From: Acidimicrobiales bacterium
Lineage (GTDB): Bacteria > Actinomycetota > Acidimicrobiia > Acidimicrobiales > RAAP-2
Length of the DNA: 34,545 nt
NCBI GenBank assembly: GCA_017883135.1
Contig: JADGOE010000031.1
Location: forward strand, 1-34,545
Direction: 5' to 3'
Shown here: one piece after another, positions 1 through 34,545 of the stretch
Layout of the letters: every line of letters begins with the position of its first letter
Position numbering within the stretch: position 1 is the stretch's first letter
Notes under the pieces: model-generated
Databases searched by the model: none
The model's input: only the letters and a program-made list of their open reading frames with translations
Told to the model about the DNA's origin: nothing
Position numbers and translations under genes: made by a program

Positions 1-159
1 TCTCCGACTCGCCGAAATGGCCCCGCAACCCTTGACGGGCACTGATCAATGGGTGGTGAGCGACCTCACGCATTCTCGTGACTGATCGGAGCTAGTCATC
101 CGTTCGGCACCGGCCCTGGTACGGTCCCAGCCCGCTCGGCACCCCCGACACAGGACTGG

Positions 160-1719
160 TCAGCGCCACTCGTCCCGGGCCACCACGAGACCGGCGGATG
201 GAGTGAGCAGGTTGCCGGTCAGCGTCCGGTCGTCGTTGCGCATCCGCCACTGCAGCAGACGTTGGGCGCCATGCCACCCGTGCTCGCCCGCGTCGCCGGA
301 CCCCACCAGATCGTGCAGCTGCGAGGGGTCGGCGCCCAGGTCGAACAGCAAGGGCGGCAGCACCGCCGGGTCGGCGGCGAACTGGACGTACTTGTGCTCC
401 GCCCCCCGAACGACGTCGAGCGCGCAGTGGGCCATGGGAACCCCAAGGAACTTCTCCGCCGACTGCGTGGCCGGGTTGGAGAAGCTCCAACTCCAGTGGG
501 CCTCGGTGCGCCAGTGCTCAGGTGCCCCGTCGACCAGCGCGTCGTCGCCAGTCAGGAACGGTTGCAGGGCGAAGCCGTCGGCCTGCAACGGCGCCTCCAG
601 TCCCAGCCACCCGCAGATGGTGGGGAGAACATCCACCGATTCGGTGAATGACCGCACCACCCGACCACGGCCGGGATCGGCTCCGGCATCCGGATCGCGG
701 ATGATCAGGGGTACGTGGAACGACTCGTCCCAGTAACCAAGCTTCTCGAAGAGCCAGTGGTCACCGCCCATCTCGCCATGGTCACTGGTCAGCACCACCA
801 AGGTCGAGTCGACCAGACCCGAGGAGTCGAGGTAGTCGAAGAGCCGGGCCAGTTGGTCGTCGACCTCCCTCTGGGCGCCGTGGTAGGTCGCCCGCATCTG
901 CCGGCGCTCCCGCTCGTCCTCGGGTGCTCCCACGTGGGGCAGGTACATCAGTACCTGGTTGAGGCGGTGCAACGCCGCTTCCTCTGCCTTGGTCGACGCT
1001 GCGACGAAAGGCGGGAGCTCGTCGGCGTCATAGAGGTCGTGGTACCCGAGCGGGTTGCGGCGGGGTGGGTGGGGGCGGATGAACGAGGCGTGGACGAAGA
1101 ACGGCTGTTCCCCGTGCTGGTCGAGCCACGTCGTGAGCGCCTCCACCATGAAGGCGGACTCCGACTGCTCGGCGGCAAACCGGGCCGGCGCCCACGTCGA
1201 TCCGTGTCGATCGGCGCCGGGGAAGTCCGGCATCGGCCGGTAGAGGTCGTGGGGATTGGCCGGAACGTCGACCCCCTGCGCCGCCAGCCACCGGCCCCAC
1301 TGCCGGCTGCCGGCCTCCCAGGGCTCGTGGAGCACCGGGCGGAAACCTGGCAGCACCTCCTCATAGGAGCGCAGGCGCGGGTCTCCTTCGGGGAGCGTGC
1401 GCGGGTCGAGGCTGGTATCGGTGTACCCGAACAGCACCGGGTCGTAGCCGGCGTCGCGAGCCAGCAACGCCACATTGGTGAACCGGGCATCGAGTGGAGT
1501 GCCGTTGTTGATCGACTTGTTGTGATGCAGATAGGTGCCCGTATAGAGGCAGGCCCGAGACGGGCCGCACGGTGCGGCATTGGCCCAGTGGTTGGCGAAC
1601 AGCGTGCCCCGGGCGGCCAGCCGGTCGAGGGCGGGGGTGGTCAGCACCGGATGGCCCAGGGCGGAGAGGCTGTCGCCCCGCCACTGGTCGACAGTGATGA
1701 ACAGCACATTTCGGTTCAC
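160..1719 (-). CDS. Phosphonate monoester hydrolase / sulfatase family enzyme
   Basis: This 519-aa protein belongs to the alkaline-phosphatase superfamily and should hydrolyse sulfate or phosphonate/phosphate monoesters. The start VNRNVLFITVDQWRGD, the CGPSR motif with Cys51 (oxidised to formylglycine in active members) and the TSDHGE metal site near residue 330 match phosphonate monoester hydrolases and their arylsulfatase relatives; the length is typical. The GTG at 1719 was chosen because AAGGAGG lies 7-8 nt upstream; an open frame continues further upstream but has no such site and no similarity. There is no signal peptide, so the enzyme is probably cytoplasmic. It lies 96 bp after the YdcF-like gene on the same strand. 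The true substrate cannot be told from sequence. No formylglycine-generating enzyme is in the window. Confidence 0.9.
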   Translation of the reverse strand: MNRNVLFITVDQWRGDSLSALGHPVLTTPALDRLAARGTLFANHWANAAPCGPSRACLYTGTYLHHNKSINNGTPLDARFTNVALLARDAGYDPVLFGYTDTSLDPRTLPEGDPRLRSYEEVLPGFRPVLHEPWEAGSRQWGRWLAAQGVDVPANPHDLYRPMPDFPGADRHGSTWAPARFAAEQSESAFMVEALTTWLDQHGEQPFFVHASFIRPHPPRRNPLGYHDLYDADELPPFVAASTKAEEAALHRLNQVLMYLPHVGAPEDERERRQMRATYHGAQREVDDQLARLFDYLDSSGLVDSTLVVLTSDHGEMGGDHWLFEKLGYWDESFHVPLIIRDPDAGADPGRGRVVRSFTESVDVLPTICGWLGLEAPLQADGFALQPFLTGDDALVDGAPEHWRTEAHWSWSFSNPATQSAEKFLGVPMAHCALDVVRGAEHKYVQFAADPAVLPPLLFDLGADPSQLHDLVGSGDAGEHGWHGAQRLLQWRMRNDDRTLTGNLLTPSAGLVVARDEWR

Positions 1720-1815
1720 CGGCGTTCCTCCTTCGATGGGTCGACCCCTGCATTCGTCATCTGGGTGGTGGGTCCTCTGCCGTGATCGAGCGGGGCACCG
1801 CAACCAGGTGGCACC

Positions 1816-2463
1816 TCATCCGAGTGAGGTGTGCAGTGCACTCAGGTGGTCGTAGCCGATGATCCGTCCCACTGCGACGCCGACGGTCTCTTTGGCGTAG
1901 TACGGGACCGTGGCCACTCCCTTGATCGGCGAGCTCTGGGCGGGCGTCGGATAGGGCGTCAACCCCACCGATGAGGCGATGGCCATGCTGCGGGCCTCGT
2001 GGAACGGGTCGGTCACCACCAGCACGGTCTGGTCTCCGCGGGCCAGCAGGGCCGGTGCCGCCTGAGCGAGGTTCTCCCACGAATCGCTGCCACCGGCCTC
2101 GAGGATATCCCGGCGGGGAATTCCGGCGGTGATCAAGTAGCGAGCCGACGCCTGCGCCTCGGTGTAACGATCACCCGTCTCCTTGGAGCCGGTCACCATG
2201 ATGTCGTTGGCATAGTGCTGGCGCCACAGGATCACCGCCTGATCGAGCCGGGCGGCCAGGTCGGGCGAGGGCACGCCGTTGTACTGGGCGGCCCCCATCA
2301 CCACGATCGCTCCGGCCGGCCGGGGCTGGTAGCGCTGTCCGGTCATCCACACCTGCACGGCGGTCACAGCCAGGTAGACCAGGACGGCAGCCACCACCAC
2401 CGAGACGACCCGCAGGAGGAACCGGATCAGGCGGACACCGGTCAGTGTGGCAAGCAGGCCCAC
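1816..2463 (-). CDS. YdcF/SanA/ElyC-like DUF218 membrane protein
   Basis: About 215 aa. An N-terminal membrane anchor (LIRFLLRVVSVVVAAVLVYLAV, roughly residues 10-31) is followed by a DUF218 domain. The domain begins at GAIVVMGAAQYNG and contains a conserved acidic/serine loop (SDSWENLAQA) and VVTDPFHEARS. Proteins of this family sit at the cytoplasmic membrane and are linked to envelope integrity or lipid-carrier metabolism, but their chemistry is poorly known. The GTG at 2463 is the best start because it is the only start codon between the end of gltX and the membrane segment; the Shine-Dalgarno site is weak. The gene follows gltX by 43 bp and is probably co-transcribed with it. Confidence 0.8.
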   Translation of the reverse strand: MGLLATLTGVRLIRFLLRVVSVVVAAVLVYLAVTAVQVWMTGQRYQPRPAGAIVVMGAAQYNGVPSPDLAARLDQAVILWRQHYANDIMVTGSKETGDRYTEAQASARYLITAGIPRRDILEAGGSDSWENLAQAAPALLARGDQTVLVVTDPFHEARSMAIASSVGLTPYPTPAQSSPIKGVATVPYYAKETVGVAVGRIIGYDHLSALHTSLG

Positions 2464-2506
2464 GGAGCTCAGGGCACGTCGAGGGATCGCAGGCGATTCC
2501 TGCCGA

Positions 2507-4003
2507 TCAAGACGGGCGCTCCCCACCGGCGGTGGCTCCGATGCGGCCGAGCGCAGTCCGGACCCGGGCCAGGGTCCGTTCCGGCCCGAGTACCTCCAGC
2601 GCCTCGAACAGCGGGGGGCCCACCCGGCGGCCGGTGACCGCCACCCGGATCGGGGCCTGAGCTTTGCCCAGCTTGCGCCCCACGCGCTCGCCGACGGCAG
2701 AGGTGGCGGCATGGAGGGCATCGCGGCTCCAACGGTCGGTGAGCTCGGAGAAGGTCGCAAGGGCGTCTGCCAGGATGGTCCCGGCCACCTCGTCGCCGGC
2801 GATGGCCTTGGCCCACGAGTCCTCGTCGATGTTCGGCTCGTCGAGGAAGATGAAATCGACCATGTGGGGTACCTCGCTGAGGATGGCCACCCGCTCTTGT
2901 ACCAGCGGCGCCAGCTTGGCGAACGCCGCCTCGTCGAAGTTCGTGACCAGCCACGGTGCGCGGTCGCCGGTCAACCACGGTTGGCACGCCTCGATGAACG
3001 CACCGAGCGGCAGGGCCCGGATGTACTCGCCGTTCATGTGGGTGAGCTTGGCGACGTCGAAGAACGCAGGCGAGTGGTTGACGTCCTCCAAGCGGAACCA
3101 CTCCGCCATCTGACCGATGGTGAAGATCTCGTCCTCACCCGGTGGGCTCCATCCGAGCAGACCGAGGTAGTTGACGAATGCACCGGGGAGGTAGCCCTTG
3201 TCCCGATAGGACTCGACCGCCACCGGGTCCCTGCGCTTGGACAGCTTCTTGCGTTGCTCGTTGACCAGCATGGGCAGATGGGCGAAGACGGGAAGGCCCG
3301 GCGCCAGCTGGCGGCCCGCACCGGTCGAACCATCGGTCATCCACCCGAGGGAGAGGAGGGCCTCCCACGCCAGGACGCCCTTCGGCGTGGTCGGCAGCAG
3401 GTCCTCGCCCCGGATGACGTGGGTGATGGCCATGTCGATGTCGTCGACCACATTGGCCAGCACGAACAACGGAGCGCCGTTGGCCTTCACCGCCACGAAG
3501 TCGTCCATCGCCGAGCACGGGAAGTCGACTCTGCCCCGGATCACATCGTCGACAGTGGTGATCCCCTCGTCCGGCGTGCGGAACCGCAAGGCCCTCCCGT
3601 CACCCCGAGGCAGGTCCCGGTCCCGGCAGAAGTTGTCGTAGCCGGGGGTGAGGATCCCGGCTTCCTTGTTGCGGAGGTCCACCCCGTCGTGGGTGCAGTC
3701 GCACGCGTAGAGGAACCCGCCCTCCCACAGGGCATCGATGGCCTGATGGTACCGATCGGTACGCAGCGACTGTCGGTACGGTCCCTCGTCGGGGTCCATC
3801 GACAGCCAGTGCATGGCCGAGATGATCCCGTCCACCCACTCCTCGCGATTGCGCTCGGCATCGGTGTCTTCGATGCGCAGTACGAAGGTGCCCCCCGACT
3901 GGCGCGCCACCAGCCAGTTGTACAGCGCTGTGCGCGCACTCCCGACGTGGAAATAGCCGGTCGGCGACGGGGCGAAACGGACCCTCGGGGCGTCCCCGGG
4001 CAC
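2507..4003 (-). CDS. gltX: Glutamyl-tRNA synthetase
   Basis: This 498-aa class I aminoacyl-tRNA synthetase charges tRNA-Glu in the cytoplasm. The class I signatures are both visible: FAPSPTGYFHVGSARTAL (HIGH-type motif, His19) and KLSKR at residues 253-257 (KMSKS-type loop). LRIEDTD and VIRGEDLL are typical GluRS sequences and the length is normal. The GTG start at 4003 lies 7 nt beyond the ferredoxin stop, so expression probably relies on the ferredoxin mRNA. The C-terminal anticodon-binding part looks complete. Many actinobacterial GluRS enzymes are non-discriminating and also charge tRNA-Gln; this cannot be decided here. Confidence 0.97.
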   Translation of the reverse strand: MPGDAPRVRFAPSPTGYFHVGSARTALYNWLVARQSGGTFVLRIEDTDAERNREEWVDGIISAMHWLSMDPDEGPYRQSLRTDRYHQAIDALWEGGFLYACDCTHDGVDLRNKEAGILTPGYDNFCRDRDLPRGDGRALRFRTPDEGITTVDDVIRGRVDFPCSAMDDFVAVKANGAPLFVLANVVDDIDMAITHVIRGEDLLPTTPKGVLAWEALLSLGWMTDGSTGAGRQLAPGLPVFAHLPMLVNEQRKKLSKRRDPVAVESYRDKGYLPGAFVNYLGLLGWSPPGEDEIFTIGQMAEWFRLEDVNHSPAFFDVAKLTHMNGEYIRALPLGAFIEACQPWLTGDRAPWLVTNFDEAAFAKLAPLVQERVAILSEVPHMVDFIFLDEPNIDEDSWAKAIAGDEVAGTILADALATFSELTDRWSRDALHAATSAVGERVGRKLGKAQAPIRVAVTGRRVGPPLFEALEVLGPERTLARVRTALGRIGATAGGERPS

Positions 4004-4010
4004 TCGTTGG

Positions 4011-4208
4011 TTACTCGTCTTCGACGATGGTGATGGCGCCGGTCGGGCAGCCGTTGGCAGCTTGGCGGACCTTTTCGCGCAATTCCTCGCCGGGTCGTTC
4101 GTTCAACAGGTAGAGGTATCCGTCGTCCCGCACCTCGAACACCTCTGGGGCAATCCCCATGCAGACGGCGTTGCTGGCACATTCGTCGAAGTCGACAACA
4201 ATCTTCAT
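4011..4208 (-). CDS. Small [3Fe-4S]-type ferredoxin
   Basis: A 65-aa soluble electron carrier. The cluster ligands are Cys10, Cys16 and Cys54 (followed by Pro), with Asn13 where a [4Fe-4S] ferredoxin would have its second cysteine. This C-x2-X-x2-C...CP arrangement is characteristic of single-cluster [3Fe-4S] ferredoxins, often partners of cytochrome P450s in actinobacteria. The ATG at 4208 has GGAGG six bases upstream, so longer in-frame starts are discarded. It is the first gene of a probable ferredoxin-gltX-ydcF unit. No P450 or ferredoxin reductase is in the window, so its redox partner is unknown. Confidence 0.95.
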   Translation of the reverse strand: MKIVVDFDECASNAVCMGIAPEVFEVRDDGYLYLLNERPGEELREKVRQAANGCPTGAITIVEDE

Positions 4209-4242
4209 GCGATGCCTCCGGCAGATCGGCGAACCAGGCCCG

Positions 4243-4248
4243 AGTGTA
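4243..4248 (-). promoter_or_regulatory. Probable -10 element of the ferredoxin-gltX operon
   Basis: On the minus strand this reads TACACT, about 34 nt before the ferredoxin start. Transcription would begin near 4236 and give a leader of about 28 nt carrying the GGAGG site. The same hexamer precedes the small ORF at 17941 and the XRE gene at 32957. No good -35 was found. Confidence 0.45.
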
Positions 4249-4416
4249 CCGGCCCGAGGGCATGGTGCCGGGGCACTCGGTGACGGGCCGGGGACGTGCC
4301 ACACGGCCAGCAGAGGAACCGCCGGCGGCCCGGCGGTGGGCCCCTGCAGGGATCGGGCACTTGGCGCTCGGGGTCGGGGCAGCACCCAGTGGCAGCGCCC
4401 GGTGGCCCGGTTCGGG

Positions 4417-4422
4417 TAGAAC
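4417..4422 (+). promoter_or_regulatory. Possible -10 element, leaderless lipoprotein gene
   Basis: TAGAAC lies 7 nt before the ATG at 4430 and the start has no Shine-Dalgarno site, so transcription may begin at or next to the start codon. The last base departs from the TAnnnT pattern seen elsewhere in the window, hence only moderate confidence. Confidence 0.35.
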
Positions 4423-4429
4423 ACACCCC

Positions 4430-5713
4430 ATGGCCACACTCTCTCCCCTTCCGGCACCGGTCCGCACACACCGGCGTCCCACCCGGACGGCGCTCGGCAC
4501 CGTTCTGGTCGGGGCCTTCTCCCTGCTGGCCGCGGCCTGTTCATCGGGCGGCACGAGCTCCACCGCGACCATCGCAGCCTCCCCGACCACCGCAGCCTCC
4601 CCGGCCGGCACGGCGGCCAGCCCGACCACCTCGCCATCGAGCCTGCCGGGCATCCGCCACGTCTTCCTCATCGTGCTGGAGAACGAGGGCTACGACGCCA
4701 CCTTCGCCACCCCGTCGGCCGACCCGTACCTGGCCAGCAAACTCCCGGCGGCGGGTGCGCTGTTGACCAACTACTACGGGATCGGGCACCTCTCCAACGA
4801 CAACTACATCGCGCTGATCTCCGGGCAGGCACCCAATCCCCTCAACCAGGCCGACTGTCCGGTCTTCGCCAACTTCCCTCGTTCCGCCACGGTGGCCGCC
4901 AACGGCCAGATCTCCGATTCGGGCTGTGTCTTCCCCACCACCGTCACCACCGTGGCCGACCAACTCACCCAGGCCCACCTCACCTGGAAGGGCTACATGG
5001 AGGACATGGGCAACGTCCCCTCCCGTGAGTCCCCGGTGTGCGGCCATCCGGTGGTTGGATCACCCGACCTCACCGAACGGGCGGCCCCCGGCGACGGGTA
5101 CGCCACCCGCCACGACCCGTTCGTCTACTTCCACGCCATCATCGACAACAAGACGCTGTGCGACACCCACGTCGTCCCGCTCGGAACCGCCGCCGGCGCT
5201 CTCCCCGCCGGAACTCCCGCCGGCACCGCCGGGTTGGCCACCGACCTCAGGTCGATCGCCACCACACCCAACTTCAGCTTCGTGACCCCGAACCTCTGCA
5301 ATGACGGCCACGACGCCTCGTGCGTCAACCAGCCGGCCTCGTCCTCGGCCCTGGGCAACGTGGACTCCTTCCTCAAGACCTGGGTGCCGCTGATCACCAA
5401 TTCGCCGGCATTCAAGAAGGACGGACTGCTCGAGATCACCTTCGACGAGGCCGATTCGGCAAGTGCCGCCTCGTGCTGCAACCAGGTGCCCGGTCCGGCT
5501 TCGGCCCTTCCGGGGATCACCGGGCCGGGAGGAGGCCGCGTCGGGACGGTCCTCATCTCTCCCTTCGTGAAGGCTGGCACCATCAGCGGTGTGCCCTACA
5601 ACCACTACTCCACCCTGGCCACCGTCGAGGACCTCTTCGGACTGACCAAGTTGGGCCAGGCCAAGACCGTCAGCGCCACCTTCGGCGCGGACGTGTTCTC
5701 CACCTCAGGGTAA
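4430..5713 (+). CDS. Secreted phosphoesterase / acid phosphatase lipoprotein
   Basis: A 427-aa predicted lipoprotein. The signal segment ALGTVLVGAFSLLAAACSS gives a candidate lipidated Cys37 (the -3 position is Ala, a slightly relaxed lipobox), followed by a Thr/Ala/Ser/Pro-rich linker to about residue 75. The catalytic domain resembles the phosphoesterase family of bacterial acid phosphatases and phospholipase C (PF04185): HVFLIVLENEGYD at the start, HLSNDNYIALISG, ITFDEAD, and the C-terminal PYNHYSTLATVEDLFGL. It probably releases phosphate from organic esters outside the membrane. The ATG at 4430 is preferred because it sits directly before the signal peptide; frame continuing upstream looks non-coding. 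It is divergent from the ferredoxin operon and convergent with the small gene at 5768. Confidence 0.87.
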   Translation: MATLSPLPAPVRTHRRPTRTALGTVLVGAFSLLAAACSSGGTSSTATIAASPTTAASPAGTAASPTTSPSSLPGIRHVFLIVLENEGYDATFATPSADPYLASKLPAAGALLTNYYGIGHLSNDNYIALISGQAPNPLNQADCPVFANFPRSATVAANGQISDSGCVFPTTVTTVADQLTQAHLTWKGYMEDMGNVPSRESPVCGHPVVGSPDLTERAAPGDGYATRHDPFVYFHAIIDNKTLCDTHVVPLGTAAGALPAGTPAGTAGLATDLRSIATTPNFSFVTPNLCNDGHDASCVNQPASSSALGNVDSFLKTWVPLITNSPAFKKDGLLEITFDEADSASAASCCNQVPGPASALPGITGPGGGRVGTVLISPFVKAGTISGVPYNHYSTLATVEDLFGLTKLGQAKTVSATFGADVFSTSG

Positions 5714-5767
5714 CCGGCAACGTCGGTCGGGAACACCCGGCAGCGACCCGCCGATCGCCCGGCTCCG

Positions 5768-6046
5768 CTACCCGCGCCGCTGTTTCCACTCGGTCAGACC
5801 GTCACTGATCAATTGGGGCAACAGCCGGCGCTGGTCCGGGTCGCGGTACCCCCGGGCGCGCTGGCGGAGCGACTCGCGGGCAGCTTCGACGGCCGGTCCA
5901 CCCATGGCCATCTCCTCCAGAACATGCTCACGCGGGATGTTCACTTCGGCCGTGATCGACGGGTCCCACGCCTCCGCCAATGCCGCCACCTCACCCGGAA
6001 GCTCCTCGAACCCGTTGGTGCGGGCCATGATGATGGTCTTGCGCAT
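5768..6046 (-). CDS. Small hypothetical protein at the end of the thiolase operon
   Basis: A 92-aa acidic, probably helical protein of no family I recognise (MRKTIIMARTNGFEELPGEV...). It starts 52 nt after the stop of the thiolase homologue on the same strand and may belong to that operon. The ATG at 6046 lacks a clear Shine-Dalgarno site; the ATG at 6028 (MARTNGF) is an alternative giving 86 aa. No membrane segment, cysteine cluster or signal peptide is visible. The frame also runs open upstream into the thiolase gene, but that part is only its shadow. Real-gene status is likely but not certain. Confidence 0.55.
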   Translation of the reverse strand: MRKTIIMARTNGFEELPGEVAALAEAWDPSITAEVNIPREHVLEEMAMGGPAVEAARESLRQRARGYRDPDQRRLLPQLISDGLTEWKQRRG

Positions 6047-6098
6047 GGGTGGGAGTGAGGCAACGGGCCGCCCGCCTCGGTCCGGGGCCGGTCCACCG

Positions 6099-7253
6099 CT
6101 ACGGCTTGTCGCTACCGACCACCCACATGGAGAAGAACTGGGATCCACCGCCGTACGCCTGACCGAGCGCGACCCTGGCCCCTTCGATCTGGTGCTCGCC
6201 GGCCTGGCCGCGCACCTGCATCGCCACCTCGAGGAAGCGGAGCATGCCAGATGCGCCGATCGGGTTGGAGGACAGCACACCTCCCGATGTGTTCCACGGG
6301 ATGTCCCCGTCGAAGGCGGTGGCCCCCGACTCGGTCAGTTTCCACCCGTCGCCCAGGTCGCAGAACCCGAGGTTCTCCAGCCACATCGGCTCGTACCAGC
6401 TGAATGGCACGTACACCTCGGCCACGTCGATCTGCCGACGCGGATCGGTGATGCCGGCCTGGGCGTAGACGTCGGCCGAGCAGTCGCGTCCGGCCCGGGG
6501 GTTGACCTGGTCGCGGCCCGCGAACATGGTCGGCTCGGACCGCATGGCCATTCCGTGGACCCATGCCGGCGGGAAGTGCCCGGATACGGCATCCTCGGCA
6601 GACAGCACCATCGCCGCCGCCCCGTCGGAGGACGGGCACGCCTCGAGATAGCGCAGCGGGTCCCACAGCATCATCGACTCCTCGACCATCTTCATGTCGA
6701 TGTCGGCGATGTGGAGGTGGGCGTACGGATTGCGCATGGCATTGCGCCGGTCCTTCACCGCCACCATCCGGCCGATGTACTCGGGCGCGCCCGAGCGCCG
6801 CATGTAGGCGCGGATGTGGGGTGCGAAGTAGCCGCCCGCCCCCGCCAGCAACGGGGCGGCGAAGGGCTGGGGTACGGACAGCGCCCACATGGCGTCCGAG
6901 TCGGACTGCTTCTCGTAGGCCACGGTCAGCACCCGCTTGTGGATCCCCGAGGAGATCAGGTGGGCTGCCACCAGTGCGGTCGACCCTCCCACCGAACCGG
7001 CGGTATGCACCCGGAACATGGGCTTGCCGACCGCGCCGAGTGCCGGGGCCAGGTACAGCTCGGGCATCATGTTCCCCTCGAACATGTCCGGGGCCTTGCC
7101 GATGACCACTGCGTCGATGTCCGTCCAGGTGAGGTCGGCGTCGGCCAACGCCATCTTGGCCGCTTCCCGCACGAGGCCGGCGATGGACACGTCGTTCCGC
7201 TTGGACTTGTGGTGGGTCTGCCCCACGCCGATGACTGCACAACGCTCTGCCAT
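6099..7253 (-). CDS. SCP2-type thiolase homologue (lipid-transfer protein / Ltp2-like)
   Basis: About 384 aa with the full thiolase fold length. It begins AERCAVIGVGQTHH. The usual nucleophilic cysteine is absent: the aligned segment reads VHTAGSVGGST with Gly at the Cys position. The usual GHP histidine motif reads SSNPIGASG, and the C-terminal CxG motif reads QAYGGGSQ, with Tyr instead of Cys. This pattern fits SCP2-thiolase-like proteins such as actinobacterial Ltp2, which act as retro-aldolases on CoA thioesters of steroid side chains together with a DUF35 partner, rather than true thiolases. The ATG at 7253 overlaps the upstream TGA by 1 nt (TGATG); GTG at 7256 is also possible. The substrate is inferred only from family and context. 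Confidence 0.88.
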   Translation of the reverse strand: MAERCAVIGVGQTHHKSKRNDVSIAGLVREAAKMALADADLTWTDIDAVVIGKAPDMFEGNMMPELYLAPALGAVGKPMFRVHTAGSVGGSTALVAAHLISSGIHKRVLTVAYEKQSDSDAMWALSVPQPFAAPLLAGAGGYFAPHIRAYMRRSGAPEYIGRMVAVKDRRNAMRNPYAHLHIADIDMKMVEESMMLWDPLRYLEACPSSDGAAAMVLSAEDAVSGHFPPAWVHGMAMRSEPTMFAGRDQVNPRAGRDCSADVYAQAGITDPRRQIDVAEVYVPFSWYEPMWLENLGFCDLGDGWKLTESGATAFDGDIPWNTSGGVLSSNPIGASGMLRFLEVAMQVRGQAGEHQIEGARVALGQAYGGGSQFFSMWVVGSDKP

Positions 7254-8341
7254 CACTCACCCTCCAGGACGCATACGAGATTCTGTTGGAGGCAGGGCCC
7301 CGAAGTGGCGTGGGCCACCGCCCGCCGGGCCTGCCCCGACGAGATGCGGCTGGCGGCCTCGCCGATCCGGATCAGCCCCGCCGACATGATCGGGTTGGCC
7401 GCCAACGCACCTCCCGACGGGTTGATGGCCACGGTGTCATCGAGGCCGAGGGCCTCTACGAGGATGATCTCCTGGTGGGCGAAGGGGGCGTGGATCTCAG
7501 CAATGTCGACCGGGCCGTCCGAGAGGCCCGCGCGCTGTGCGGCCATGGCCGTCGACGACGAGGAGGTCAGGTCGCGGGCCCCGAGCGAGTGGGTCTCGAT
7601 CCGGTGGTCGAAGCCGGTGATCCACGCCGGGCTCTTCGACCACCTGCGGGCCTTGTCGCCGGCGGCCAGCACGATGGCGGCCACACCGTCGGTGATCGGG
7701 GGCAGCGCGTGGCGGCGGAGCGGCGACACGACGTACTCGTCCTCCAGCAACGTTTGGGCCGGGGTGTCGTTGGCCACCTGGGCGTTGGGGTTGGAAAGGG
7801 CATCCCTGCGGCTGCGGGAGGCGATGGCGGCGAAGTCCTCTTCGGTGGCCTTCCCCGCGTCGATGAGGGCCCGGGCCTGCAGTGCGGCCAGGCTGACCGG
7901 ATCGGGCCACAGCGGGGCCACATAGTAGGGATCGAGCTGCAGAGCGAGGATCTCGTTGAGGTTGCCCGGCGACGACCGGCCGAAGCAGTAGACCAAGGCG
8001 GCGTCGATCTCCCCTTCCTGAAGGAGGACCCATGCCTCGTAGAGGGCCCAGGCCCCGTCCATCTCCACGTGGCTCTCGGGTTTCGGGGGCCACACCCCCA
8101 CTGCGTCGAGCGCGGTCACGAAGCTGAACGGGCCGCCGATCAGGTAGTCGGAGGATCCCGAGCATATGAAGTCGACGTCGTCCTTGGTGATACCGATGGC
8201 GCCGAAGACCTCGGCCACCACCGGCATGAGCATCTCGACCTCGTTGTGCTCGTCATCGCGGCGCACGTTGTGCGCCTGCGCGAACGAGGCAACCGACACC
8301 GGGCGATTGGTCCGGCCGGCAGCAGAAGCAGCGGCGCTCAC
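7253..8341 (-). CDS. Second SCP2-type thiolase homologue
   Basis: A 362-aa thiolase-fold protein. Its N-terminal half is divergent; where the nucleophilic cysteine should be it reads VEMDGAWAL. The C-terminal half keeps the recognisable NPSGGALAANPIMSAG loop (Asn in place of the GHP His) and GPCLQQN, which preserves a cysteine at the C-terminal motif. It is therefore not an ordinary acetyl-CoA acetyltransferase and may be the non-identical partner subunit of the next gene product. The GTG start at 8341 overlaps the upstream stop by 4 nt (GTGA), and its own TGA overlaps the next start, so the four genes are translationally coupled. A joint complex with the two OB-fold proteins is an inference. 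Confidence 0.85.
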   Translation of the reverse strand: MSAAASAAGRTNRPVSVASFAQAHNVRRDDEHNEVEMLMPVVAEVFGAIGITKDDVDFICSGSSDYLIGGPFSFVTALDAVGVWPPKPESHVEMDGAWALYEAWVLLQEGEIDAALVYCFGRSSPGNLNEILALQLDPYYVAPLWPDPVSLAALQARALIDAGKATEEDFAAIASRSRRDALSNPNAQVANDTPAQTLLEDEYVVSPLRRHALPPITDGVAAIVLAAGDKARRWSKSPAWITGFDHRIETHSLGARDLTSSSSTAMAAQRAGLSDGPVDIAEIHAPFAHQEIILVEALGLDDTVAINPSGGALAANPIMSAGLIRIGEAASRISSGQARRAVAHATSGPCLQQNLVCVLEGE

Positions 8342-8850
8342 AGGTACTCCTTGTAGGTCTCGTAATCGGCATCGGGCTCACCGTTGGGCCGGAAGTACCT
8401 GACCGACTCCAGCGACGGGGTCAGTTGGTCCGGTTCCACCCAGACCGCCTCGACCCGCATGCCCATCCTGATCTGGTCCGCAGGGATCTCTTGGATGAGG
8501 CCCATGAACGAGATGTTGGCTCCGTCGAGCAGCACCTGGGCGCAGATGTAGGGGATCTCGATGGACTGGCCGGCAAAGGGCACATTGACCACGCAGTAGG
8601 TGGTGACGGTACCTACGTTGGCCAGGGCCACGTCCTCGGTGGTGGGCACGCCGTCGGTGGGGCACGAACCGCGCGAGGGCACGTAGACCTTCCCGCACGT
8701 CGGGCAGCGCTGACCCATGAACTTGCCCTGCTCGAGCCCCCGCAGGAAGCGCGACTGGGCCACCCCCGGGGTGAACTCGAAATCGAGCCGGATCGGAGTG
8801 GCCAACGTGGTGACCGGGCCGAGATCCTCGGTGGTGGTCGGATCGGCCAT
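8338..8850 (-). CDS. DUF35 OB-fold protein with zinc ribbon
   Basis: A 170-aa protein with a rubredoxin-like zinc ribbon followed by an OB-fold domain (DUF35/DUF35_N), the type that binds acyl-CoA and docks on SCP2-type thiolases. The ribbon ligands are Cys49, Cys52 and Cys63; the usual fourth cysteine is Asp66 (CPTD). The OB domain runs from about VGTVTTYCVVNVPFAG to the end. The ATG at 8850 overlaps the stop of the upstream OB-fold gene by 1 nt (TGATG), which decides the start. It would supply the substrate-binding subunit for one or both of the following thiolase homologues. Confidence 0.9.
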   Translation of the reverse strand: MADPTTTEDLGPVTTLATPIRLDFEFTPGVAQSRFLRGLEQGKFMGQRCPTCGKVYVPSRGSCPTDGVPTTEDVALANVGTVTTYCVVNVPFAGQSIEIPYICAQVLLDGANISFMGLIQEIPADQIRMGMRVEAVWVEPDQLTPSLESVRYFRPNGEPDADYETYKEYL

Positions 8851-9308
8851 CAGGCTGCGCCTCCCTCGGGTACGAAGGCCTCGATGTCGGCCATGGCCCC
8901 GATCCGCTCCGCCGCCGGGCGGAAGCGCACCGTGACCCGGTCGCCGGTGGCCAGCTCGTCCGGTCCACCGGAGTCGACGGCATGGAGCAGCGCTGTGTCG
9001 GCTCCGTCGAGACGCACCAATGCCCAGGCGAACGGCGTGGTCAACGGGTGCTTGGGCAGTGGGTGGGACACCCAGGCCCACGACTCGACCACGCCGCCGG
9101 GTCCCACATCCACCATGTCGCCGGTGTCGTCGCCGGTGGTCGGGTCGTACTCGGTGGGTGGCACGATCACCGAGCCGTTCGACCCCTTCACCCCGAGCAG
9201 CCTGCCGTCCCGCAGGCCGGTCAGGAACGCACCGATGACCGGTCCCACCGATCGCGAATACGGGTATTCGAGGCGGTGACTGGCGTGCAGCGCTTCGCTA
9301 TCGGGCAT
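8850..9308 (-). CDS. OB-fold DUF35-like protein lacking zinc ligands
   Basis: A 152-aa protein, first gene of the operon. It aligns in layout with DUF35 proteins: an N-terminal helix (SVGPVIGAFLTGLRDGRLLG), then a segment GVKGSNGSVIVPPTEYDP where the zinc ribbon should be, then an OB domain (SWAWVSHPLPKHPLTTPFAWALVRLDG). No cysteine is present, so no zinc site is possible. The ATG at 9308 is preceded by a very strong GGGGGAGG six bases upstream. Together with the zinc-bearing paralogue it suggests two different OB subunits for two different thiolase-fold subunits. Function otherwise unknown. Confidence 0.85.
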   Translation of the reverse strand: MPDSEALHASHRLEYPYSRSVGPVIGAFLTGLRDGRLLGVKGSNGSVIVPPTEYDPTTGDDTGDMVDVGPGGVVESWAWVSHPLPKHPLTTPFAWALVRLDGADTALLHAVDSGGPDELATGDRVTVRFRPAAERIGAMADIEAFVPEGGAA

Positions 9309-9333
9309 TCCGTACCTCCCCCTGGCAACTCGA

Positions 9334-9346
9334 CGGACGACGTCCG
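9334..9346. repeat. 13-bp inverted repeat beside the operator
   Basis: CGGACG-A-CGTCCG, perfect arms with a one-base centre. It sits between the larger palindrome and the ribosome-binding site of the minus-strand operon, so it could be a second protein site or part of the 5' untranslated region. Confidence 0.5.
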
Positions 9347-9347
9347 A

Positions 9348-9371
9348 AAAAGTAGAACACATTTCACTTTT
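9348..9371. promoter_or_regulatory. 24-bp palindrome, candidate TetR/KstR-type operator
   Basis: The arms are AAAAGTAGAA and TTTCACTTTT around CACA; 8 of 10 arm positions pair. Its core, TAGAACACATTTCA (9353-9366), fits the KstR consensus TnnAACnnGTTnnA with a single mismatch (A for G). On the minus strand TACTTT (9354-9349) inside it can serve as the -10 element of the thiolase operon, so a bound repressor would block transcription. The site lies about 60 bp before the divergent sulfatase gene. KstR is the TetR-family repressor of sterol catabolism in mycobacteria. No such regulator gene is in the window. Confidence 0.5.
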
Positions 9372-9416
9372 GAGCGCCAACGGGCCCGCCAGGACGTTCC
9401 ACAACGACGACGACGC

Positions 9417-9422
9417 TACCGT
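9417..9422 (+). promoter_or_regulatory. -10 element of leaderless sulfatase gene
   Basis: TACCGT lies 8 nt before the ATG at 9431, and the start has no Shine-Dalgarno site, which indicates leaderless transcription. The same TACCGT occurs before the MFS gene at 18159. Confidence 0.5.
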
Positions 9423-9430
9423 GGCGGGCC

Positions 9431-10960
9431 ATGGTCCCGCCCGCTGCCGATCGCCCCAACATCTTGATGATCGTCTCCGACCAGGAGCGGCAGCGCTCCT
9501 GGCTCCCCCCGGGCATCACTTTGCCCTGGCGTGACCGGCTCCGGGCCGAGGGTCTCGAGTTCACCCGGTACTTCACCCACACCTCGCCGTGCTCCCCCAG
9601 CCGGGCCAGCCTGTTCACCGGGCGCTACCTCGCCGGCCACGGCGTGGTCGACAACGTGATCATGCCCGAGCACCACGAGCTCCCCACCTCGACCCCGACC
9701 ATCGGATCGTTGCTCGACGGAGTCGGCTACCGCTCGTCCTACATCGGGAAGTGGCATCTGTCGCACTCCCCGACACCGGACATGGATGCGTACGGCTTCG
9801 CCGACTGGGACGGCAATGACCGGCACTTCATGGGATGGGCCGGCACCGGCGTCCACTTCGACCCGATCATCGCCGGCAACGCCGCCCACTGGCTGACCGA
9901 GAACGCCGTACCGGCGGCCGCCGGCACCGCCACAAAACCTTGGTTCCTCACCGTCGCCCTGGTCAACCCTCACGATGTGATGTGGTTCCCGATCGACCAG
10001 CCCGGTTACCGCGAAGGGCACCCCGACGACGTGGCAGCCATCCGCTCGCTGCTCGAGTCCGCCGCATGGAAGGACGGCGACCCCCTCCCCGTCTTCACCG
10101 ACTCCTACCCCGAGGTGGTCGAACAGCTCCCGGCCAACTTCACCGACGACCTCCACACCAAACCCGAGGCCCACCGGCAGTGGCGGTGGGACCAGCAGCA
10201 CGGACTATGGGGCTACATCGACCCCGCCGACAAGAAGTCGTGGCTCCGCCACCTCGACTACTACGTGCACCTCCACGAGATGGCGGATCGCAATCTGGGT
10301 ACCGTGCTCAGCGCGCTGGAGGCCTCGGGCGCATGGGACGACACCGTCATCATCTTCACCTCCGACCACGGCGACATGTGCGGTTCGCACGGGCTCCGCT
10401 CCAAGGGCCCGTTCGTCTACGACGAGATCATGCGGGTGCCGCTCTACGTGAAGGTCCCCGGGGTCACCTCGCCGGGCTCGGTGACCGCCTCGCTGGGGTC
10501 CCACGTCGACCTGGCCGCCACCATCTGCTCGTTGGCCGGCGTCGACTCCGCCACGACGGAGGCAACGGTGCAGGGCGCGGATCTCTCGGCGGTGTTCGCC
10601 GATCCCACCACGACCGTGCGCGACCACATCCTGTTCGCCCAGGACTCGGCTCAGACCACCGCATTGAACAACGTCCGCTACGCCCTGCGCGGTTTCTTCG
10701 ACGGCCGGACCAAGTACGCCCGGTATTACGGCGTCGGCGGCGGCAAACCGTCGACCGGGCTGTGGGGCAGGTCGCCTGGAAACAAGCTGTTCGACGTCGA
10801 CTGCGCGTTCGACGACAACGACCACGAGTGGTACGACCACGACAGCGACCCGGACGAGTTGGTCAACCTGGCCAATGACCGGTCGCGTCGGATGGAGGTC
10901 CGCGACGTCTACGAGCGGATGCGGGCCTACGAACAGGAGTCGTTCGTCACCTTCGGGTAG
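9431..10960 (+). CDS. Sulfatase (formylglycine-dependent)
   Basis: A 509-aa sulfatase. The CSPSR motif places the catalytic cysteine at residue 54 (FTHTSPCSPSRASLFTGRY). SDQ at 16-18 and FTSDHGDMCGSHG near 313-325 provide metal ligands, and YIGKWHLS is the conserved lysine/histidine segment. No signal peptide is visible, so it probably acts in the cytoplasm on an imported sulfate ester. It starts without a leader 122 bp from the divergent thiolase/DUF35 operon and shares its palindrome region, suggesting that removal of a sulfate group and CoA-dependent side-chain cleavage serve one pathway. That link is inference. The gene ends 11 bp before the convergent phosphatase gene. Confidence 0.93.
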   Translation: MVPPAADRPNILMIVSDQERQRSWLPPGITLPWRDRLRAEGLEFTRYFTHTSPCSPSRASLFTGRYLAGHGVVDNVIMPEHHELPTSTPTIGSLLDGVGYRSSYIGKWHLSHSPTPDMDAYGFADWDGNDRHFMGWAGTGVHFDPIIAGNAAHWLTENAVPAAAGTATKPWFLTVALVNPHDVMWFPIDQPGYREGHPDDVAAIRSLLESAAWKDGDPLPVFTDSYPEVVEQLPANFTDDLHTKPEAHRQWRWDQQHGLWGYIDPADKKSWLRHLDYYVHLHEMADRNLGTVLSALEASGAWDDTVIIFTSDHGDMCGSHGLRSKGPFVYDEIMRVPLYVKVPGVTSPGSVTASLGSHVDLAATICSLAGVDSATTEATVQGADLSAVFADPTTTVRDHILFAQDSAQTTALNNVRYALRGFFDGRTKYARYYGVGGGKPSTGLWGRSPGNKLFDVDCAFDDNDHEWYDHDSDPDELVNLANDRSRRMEVRDVYERMRAYEQESFVTFG

Positions 10961-10971
10961 GCGATCCGGGG

Positions 10972-11547
10972 TCAGCGATCCGCCTCCACCAGGGCGACCA
11001 GGTGGTCGACCAGCCCCATGCACCCTGACTCGATCATCGCCAGGCACGTCTCGAACTCCTGATCGTCGCCGTAGTAGGGATCGGGCACGTCGACTGCACC
11101 CCCGGCGCGCCGGTCGAAACTGCGCAGCATCACGAGGCGATCGTCGTGACGGTCGTCCCCGGCTCTCCCGCGAGCCAGGCTGAGCAGCGTCTGCTGGTGG
11201 CCACGATCCATGCACACCACCAGATCGGTGGAGTCGAACCACGACGACCCGAAGGCCCGGGCCAGATGGCCGTGGTCGACATAGCCGCGACGCATGAGCG
11301 CGGAGCGCGCTCGCGGATCCATCGGCTCACCTGCGTGCCACCCACTGGTGCCGGCACTGGAGATCTCGAGATGATCGCCGAGCCGAGACCCGTCCGGCAT
11401 CGGCGAATCGCTTGCGAGCCGCCGCAACACCACATCGGCCATCGGCGACCGGCAGATGTTGCCGGTGCAGACGAACGAGACGCGTAGGCGCCATCGATCG
11501 GACTGGTCCGCCTGCGGACTGTCGCCGTCGCCTCGGTCGCGTTGCAC
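10972..11547 (-). CDS. Low-molecular-weight protein-tyrosine phosphatase family
   Basis: A 191-aa protein with the signature P-loop VCTGNICRS (nucleophile Cys27, Arg33) and the general-acid loop PDPYYGDD near residue 155, so it should dephosphorylate tyrosine residues or act in the arsenate-reductase-like branch of the same fold. The family is usually 150-165 aa; the extra length is a polar N-terminal tail (VQRDRGDGDSPQADQ). The GTG at 11547 is the first start that does not run into the divergent gene; AAGAAT six bases before it could be a leaderless -10. An alternative later start near the catalytic domain cannot be excluded. It is convergent with the sulfatase and divergent from the PPOX gene. 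Confidence 0.85.
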   Translation of the reverse strand: MQRDRGDGDSPQADQSDRWRLRVSFVCTGNICRSPMADVVLRRLASDSPMPDGSRLGDHLEISSAGTSGWHAGEPMDPRARSALMRRGYVDHGHLARAFGSSWFDSTDLVVCMDRGHQQTLLSLARGRAGDDRHDDRLVMLRSFDRRAGGAVDVPDPYYGDDQEFETCLAMIESGCMGLVDHLVALVEADR

Positions 11548-11604
11548 CGGACCATTCTTGCCCCGGATGCACCTGCCGCCCGCCCGGCCGCTTCGGCCCA
11601 CCGG

Positions 11605-11610
11605 TACGCT
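11605..11610 (+). promoter_or_regulatory. Possible -10 element of the PPOX gene
   Basis: TACGCT lies 43 nt before the ATG at 11654. A transcript starting near 11618 would carry a leader of about 36 nt containing the GGAAGGG ribosome-binding site. No convincing -35 is seen. Confidence 0.35.
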
Positions 11611-11653
11611 GCGCCGAAGCGGTGTGCCGAACGGCACGCCGAGGAAGGGTCGG

Positions 11654-12166
11654 ATGAGCGACGAGCAGCAGCCAAACCAGCAGATGGGCCACGGGGTCAA
11701 GCAGCGCGACCTGATCAAGATGACTCCCGAGGAGATCGACGCCTTCCTCCACGAACGCCGCCCGATGACGATGTGCACGCTCAACCACGACGGGTCGATC
11801 CACGCCGTTGCCATGTGGTATGGGTTTCTCGACGGGTCGATCGCCATCGAGACCAAGGCGAAGGCCCAGAAGGCGGTCAACATCGGACGCGACCCCAGGA
11901 TCACCTGCATGTTCGAGGCCGGCGAGTACTACGAGGAGCTGAGGGGTGTGGAGCTGGTCGGTCGGGCGGAGATCGTCGACGACCCGGGCAAGATGTGGGA
12001 GCTCGGGGTCGGCCTGTTCGAGCGCTACTACGGTGCCTACTCCGAGGAGCTGCGCCCCTTCGTCGAGACCATGCTCCACAAGCGGATCGTGGCGAAGCTA
12101 AACGTGGAGCGCACCGTGTCGTGGGACCACCGCAAGCTCGGTCTGCCATCCACCCGGCCGGCATGA
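11654..12166 (+). CDS. PPOX-class (pyridoxamine-oxidase-like) split-barrel protein
   Basis: A 170-aa flavin- or F420-binding split beta-barrel protein. The fold is recognised from the first strand pair (MTMCTLNHDGSIHAVAMWYGF), the basic cofactor strand (IAIETKAKAQKAVNIGRDPRITCMFEAG) and VELVGRAEIVDD. In actinobacteria such proteins are mostly F420H2-dependent reductases rather than PNP oxidases, but the cofactor cannot be fixed here. The ATG at 11654 has GAGGAAGGG just upstream; in-frame sequence further upstream overlaps the divergent phosphatase and is not coding. The C-terminal extension (TVSWDHRKLGLPSTRPA) is unusual but short. It may form a loose group with the SDR and dehydrogenase genes downstream. 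Confidence 0.85.
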   Translation: MSDEQQPNQQMGHGVKQRDLIKMTPEEIDAFLHERRPMTMCTLNHDGSIHAVAMWYGFLDGSIAIETKAKAQKAVNIGRDPRITCMFEAGEYYEELRGVELVGRAEIVDDPGKMWELGVGLFERYYGAYSEELRPFVETMLHKRIVAKLNVERTVSWDHRKLGLPSTRPA

Positions 12167-12279
12167 GCGGCGGCTCGTCCGATCGGAGAACGCCGAAGTC
12201 GCCCACCGGGCGACCCTGTATCGACCCCCGACGACATCCGCCACTCCGACTGCGTGGCGCCGGGGCGCCCCGGCCTGCT

Positions 12280-12307
12280 AGCACTGTCTCAGGCCGGCAG
12301 CACTGTC
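12280..12307. repeat. Direct repeat upstream of the SDR gene
   Basis: The 9-mer AGCACTGTC occurs at 12280-12288 and 12299-12307, so the copies start 19 bp apart, close to two helical turns. It lies 23 bp before the SDR start. Such spacing suits a direct-repeat operator, but two short copies may also be chance. Confidence 0.4.
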
Positions 12308-12329
12308 GCACACGAAGGGGGAACTGCAG

Positions 12330-13118
12330 ATGATTCTCGATCGCTTCCGCTTGACCGACAAGGTGGCCATCGTCACCGGCGCTGGTCGGGGCATCGGCGC
12401 GGCCACTGCCGTCAGCCTTGCCGAAGCCGGGGCCGACGTGGTCATCTCGGCGCGGACCGTTGACCAACTGGGCGAGGTCGCCAAACTGATCGAGGGCGCC
12501 GGTCGTCGGGCCGTGGTGGTGCCCGCCGATCTCAGCGACCTCGAGGCGGTGGCGGCACTGGTCGAACACGCTCGTGACGCGTTCGGGCGCCTCGATCTGG
12601 TGGTCAACAACGTTGGCGGGGCGATGCCCCGGCCGTTCCTGGACACTTCGCCCGACCAGATGGAGCAGGCGTTCCACTTCAACGTGTCGACCGCCCATGC
12701 CCTGCTGCGCCCGGCAGTTCCGCTGATGCTCGAAGGCGGCGGCGGTTCGGCGGTCAACATCTCGTCGGCCATGGGGAGGTTCGCGGGCCGCGGGTTCGTG
12801 GCCTACGGCACCGCCAAGGGGGCGCTGGCCCACTACACCCGGTTGGCCGCTACCGACCTGTCCCCACGCATCAGGGTGAACGCCATCGCCGTGGGGTCGG
12901 TCGCCACCTCCGCCCTCGACATCGTGATGCAGTCCGACGAACTACGCGATGCGCTGGAGGCCGGCACACCACTCGGCCGGATCGGCGACCCCGAAGACAT
13001 CGCCGCCGCCGTCGTCTACCTGGCGTCAGAGGCCGGGTCGTACGTCACCGGCAAGCTCCTCGAGGTCGACGGTGGCATCCAGGCGCCCAACCTCGACATG
13101 GGCCTGCCCGACCTGTGA
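12330..13118 (+). CDS. Short-chain dehydrogenase/reductase
   Basis: A 262-aa classical SDR that should interconvert an alcohol and a ketone with NAD(P)H. Motifs: T16GAGRGIG23 cofactor loop, NNVG near residue 92, catalytic Y159GTAK163, and a C-terminal [12 protein letters not shown] typical of FabG-like enzymes. The ATG at 12330 follows GAAGGGGGAA. A conserved Asp after the second strand is absent (ISARTVDQ), which suggests NADPH rather than NADH; this is weak evidence. It precedes the dehydrogenase gene at 13198 by 79 bp on the same strand, probably as an operon. Substrate unknown. Confidence 0.93.
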
Positions 13119-13197
13119 ACCGCATCGGGCCCACCGGCCGCGTCCCCTCTGCCGATCGAGCTCATCGAACCAGACATCCACGACACAGGAGCGCTTC

Positions 13198-14271
13198 ATG
13201 ACCAAGACCTACCGGGTCGTCGCCTGGAGCACCGGCAACGTCGGCCGACACGCCATCGCCGGCATCGACGCCCGACCCGACCTCGAACTTGTCGGCCTCT
13301 GGGTGTCCAATCCCGACAAGGTGGGCAAGGACGCCGGCCGGCTTGCCGGCCTGGGCCGTGACCTCGGAGTGGTAGCCACCGAGGACGTCGACGCCCTGCT
13401 CGCCCTCGAACCGGATGTGGTGGTGCACACTGCCATGGCCGACAACCGGCTGATGGAGGCGCTCGAGGACATCCAGCGGATCCTCCGGGCCGGGATCAAT
13501 GTGGTGTCGAGCGGGCCGGTGTTCCTGCAGTACCCCTTCGGCGTGGTCGACGACTCGATGATCGAGCCGGTGCAGACCGCGGCCGCCGAGGCCGGCGTGT
13601 CCCTCTTCGTCAACGGGGTCGACCCCGGGTTCGCCAATGATGCCCTGGCGCTGGTGCTGACCGGGGTGAGCGAGCGGATCGACGAAGTGCGCGTGTCGGA
13701 GGTCCTCAACTACGCGACGTACAACCAGCCGATGATCATCTTCGACGTCATGGGATTCGGTCGGCCGATCGACGAGGTTCCGATGATCCTCCAGCCCAGG
13801 GTCCTGACCATGGCCTGGGGCAGCGTGGTGCGCCAGTTGGCGGCCGGCCTCGATGTCGAGCTCGACTCCGTCGAGGAGTGGTACGAGCGCAAGCCGGCAC
13901 TCGAGACCTTCGAGGTCGATTCCGGCACCATCGAGAAGGGAACCGCCGCGGCGCTCCACTTCGAAGTGCGCGGCATCCGGAACGGCAAGGCGTGCATCGT
14001 GCTCGAGCACGTCACCCGCCTCCATGACGACCTGGCGCCGGAGTGGCCACAGCCTGCCGGCGCCGGCTGCTACCGGGTGCAGGTCTCCGGTGAGCCGGAC
14101 TACACCCTCGATCTCCAACTGCTGGGGAGCGATGGCGATCACAACACGGCCGGGCTCAAGGCGACCGCCATGCGGCTGGTCAACTCCATTCCGGCCGTGG
14201 TGGAGGGCGCGCCAGGCCTGCTGACCGCACTCGACCTGCCACCGGTGTACGGGCGGGGACTGGTCACCTGA
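13198..14271 (+). CDS. NAD(P)H-dependent amine dehydrogenase / dihydrodipicolinate-reductase-like protein
   Basis: A 357-aa protein of the family that includes 2,4-diaminopentanoate dehydrogenase and dihydrodipicolinate-reductase-like proteins widespread in actinobacteria. The Rossmann loop is STGNVGRHAI (residues 11-20). VVHTAMAD, INVVSSGPVF and NGVDPGFANDALAL are characteristic of the family, and the C-terminal domain includes the SIPAVVEGAPGLLTALDLPPVYGRG tail. The ATG at 13198 has CAGGAG at the proper distance; frame upstream of it overlaps the SDR gene and is a shadow. These proteins often accompany steroid or lipid catabolic genes in this phylum, but the reaction here is not known. Confidence 0.9.
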   Translation: MTKTYRVVAWSTGNVGRHAIAGIDARPDLELVGLWVSNPDKVGKDAGRLAGLGRDLGVVATEDVDALLALEPDVVVHTAMADNRLMEALEDIQRILRAGINVVSSGPVFLQYPFGVVDDSMIEPVQTAAAEAGVSLFVNGVDPGFANDALALVLTGVSERIDEVRVSEVLNYATYNQPMIIFDVMGFGRPIDEVPMILQPRVLTMAWGSVVRQLAAGLDVELDSVEEWYERKPALETFEVDSGTIEKGTAAALHFEVRGIRNGKACIVLEHVTRLHDDLAPEWPQPAGAGCYRVQVSGEPDYTLDLQLLGSDGDHNTAGLKATAMRLVNSIPAVVEGAPGLLTALDLPPVYGRGLVT

Positions 14272-14352
14272 GCCAGCGCTCCCCCCAGGGTCGCTCCGGA
14301 AGGTGCCCGGTCCGGCAACTCGGGGGATGGACGGGCCGTGCTGCCCGAACAG

Positions 14353-14358
14353 TAGGGT
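14353..14358 (+). promoter_or_regulatory. -10 element of the ABC exporter transcript
   Basis: TAGGGT lies 7 nt before an ATG at 14366. The transcript would begin at or next to this ATG, which opens a nine-codon frame rather than the transporter itself. Confidence 0.45.
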
Positions 14359-14365
14359 CCCGGGC

Positions 14366-14395
14366 ATGAGACCTGCCGGTGGTGTGCGCCTGTGA
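14366..14395 (+). CDS. Nine-codon leaderless mini-ORF before the ABC exporter
   Basis: The frame encodes MRPAGGVRL and ends in TGA. The TGA (14393-14395) overlaps the GTG start of the transporter (14392-14394) as GTGA, while the transporter start has only a weak ribosome-binding site. Ribosomes loading on the leaderless ATG would therefore deliver translation to the transporter gene by termination-reinitiation. The peptide itself has no recognisable function. Confidence 0.45.
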   Translation: MRPAGGVRL

Positions 14396-16293
14396 GCATG
14401 CCCGGCCATGGCATGGGCGGCGGCCAGTTCGGATCGGTGATGCGCTCGATGCGCCGCGACGATTCGGTCATCCAGCAGCAGGTGACCGAGGGCACTGCGA
14501 AGCGTATGTTCCGATTCGCCCGGCCCTATCGGAGGATTCTGGCCGGCTTTCTGGTGCTGGTGGTCATCGACGCGGTGGTCGGGATCATCAACCCTCTCTT
14601 GTTCCGCTCGATCATCAACAACGGAATTCTGGGCAACAACAAGAGCCTGATCATCCAACTGTCGCTGGTGACCGCCGGCCTTGCCATCGTCGGCACCGGC
14701 CTGTCCATCGCCATGCGCTGGATCTCGGCCAAAGTGGGTGAGGGCCTCATCTTCGACATGCGGTCCCAAGTGTTCGGGCACATCCAGAAGATGCCGATCG
14801 CCTTCTTCACCCGGACCCAGACCGGCGCCCTGATCAGCCGGCTCAACAACGACGTCATCGGGGCGCAGCAGGCCTTCACCGACACGCTGTCGTCGGTGGT
14901 CTCCAACCTGATCAGCGTCACGCTGGTGCTGATCGTCATGTTCCTGCTGTCGTGGCAGATCACACTGGTGAGCCTGGTCATCCTGCCCGTGTTCGTGCTT
15001 CCGGCCAAGCGGGTCGGACGGCGCCTGTCGGTCATCACCCGCGAGTCCTACGGCCTCAACGCGCAGATGAACAACACCATGACCGAGCGCTTCAACGTAT
15101 CGGGCGCGCTGCTCGTCAAGCTGTTCGGGCGTCCCATCGACGAGCGGGCCGCGTTCGAGAAGAAGGCCGGCCGTGTCCGCGACATCGGGGTGACCCAGGC
15201 CATGTACGCCCGCTTCTTCATCGCCGCGCTGACCCTGACCGCGGCGCTGGCCACCGCGGTGGTCTACGGCTGGGGCGGGATCCAGGCGGTCGACGGCGCG
15301 CTGTCGGTCGGCACGGTCGTGGCACTGGCCGCATACCTGACCCGGTTGTACGGGCCCCTCACCGCCCTTTCCAATGTCCAGATCGACGTGATGACCGCGC
15401 TGGTCTCCTTCGATCGGGTCTTCGAGGTCCTCGACCTTCCTCCGATGATCACCGACAAGCCCGACGCACGAGCCATCCCGTCGGGGCCGGCCCGCATCGA
15501 GTTCGATCACGTCGACTTCCGCTACCCCACTGCCGAAGAGGTGTCGCTGGCCTCGCTCGAATCGGTGGCCGTCCTCGATCCGTCCGTCTCCCAGCAGGTG
15601 CTGTTCGACGTCACCTTCACCGCCGAACCCGGTCAGCTGGTTGCCCTGGTCGGGCCATCCGGCGCAGGCAAGACCACCATCAGCCAACTCCTCCCCCGCC
15701 TCTACGACGTCCGGTCGGGAGCAATCCGGATCAATGGGCTGGACGTGCGCGATGCCACCATGGAGTCGCTGACCGCCACCGTGGGTGTGGTCACCCAGGA
15801 CGCCCACCTCTTCCACGAGACCATCCGGGACAACCTGCTCTACGCCAAACCGGGTGCCACCCAGGCGGAGTTGGCCTCGGCCTTGGCCGGGGCCCAGATC
15901 GCCACCATGGTCGACGGCCTCCCCGACGGTGTCGACACGGTGGTCGGCGACCGCGGCTACCGCCTCTCCGGAGGGGAGAAGCAGCGCCTGGCCATAGCCC
16001 GGCTCCTGTTGAAGGCGCCCGAAGTCGTCGTGCTCGACGAGGCCACCGCCCACCTCGACTCCGAATCCGAAGCCGCGGTACAAAAAGCCCTGGCCACCGC
16101 GTTGCGCGGCCGGACCTCCCTGGTCATCGCCCATCGCCTCTCTACGGTGCGGGAAGCCGACATCATCCTTGTGCTCAACCACGGCCGCATCGTCGAACGG
16201 GGGCGCCACGACGAGTTGCTTGCCGCCGGCAATCAGTACGCCGAGCTCTACCGCATCCAATTCCAACGCCAAGAGCCCGACCAGGACGCCTGA
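14392..16293 (+). CDS. ABC exporter, fused permease and ATPase
   Basis: A 633-aa half-transporter of the multidrug/lipid exporter class. The N-terminal part (about 40-340) has six membrane helices with the exporter coupling segment PIAFFTRTQTGALISRLNND. The ATPase follows: Walker A GPSGAGKTT at 421-429, signature LSGGEKQR from 525, Walker B VVVLDE ending at Glu550, and the H-loop IAHRLS. A roughly 20-residue insertion (EEVSLASLESVAVLDPSVSQQ) separates the first strand of the ATPase from Walker A. It would act as a homodimer in the membrane. GTG at 14392 is preferred because of the overlap with the mini-ORF; ATG at 14398 is possible. No partner transporter is adjacent. Confidence 0.95.
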   Translation: MSMPGHGMGGGQFGSVMRSMRRDDSVIQQQVTEGTAKRMFRFARPYRRILAGFLVLVVIDAVVGIINPLLFRSIINNGILGNNKSLIIQLSLVTAGLAIVGTGLSIAMRWISAKVGEGLIFDMRSQVFGHIQKMPIAFFTRTQTGALISRLNNDVIGAQQAFTDTLSSVVSNLISVTLVLIVMFLLSWQITLVSLVILPVFVLPAKRVGRRLSVITRESYGLNAQMNNTMTERFNVSGALLVKLFGRPIDERAAFEKKAGRVRDIGVTQAMYARFFIAALTLTAALATAVVYGWGGIQAVDGALSVGTVVALAAYLTRLYGPLTALSNVQIDVMTALVSFDRVFEVLDLPPMITDKPDARAIPSGPARIEFDHVDFRYPTAEEVSLASLESVAVLDPSVSQQVLFDVTFTAEPGQLVALVGPSGAGKTTISQLLPRLYDVRSGAIRINGLDVRDATMESLTATVGVVTQDAHLFHETIRDNLLYAKPGATQAELASALAGAQIATMVDGLPDGVDTVVGDRGYRLSGGEKQRLAIARLLLKAPEVVVLDEATAHLDSESEAAVQKALATALRGRTSLVIAHRLSTVREADIILVLNHGRIVERGRHDELLAAGNQYAELYRIQFQRQEPDQDA

Positions 16294-16354
16294 CCACCCA
16301 TCACCCACCGACCGGCGACCGGCCCCCCTCGGGCCCAGCGCGGTACCGTCGAAC

Positions 16355-16386
16355 CGAGTAGGTCGGACGGCATGAGGACCTACTCG
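16355..16386. terminator. Hairpin between convergent ABC exporter and FkbM genes
   Basis: The arms CGAGTAGGTC (16355-16364) and GACCTACTCG (16377-16386) form a perfect 10-bp stem with a 12-nt loop. The right arm includes the TAG stop codon of the minus-strand FkbM gene. The position between two convergent genes suggests a bidirectional transcription end, although there is no T-tract. Confidence 0.5.
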
Positions 16387-17144
16387 TGGGCCACCCAATT
16401 CCACCGTTCGCCGGTGGCCAGCTCGTCCTCGAACTGAGCCGGCCCGAACGGGCCGTGTCCGTCCATATCGAACAGGCGGAGCCCTACGTCCTCGCAGAGG
16501 AGCCTGTAGATGTCGTGGTCCGACGTGCCGAACTTCTCGCCGGTTCCGCCTCCGTACTCGAACGCCACGATGGGCCTACCTCGTCGGAGGGTGTCCAAGG
16601 CGCCCTCGATGGCAAGCGCCTCGGCGCCCTCCACGTCGATCTTGATGAACGTGGGCAGCCATCCGTCGGGCAGGTGATCATCGAGGCGCTCAGTTCTCAC
16701 CGAGATCGTCTCGGTGCTCATCGGCCTGGGATAGTGACCCTCTTTCAGCCCGCTGTAGGCCGGCGCATCTCGGACGTGGACGAAGCTGGCTTCGCCTTCC
16801 TCGTTGGAGAGTGCTCGTTGCCGGACATCCATCTCCGGAAACCGCTGTCGCAACTGCCCGCAGAGTTGGGGCAACGGCTCGTAGGCGATGTGGTGGCCGC
16901 CAGGGGCCAGCCGCCGGAACTCGTTCAGGAACAAGCCCTTGTAGGACCCGACGTCGAGACAGTTCGAATCGGCGCGCAGCACGAAGCTCAAGAGAAGCTT
17001 GAGGTGCCTCTCGTCGAGGTGGTTCCGTCGAAAGACCGAGTTGGCCCGGCTCTGGGTCAGGAGTTCGACCACGTGATCGCGGCCCCGGGCAAGCCCGTGC
17101 CGGACACCCAGCGCATCGGCAACATCCAACAGCTCGCGTCGCAC
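16380..17144 (-). CDS. FkbM family methyltransferase
   Basis: A 254-aa SAM-dependent methyltransferase of the FkbM family, whose members methylate hydroxyl groups on sugars or polyketides or remain uncharacterised. The SAM-binding region reads NCLDVGSYKGLFLNEF and IAYEPLPQLCGQL; FIKIDVEGAEALAIEGAL and IVAFEYGGG are diagnostic of the FkbM domain. The GTG at 17144 gives the usual family length; the frame further upstream crosses a tandem repeat and a separate small gene and is not credible as coding. No Shine-Dalgarno site is seen; CATGCT six bases before the GTG could be a leaderless -10. The small ORF at 17258-17443 lies 113 bp upstream on the same strand. Confidence 0.88.
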   Translation of the reverse strand: MRRELLDVADALGVRHGLARGRDHVVELLTQSRANSVFRRNHLDERHLKLLLSFVLRADSNCLDVGSYKGLFLNEFRRLAPGGHHIAYEPLPQLCGQLRQRFPEMDVRQRALSNEEGEASFVHVRDAPAYSGLKEGHYPRPMSTETISVRTERLDDHLPDGWLPTFIKIDVEGAEALAIEGALDTLRRGRPIVAFEYGGGTGEKFGTSDHDIYRLLCEDVGLRLFDMDGHGPFGPAQFEDELATGERWNWVAHE

Positions 17145-17223
17145 GTGCTCAGCATGGCACCGATTGCGAACACGGCCGCAACCGCTCGACCGGCGGTACC
17201 CCGCAGATGAGGTCGGGACCGGG

Positions 17224-17274
17224 ACGGTCAGGCCGCCTCCCCGATCCAGAGGCACGGTCAGGCCGCCTCCCCGA
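17224..17274. repeat. 30-bp tandem repeat at the end of a small ORF
   Basis: A 21-bp identical block (17224-17244 and 17254-17274) recurs with a 30-bp period; similarity extends weakly beyond it. One copy holds the last codons and stop of the small minus-strand ORF; the other lies just after the stop in the same frame. Confidence 0.8.
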
Positions 17275-17443
17275 CGCAAAGGGACAGTTCGCCCTTGATG
17301 TGGGAATCGCCTGGGTCGAGGACCCGGTCCGAGGACCATGCGGCGGCCCTCGCCGTGGCGGCACCGGCCGCCCATTCGGGCTGCACGCGGCCGCCCGCGG
17401 TCCGGTCCTGCTCGGGCTCGGAAGTGCGTTCGTGTCTGTTCAT
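17258..17443 (-). CDS. Small ORF of unknown function
   Basis: A 61-aa frame starting MNRHERTSEPEQDRT and ending KGELSLCVGEAA. The ATG at 17443 has a textbook ribosome-binding site (AAAGGAG, six bases upstream), which is the main reason to believe it. The N-terminal half is polar and charged, the centre is Ala-rich (EWAAGAATARAAAW), and there is one cysteine four residues before GEAA. Its last ten codons are tandemly duplicated after the stop, where the same frame would read CLWIGEAA and stop again. It lies upstream of the FkbM methyltransferase on the same strand. It could be a peptide substrate or a chance frame; I recognise no family. Confidence 0.5.
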   Translation of the reverse strand: MNRHERTSEPEQDRTAGGRVQPEWAAGAATARAAAWSSDRVLDPGDSHIKGELSLCVGEAA

Positions 17444-17679
17444 CGTGTACTCCTTTCTGTGCTTCTCGGGGGTGATTCCTGGGTCATTTCCAACTATCGG
17501 GCCACGATCGACGACCTACTGTGGCCAAATCACGCCGGGTCGGGAGTGCGGGACGGTCACCGCTATGTCCACGCACGCCCGCGTGATCGCCGCGGCGCCG
17601 TGGGATCAGCCGGTGCGACCGAGGAGTGTTAGGCAACCCGTGGCCGGGTCCGTCGGGTCGTCTCGGGCAGGGTTCGGGC
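17444..17679. other. Intergenic stretch
   Basis: Apart from the ribosome-binding site of the small ORF at its left end (17445-17459) I see nothing supported here. A plus-strand frame running through it has no recognisable domain. GATAGT on the minus strand near 17497 is a weak candidate -10 for the small ORF. Confidence 0.4.
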
Positions 17680-17718
17680 CGAAAAACAAAAGGAGCCGCT
17701 TCCTAAGAAGCGACTCCT
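17680..17718 (-). terminator. Strong intrinsic terminator
   Basis: On the minus strand AGGAGTCGCTTC pairs with GAAGCGGCTCCT (12 bp including one G-U pair) around the loop TTAG, followed by TTTTGTTTTTC. The U-tract and the wobble pair show it works on the minus strand. It ends the unit of the 64-aa ORF, 28 bp after its stop. Confidence 0.9.
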
Positions 17719-17746
17719 CGACAGTTCCAGACCTTGTGGGTGTCTG

Positions 17747-17941
17747 TCATTCCGTCGAGAGCGCCTCCCGAACTGCCTTGGCACTGGATACGAGAGCGTC
17801 CTTGCTACACGCCGTCGACACGCCGGCAATCGATACCGCCATGGAGGGAGAAGGTGAGTCGCTGCCCGCTGCCTCGATCACCGAGATCTTCTCGCGGGAC
17901 CGTCCGGCTTTGCCCGATCCCTTGCCGAATGAACCTTCCAT
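17747..17941 (-). CDS. Small ORF in its own transcription unit
   Basis: A 64-aa frame (MEGSFGKGSGKAGRSREK..., ending AKAVREALSTE). It begins with a basic Gly/Lys/Arg/Ser stretch, then KISVIEAAGSDSP, then a mildly hydrophobic segment around SMAVSIAGVSTACSKD with one cysteine, then a probable helix. TACACT lies 16 nt before the ATG and a strong terminator lies 28 bp after the stop, so the whole transcript would be about 260-270 nt. The ribosome-binding site (GAGG) is rather close to the ATG. I recognise no family. A regulatory small RNA transcribed from the same unit is a real alternative to a protein. Confidence 0.55.
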   Translation of the reverse strand: MEGSFGKGSGKAGRSREKISVIEAAGSDSPSPSMAVSIAGVSTACSKDALVSSAKAVREALSTE

Positions 17942-17957
17942 GGTCCTCACGGAGACG

Positions 17958-17963
17958 AGTGTA
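17958..17963 (-). promoter_or_regulatory. -10 element of the 64-aa ORF / small transcript
   Basis: TACACT on the minus strand; transcription would start near 17951 and end at the terminator at 17680-17718. No consensus -35 was found. The hexamer is identical to that before the XRE gene and the ferredoxin operon. Confidence 0.5.
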
Positions 17964-18146
17964 GCGTGCCAAGTAGCCGAGCGGGGATCATCGGATTTGA
18001 CACGTATGGGCGCCGCTCCTTCCTGGGATTTCGTCCTGTACCGACCGTCCCGTGCCTGGTCCGCGGCATCCGGGGCAACCAGCACCCACGCGTCGCATCG
18101 GCCCTTCGACCCGTAGCGCTCGATCCAGCGCGCTCGGCCCGGCCGA

Positions 18147-18152
18147 TACCGT
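18147..18152 (+). promoter_or_regulatory. -10 element of leaderless MFS gene
   Basis: TACCGT lies 6 nt before the GTG at 18159, which has no Shine-Dalgarno site. This supports both a leaderless transcript and the choice of start codon. Confidence 0.5.
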
Positions 18153-18158
18153 GGGCCG

Positions 18159-19457
18159 GTGGCCCGCCTCGTCGTCGACATCACTCCGCTGCGCCGGTAC
18201 CCACAGTTCCGTCGCCTGTGGGCCGGCCAGATGGTGTCCGGGCTGGGCTCGCAACTCACCCTGGTGGCCGTCTCCTTTCAGGCCTACCGCCTGACCCATT
18301 CGACGCTGGTCGTCGGCATGATCAGCCTGGTCCAGCTGGTGCCGCTCTTGGCGGGAGCGCTCTGGGGCGGGACGCTGGCCGACGCTGCCGACCGGAGGAG
18401 GGTGCTGGTCGTCACCCAGGTGGCCATGGCTGCGGCCATCGGTGGGTTGGCCGTCAACGCCTCGCTCCCCCATCCTGGCGTGTGGCCGCTGTTCGTCTGC
18501 ACGGCGGCCAGCGCCGGGTTTCAAGGGGTCGACTGGCCGGCACGTCGTGCGGCGCTGCCCATGCTGGTCGGTGAGGACGACGTGACCGCCGCCGTGGCCC
18601 TGCAGACCACGATCCAACAGCTGGCACTGGTGGCCGGCCCGGGCCTGGCCGGCCTGCTCATCGCCACCATCGGCCTGGGCGCGGTGTACGGCATCGATGT
18701 GGCCACGTTCGCCGTGGCCCTTGTGGCCGCACTTCTCCTGCCGGCGCTGGTCCCCAGCGGCGGAGGCACCCCGATGGGGCTGTCGTCGATGACCGACGGG
18801 TTCCGTCACCTCCGCAAGGAGAAGCTCCTTTCGGCCACCTACTGGATCGACCTCAACGCGATGATCTTCGGTATGCCGAGAGCCGTGTTCCCCGCCCTGG
18901 GCGCCGGCCTGTTCGGTGGAGGCGCCGGGGTGGTCGGCCTGCTGTACGCCGCACCCGGGGCCGGGGCGCTCGTCGGATCGCTGTTCACCGGATGGTGCGG
19001 CCGGGTTCGCCATCAGGGCCGGGCCATCGCCGCCTGCGTGGTGATCTGGGGCGCGACCATCGCCCTGTTCGGCGTCGTTCCCGTGCTGTGGATCGGGTTG
19101 ACGCTCCTCGCCTTGGCCGGCGCCGCGGACGTGGTCTCCGCGGTGTTCCGCCAGACGGTGCAGTTGCGGACGGTGCCCGAACACCTCCAGGGCCGGCTGT
19201 CGGGGACATTCTTCGCGGTGGTGGCCGGGGGCCCTCGCGTGGGCGATGCCGAAACCGGCATGGCCGCGGCCATCGGCGGACCGCAGTTCGCCGTGTGGTC
19301 GGGGGGGCTGGCCTGCATCGTCGGAGCGGCCGTGCTGCTGTGGCGGGTCCGCGAGCTCTGGCGTGACAACGGGGGCGGCCAGGCGCTGTCGGCCGAAGGG
19401 CTGCAGGGGGCGATCGCCGAGGTCACCAGCGAACTGGGTGAGGGAGAACCGCTGTAG
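18159..19457 (+). CDS. MFS transporter, EntS-like exporter
   Basis: A 432-aa major facilitator of the EntS/MFS_3 group, which exports siderophores or drugs. The opening LRRYPQFRRLWAGQMVSGLGSQLTLVAVSFQAYRLT is diagnostic of this group, followed by the loop motif GGTLADAADRRRVL and about 12 hydrophobic segments in total; VPEHLQGRLSGTFFAVVAGG lies in the C-terminal half. It is an inner-membrane proton-driven transporter. The C-terminal cytoplasmic tail is hydrophilic (ALSAEGLQGAIAEVTSELGEGEPL). It stands alone, with a leaderless promoter, 55 bp before the next gene. No siderophore synthesis genes are present, so the exported compound is unknown. Confidence 0.92.
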   Translation: MARLVVDITPLRRYPQFRRLWAGQMVSGLGSQLTLVAVSFQAYRLTHSTLVVGMISLVQLVPLLAGALWGGTLADAADRRRVLVVTQVAMAAAIGGLAVNASLPHPGVWPLFVCTAASAGFQGVDWPARRAALPMLVGEDDVTAAVALQTTIQQLALVAGPGLAGLLIATIGLGAVYGIDVATFAVALVAALLLPALVPSGGGTPMGLSSMTDGFRHLRKEKLLSATYWIDLNAMIFGMPRAVFPALGAGLFGGGAGVVGLLYAAPGAGALVGSLFTGWCGRVRHQGRAIAACVVIWGATIALFGVVPVLWIGLTLLALAGAADVVSAVFRQTVQLRTVPEHLQGRLSGTFFAVVAGGPRVGDAETGMAAAIGGPQFAVWSGGLACIVGAAVLLWRVRELWRDNGGGQALSAEGLQGAIAEVTSELGEGEPL

Positions 19458-19498
19458 CCCGCCCGTCGTGGATCAGCTCGCGGCGATGATCGAGCAAC

Positions 19499-19504
19499 TA
19501 CCCT
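19499..19504 (+). promoter_or_regulatory. -10 element of leaderless DUF2510-DUF4328 gene
   Basis: TACCCT lies 7 nt before the GTG at 19512; no Shine-Dalgarno site is present. Confidence 0.5.
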
Positions 19505-19511
19505 GCGCCGG

Positions 19512-20324
19512 GTGATCCCGACCGGTCCCCTCGGAGCCCCTGCCGGCTGGTACCCCGATCCGTCCGGCTTCGCCGTCTGGCGTTGGTGGGACGGCTACAC
19601 CTGGACGGGCCACGTCTCCTCCCCCCCGTCCTCCCCCCCGCAGCCCGCGTTCGTCGGTCAGCCGCTCCCCCCCGGGTTCCTCTCCGTCCATGACCGGTTC
19701 GCCACCGAACAGCGGGCGGTCCCCTGGGGGAAGCGGGCCTTCTTCGGGTACCTCGTGATCATCGGGCTCGAACTGGTGACCGCGCGGTTGGAGGGGTCGT
19801 GGCTCCGGAAGTCCTTCGACATCGGGCGGATACAGGCACGTACGGGCGCGGGCTATGTAGACGTTCATCAGCCGGGCGCGCTGACCGCCGCTATCTTGCT
19901 CATGTTGGCGGTGGAGATCCCCGTGTTCATCGTCCTGCTGACCTGGCAGTACCGGGCCGCCAAGACGGCCGAGCTGCTGCGTCTTCCCGCCGCAGTCTCC
20001 CCCGGGTTGGGCGTGGCCGGCTGGTTCATCCCGATCGTCAACTTCTGGTTCCCGTACCAGGCCATCCGGGACTGCCTGCCGCCAGAGGATGCCGGGCGCC
20101 GCGTGGTGGCCCGCATGTGGGCATACTTCATCGCGACGATCGTGTCGAACGTCATCACCGTCGTGCTTGCGCTCGTCGGAACGCCTGCCGGCTACGTCGT
20201 CGCGGCGGTCACCATGGCGTTCGGTTTCGGCTTCGCCCTGTTGGGCGCCAGGTCGGTGCAGTTGATCGCGGACACCCATCGGCGGATCCTCTATCCGAGC
20301 AGGCCCACCGAGGCCGGTGGCTAG
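19512..20324 (+). CDS. DUF2510-DUF4328 membrane protein
   Basis: A 270-aa protein. Residues about 9-35 form a DUF2510 module (AGWYPDPSGFAVWRWWDGYTWTGHV), a tryptophan-rich segment found at the N-terminus of actinobacterial membrane proteins. After a Pro/Ser linker comes a DUF4328 region with several membrane helices (FFGYLVIIGLELVTA, ILLMLAVEIPVFIVLLTW, YFIATIVSNVITVVLALVG) and the conserved WQYRAAKTAELL and GWFIPIVNFWFPYQAI. Function is unknown. The leaderless promoter decides the GTG start. Its TAG stop overlaps the TAG of the convergent HdeD-like gene inside one CTAG palindrome. Confidence 0.88.
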   Translation: MIPTGPLGAPAGWYPDPSGFAVWRWWDGYTWTGHVSSPPSSPPQPAFVGQPLPPGFLSVHDRFATEQRAVPWGKRAFFGYLVIIGLELVTARLEGSWLRKSFDIGRIQARTGAGYVDVHQPGALTAAILLMLAVEIPVFIVLLTWQYRAAKTAELLRLPAAVSPGLGVAGWFIPIVNFWFPYQAIRDCLPPEDAGRRVVARMWAYFIATIVSNVITVVLALVGTPAGYVVAAVTMAFGFGFALLGARSVQLIADTHRRILYPSRPTEAGG

Positions 20325-20911
20325 GCGGCCAACCTGCGCAGCTGCAGCGAAAGGGCGATCTCCAACAGTCCATAGATGATCAGCCAGATCCCCATGATCA
20401 CGGCCAAAGTGGCGAGGGTGAGGTGGGGGACGACCAGGGTCACGATGCCTGCGGCGAAGGCGAGCAGTCCCATGGCGATCCGCCAACCCCGGGCCGGCGA
20501 CCCGCGGTCGCTGTAGGCGGTGAAGAACTCGATCATCCCGCCCACGATCCAGAACAGGCCGAGGAGGAAGGCCAGGGTGGTCACTGTCTGATTCGTGCGA
20601 CGGAGGAAGAACACCCCAACGATCACCGACAGCAGGCCGAGCAGGGCCATCAGCCACCGAGTGCCCGCGGCGTCCTCGTCGTCGGCGATTGCCACGACGA
20701 TCCGGAAGAGTCCGGCGACGAAGAGCCAGACGCCGAGCACGATGGCGATGAAGTAGATGGTGTCCTTCGGGCGGAGCACCACCACCACCCCGATCCCCAA
20801 GGTCACGATGCCGAAGAACAGCACCCACCCCCACGATCGACCGACCAGGCGCAGGATGTCGCCCTCCTGTGGGGTCAGATCCGCTCCCGCTGATCCCACC
20901 GAACTCGCCAT
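20321..20911 (-). CDS. HdeD-like DUF308 membrane protein
   Basis: A 196-aa protein with about six membrane helices arranged as short hydrophobic repeats (WVLFFGIVTLGIGVVVVLRP, GVWLFVAGLFRIVVAI, LLGLLSVIVGVFFL, AFLLGLFWIVGGMIEFF). This is the DUF308 pattern of HdeD, an acid-resistance membrane protein in enterobacteria; in actinobacteria its role is not established. The ATG at 20911 has TAGGAG at good spacing. The 20-residue N-terminus is polar and cytoplasmic. The stop shares three bases with that of the convergent neighbour. TAAGGT on the minus strand near 20970 is a possible -10. Confidence 0.88.
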   Translation of the reverse strand: MASSVGSAGADLTPQEGDILRLVGRSWGWVLFFGIVTLGIGVVVVLRPKDTIYFIAIVLGVWLFVAGLFRIVVAIADDEDAAGTRWLMALLGLLSVIVGVFFLRRTNQTVTTLAFLLGLFWIVGGMIEFFTAYSDRGSPARGWRIAMGLLAFAAGIVTLVVPHLTLATLAVIMGIWLIIYGLLEIALSLQLRRLAA

Positions 20912-21090
20912 GGCACTCTCCTAGAGGTCCGAGCGGTCCCGGGTGGGGTCCGCTTTCTCCACTGAACACCTTAGGACCGCCCCTCGGACGGGGCGCGGAC
21001 GGTTGACCAGGGATGATCACCGCACCTCGGCCAACCGGCGGGCGGACCCACCGGTCACGGCGGGGCGGATCAGGGGACCCAGGTCCCGGG

Positions 21091-21987
21091 TCAGCCGGCG
21101 GAGGTCGCCTCGGCCACCAACTCCTCGCTGACCGACCACAGATGGGCGGCTGCGGCCTCGTCGCGGGCGGCAGCAGACGGGGTTTTGGTCTTGCACCTGA
21201 CGAAGTACTCGCCGGTCACCTCGGCCACTTCCGGTGCAGACGCCAGATGGACCGACGTGCGGGCGCCCTCCTCGGGGCTGAGGGTGAACGGCTTGATCAC
21301 CCTCATGCCCAAGGCCAGAAACCCCGATGCATCGCCGTCCCGCGCAAAGCCGGTGGCGACCGTGCCCGGATGGAGGGAGTTGGCGGTGACCCCGGTGCCC
21401 GCAAGGCGACCGGCCAACTCGGTGGTGAAGAGGATGTTGGCCAGCTTGGAGCGGCCATAGACCTGCATGCCCTTGTAGCCGCTGCACGACTGGAGGTCGT
21501 CGAACCCCACACCGTGGCGGGCCGAACGGTGGGCGGTCGAGGCGACGTTCACCACCCGGGCAGGGGCCGAGGAGATCAGCCGATCGATGAGGAGCTGGGT
21601 CAACAGGAACGGGCCCAGATGATTGATGCCGAAGGTGGACTCGAACCCGTCGGCCGTCTCGGTGCGTTCGGAGAGGACGAGGCCGGCGTTGTTCACCAGC
21701 ACATGGATCTCGTCGTACCGGTCGAGCAGAACGGCCGCACCCTGGCGGACCGAAGCCAGGTCGGCCAGGTCGAAGACCACCAGGTCGACCAGGTCCGAGC
21801 CGCTGGCACGCCGGATGTCGGCGAGTGCGTCGCGGCCGCGGGACCCGCTTCGGGCAGTGATCACCGTGCGGGCCCCCGCCCCGGCCAGGGCTATCGCGGT
21901 CGCTTTGGCCACGCCCGAATTGCCACCGGTGATCACCACGGTCTTGCTGTGCATGGAGCTCACTCCGGTCGATGCTGAATGGCTCAT
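21091..21987 (-). CDS. Short-chain dehydrogenase, retinol-dehydrogenase-like
   Basis: A 298-aa SDR of the retinol dehydrogenase/oxidoreductase type. The cofactor loop is T20GGNSGVA, NNAG occurs at 99-102, Ser150 and Y177GRSK181 are the catalytic residues, and LHPGTVATGF follows. The cofactor loop ends in Ala where most SDRs have Gly. The ATG at 21987 has AAGGGA upstream; ATG at 21954 (MHSKTVVITGG) would shorten the protein by 11 residues and is also plausible. It is divergent from the iron importer across 218 bp. The upstream DNA holds short GGATGGCT repeats (about 22000-22020). Substrate unknown. Confidence 0.92.
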   Translation of the reverse strand: MSHSASTGVSSMHSKTVVITGGNSGVAKATAIALAGAGARTVITARSGSRGRDALADIRRASGSDLVDLVVFDLADLASVRQGAAVLLDRYDEIHVLVNNAGLVLSERTETADGFESTFGINHLGPFLLTQLLIDRLISSAPARVVNVASTAHRSARHGVGFDDLQSCSGYKGMQVYGRSKLANILFTTELAGRLAGTGVTANSLHPGTVATGFARDGDASGFLALGMRVIKPFTLSPEEGARTSVHLASAPEVAEVTGEYFVRCKTKTPSAAARDEAAAAHLWSVSEELVAEATSAG

Positions 21988-22069
21988 GGTCGTCCCTTGG
22001 ATGGATGGCTGGATGGCTGGTGCGACGCTATTCGCCGGACCTGGGCCGCGGCACAGCACCGCCGACCGC

Positions 22070-22099
22070 TTGACAGCAAATGTTCGGACTACCTAATAT
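22070..22099 (+). promoter_or_regulatory. Near-consensus sigma-70-type promoter of the iron importer
   Basis: TTGACA (22070-22075) is a perfect -35. After an 18-bp spacer, TAATAT (22094-22099) is a near-perfect -10. It is by far the strongest promoter in the window. Transcription should begin near 22106-22108. Confidence 0.8.
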
Positions 22100-22100
22100 T

Positions 22101-22119
22101 TTTTGTCATGGTAACCTCA
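22101..22119. promoter_or_regulatory. Candidate DtxR/IdeR-family iron box
   Basis: The 19 bases from TTTTGTCATG to GTAACCTCA match the IdeR consensus (TTAGGTTAG/GCTAACCTAA type) at 13 of 19 positions by my alignment. It covers the expected transcription start, the usual place for an iron-dependent repressor. The match is moderate, so other metal regulators are possible. Confidence 0.45.
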
Positions 22120-22194
22120 ATTACCGAACCCGAACGGGCCCAGGCCCGAACCCGGTCGGACACCCACCCCGACCGCCACTCGACCACAACGTGA
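22108..22194 (+). CDS. 28-codon upstream ORF of the iron importer
   Basis: The ATG at 22108 is 8 nt after the -10 hexamer, so it can be read from the first base of the transcript without a leader. The frame encodes MVTSITEPERAQARTRSD and ten more residues ending STTT. Its TGA overlaps the GAGGGAC ribosome-binding site of the lipoprotein gene, 11 nt before that ATG. It may couple translation or act as a leader peptide; codons show no obvious attenuation run beyond three Thr at the end. Confidence 0.4.
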   Translation: MVTSITEPERAQARTRSDTHPDRHSTTT

Positions 22195-22205
22195 GGGACC
22201 CAGCG

Positions 22206-23261
22206 ATGAACATCCCCAGGGAGGTGAGGCGGCCGGCACTGATCGTGACGTCGGTGCTGCTGGGAACGGTCCTGCTCGCAGCCGGATGCAGCTCCGGGCC
22301 CCCGTCGGGATCGGCCGGTGGGCAGACCACCATCACCCTCTACAGCGGCCAGCACCAACAGACCACGGCCACCCTGGTCGCGGCGTTCGAGAAGAAGACC
22401 GGCATCAACGTGAAGGTCCGCAACAACGACGAAGCCGTTCTGGCCAACCAGATCGTGACCGAGGGATCGGCCTCCCCCGCCGACGTGATCTACACCGAGA
22501 ACTCGCCGGCGCTCGAGCAGCTCCAGGGGAAGAACCTTCTGACTCCGGTCGCTCCGTCCACACTGGCCACGGTCCCGTCCAGGTACAGCTCGCCCACGGG
22601 CGACTGGGTCGGCGTGTCGGCCCGGGTCAGCATGATCGTCTACAACACCGACCGGCTCAGCCCGGGTCAGCTTCCGCGCTCGATCCTCGACCTTGCCGAT
22701 CCCAGGTGGAAGGGAAAGATCGGTCTGGCCCAGGGCGAGACCGACTTCCTCCCGCTGGTCATCTCCGTCGAGCGGACCTACGGGAAGAGTGCGGCGGCCA
22801 AATGGCTCGCCGCGGTCAAGTCCAATGCCGGTGCCAACGTCTACCCCGACAACGAGGTCCTGACCAACGAGGTGAACGCCGGGCACATCGAGCTCGGGAT
22901 CATCAACAGCTACTACTGGCACCGCCAACGCGCCGAGGTCGGCCGGTCGGCGATGCACTCGGCGTTGGCCACCTTCGCCCCCGGTGACGCCGGCTACGTC
23001 ATCGACGTGTCGGGAGCCGGCGTGCTGGCCTCCAGCACCGAGAAGATGGCGAGCCAGAGGTTCGTGGCCTTTCTGGTCGGCGCCGAGGGCCAGGAGATCA
23101 TCGCCCACAGCCAGAGCTACGAGTACCCGCTCGGCTCCGGGGTGACAACGGCTCAGCCGCTCCCGCCCTTCGCCACACTGCAGCCTGCGCCGCTGACCAT
23201 CCCCGAGCTGGGTGACGGTTCGTCGGCCATCTCCCTGCTCCAACAGGCCCAGCTGGCGTAG
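22206..23261 (+). CDS. fbpA: Ferric iron ABC transporter, substrate-binding lipoprotein
   Basis: A 351-aa extracytoplasmic binding protein of the FbpA/FutA type. The signal peptide ends in a perfect lipobox LAAGC with Cys28. The mature part begins TTITLYSGQHQQTTATLVAAFEKKTGINV. The adjacent tyrosines Y236 and Y237 in GIINSYYWHR correspond to the paired iron-ligating tyrosines of the family. The ATG at 22206 follows GAGGGAC. It should capture Fe3+ at the cell surface and pass it to the permease encoded downstream. Regulation by iron is suggested by the box at the promoter. Confidence 0.93.
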   Translation: MNIPREVRRPALIVTSVLLGTVLLAAGCSSGPPSGSAGGQTTITLYSGQHQQTTATLVAAFEKKTGINVKVRNNDEAVLANQIVTEGSASPADVIYTENSPALEQLQGKNLLTPVAPSTLATVPSRYSSPTGDWVGVSARVSMIVYNTDRLSPGQLPRSILDLADPRWKGKIGLAQGETDFLPLVISVERTYGKSAAAKWLAAVKSNAGANVYPDNEVLTNEVNAGHIELGIINSYYWHRQRAEVGRSAMHSALATFAPGDAGYVIDVSGAGVLASSTEKMASQRFVAFLVGAEGQEIIAHSQSYEYPLGSGVTTAQPLPPFATLQPAPLTIPELGDGSSAISLLQQAQLA

Positions 23262-23332
23262 AGGCCGGCCGGACACGATGAACCCACCGAGGGTCAGCCC
23301 CGACACAACGAGCGAGCGATGACCGGACCGTC

Positions 23333-24937
23333 GTGGCGCTGACGGCAACGGCCGGACCCGAGCTCGACCTGGTAGAGCCGATCACCTCGCCGGTGCCGGC
23401 CCGGTCGCGTCAGCCGGTCGTCCTGTGGATCGTGGCCATCGCGGTCGCCGCCCTGCTCGCCCTGCCCCTGGTCTACGTGGTGGTCCAGGCCACCCAGACC
23501 GGTTGGTCGGAGATGGTGCATCTGGTGTTCCGTCGCTTCACCCTCGGCCTGCTGTGGAACACGGTCCGCCTGTCTGCCGCGGTGACCGTGGCCTGTGCGG
23601 TGATCGGGACCGCCACCGCCTGGCTGGTGGAGCAGACCGATCTGCCCGGACGGCGGTTCTGGGCGGTGGCGGTGGTCCTGCCGGTGGCCATCCCCGACTT
23701 CGTCATCGGCTTCGGTTGGGTGTCGGTCGCCCCCGCGGTGCACGGCTTCCTCGGGGCCTGGCTGGTGATGACCCTTGCCCTCTACCCCCTGGTGTACCTG
23801 CCGGTGGCCGCGTCGTTCCGGGGGAGCGACCCCGGTCAACAGGAGGTGGCCCGCTCCCTCGGCCTCTCGCGACCAGCCACCTTCGCCCGGGTGACCTTGG
23901 CCCAGGCCCGACCGGCGCTGCTCGGCGGGTGCGTCCTGGTATCGCTGGCCCTGCTGGCCGAGTACGGCGCATTCGAGATCCTCCGGTACCAGACGCTGAC
24001 CACGGAGATCTTCTTCGAGTCCCAGCGCAGCTACAACATCCCGGTGGCGTCGTCGCTCTCGCTCATCCTGGTCGTGGTCAGCTTCGCAGTGCTCGGCGGG
24101 GAGGCCATGGTCCGTGGCCGGGGCCGGATCACCCGCACCACCCGTGCGATCAGAGGCCGGCGCGTCCACGCGTTGGGGCGGGCAACCCTCCCGGCACTCG
24201 CCGGACTGGTGACACTGGTCGGCCTCGCCCTCGGAGTGCCGGTCGGCGTGGTCGTCTACTGGCTGGCCAGCGGAGGGAGCACCACCCTCCCCTCATCCAC
24301 CTCGCTGACAGGGGCCGCCCTGACCACGGCGGGGTACGCCGCAGCCGCCGGTCTGCTGGCCACGCTGCTCGCCCTGCCGGTGGCGCTATTGGCGGTGCGC
24401 CATCCGCGCCGGTCGACCGCCACGCTCGAACGGGGCACCTTCGTCGTCCAGGCGGTCCCCGGGTTGATCATCGCCCTGGCCCTGGTCTTCTTCTCCATCC
24501 GGGTACTGCGTCCGCTGTACCTGAGCACCCCGCTGCTGATCATCGGGTACGGCATCATGTTCTTCCCACTGGCCCTGGTTGCGGTACGCACCTCGGTTGC
24601 CCAGGCACCGCTGGCCCTCGAGGACGTGGCCCGCTCGTTGGGTCGCCGGCGCTTGGCGGTGTGGTGGCGGGTGGTGCTCCCCCTGGTCGGACCCGGTCTT
24701 GCCGCGGCATTCTGCCTGGTCTTCCTCTCGACCGTCACCGAGCTCACCCTCACGCTGGTGCTGGTACCGACCGGCGTCCAGACGCTGGCCACCCAGTTCT
24801 GGGCCTACACGGGCAACCTCTCCTACGCGGCTGCGGCCCCCTACGCCGGGTTGATGATCGCCATCGCCGTCGTGCCCAGCTATGTCCTCGGGCGATGGTT
24901 CGACCGGCTCCCCTCGCGAACGGGGCACTCGGCGTGA
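23333..24937 (+). CDS. fbpB: Ferric iron ABC transporter, permease
   Basis: A 534-aa fused permease with about 12 membrane helices in two homologous halves, as in FbpB/AfuB. Each half has an EAA coupling loop: QQEVARSLGLSRPATFARVTL in the first and ALEDVARSLGRRRLAVWWRVVLP in the second. The GTG at 23333 has no good ribosome-binding site; a 7-codon frame (ATG 23319, MTGPSWR, TGA at 23340) runs across this start and may bring ribosomes to it. The gene starts 71 bp after the lipoprotein gene and its stop overlaps the ATPase start by 4 nt (GTGA). Confidence 0.93.
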   Translation: MALTATAGPELDLVEPITSPVPARSRQPVVLWIVAIAVAALLALPLVYVVVQATQTGWSEMVHLVFRRFTLGLLWNTVRLSAAVTVACAVIGTATAWLVEQTDLPGRRFWAVAVVLPVAIPDFVIGFGWVSVAPAVHGFLGAWLVMTLALYPLVYLPVAASFRGSDPGQQEVARSLGLSRPATFARVTLAQARPALLGGCVLVSLALLAEYGAFEILRYQTLTTEIFFESQRSYNIPVASSLSLILVVVSFAVLGGEAMVRGRGRITRTTRAIRGRRVHALGRATLPALAGLVTLVGLALGVPVGVVVYWLASGGSTTLPSSTSLTGAALTTAGYAAAAGLLATLLALPVALLAVRHPRRSTATLERGTFVVQAVPGLIIALALVFFSIRVLRPLYLSTPLLIIGYGIMFFPLALVAVRTSVAQAPLALEDVARSLGRRRLAVWWRVVLPLVGPGLAAAFCLVFLSTVTELTLTLVLVPTGVQTLATQFWAYTGNLSYAAAAPYAGLMIAIAVVPSYVLGRWFDRLPSRTGHSA

Positions 24938-26034
24938 CCGGCCTGCGCATCACCGACCTGCACAAGTCGTTCGGCGATCAGGCGGTGCTCTCCGGGGTCG
25001 ATCTCGAGGTGCCCGAGGGGTCGCTCACCGCCGTGTTGGGCCCGTCGGGAAGCGGCAAGACCACGCTGCTCCGGATAGTGGCCGGGTTCGAGCGAGCCGA
25101 CCGGGGCAACGTGGAGCTGGGCGGGCGCGTCCTCGAGAACGCCGACCGATCCCTTCCTCCCGAGCAGCGGGGCATCGGGTACGTCCCCCAGGAAGGGTCC
25201 CTCTTCCCTCACCTCACCGTGGCCGCCAACGTCGCGTTCGGGGTACGGCGGTCCACGCTCCGCGCAGAGCGGCGACGGTTCGCTCTCCGCGCAGAGAGAG
25301 GCGGCGCTGGCTCCCACGCCGGCCAATTGCTGGAGATGGTCGGCCTCACCGGGTTGGGCGGCCGGTACCCCCACCAGTTGTCCGGGGGGCAGCAGCAACG
25401 GGTGGCCCTGGCCCGGGCCCTGGCCATCCGCCCGGCCCTGGTGCTGCTCGACGAACCGTTCTCCTCCCTCGACGCCGGGCTGCGGGCCAGTGTCCGATCC
25501 GATGTCCAGGATGTCCTGCGGGCCGGCGGGATCACTGCGGTACTCGTCACCCACGATCAGGACGAAGCCCTTTCGGTCGCCGACCAGGTGGCCGTCATCA
25601 GGGACGGGGCGATCGGGCAGCACGGTACGCCCCAGGAGCTCTACGACCACCCGGTGGATCCGGCCATGGCCCGCTTCCTCGGCGACGCCAATCTGATCGC
25701 CGCCACCGTGGACGGCGATCGGGTGACCACCCCGTTCGGTCCGATGGGCTTGCGGGCCGATGCCCGATCGCGGTCGTGCTCCGGGCACGCGGTGGCACTG
25801 GTCCGACCCGAGCAGCTGGCGCTCTCCACCACCATCGGGGGTGCAGGCATGGCGGCCACCGTGGTCCGTACCGAGTTCCACGGCCACGACACCGTGATCA
25901 CCGTCGATCCCCACTCACCCGGATCGTTGCCGGTCACCATCCGGGCCGAGGGCGACCTGGTGGTGGCCGACGGGACAGAGGTCGAGGTCACCGCCGAGGG
26001 CTCGGTCGTGGCCTGGCCGGCGACCCCGGAGTGA
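24934..26034 (+). CDS. fbpC: Ferric iron ABC transporter, ATPase
   Basis: A 366-aa ATPase of the FbpC/PotA class. Walker A GPSGSGKTT is at 36-44, the Q-loop region at YVPQEGSLFPHLTV, signature LSGGQQQR from 149, Walker B LVLLDEP ending at Asp173-Glu174, and the H-loop VLVTHDQDEA. A C-terminal TOBE-type regulatory domain begins near VALVRPEQLAL. The GTG at 24934 is fixed by the GTGA overlap with the permease. Between the Q-loop and signature it carries an inserted Arg-rich nine-residue tandem (LRAERRRFA, LRAERGGAG) not normal for the family. Confidence 0.94.
   Translation: MTGLRITDLHKSFGDQAVLSGVDLEVPEGSLTAVLGPSGSGKTTLLRIVAGFERADRGNVELGGRVLENADRSLPPEQRGIGYVPQEGSLFPHLTVAANVAFGVRRSTLRAERRRFALRAERGGAGSHAGQLLEMVGLTGLGGRYPHQLSGGQQQRVALARALAIRPALVLLDEPFSSLDAGLRASVRSDVQDVLRAGGITAVLVTHDQDEALSVADQVAVIRDGAIGQHGTPQELYDHPVDPAMARFLGDANLIAATVDGDRVTTPFGPMGLRADARSRSCSGHAVALVRPEQLALSTTIGGAGMAATVVRTEFHGHDTVITVDPHSPGSLPVTIRAEGDLVVADGTEVEVTAEGSVVAWPATPE
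25258..25296. repeat. 27-bp direct repeat inside the ATPase gene
   Basis: CTCCGCGCAGAG occurs at 25258-25269 and 25285-25296, a 27-bp period that gives two LRAER units in frame. It looks like a small tandem duplication in the helical subdomain. Confidence 0.75.
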
Positions 26035-26082
26035 GCCCCGCTACCTCGGGCTCAGCCCTGCGACCTCGGGATCGACCTTCGC

Positions 26083-26634
26083 TCAGCCCACCTTGTGGAG
26101 CGTGTTGTGATCGGTGTGGGGGAAGAGATCGTCGAACTCCTTCATCTTGAGCATCGTCGTCTCGCGATAGGACCAGGTGTCCTCGGCCACGGTGATGGTC
26201 ACTTCGTACCTCAGCGAGCTGGCATGGGTGGTCAGGTACCGGCCCTCCCCGATGGGGTACTGGTCGTCACCGAGCGATGCCTTCAGCGTGAACTCGACGG
26301 CGTCCGCGGTGGCGGTGCCGCCAGCGAGCACGGTGATGCCCCGGGGGACCACGAAGCCCCGGAGGACCTCGCCGGTGGCCGCATCCCAGAGCCAGTAGCC
26401 CACCTCGGTGTGGAAGGGGTTCTCCTCGCTCCCGCGCCACATCGCCGTCTTGTAGTCGAGGCCGTAGAGGTGCTGGCTTCCGTTGTCCACCGGCCCGAAC
26501 GGCTTCATCGAGACCTTCTCGCGATACGGGGTGCCCAGCACCTTTCCCTCGCCGTGCGAGTACGCCGTGTCCAGTCCGCCTTCGGCTTCCCACTCACCGA
26601 TCAACGCCCCCAGGGGGCCCCATTCATTGCCCAT
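26083..26634 (-). CDS. Nitrobindin-like heme-binding beta-barrel protein
   Basis: About 183 aa, similar to the DUF1794/FABP-like nitrobindin family. Conserved segments are GPLGALIGEWEAEGGLD, YREKVSMKPFGPVDNG, LYGLDYKTAMWRG, and FHTEVGYWLWDAATGEVLRGFVVPRG; family members bind ferric heme in a ten-stranded barrel and may handle nitric oxide or peroxynitrite. I place the start at the ATG 26634 because family members begin close to the GPLGAL segment; the ATG at 26670 would add 12 residues (MVHDVVRGWDKN). A possible -10 (TAGTCT) near 26675 favours the shorter form. It is convergent with the iron ATPase gene. Confidence 0.8.
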   Translation of the reverse strand: MGNEWGPLGALIGEWEAEGGLDTAYSHGEGKVLGTPYREKVSMKPFGPVDNGSQHLYGLDYKTAMWRGSEENPFHTEVGYWLWDAATGEVLRGFVVPRGITVLAGGTATADAVEFTLKASLGDDQYPIGEGRYLTTHASSLRYEVTITVAEDTWSYRETTMLKMKEFDDLFPHTDHNTLHKVG

Positions 26635-26676
26635 GTTCTTATCCCATCCTCTGACGACGTCGTGAACCATCAGACT

Positions 26677-26916
26677 ATGCCGACTCGGCCAGGTCGTGTC
26701 CCATGCCGGCACGCGGGCATCGGTGGGCCGAGCCCCACCGATGCTTCGGCGCAGCTGGTCACCGGTGCCCAGTACGAGGCGATCCAGCAGAAGGCCCGAG
26801 CCAAGTACGGCGGCATGGTCCCGATGTCGAAGGTCCTCAACGCGATCGGTGCCACGGTCAAGGGCAAGCGCAACCCCTACGGCGACCGCGGCGTGGTCAT
26901 CACCCCGGCCGGCTGA
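26677..26916 (+). pseudogene. C-terminal fragment of a PPOX/F420-type protein
   Basis: A 79-codon frame whose second half (GAQYEAIQQKARAKYGGMVP, then a segment ending KGKRNPYGDRGVVITPAG) resembles the C-terminus of actinobacterial PPOX-class F420-dependent proteins. The barrel that should precede it is missing: the upstream DNA is occupied by the nitrobindin gene on the other strand. The first 25 residues look non-conserved. It is most simply a remnant of a truncated gene, though a small standalone protein cannot be excluded. Similarity was judged by eye. Confidence 0.4.
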
Positions 26917-26944
26917 GCCCTCACAGGCCCCGCAGACCCCCGAC

Positions 26945-27850
26945 CTACACGTCGAGCACGACGACCGACGCCAGGGTCACCAGCCGGTCCTCGGCCCCGA
27001 CGTCGTGGATGGCCACCCGGACCACGGCGCGTCCGGCACGGCTTCCCAACACCTGGCACCTGGCCTCTACCGGGCCGACCCTTGCGGGACGGAGGTAGTG
27101 CAACACGGTGTCGGAGGCAGCGACCTTCCTCGTCGGCTCCCGAATGCGTTCGGGTGCCCGAGCCACCCTCGCTCCGGTCACTCCCCCGTTCGCACGGGCC
27201 GGCTCCGCTTGGACCGCCCGGCACGCGGCCACGTCGGCGAGCACGGCCGCGGCCCCACCATGGAGGATGCCCCACGGATTGCGGAGGTGGCCGGCGAGCT
27301 CGAGCCTGGTGACCGGGCCGACCCCGGGCTCGATGCAGAAGAACACCTCGGGGGCCGGTGCGTCCGGGTTCAGCGGGACCATGGGGGTGGTGAAGGGCCG
27401 TTCGAATTCGAGCACCATAGCGCCCGGGTCGAGCACGGCACACGCCACCGTGGCCGCCGCAACCGGCAGATCGCCGTTGCCCTCGTCGACCACATCCAGC
27501 CCGGCGACCACCGAGTTGCGTCCGCGCCGGAGCACCCGGCCGTGCAGTCGGAGCGGACCCCGATGCTTCAGTTGGGAGATCGTGGCCATCATGCTGGTGG
27601 TCACGATCCACTCGGGCTGCACCGCCAGTCCGCAGAGAAAGCCCCCCAGCGAATCGACGCTTGTGAGCAGGCCACCGGTCCGGAGGCCACCTCCGGGTCC
27701 CCGCTGGTGCGCGTCCACCGGCGCGCGTCCCCCGAGCTCGGATGGCGCATCGACGCCGGGCGCAGGTGGGATCTCCCAACGCTCCAGGCGGAAGTACTCA
27801 CTGACGTGGCGGCGGCGATCGACGGTGCGGTCCTGCAGGCCGTCGCTCAA
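26945..27850 (-). CDS. Tandem hotdog-fold thioesterase-like protein (second of pair)
   Basis: About 301 aa with two hotdog domains in one chain. The first (about 60-150) contains RTGGLLTSVDSLGGF and LRLHGRVLRRGRNSVVAGLDV; the second (about 190-300) contains the classical NPWGILHGGAAAVLADVAA helix and TVLHYLRPARVGPVEARCQV. Such proteins act on acyl-CoA as thioesterases or hydratases. The start is taken as TTG 27850 because it overlaps the upstream TGA by 4 nt (TTGA), like other coupled starts here; a GTG at 27801 is out of frame. An unusually long N-terminal tail before the first domain leaves the start uncertain. Confidence 0.8.
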   Translation of the reverse strand: MSDGLQDRTVDRRRHVSEYFRLERWEIPPAPGVDAPSELGGRAPVDAHQRGPGGGLRTGGLLTSVDSLGGFLCGLAVQPEWIVTTSMMATISQLKHRGPLRLHGRVLRRGRNSVVAGLDVVDEGNGDLPVAAATVACAVLDPGAMVLEFERPFTTPMVPLNPDAPAPEVFFCIEPGVGPVTRLELAGHLRNPWGILHGGAAAVLADVAACRAVQAEPARANGGVTGARVARAPERIREPTRKVAASDTVLHYLRPARVGPVEARCQVLGSRAGRAVVRVAIHDVGAEDRLVTLASVVVLDV

Positions 27851-28731
27851 GACACGGCTGCTGCGGGAACGCCCACCGGGGTGGCACCGACGTTGACCAC
27901 TGTGGTCAGGCGGCCGCCGGCGCCTTCGTCCAGCAACTCGACCACGGCGCTCCCGCTCCCCTCGCCACCGGCATCCAGCACGGTCGCCCGCGTCACGATG
28001 GGCCCTACTCGTCCGAGGGCCAGGTACGACACCTGTAGGTCGGTGACCACCATAGAGATGCCGGAGCCCCGTGCCGCCCCCAGCGCCTCTGCGGCGGCCA
28101 CCTCCGCCAGCAGAGCGATCACCCCGCCCTGTACGGCGCCGAACGAGTTGAACACGTACTCGCCGACCGGCAGCGACACCCGACCTCCGGCGGCATCCAC
28201 GACCGACATGGCAACGGCATCGGTGATCGAGGTGTCGAAGCCGTCGCCGTTGAAGGCCCACCGGATCGGGAAGTCGCTGGCCATCTGGATCGAGGACGCC
28301 GGGTTCTTGGTCTTGAGGACGGCAAAGGTCATGGTGGCCCAGGCCACGGGAGTCGGCCCCTCGTGGGCGCCGCCGAGGTCCGATCCGTCTTCGGTGACCT
28401 CGAACACCAGTGCCTCGATCACCAAGGTGGTGCGCCCTCTTCGCAGCACGGTGCCGCGCGCCTCGACCCACGGCCCGACGGCCGGACGGACCACCTGCAG
28501 CGTCAGATCGGCGGTGGCCATCCAGTCGGGCTGCAACACCCGGGCCGCCACCGCACCGCCCACGATGTCCACCAGCGTGGCAAGCACTCCGGCCCGCACG
28601 CCGCCATCGGCGGCGGTGATGTGGGGGGTCACCCTGGTCCGCACCCTTGCTTCGCTGTCCGAGGCGACCTCGGCCACCATGCCCAGGTCACCGAGGAGCT
28701 GCCGTGCGGGCGGAAAGCCGCCGAACGTCAC
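27847..28731 (-). CDS. Tandem hotdog-fold thioesterase-like protein (first of pair)
   Basis: A 294-aa protein with two hotdog domains. The first (about 15-140) includes GGVRAGVLATLVDIVGGAVAARV; the second (about 165-280) includes SFGAVQGGVIALLAEVAAAEAL and LQVSYLALGRVGPIVTRATV. In PaaI-type enzymes the HGG-helix carries the catalytic acid; here Asp in LVDIVGG and Glu in LLAEVAA occupy that place. It probably acts on a CoA thioester. The GTG start at 28731 directly abuts the TGA of the SDR gene with no spacing, and its own stop overlaps the next start. Substrate unknown. Confidence 0.83.
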   Translation of the reverse strand: MTFGGFPPARQLLGDLGMVAEVASDSEARVRTRVTPHITAADGGVRAGVLATLVDIVGGAVAARVLQPDWMATADLTLQVVRPAVGPWVEARGTVLRRGRTTLVIEALVFEVTEDGSDLGGAHEGPTPVAWATMTFAVLKTKNPASSIQMASDFPIRWAFNGDGFDTSITDAVAMSVVDAAGGRVSLPVGEYVFNSFGAVQGGVIALLAEVAAAEALGAARGSGISMVVTDLQVSYLALGRVGPIVTRATVLDAGGEGSGSAVVELLDEGAGGRLTTVVNVGATPVGVPAAAVS

Positions 28732-29490
28732 TCAGCGTTCCTGCTCGGTGGGACGGACCAGCACCTCGTTGACGGCCACGTGGCGAGGACGGGTGACGGT
28801 GAACACGATGGACTCGGCGATGTCCTCCGCCTGCAGCATCTCCATCCGGCCGAACGTGGCACGCATCCCTTCGATGATCTCGGGGCGATTGTGCGTGGCC
28901 AGCTCGGTCATGACCGCGCCGGGCTCGATGATCGACACCCGCACGTGGCGGCGGGTCACCTCTTGGCGGAGCGACTCGGAGAACGCGACCACCCCGAACT
29001 TGGTGGCGTTGTAGACGCCGCTGCCCTGGCGTGCCACCCGACCGGCCACAGAGCTCACGTTGACCACATCGGCCACTCGACGGGGTTCGCCCTCGGTCGA
29101 CCGCAGCAAGTGCGGAAGCGCTGCATGGGTGCAGTAGAGGAGCCCGAGCACGTTGAGCTCGACCATCCTGCGCCACTCATCGACGGGCGCGTCGACGATG
29201 GGGCCGAGCAGCATGACCCCGGCATTGTTGACCAACGTGTCGAGCCGACCGAACTCGGATACCGTGCGCTCCACCATGGCGCGGGCCTGCGCCTCGTCGG
29301 TGACGTCGGTCTCGATGACCAGGGCTCGGGAGCTTCCGATGCGCTCGGCCAGCGCCTCGAGCCGTTGCTTGCGGCGGGCGGCCAGGACGACCGTGGCCCC
29401 TAGGGCGGCCAGGGCCACCGCAGTTGCCTCCCCGATGCCGCTCGACGCTCCGGTGACCAGGGCCACGGTTCCTTCGAGTCGACTCGCCAC
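28732..29490 (-). CDS. Short-chain dehydrogenase, YdfG/clavaldehyde-type
   Basis: A 252-aa classical SDR. T13GASSGIG20 binds the cofactor, NNAG is at 88-91, Ser147 and Y160NATK164 are catalytic, and SIIEPGAVMTEL and VAVNEVLVRPTEQER match the YdfG-like group that reduces hydroxy-aldehydes or serine-type substrates. The GTG at 29490 has TTGGAGGAAC at good distance, so a longer upstream frame is rejected. It is the first gene of a three-gene operon with two tandem-hotdog proteins, implying a role in oxidation or reduction of an acyl-CoA or its product. Confidence 0.93.
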   Translation of the reverse strand: MASRLEGTVALVTGASSGIGEATAVALAALGATVVLAARRKQRLEALAERIGSSRALVIETDVTDEAQARAMVERTVSEFGRLDTLVNNAGVMLLGPIVDAPVDEWRRMVELNVLGLLYCTHAALPHLLRSTEGEPRRVADVVNVSSVAGRVARQGSGVYNATKFGVVAFSESLRQEVTRRHVRVSIIEPGAVMTELATHNRPEIIEGMRATFGRMEMLQAEDIAESIVFTVTRPRHVAVNEVLVRPTEQER

Positions 29491-29691
29491 TGCGTTCCTC
29501 CAATTGGATGGTCGGACCCATCGGGCCGAGACTGCCCGCGCCCTCGATCGGCGACCCACGGGGGGGATGCAATGGGACCCAGTGGGTGCCGACAGGTCGT
29601 GGCCGACCCGCAGTGTAGCGATGTCGTCTAGAGCAGGTTCCGCCGAGGGGCGGGCCTGATAGCGGCGGCGACCGAGGGCGACCCGGTCGCC

Positions 29692-29973
29692 TCAGGCCGC
29701 GGTCTGGCGCTGGGTCTTGCGTTCGGCCTTGCGACGGCCACCCGACCCGTTGCGGCGGCGGCCCCGTTGCCGGACAGAGCTGTTGTAGGGCCGCTGCGTC
29801 GAAGCGGGGCTTTCGTGCACCGCGCACCAGTCGGTGCTGTTGTACCGAGAGAGCCGAACCTGGCACTCAGGCTCGACGCAGACCCGTCCGGTGCCGTAAT
29901 TTTCGGGGGGCGTGCTCCCCGAAAGCCGTTCGGCCAACATCGACCCATCCTCTACCGCCCGACGCTCCACCAT
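29692..29973 (-). CDS. Small Cys3His putative zinc-binding protein
   Basis: A 93-aa basic protein with ligands Cys32, Cys37, Cys50 and His53 in the segment RVCVEPECQVRLSRYNSTDWCAVH. The TRLSxYN-type sequence between paired ligands recurs in small actinobacterial proteins and regulators. The C-terminal third is very rich in Arg, Lys and Gln (RQRGRRRNGSGGRRKAERKT), which suggests nucleic-acid binding. The ATG at 29973 follows AAGGAG at ideal spacing. It is a single gene between the SDR operon and the divergent SRPBCC gene. DNA or RNA binding is inference. Confidence 0.8.
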   Translation of the reverse strand: MVERRAVEDGSMLAERLSGSTPPENYGTGRVCVEPECQVRLSRYNSTDWCAVHESPASTQRPYNSSVRQRGRRRNGSGGRRKAERKTQRQTAA

Positions 29974-30117
29974 GATGCTCCTTCCCTACCTGATGCGTTC
30001 CATCCTTCACTGGAGTTCTTCGGCAAGGGCGGACGGAAACTGTAACCACGGGCGTTCCGACGCCGCTCGCCGGCCAACGCGGTGCACGCAGGTCGAACAG
30101 CTCGAGGTGGGCATTGC

Positions 30118-30123
30118 TAACGT
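30118..30123 (+). promoter_or_regulatory. -10 element of leaderless SRPBCC gene
   Basis: TAACGT lies 6 nt before the GTG at 30130; there is no ribosome-binding site. It supports GTG 30130 over ATG 30139. Confidence 0.45.
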
Positions 30124-30129
30124 CGCACC

Positions 30130-30588
30130 GTGCCAGCCATGGAAGTGACCGAGCGGATCGACGCAGCACCGGAGCGGGTATGGCAGCTCGTCGGGAACCC
30201 CGTCGAGTTGAGCGATCTCACCGCCGAGTGCGTCGCGATGACCTGGGTGGGAGATTCGTCCGGCCCTGCCGTCGGTGCCCGATTCCGCGGACGGAACCGG
30301 TCCGGGTGGCGGCGCTGGTCGACCACCTGCACCATCGTCGGCTACGAGGCGGGCTCGGAGATCGCATGGGACGTGACCTTCGGACCGCTCCGCGTCGCAC
30401 GTTGGGGGTACCGGATCGACCCGGACGGCCCCGCCGGGACCACGATCCGCGAGCAGTTCCAAGATCATCGGGGCTGGGCCCTGCGAGTGAGCGGACCACT
30501 GGTGCGAGGAACCCGCGACACCGATGGCCACAACCGCACCAACATGGCGGCCACCCTGGCTCGCATCAAAGCGCGGGCCGAGGCCTGA
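30130..30588 (+). CDS. SRPBCC (START/Bet v1-like) family protein
   Basis: A 152-aa lipid- or ligand-binding barrel protein. The opening VTERIDAAPERVWQLVGNPVELSDLT is diagnostic for the polyketide-cyclase/dehydrase branch of the SRPBCC superfamily, and TIREQFQDHRG followed by a long C-terminal helix fits the fold. Functions in the family range from lipid transfer to cyclases, so none is assigned. The leaderless GTG start adds three residues before MEVTERI. It precedes the alpha-glucosidase by 59 bp on the same strand but has no obvious functional link to it. Confidence 0.85.
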   Translation: MPAMEVTERIDAAPERVWQLVGNPVELSDLTAECVAMTWVGDSSGPAVGARFRGRNRSGWRRWSTTCTIVGYEAGSEIAWDVTFGPLRVARWGYRIDPDGPAGTTIREQFQDHRGWALRVSGPLVRGTRDTDGHNRTNMAATLARIKARAEA

Positions 30589-30647
30589 TCCGACATGCCC
30601 GCCGACGATCGACCCCCGAGGAGCACTACGCGCCGTCATAGGAACCG

Positions 30648-32276
30648 ATGATGGGGGAGCCCTGGTGGAAGCAGGCGGTCTTCTACCAGATCTACCCCCG
30701 GTCGTTCGCGGACTCCGACGGTGACGGCATCGGTGACCTCGCCGGTATCCGGTCGCACCTTTCCGACCTGGCATGGCTGGGGGTGGACGCCCTGTGGATC
30801 TCCCCGTTCTACAGGTCGCCGATGACCGACTTCGGCTACGACGTCAGCGACTACTGCGATGTGGATCCGCTGTTCGGGACCCTCGATGACTTCGACGCGC
30901 TATTGGCCGATGCCCATGCCCTCGGCCTCAAGGTGATCGTCGACTGGGTGCCCAACCACACCTCGGACCGGCATCCCTGGTTCCTCGACGCGCTCGCGGG
31001 AAGGTCGAGCGCCCATCGCAACTGGTATGTCTGGCGCGATGCAAGGCCCGACGGGGCGCCGCCCAACAACTGGGTGGCGGCATTCGACCCCTCCGCTCCG
31101 GCGTGGACCTTCGACGAGCCCTCGGGTCAGTGGTACCTCCATCTCTTCGAACCGTCCCAGCCCGACCTCAACTGGGACGAACCGGCGGTCGTCGACGCCA
31201 TGCACGAGGTACTTCGCTTCTGGCTCGAGCGGGGGGTCGACGGATTCCGTGCCGACGTCATCCACGCCATCGGGAAGGACCCCGATCTCCCCGACGATCC
31301 CCCGGCCCTGTTCGGCATTCCCCACTGTGCACTCAACGACGTGCCGGTGACCCATGAGCGCCTGAGGGACATCCGGGCCCTCGTCGACGGCTACTCCGGT
31401 GACCGGGTGATCGTGGGCGAGGTGTTCTTGTTGTCGACGGCGGCGGTAGCCACCTACTACGGCCACGACGACGAACTCCATCTGGCGTTCAACTTCCCTC
31501 CGCTGTTCGCGCCGTGGATGCACCATCCGTGGTCCGACTGCATCGAATCGACCTACGGTGCGCTCGATGTACGAAGTGCCTGGCCGACCTGGGTCCTGTC
31601 CAACCATGACAACCCTCGTCACCGCACCCGCTACGACTTCGGCGGCTCCCTGATGGGAGAGAACGAAGCCACCCGGGACAGGCGGAGCGAGGCGCGCGCC
31701 CGGGCGGCAGCGGTGCTACTGATGACGCTGCGTGGGACACCGTTCCTCTATCAGGGGGAGGAACTGGGCCTGCTCGACGCCATCGTCACCCCGGAACGCA
31801 GGGTCGACCCGGGTGGCCGTGACGGATGCCGGGCACCGATCCCCTGGGACGGGACGGACACCCACGGCTGGCCCACCGGGGCCGGCATCGAAGCGTGGTT
31901 GCCGTTCCCTCCGGACTCCGACCATCGGAACCACGCAGACCAGCGACGCGATCCGGGCTCGATGCTCCACCTCTACCGGCGCCTGATCGACCTCCGCCAC
32001 CGTGCGCCTGCTCTGGCCACAGGTGGGTTCGATCTCCTCGAGATCACCGAGGGCGTCCTTGGTTATACCAGGACGGATGGCGACGAGAGCTATGCGGTCC
32101 TGGTCAACTTCACCGGCCAGGAGGTCACGACCGCTGACGGCAGCACCGGCGAGCCGGACCATGCATCGGTCTCACTGGTGGGGACACGAGTGGAGATCTC
32201 GAGCACACGCCCCGGCGAGGGGGAGCCGTTCGATGGGCTGCTGGCGGCTGATCAAGCTGTCGTCCTGCGGCTCTGA
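30648..32276 (+). CDS. Alpha-glucosidase, GH13 family (oligo-1,6-glucosidase type)
   Basis: A 542-aa cytoplasmic enzyme that hydrolyses alpha-glucosidic bonds of small oligosaccharides, sucrose or trehalose-like sugars. The four GH13 regions are present: DWVPNHTS (Asp99), GFRADVIHAI with nucleophile Asp203, VGEVFLL with acid/base Glu258, and SNHDNPRH with Asp321. FYQIYPRSFADSDGDGIGDLAGI at the start and SDYCDVDPLFGTL are typical of the exo-acting group. Length is complete, ending in a C-terminal beta domain. ATG 30648 and ATG 30651 are adjacent; AGGAA lies just upstream. Confidence 0.95.
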   Translation: MMGEPWWKQAVFYQIYPRSFADSDGDGIGDLAGIRSHLSDLAWLGVDALWISPFYRSPMTDFGYDVSDYCDVDPLFGTLDDFDALLADAHALGLKVIVDWVPNHTSDRHPWFLDALAGRSSAHRNWYVWRDARPDGAPPNNWVAAFDPSAPAWTFDEPSGQWYLHLFEPSQPDLNWDEPAVVDAMHEVLRFWLERGVDGFRADVIHAIGKDPDLPDDPPALFGIPHCALNDVPVTHERLRDIRALVDGYSGDRVIVGEVFLLSTAAVATYYGHDDELHLAFNFPPLFAPWMHHPWSDCIESTYGALDVRSAWPTWVLSNHDNPRHRTRYDFGGSLMGENEATRDRRSEARARAAAVLLMTLRGTPFLYQGEELGLLDAIVTPERRVDPGGRDGCRAPIPWDGTDTHGWPTGAGIEAWLPFPPDSDHRNHADQRRDPGSMLHLYRRLIDLRHRAPALATGGFDLLEITEGVLGYTRTDGDESYAVLVNFTGQEVTTADGSTGEPDHASVSLVGTRVEISSTRPGEGEPFDGLLAADQAVVLRL

Positions 32277-32351
32277 GGCTCGAGGGCCGACCCCGAACCT
32301 CACGGTCTCGTCCGGACCAGAAGCTCGCCGCCTCCGCCGAGTCGGCCGCGG

Positions 32352-32597
32352 CTACAGCCAGGTCTCCTGCCAGTGGTCGGGAGCGCCGAGGTCACCGAGC
32401 GACATCGAATGACCATCTTCGTGGCCACTCTGCCTGATGCAGCACACCAGGGTCCCCAACCACGGGCCCCGATCGATGCAGTGCACGGCCCCGCAGCGGC
32501 GCCACTGCGGCTGCGCGGGCAAGGCCAGATCGTCGAGATCGAAGTCGGCGTCGGACCATTCACTGACTCTGCGTACGTGAAACGGGTCGATCGTCAC
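32352..32597 (-). CDS. Small Cys/His-rich protein
   Basis: An 81-aa acidic protein. The central part reads WRRCGAVHCIDRGPW, then LVCCIRQSGHEDGHSM, giving a Cys...Cys...Cys...His-x3-His pattern of the kind seen in small actinobacterial zinc-binding peptides. The GTG at 32597 has GCAGGAG at good spacing; frame upstream of it has no support. It is convergent with the alpha-glucosidase gene. I know no function; metal binding is an inference from the ligand pattern. Confidence 0.6.
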   Translation of the reverse strand: MTIDPFHVRRVSEWSDADFDLDDLALPAQPQWRRCGAVHCIDRGPWLGTLVCCIRQSGHEDGHSMSLGDLGAPDHWQETWL

Positions 32598-32920
32598 AGT
32601 TCTCTCCTGCCCCTCTTGTTGCTTAGTGCGGATGCTTCTCCCAATTAGTCGGAACCATCGAGCCGTAGCTGTAGGGGGAATCGCGTGCCTCAAACGGCCG
32701 GGGTCCACCCATCGTGCCGCCTGGACGGTCATCATGGGTCGGACAGACTCAGCGGGTGGGCACCCGTGGGAAGCACGGTCGTTCGACGTTGGGAGCCGCA
32801 TCGCCCCTCACCAGGCACGATGCGGGCAGTTGTTCATAGTTTCAGCGTGAAAGGATCGCCACCACGCCCTGAACCGCACTTCGTCGGCCCTATCGAGGCA
32901 GCAAGGGTCGGCTGGCAATG
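32598..32920. other. Intergenic stretch without a recognised gene
   Basis: The region separates the small Cys/His gene (minus) from the XRE gene (plus). Apart from the ribosome-binding site at its left edge I see no conserved frame, repeat or hairpin worth calling. It is less GC-rich than its surroundings around 32610-32660. Confidence 0.5.
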
Positions 32921-32950
32921 TTCAAATTTCTTACAAGGAAGAAGTACACT
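32921..32950 (+). promoter_or_regulatory. Promoter of the XRE regulator, leaderless
   Basis: TTCAAA (32921-32926) is a moderate -35, then an 18-bp spacer and TACACT (32945-32950) as -10. The ATG at 32957 follows six bases later, so the mRNA starts at or next to the start codon. Confidence 0.6.
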
Positions 32951-32956
32951 GGAAAG

Positions 32957-33952
32957 ATGAACGGCGAATCCACCAAGGGCATCGAGGACATACTCCGGCG
33001 GAATGTGGCGGCCCTGAGGTCAAAGGCCAACCTGACACAGCAAGGCCTGGCCGACGAGATGCTGCTGCGAGGGATCGCCTGGACGCGCGAGACGGTGGCC
33101 CAGGTGGAGACCACCAACCGACGCCTCGGGTTCACCGAGGCCATAGCGGTGGCAGCCTGTCTCGACGTGCCGGTGGCACGCCTTGCCTCCACGGGGGCGG
33201 CAGCCGTGACCGTGGGAGAGAGCGAGTGGACGGCTCCATACCTCGGTGCCGCCATCGCCGGCACCGCCGGCGACATCTTTCCACCCGAGAGCTACGCATC
33301 ACGTTCCCCGCTCCTTGCCCGGTCGGCGGCGGTCACTGACCCACCGAACGGGCCGATCCCTCCCGAGGACTCGTCGGACCGACGCGCCGGTCCGACGGAG
33401 AGGCGACTTGGCGATGTCGGCGATTCCGAGTCGAGGGAGCGCCGTGACGCGGTCGGACCGGCACAGACCCCTCAGCGCACTGCGGAACGCATCGAGCGCA
33501 GGCTGCGCCTGCGGGTGACCGCCGGCGATGTCGACAACACCGCACAGCATCTGTGGTCGCGCAGTCTCGAAAGCGAGCGGGAGCGCCGGGTGACGGACCG
33601 CCACGCCTTGACGGGCGGCTCGCTGCAGACCATTCGCGGCCACGTGTCCCGCGACCTCGACAGGGAGCTCGCCCACGAGTTGGAGCAAGTTGCCGCCCCA
33701 TCCGAGCGAACCGGAGCGATGAGCCCCGAGGAGGCGACGTGGGAGGCCACCCGTCTCAACATCGTGTTGGCCAACAAGGGCTACGCCGACAGCGATGTGA
33801 CCCGTTGGTGGAACTTCACCAGGCATCGCGAGTTGGATGACCGGACCATCGCCGAGGCGTGGAAAGCCGGTGAGTACCCGGCGGTGAGCCGACTGATCCA
33901 GTCACTGCCGGACAAGCGCGTGTCGAGCGGCGACTCCTACCTCGACGAGTGA
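32957..33952 (+). CDS. XRE-family helix-turn-helix protein with long C-terminal region
   Basis: A 331-aa protein. Residues about 8-75 form a Cro/cI-type DNA-binding domain (RRNVAALRSKANLTQQGLAD, RETVAQVETTNRRLGFTEAI, then LDVPVARLA). The middle (about 75-180) is polar and low in complexity. The C-terminal half contains RRLRLRVTAGDVDNTAQHLW, HALTGGSLQTIRGHVSRDLD and GYADSDVTRWWNFTRHREL, which I cannot assign to a family. The ATG at 32957 is chosen over one at 32918 because a -10 element lies exactly six bases before it. It is probably a transcription regulator; its targets are unknown. Confidence 0.8.
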   Translation: MNGESTKGIEDILRRNVAALRSKANLTQQGLADEMLLRGIAWTRETVAQVETTNRRLGFTEAIAVAACLDVPVARLASTGAAAVTVGESEWTAPYLGAAIAGTAGDIFPPESYASRSPLLARSAAVTDPPNGPIPPEDSSDRRAGPTERRLGDVGDSESRERRDAVGPAQTPQRTAERIERRLRLRVTAGDVDNTAQHLWSRSLESERERRVTDRHALTGGSLQTIRGHVSRDLDRELAHELEQVAAPSERTGAMSPEEATWEATRLNIVLANKGYADSDVTRWWNFTRHRELDDRTIAEAWKAGEYPAVSRLIQSLPDKRVSSGDSYLDE

Positions 33953-34066
33953 GCTGTGCGGGTTGCCGGCATCAACCGGCGACTTCGGCTCCGGTCGGCA
34001 CCCGCTCCTGATTTCCGGGCAGACTGGCGCTGATCGAAGGACTCCGACCCCAGCCGAAAGAAGCGC

Positions 34067-34492
34067 ATGGACCGGGCCCGACTGACCTCGCTGCTCACCG
34101 CCGAGCGGAGCCGGCACCACGAACTGCACCCCGGATCGCTGCGCCAGTTCGCCCGGGCCGACCACCTGTTCACCGGTGTGCCCATGACCTGGATGGCCAA
34201 CTGGCCCGGGGGGTTCCCCCTGGCCCTCGCCGAAGCCCGTGGAGCGCGGGTCACCGACGTCGATCGGCTCACGTATGTGGACTTCGCACTCGGCGACACC
34301 GGGGCCATGGCCGGCCACTCCCCCGACCCGGTGGTCGCCGCCATCCGCCGGCGGGTGGAGACACTCGGCGGGATCACGGCCATGCTGCCCAGCGACGACG
34401 CGGAATGGGTGGCGAACGAGCTCAGCCGCCGTTTCGGCCTGCCCCCGTCCGGCATTACTGAGTTCGTAGGCATTTTCGGGGGTCCGGCGTGA
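34067..34492 (+). pseudogene. Class III aminotransferase, 5' part, broken
   Basis: The first 125 or so codons encode the N-terminus of a PLP-dependent aminotransferase of the glutamate-1-semialdehyde aminomutase type (TYVDFALGDTGAMAGHSPDPVVAAI, GGITAMLPSDDAEWVANELSRRFGLP). In relatives the protein goes on for about 300 more residues. Here the frame leaves the family after FGLP, near 34445-34450, reads about 15 unrelated residues and stops at 34492. The PLP lysine and the whole catalytic core are absent. The break coincides with a less GC-rich sequence with repeated GGCATT, consistent with an insertion. Confidence 0.7.
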
Positions 34493-34545
34493 CATCGTCC
34501 CTGGTCAAGGCATTTCGAGGTCTCGAGAACGCCGAAAAGCGTAGG
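34451..34545. mobile_element. Possible terminus of an insertion element
   Basis: Starting exactly where the aminotransferase frame breaks, the DNA carries GGCATT three times (34451, 34469, 34509) and an inverted pair TTTTCGG (34473-34479) and CCGAAAA (34532-34538). The base composition is lower in GC than the gene. No transposase is in the window; the body would lie beyond its right end. Confidence 0.4.

Follow-up and report, generated by a model that had tools for sequence, protein, structure and literature searches.

A putative Ltp3-Ltp4 operon with split DUF35 genes and a predicted KstR-like operator, beside a divergent sulfatase gene, in an uncultured Acidimicrobiales bacterium

What is the function of two thiolase-like and two small OB-fold proteins whose overlapping genes diverge from a sulfatase gene in an uncultured member of the Acidimicrobiales, and does the sulfatase belong to the same pathway? 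The genes lie in a window of 34,545 nucleotides, meaning the whole stretch of DNA that was analysed, and the host's nearest named relatives are Acidimicrobiales MAGs from soil, with bog, palsa and Chersky in their record titles. An earlier note on this DNA had proposed a doubled aldolase of the Ltp2-DUF35 type that cleaves the side chain of a desulfated sterol-like or branched lipid. In our own reading, of which we are fairly confident, the four genes make up the Ltp3-Ltp4-(DUF35)2 operon by which actinobacteria break down sterol side chains, under the control of a KstR-like TetR protein. Computation shows the family membership, the conserved operon, the operator, the set of KstR-like sites and, at other places in the genome, a set of side-chain genes. 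The features concerned are:

4011-4208, minus strand: small single-cluster ferredoxin (Fer4_13/Fer4_15).
5768-6046, minus strand: 92-aa ORF, whose membership of the operon is not supported.
6099-7253, minus strand: Ltp3-like thiolase-fold protein (P0001); NF006180/PRK08313, 680 bits, cut-off 514.
7253-8341, minus strand: Ltp4-like thiolase-fold protein (P0002), GTG start; NF005924/PRK07937, 545 bits, cut-off 419.
8338-8850, minus strand: DUF35a, zinc ribbon and OB fold, second gene of the operon; PF12172 and PF01796 above cut-off.
8850-9308, minus strand: DUF35b, OB-fold protein without a zinc ribbon, first gene of the operon; PF01796, E 7e-12.
9353-9366, minus strand: core of the predicted KstR-like operator, TGAAATGTGTTCTA, between DUF35b and the sulfatase.
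9431-10960, plus strand: type I sulfatase, divergent neighbour; PF00884, E 5e-43.

The four genes are arranged in the order DUF35b-DUF35a-ltp4-ltp3, and their coordinates bear out the overlaps described earlier, with the junctions TGATG, GTGA and TGATG. Pfam recognizes thiolase-like domains in the Ltp3-like and Ltp4-like proteins, OB_ChsH2_C in both small proteins and zf-ChsH2 in DUF35a only, which confirms two OB-fold proteins with a zinc ribbon in one alone. The claim of thiolase folds that lack the nucleophile also holds, as judged by the fold matches of predicted models and by an alignment with Ltp2, in which neither protein has a Cys at the nucleophile position. Both exceed the curated cut-offs of their NCBIfam families (NF006180 for the Ltp3-like and NF005924 for the Ltp4-like protein), and their homologues in Rhodococcus sp. 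OK519, 65% and 60% identical, fall in the same two families.

The doubling of an Ltp2 system is another matter. The motif of the Ltp3-like protein is YVPF, whose Tyr281 occupies the catalytic Tyr position of Ltp2 and Sal, is invariant in 26/26 aligned sequences and aligns to the YDHF of the host's own Ltp2; the Ltp4-like protein has HAPF where Ltp2 has YDHF, and the aldolase tyrosine is thus kept by Ltp3 and not by Ltp4. The second catalytic Tyr of Ltp2 (Tyr344 position) is absent from both in the alignment, and both miss the cut-off of 469 of the Ltp2 family NF005892, with 129 and 37 bits. A doubled Ltp2 system is ruled out by YVPF and HAPF in place of YDHF and by the missed cut-off. Instead, the operon looks like the Ltp3/Ltp4 type, of which Rhodococcus and Mycobacterium provide the known examples, the printed Ltp3 and Ltp4 being assigned to NF006180 and NF005924 by gene order and context rather than by direct comparison. 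What stands of the proposed steroid side-chain retro-aldolase is a CoA-dependent system of the retro-aldolase type; its assignment to Ltp2 gives way to Ltp3/Ltp4. In print, Ltp3-Ltp4 is a proposed heteromeric aldol-lyase for C24-branched sterol side chains, its chemistry is called less characterised in a review, and ltp3 and ltp4 are described as encoding aldol lyases that are induced by phytosterols and have predicted KstR sites.

Compared with Ltp2 (6ok1), the predicted model of the Ltp3-like protein gives a Z of 40.5 with an rmsd of 3.1 over 356 residues, and that of the Ltp4-like protein (pLDDT 89.7) a Z of 36.9 with an rmsd of 2.5 over 333 residues. For these models, an archaeal thiolase, PhlC and BbsB score above Ltp2, and because archaeal thiolases outscore it, an aldolase cannot be told from a thiolase by comparing folds. 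These scores would suit an ordinary thiolase, a Friedel-Crafts type acyltransferase such as PhlABC, or a BbsAB-type benzoylsuccinyl-CoA thiolase, yet we regard such an activity as highly improbable: the missing nucleophile Cys already contradicts an ordinary thiolase, the cut-offs of the BbsAB models NF053628 and NF053627 are missed (111 of 750, the BbsB value, and 20.5 of 250), and the genes sharing the operator are catabolic in type.

The small proteins add to the picture of an Ltp3/Ltp4-type operon. Two sets of loci were selected via an Ltp4 match and come partly from the same genomes, namely 37 loci from the host's family, which include paralogous operons at 45-56% identity (L059-L064, L071), and named loci, the best 80 of at least 581 confirmed. 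One or two DUF35 genes directly precede ltp4-ltp3 in all 37 family loci. DUF35a is found in 37/37 family and 80/80 named loci, and DUF35b in 79/80 of the named loci at E 1e-10 and 80/80 at E 1e-3 (again the best 80 of at least 581). In these best 80 of at least 581, the DUF35 genes are fused in 43, split in 36 and undecided in one; in the fused protein of Streptomyces (L129), an OB-only half is followed by a half with zinc ribbon and OB fold. DUF35b corresponds to the N-terminal half, and DUF35a to the C-terminal half, of the fused tandem DUF35 protein.

In the mechanism that we propose, Ltp3 and Ltp4 would form a heteromeric thiolase-fold complex, with one DUF35 domain bound by each, in which a CoA-activated, hydrated, branched (C24-alkyl) side chain would be cleaved by a retro-aldol reaction. 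The Ltp3-like protein is predicted to be the catalytic aldolase subunit, in which Tyr281 of YVPF would serve as the base and abstract the beta-hydroxyl proton, like Tyr294 in Ltp2. The Ltp4-like protein, with HAPF, is predicted to be a structural or degenerate partner, and its part would be mainly structural or pocket-shaping.

Control of the operon is suggested by the palindrome in the divergent intergenic region, which by its letters is a KstR-like operator with predicted binding. Set against the KstR motif in print, TnnAACnnGTTnnA, its core shows a single difference, AAT in place of AAC, and this confirms the KstR-like site noticed earlier between operon and sulfatase. The pattern TRRAAYSTGTTCTA, derived from this site and related sites, is found a single time in the window when up to one mismatch is allowed, where 0.01 would be expected, an after-the-fact figure; 2.1 Mb of sequence contain 95 sites, compared with 3 for the reversed pattern. 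With the same tolerance, a site lies upstream of DUF35b in 27/36 family loci and in 32/80 named loci (best 80 of at least 581), and it is absent from the other 9 and 48; no Streptomyces is among the 32, and the paralogous operons (L059-L064, L071) carry no operator. The printed list for M. tuberculosis places a KstR site between Rv3520c and Rv3521. The host genome holds 8 near-exact sites versus 1 in the control, and 7 of the 8, among them the one of this operon, lie upstream of genes of sterol or lipid type; in the stretches scanned, there is no site near the host's Ltp2 locus or its KstR-like gene. The candidate regulator (G000:C90:38114-38671) matches NF033703 with 157 bits (E 4e-46), below the KstR cut-off of 280, and by this match is KstR-like and not filed as KstR. 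A sigma-70 promoter scan of 9200-9520 found nothing.

Turning to the sulfatase, the description of a leaderless enzyme facing the operon was correct: it belongs to PF00884, and its N-terminus, judged by eye, has nothing signal-like, so that by sequence it would be cytosolic. Its motif is CSPSR, and CxPSR is kept in 17/17 copies examined. It reaches no NCBIfam cut-off, the best being choline-sulfatase with 127 of 433, and among the 85 matched sequences, steryl-sulfatase structures are weak relatives only. FGE (PF03781) has no match in the host genome, which does not count against the sulfatase because an anSME-family maturase is present (469 bits, cut-off 349); among 14 genomes of the genus, PF03781 exceeds 200 bits only in G042 and G067, and most others are weaker or partial.

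Could this cytosolic sulfatase desulfate imported sterol sulfates, with one KstR-like operator switching desulfation and side-chain cleavage together? In a set of 150 genomes of the family, 38 with and 112 without the operon, sulfatase orthologues occur in 18/38 and 0/112 (raw counts, kinship ignored). All 18 orthologue-bearing genomes thus hold the operon, and in 16 the two are adjacent, so the neighbourhood does recur in relatives (16 of the 150 genomes). The intact motif and the maturase also speak for coupling, as does the operator, which lies 64 bp upstream of the sulfatase ATG and is near enough to act. However, its spacing is tied to the other side: it lies 44 bp upstream of DUF35b here and 44-47 bp in 15/16 loci (78 in the remaining one), against 47-207 bp, once 1018, for the sulfatase, with starts extrapolated from alignments and the 16 loci related to each other. 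The palindrome that the earlier note called shared does lie between the divergent genes, but it is imperfect (arms AAAAGT/ACTTTT at 9348-9353 and 9366-9371), and its distance is near-fixed to DUF35b alone. No sulfatase orthologue was found in 20/38 operon-bearing genomes, including the same-genus genomes G031, G050 and G082; in G031 (L069) the whole flank is visible and the operator is kept, and in G050 and G082, the latter 69% complete, the operon is at a contig end. At the unlinked sulfatase of G041, 19 kb contain no site even with two mismatches allowed; the operon of that genome lacks the site too. Across the 37 family loci, unrelated neighbours are distributed nearly like the sulfatase (PNPOx-like 14, SDR above 70% identity 13, sulfatase 13), and the host genome itself has 8 sulfatase-like matches. 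The gene appears at 6/80 named loci (best 80 of at least 581, some flanks short), all six being MAGs titled Acidimicrobiaceae, Acidimicrobiales or Actinomycetes. Among the matches listed, no literature joins a sterol sulfatase to KstR or to bacterial steroid degradation. A joint switch is therefore quite unlikely, and the sulfated-substrate pathway is unsupported, because the operator is near-fixed to DUF35b only and the orthologue is missing in 20/38 genomes and present at only 6 of those named loci; the sulfatase is probably a lineage-specific neighbour.

Which substrate the Ltp3/Ltp4-type operon serves can be judged from the genes that accompany it. Within 10 kb in Rhodococcus OK519 there are EchA19 and FadA5 equivalogs, a FadD19-type ligase, a CYP125 (638 bits to a CYP125 structure) and an IpdA-type CoA-transferase. 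In our host, the pathway genes are scattered over contigs: FadA5 (675 bits, cut-off 515), a PRK07799 hydratase (409, cut-off 316) and a PRK07798 ligase (741, cut-off 543). The EchA19 equivalog cut-off is missed, with 365 of 400. An Ltp2 orthologue (606 bits to 6OK1; NF005892 684 bits, cut-off 469) adjoins a ChsH2-type protein, acyl-CoA dehydrogenases and a P450. An IpdA homologue, in Pfam CoA_trans, is present as well; no NCBIfam model matches it at E 1e-20, and its nearest solved chains are 6con, 6co6 and 6coj (342 bits versus 78 for the next group). These entries, titled just CoA-transferase alpha subunit, are the source of the label IpdA, since we take them to be IpdAB. An IpdA homologue accompanies Ltp4 orthologues in 35/38 genomes, versus 6/112 of the others (raw counts, kinship ignored).

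KshA, a marker of ring degradation, has no match in the host genome, a draft of 98% completeness, even with the KshA-type protein of L092 as the query. Its Pfam cut-off is passed in 20/150 genomes, but only the 9 with E below 1e-20 were counted as present, the others being partial or weak; at that threshold KshA is missing in 29/38 operon-bearing genomes, and the same model does find it in L092 and L125. Because KshA was not found, the genome gives no demonstration of a complete 9,10-seco degradation of the rings, and the substrate may be something other than a sterol. The operon might then have its substrate in the branched, CoA-activated side chain of a different isoprenoid, such as a hopanoid or a plant triterpenoid, which we consider unlikely, given that the Ltp2 orthologue, the FadA5 equivalog, the KstR-like sites and the IpdA-type protein are markers of the steroid pathway and that the absence of KshA was judged on a draft. 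To a similarly small degree we would credit a KshA-free catabolism of the sterol side chain and C/D rings under a KstR-like repressor, in these Acidimicrobiales, by a novel ring opening or on a non-classical sterol-like substrate, with the cytosolic sulfatase recruited next to the operator in one lineage to feed in sulfated substrates.

Downstream of ltp3, the 92-aa protein once offered as a fifth component has no family match and no match beside ltp3 in relatives, and as a fifth subunit it was rejected; its only clear homologues are in L073 (about 7 kb from ltp3) and L072 (9 kb, cut by the locus end). The ferredoxin has tblastn matches in 10/37 family loci at E 1e-8 and directly follows ltp3 in L046, L053, L067, L026 and L034; here, a phosphoesterase gene and the 92-aa ORF separate the two. 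The conserved gene at 2507-4003 encodes glutamyl-tRNA synthetase, a housekeeping neighbour.

Taken in a wider sense, these findings extend the Ltp3/Ltp4 module and a set of KstR-like sites to uncultured Acidimicrobiales, and put a checkable reading in place of a sulfated-sterol pathway deduced from neighbouring genes. They offer a specific catalytic proposal, with the tyrosine-bearing Ltp3 as the predicted active chain and Ltp4 as its partner, and with its DUF35 genes split, the predicted four-chain complex lends itself to expression and dissection. The operon-bearing genomes without a clear match to KshA are worth a targeted search.

Among known systems, the closest is Ltp3-Ltp4 with DUF35 (ltp3/ltp4 of R. 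rhodochrous DSM 43269; Rv3521-Rv3523), which in Rhodococcus OK519 has the same order DUF35-ltp4-ltp3 and the same two thiolase-like families; both that strain and the published list for M. tuberculosis also have a KstR-type site ahead of the DUF35 gene. In contrast, DUF35 is fused in Rhodococcus OK519 and in most Streptomyces loci and split here, where the operator has AAT, the pathway genes are scattered and a sulfatase diverges. Ltp2-ChsH2(DUF35), 6OK1, has in common with this operon the thiolase fold, the DUF35 partner and, for Ltp3, the position of the base Tyr, but here the operon has no MaoC-type hydratase domain, YVPF and HAPF replace YDHF, the second Tyr is missing, the two thiolase-like chains are different, and a true Ltp2 orthologue is encoded elsewhere in the genome. 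The bile-acid aldolase Sal-Shy(DUF35), 9MYR, also shares the thiolase fold, the DUF35 partner and the base Tyr, whereas the catalytic Cys of Sal's YDCY and a hydratase fusion are absent here, and the ribbon residues of DUF35a are Cys, Cys, Cys, Asp (CPTC...CPTD) as against Cys3His1 in Shy. Finally, the divergent sulfatase, which reaches no NCBIfam cut-off, has the domain and the CxPSR motif common to type I sulfatases (PF00884).

The window operon is of the known Ltp3/Ltp4-DUF35 type, with a split DUF35 and a conserved KstR-like operator, an assignment that is well supported. The four overlapping minus-strand genes described in the earlier note are found in the sequence at the coordinates it gave, and domain searches agree with it that one DUF35 protein has a zinc ribbon and the other does not.

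Features of the operon and of its upstream flank
6099-7253, minus strand: Ltp3-like protein (P0001), thiolase-like
7253-8341, minus strand: Ltp4-like protein (P0002), thiolase-like
8338-8850, minus strand: DUF35a, zinc ribbon and OB fold
8850-9308, minus strand: DUF35b, OB fold only
9353-9366, minus strand: operator core, TGAAATGTGTTCTA
9431-10960, plus strand: sulfatase, PF00884

P0001 passes the cut-off of NF006180/PRK08313 (680 bits, cut-off 514), and P0002 that of NF005924/PRK07937 (545 bits, cut-off 419). Named genomes were scanned for relatives, and the best 80 of at least 581 confirmed loci were used; they come from Acidimicrobiales MAGs, many Streptomyces, one Rhodococcus, and some Deltaproteobacteria and Myxococcota. 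Homologues of Ltp3, Ltp4 and DUF35a occur in all 80 of these best loci, and DUF35b in 79 at E 1e-10. The two window DUF35 genes correspond to a single tandem-DUF35 gene elsewhere, which is fused in 43 of the best 80, split in 36 and unassigned in one; in the Streptomyces fusion L129 one OB domain lies in the first half and a zinc ribbon in the second, matching the window gene order. Because the two genes equal one tandem gene, the doubling of an Ltp2-DUF35 pair proposed in the earlier note is rejected. The host also has a true Ltp2 orthologue, which sits on another contig (606 bits to PDB 6OK1), next to a ChsH2-type protein, acyl-CoA dehydrogenases and a P450. The zinc ribbon of DUF35a has three Cys, with Asp in the fourth ligand position (CPTC...CPTD).

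The homologues in Rhodococcus sp. OK519 (locus L141) are 65% and 60% identical and belong to the same two families. Within 10 kb of them are EchA19 and FadA5 equivalogs, a PRK07798 ligase of the FadD19 type, an IpdA-type CoA-transferase and a CYP125, which scores 638 bits to CYP125 structures. A ligase and a hydratase that cluster by sequence with those of L141 are present in 37 and 28, respectively, of the best 80 loci, and in Streptomyces they often stand immediately ahead of the DUF35 gene. The original work on Ltp3 and Ltp4 is reportedly that of Wilbrink in 2012. Published work proposes that Ltp3 and Ltp4 form a heteromeric aldol-lyase acting on sterol side chains branched at C24 (PMC6678751), and describes ltp3/ltp4 of Nocardioides simplex as induced by phytosterol, with predicted KstR sites (PMC7807495).

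The KstR-like site of the earlier note holds at the level of sequence, its core being one base off the KstR motif TnnAACnnGTTnnA. Such a site is printed for M. tuberculosis between Rv3520c and Rv3521 (list in PMC1995591), where Rv3522 is ltp4 and Rv3523 ltp3 (table in PMC6429209). Counting at most one mismatch within 400 bp upstream of DUF35b, the operator is present in 27 of the 36 family loci whose flank is long enough; among the best 80 named loci it is present in 32, none of them from Streptomyces. Across 2.1 Mb of partly redundant sequence there are 95 sites versus 3 for the reversed pattern, and in the whole host genome 8 versus 1 control site. Seven of the eight lie upstream of catabolic-type genes, namely the window operon, a FadA5 equivalog, an EchA19-type hydratase, a FadD19-type ligase, a P450, an acyl-CoA dehydrogenase/thiolase pair and an acyl-CoA ligase/SDR pair; the remaining one is inside a histidine phosphatase gene. 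A dispersed set of host sites lies on contigs C106, C31, C43 and C50 (loci L183, L184, L185 and L186), with three inside a 7-kb stretch of C106 and single sites preceding the FadD19-type ligase, the P450 and the dehydrogenase/thiolase pair. A KstR-like TetR protein encoded on contig C90 misses the KstR cut-off (157 bits, cut-off 280). No site was seen in the stretches scanned at the host Ltp2 locus, nor close to the KstR-like gene.

Among host pathway markers, FadA5 (675 bits, cut-off 515), PRK07799 (409, 316), PRK07798 (741, 543) and Ltp2 (684, 469) pass, and EchA19 (365, 400) misses. The host CoA-transferase is 61% identical to that of locus L125, its nearest solved chains being 6con, 6co6 and 6coj, which are presumably IpdAB. 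Among the 150 family genomes, Ltp4 and the IpdA type occur together in 35, Ltp4 alone in 3, the IpdA type alone in 6 and neither in 106. KshA_C, a model that does find KshA in loci L092 and L125, has no match in the host genome; its cut-off is passed in 20 of the 150 genomes, with E <1e-20 in only 9, all within the 38 that bear the operon. From these markers, side-chain catabolism in the host is therefore a well-supported prediction, and ring opening, for which the markers searched were KshA and the IpdA type, is not supported.

The earlier note coupled the sulfatase to the operon through the shared operator. The sulfatase carries a CSPSR motif, and its N-terminus, judged by eye, is not signal-like. 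Orthologues (at least 70%) occur in 18 of the 150 family genomes, every one of which belongs to the 38 that also have an orthologue of Ltp4, and in 16 they adjoin the operon, the adjacency that the note had asked for in relatives; one of the others is at a contig end (G036) and one elsewhere (G041). However, with starts extrapolated from alignments, the gap between the operator and DUF35b is 44-47 bp in 15 of the 16 sulfatase-bearing loci (78 in L048), whereas the operator's distance to the sulfatase varies from 47 to 207 bp and reaches 1018 bp in one locus, which speaks against coupling. No orthologue was found in the same-genus genomes G031, G050 and G082, and the fully visible flank of G031 retains the operator without a sulfatase. 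Among the best 80 named loci, some of them with short flanks, the sulfatase was found in 6, all in MAGs titled Acidimicrobiaceae, Acidimicrobiales or Actinomycetes. Unrelated neighbours spread nearly equally, with the sulfatase in 13, a PNPOx-like gene in 14 and an SDR in 13 of 37 family loci. None of the literature matches listed connects a sulfatase with KstR-type sterol catabolism. Shared descent of the neighbourhood is the simplest reading of the adjacency, and the sulfatase is probably incidental.

The off-operon orthologue of G041 (70%; contig C122) has no KstR-like site at up to two mismatches in 19 kb. A second sulfatase (160-1803, minus strand; PF00884, motif CGPSR), about 8 kb from the first, clusters with genes in loci L039 and L040. 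The host encodes an anSME-type maturase (C100:5451-6560) and has no FGE match; among the 14 genomes of the genus, host included, FGE exceeds 200 bits in 2, anSME its cut-off in 7, and none has both.

Often found downstream of ltp3 are a ferredoxin gene, gltX and a DUF218 gene. For the 92-aa ORF, once suggested as a fifth component, clear homologues are confined to L073, about 7 kb from ltp3, and L072, about 9 kb away and cut off by the locus end, and that role falls away. A PF04185 phosphoesterase (4430-5713, plus strand) and this small ORF (5768-6046, minus strand) lie between ltp3 and the ferredoxin in the window; in several relatives the ferredoxin is directly behind ltp3.

Both predicted models (pLDDT 80 for Ltp3, 90 for Ltp4) match thiolase folds, 6OK1 among them (Z 40.5 and 36.9, respectively), and the fold leaves the chemistry undecided because archaeal thiolases outscore 6OK1. 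Paralogous operons with the same four-gene order (L059-L064 and L071; Ltp4 identity 45-56%) lack the operator, and two divergent ones, L060 and L061, have Phe at the Ltp3 Tyr position (2 of 15 aligned). In passages of PMC12329534, the base of TcLtp2 is Tyr294 of YDHF and its acid Tyr344, and CtSal uses Tyr302 and Cys304 of YDCY as base and acid. Aligned with the host Ltp2, neither Ltp3 nor Ltp4 has Cys at the nucleophile position, as the earlier note had observed, and neither has Tyr at the second catalytic position. At the YDHF place Ltp3 has YVPF, with Tyr281 invariant in all 26 aligned sequences, and Ltp4 has HAPF, its His kept in at least 90% of 41. From these residues, Ltp3 is the predicted catalytic chain; compared with Ltp2, it keeps the position of the base Tyr, but within YVPF instead of YDHF and with the second Tyr absent.
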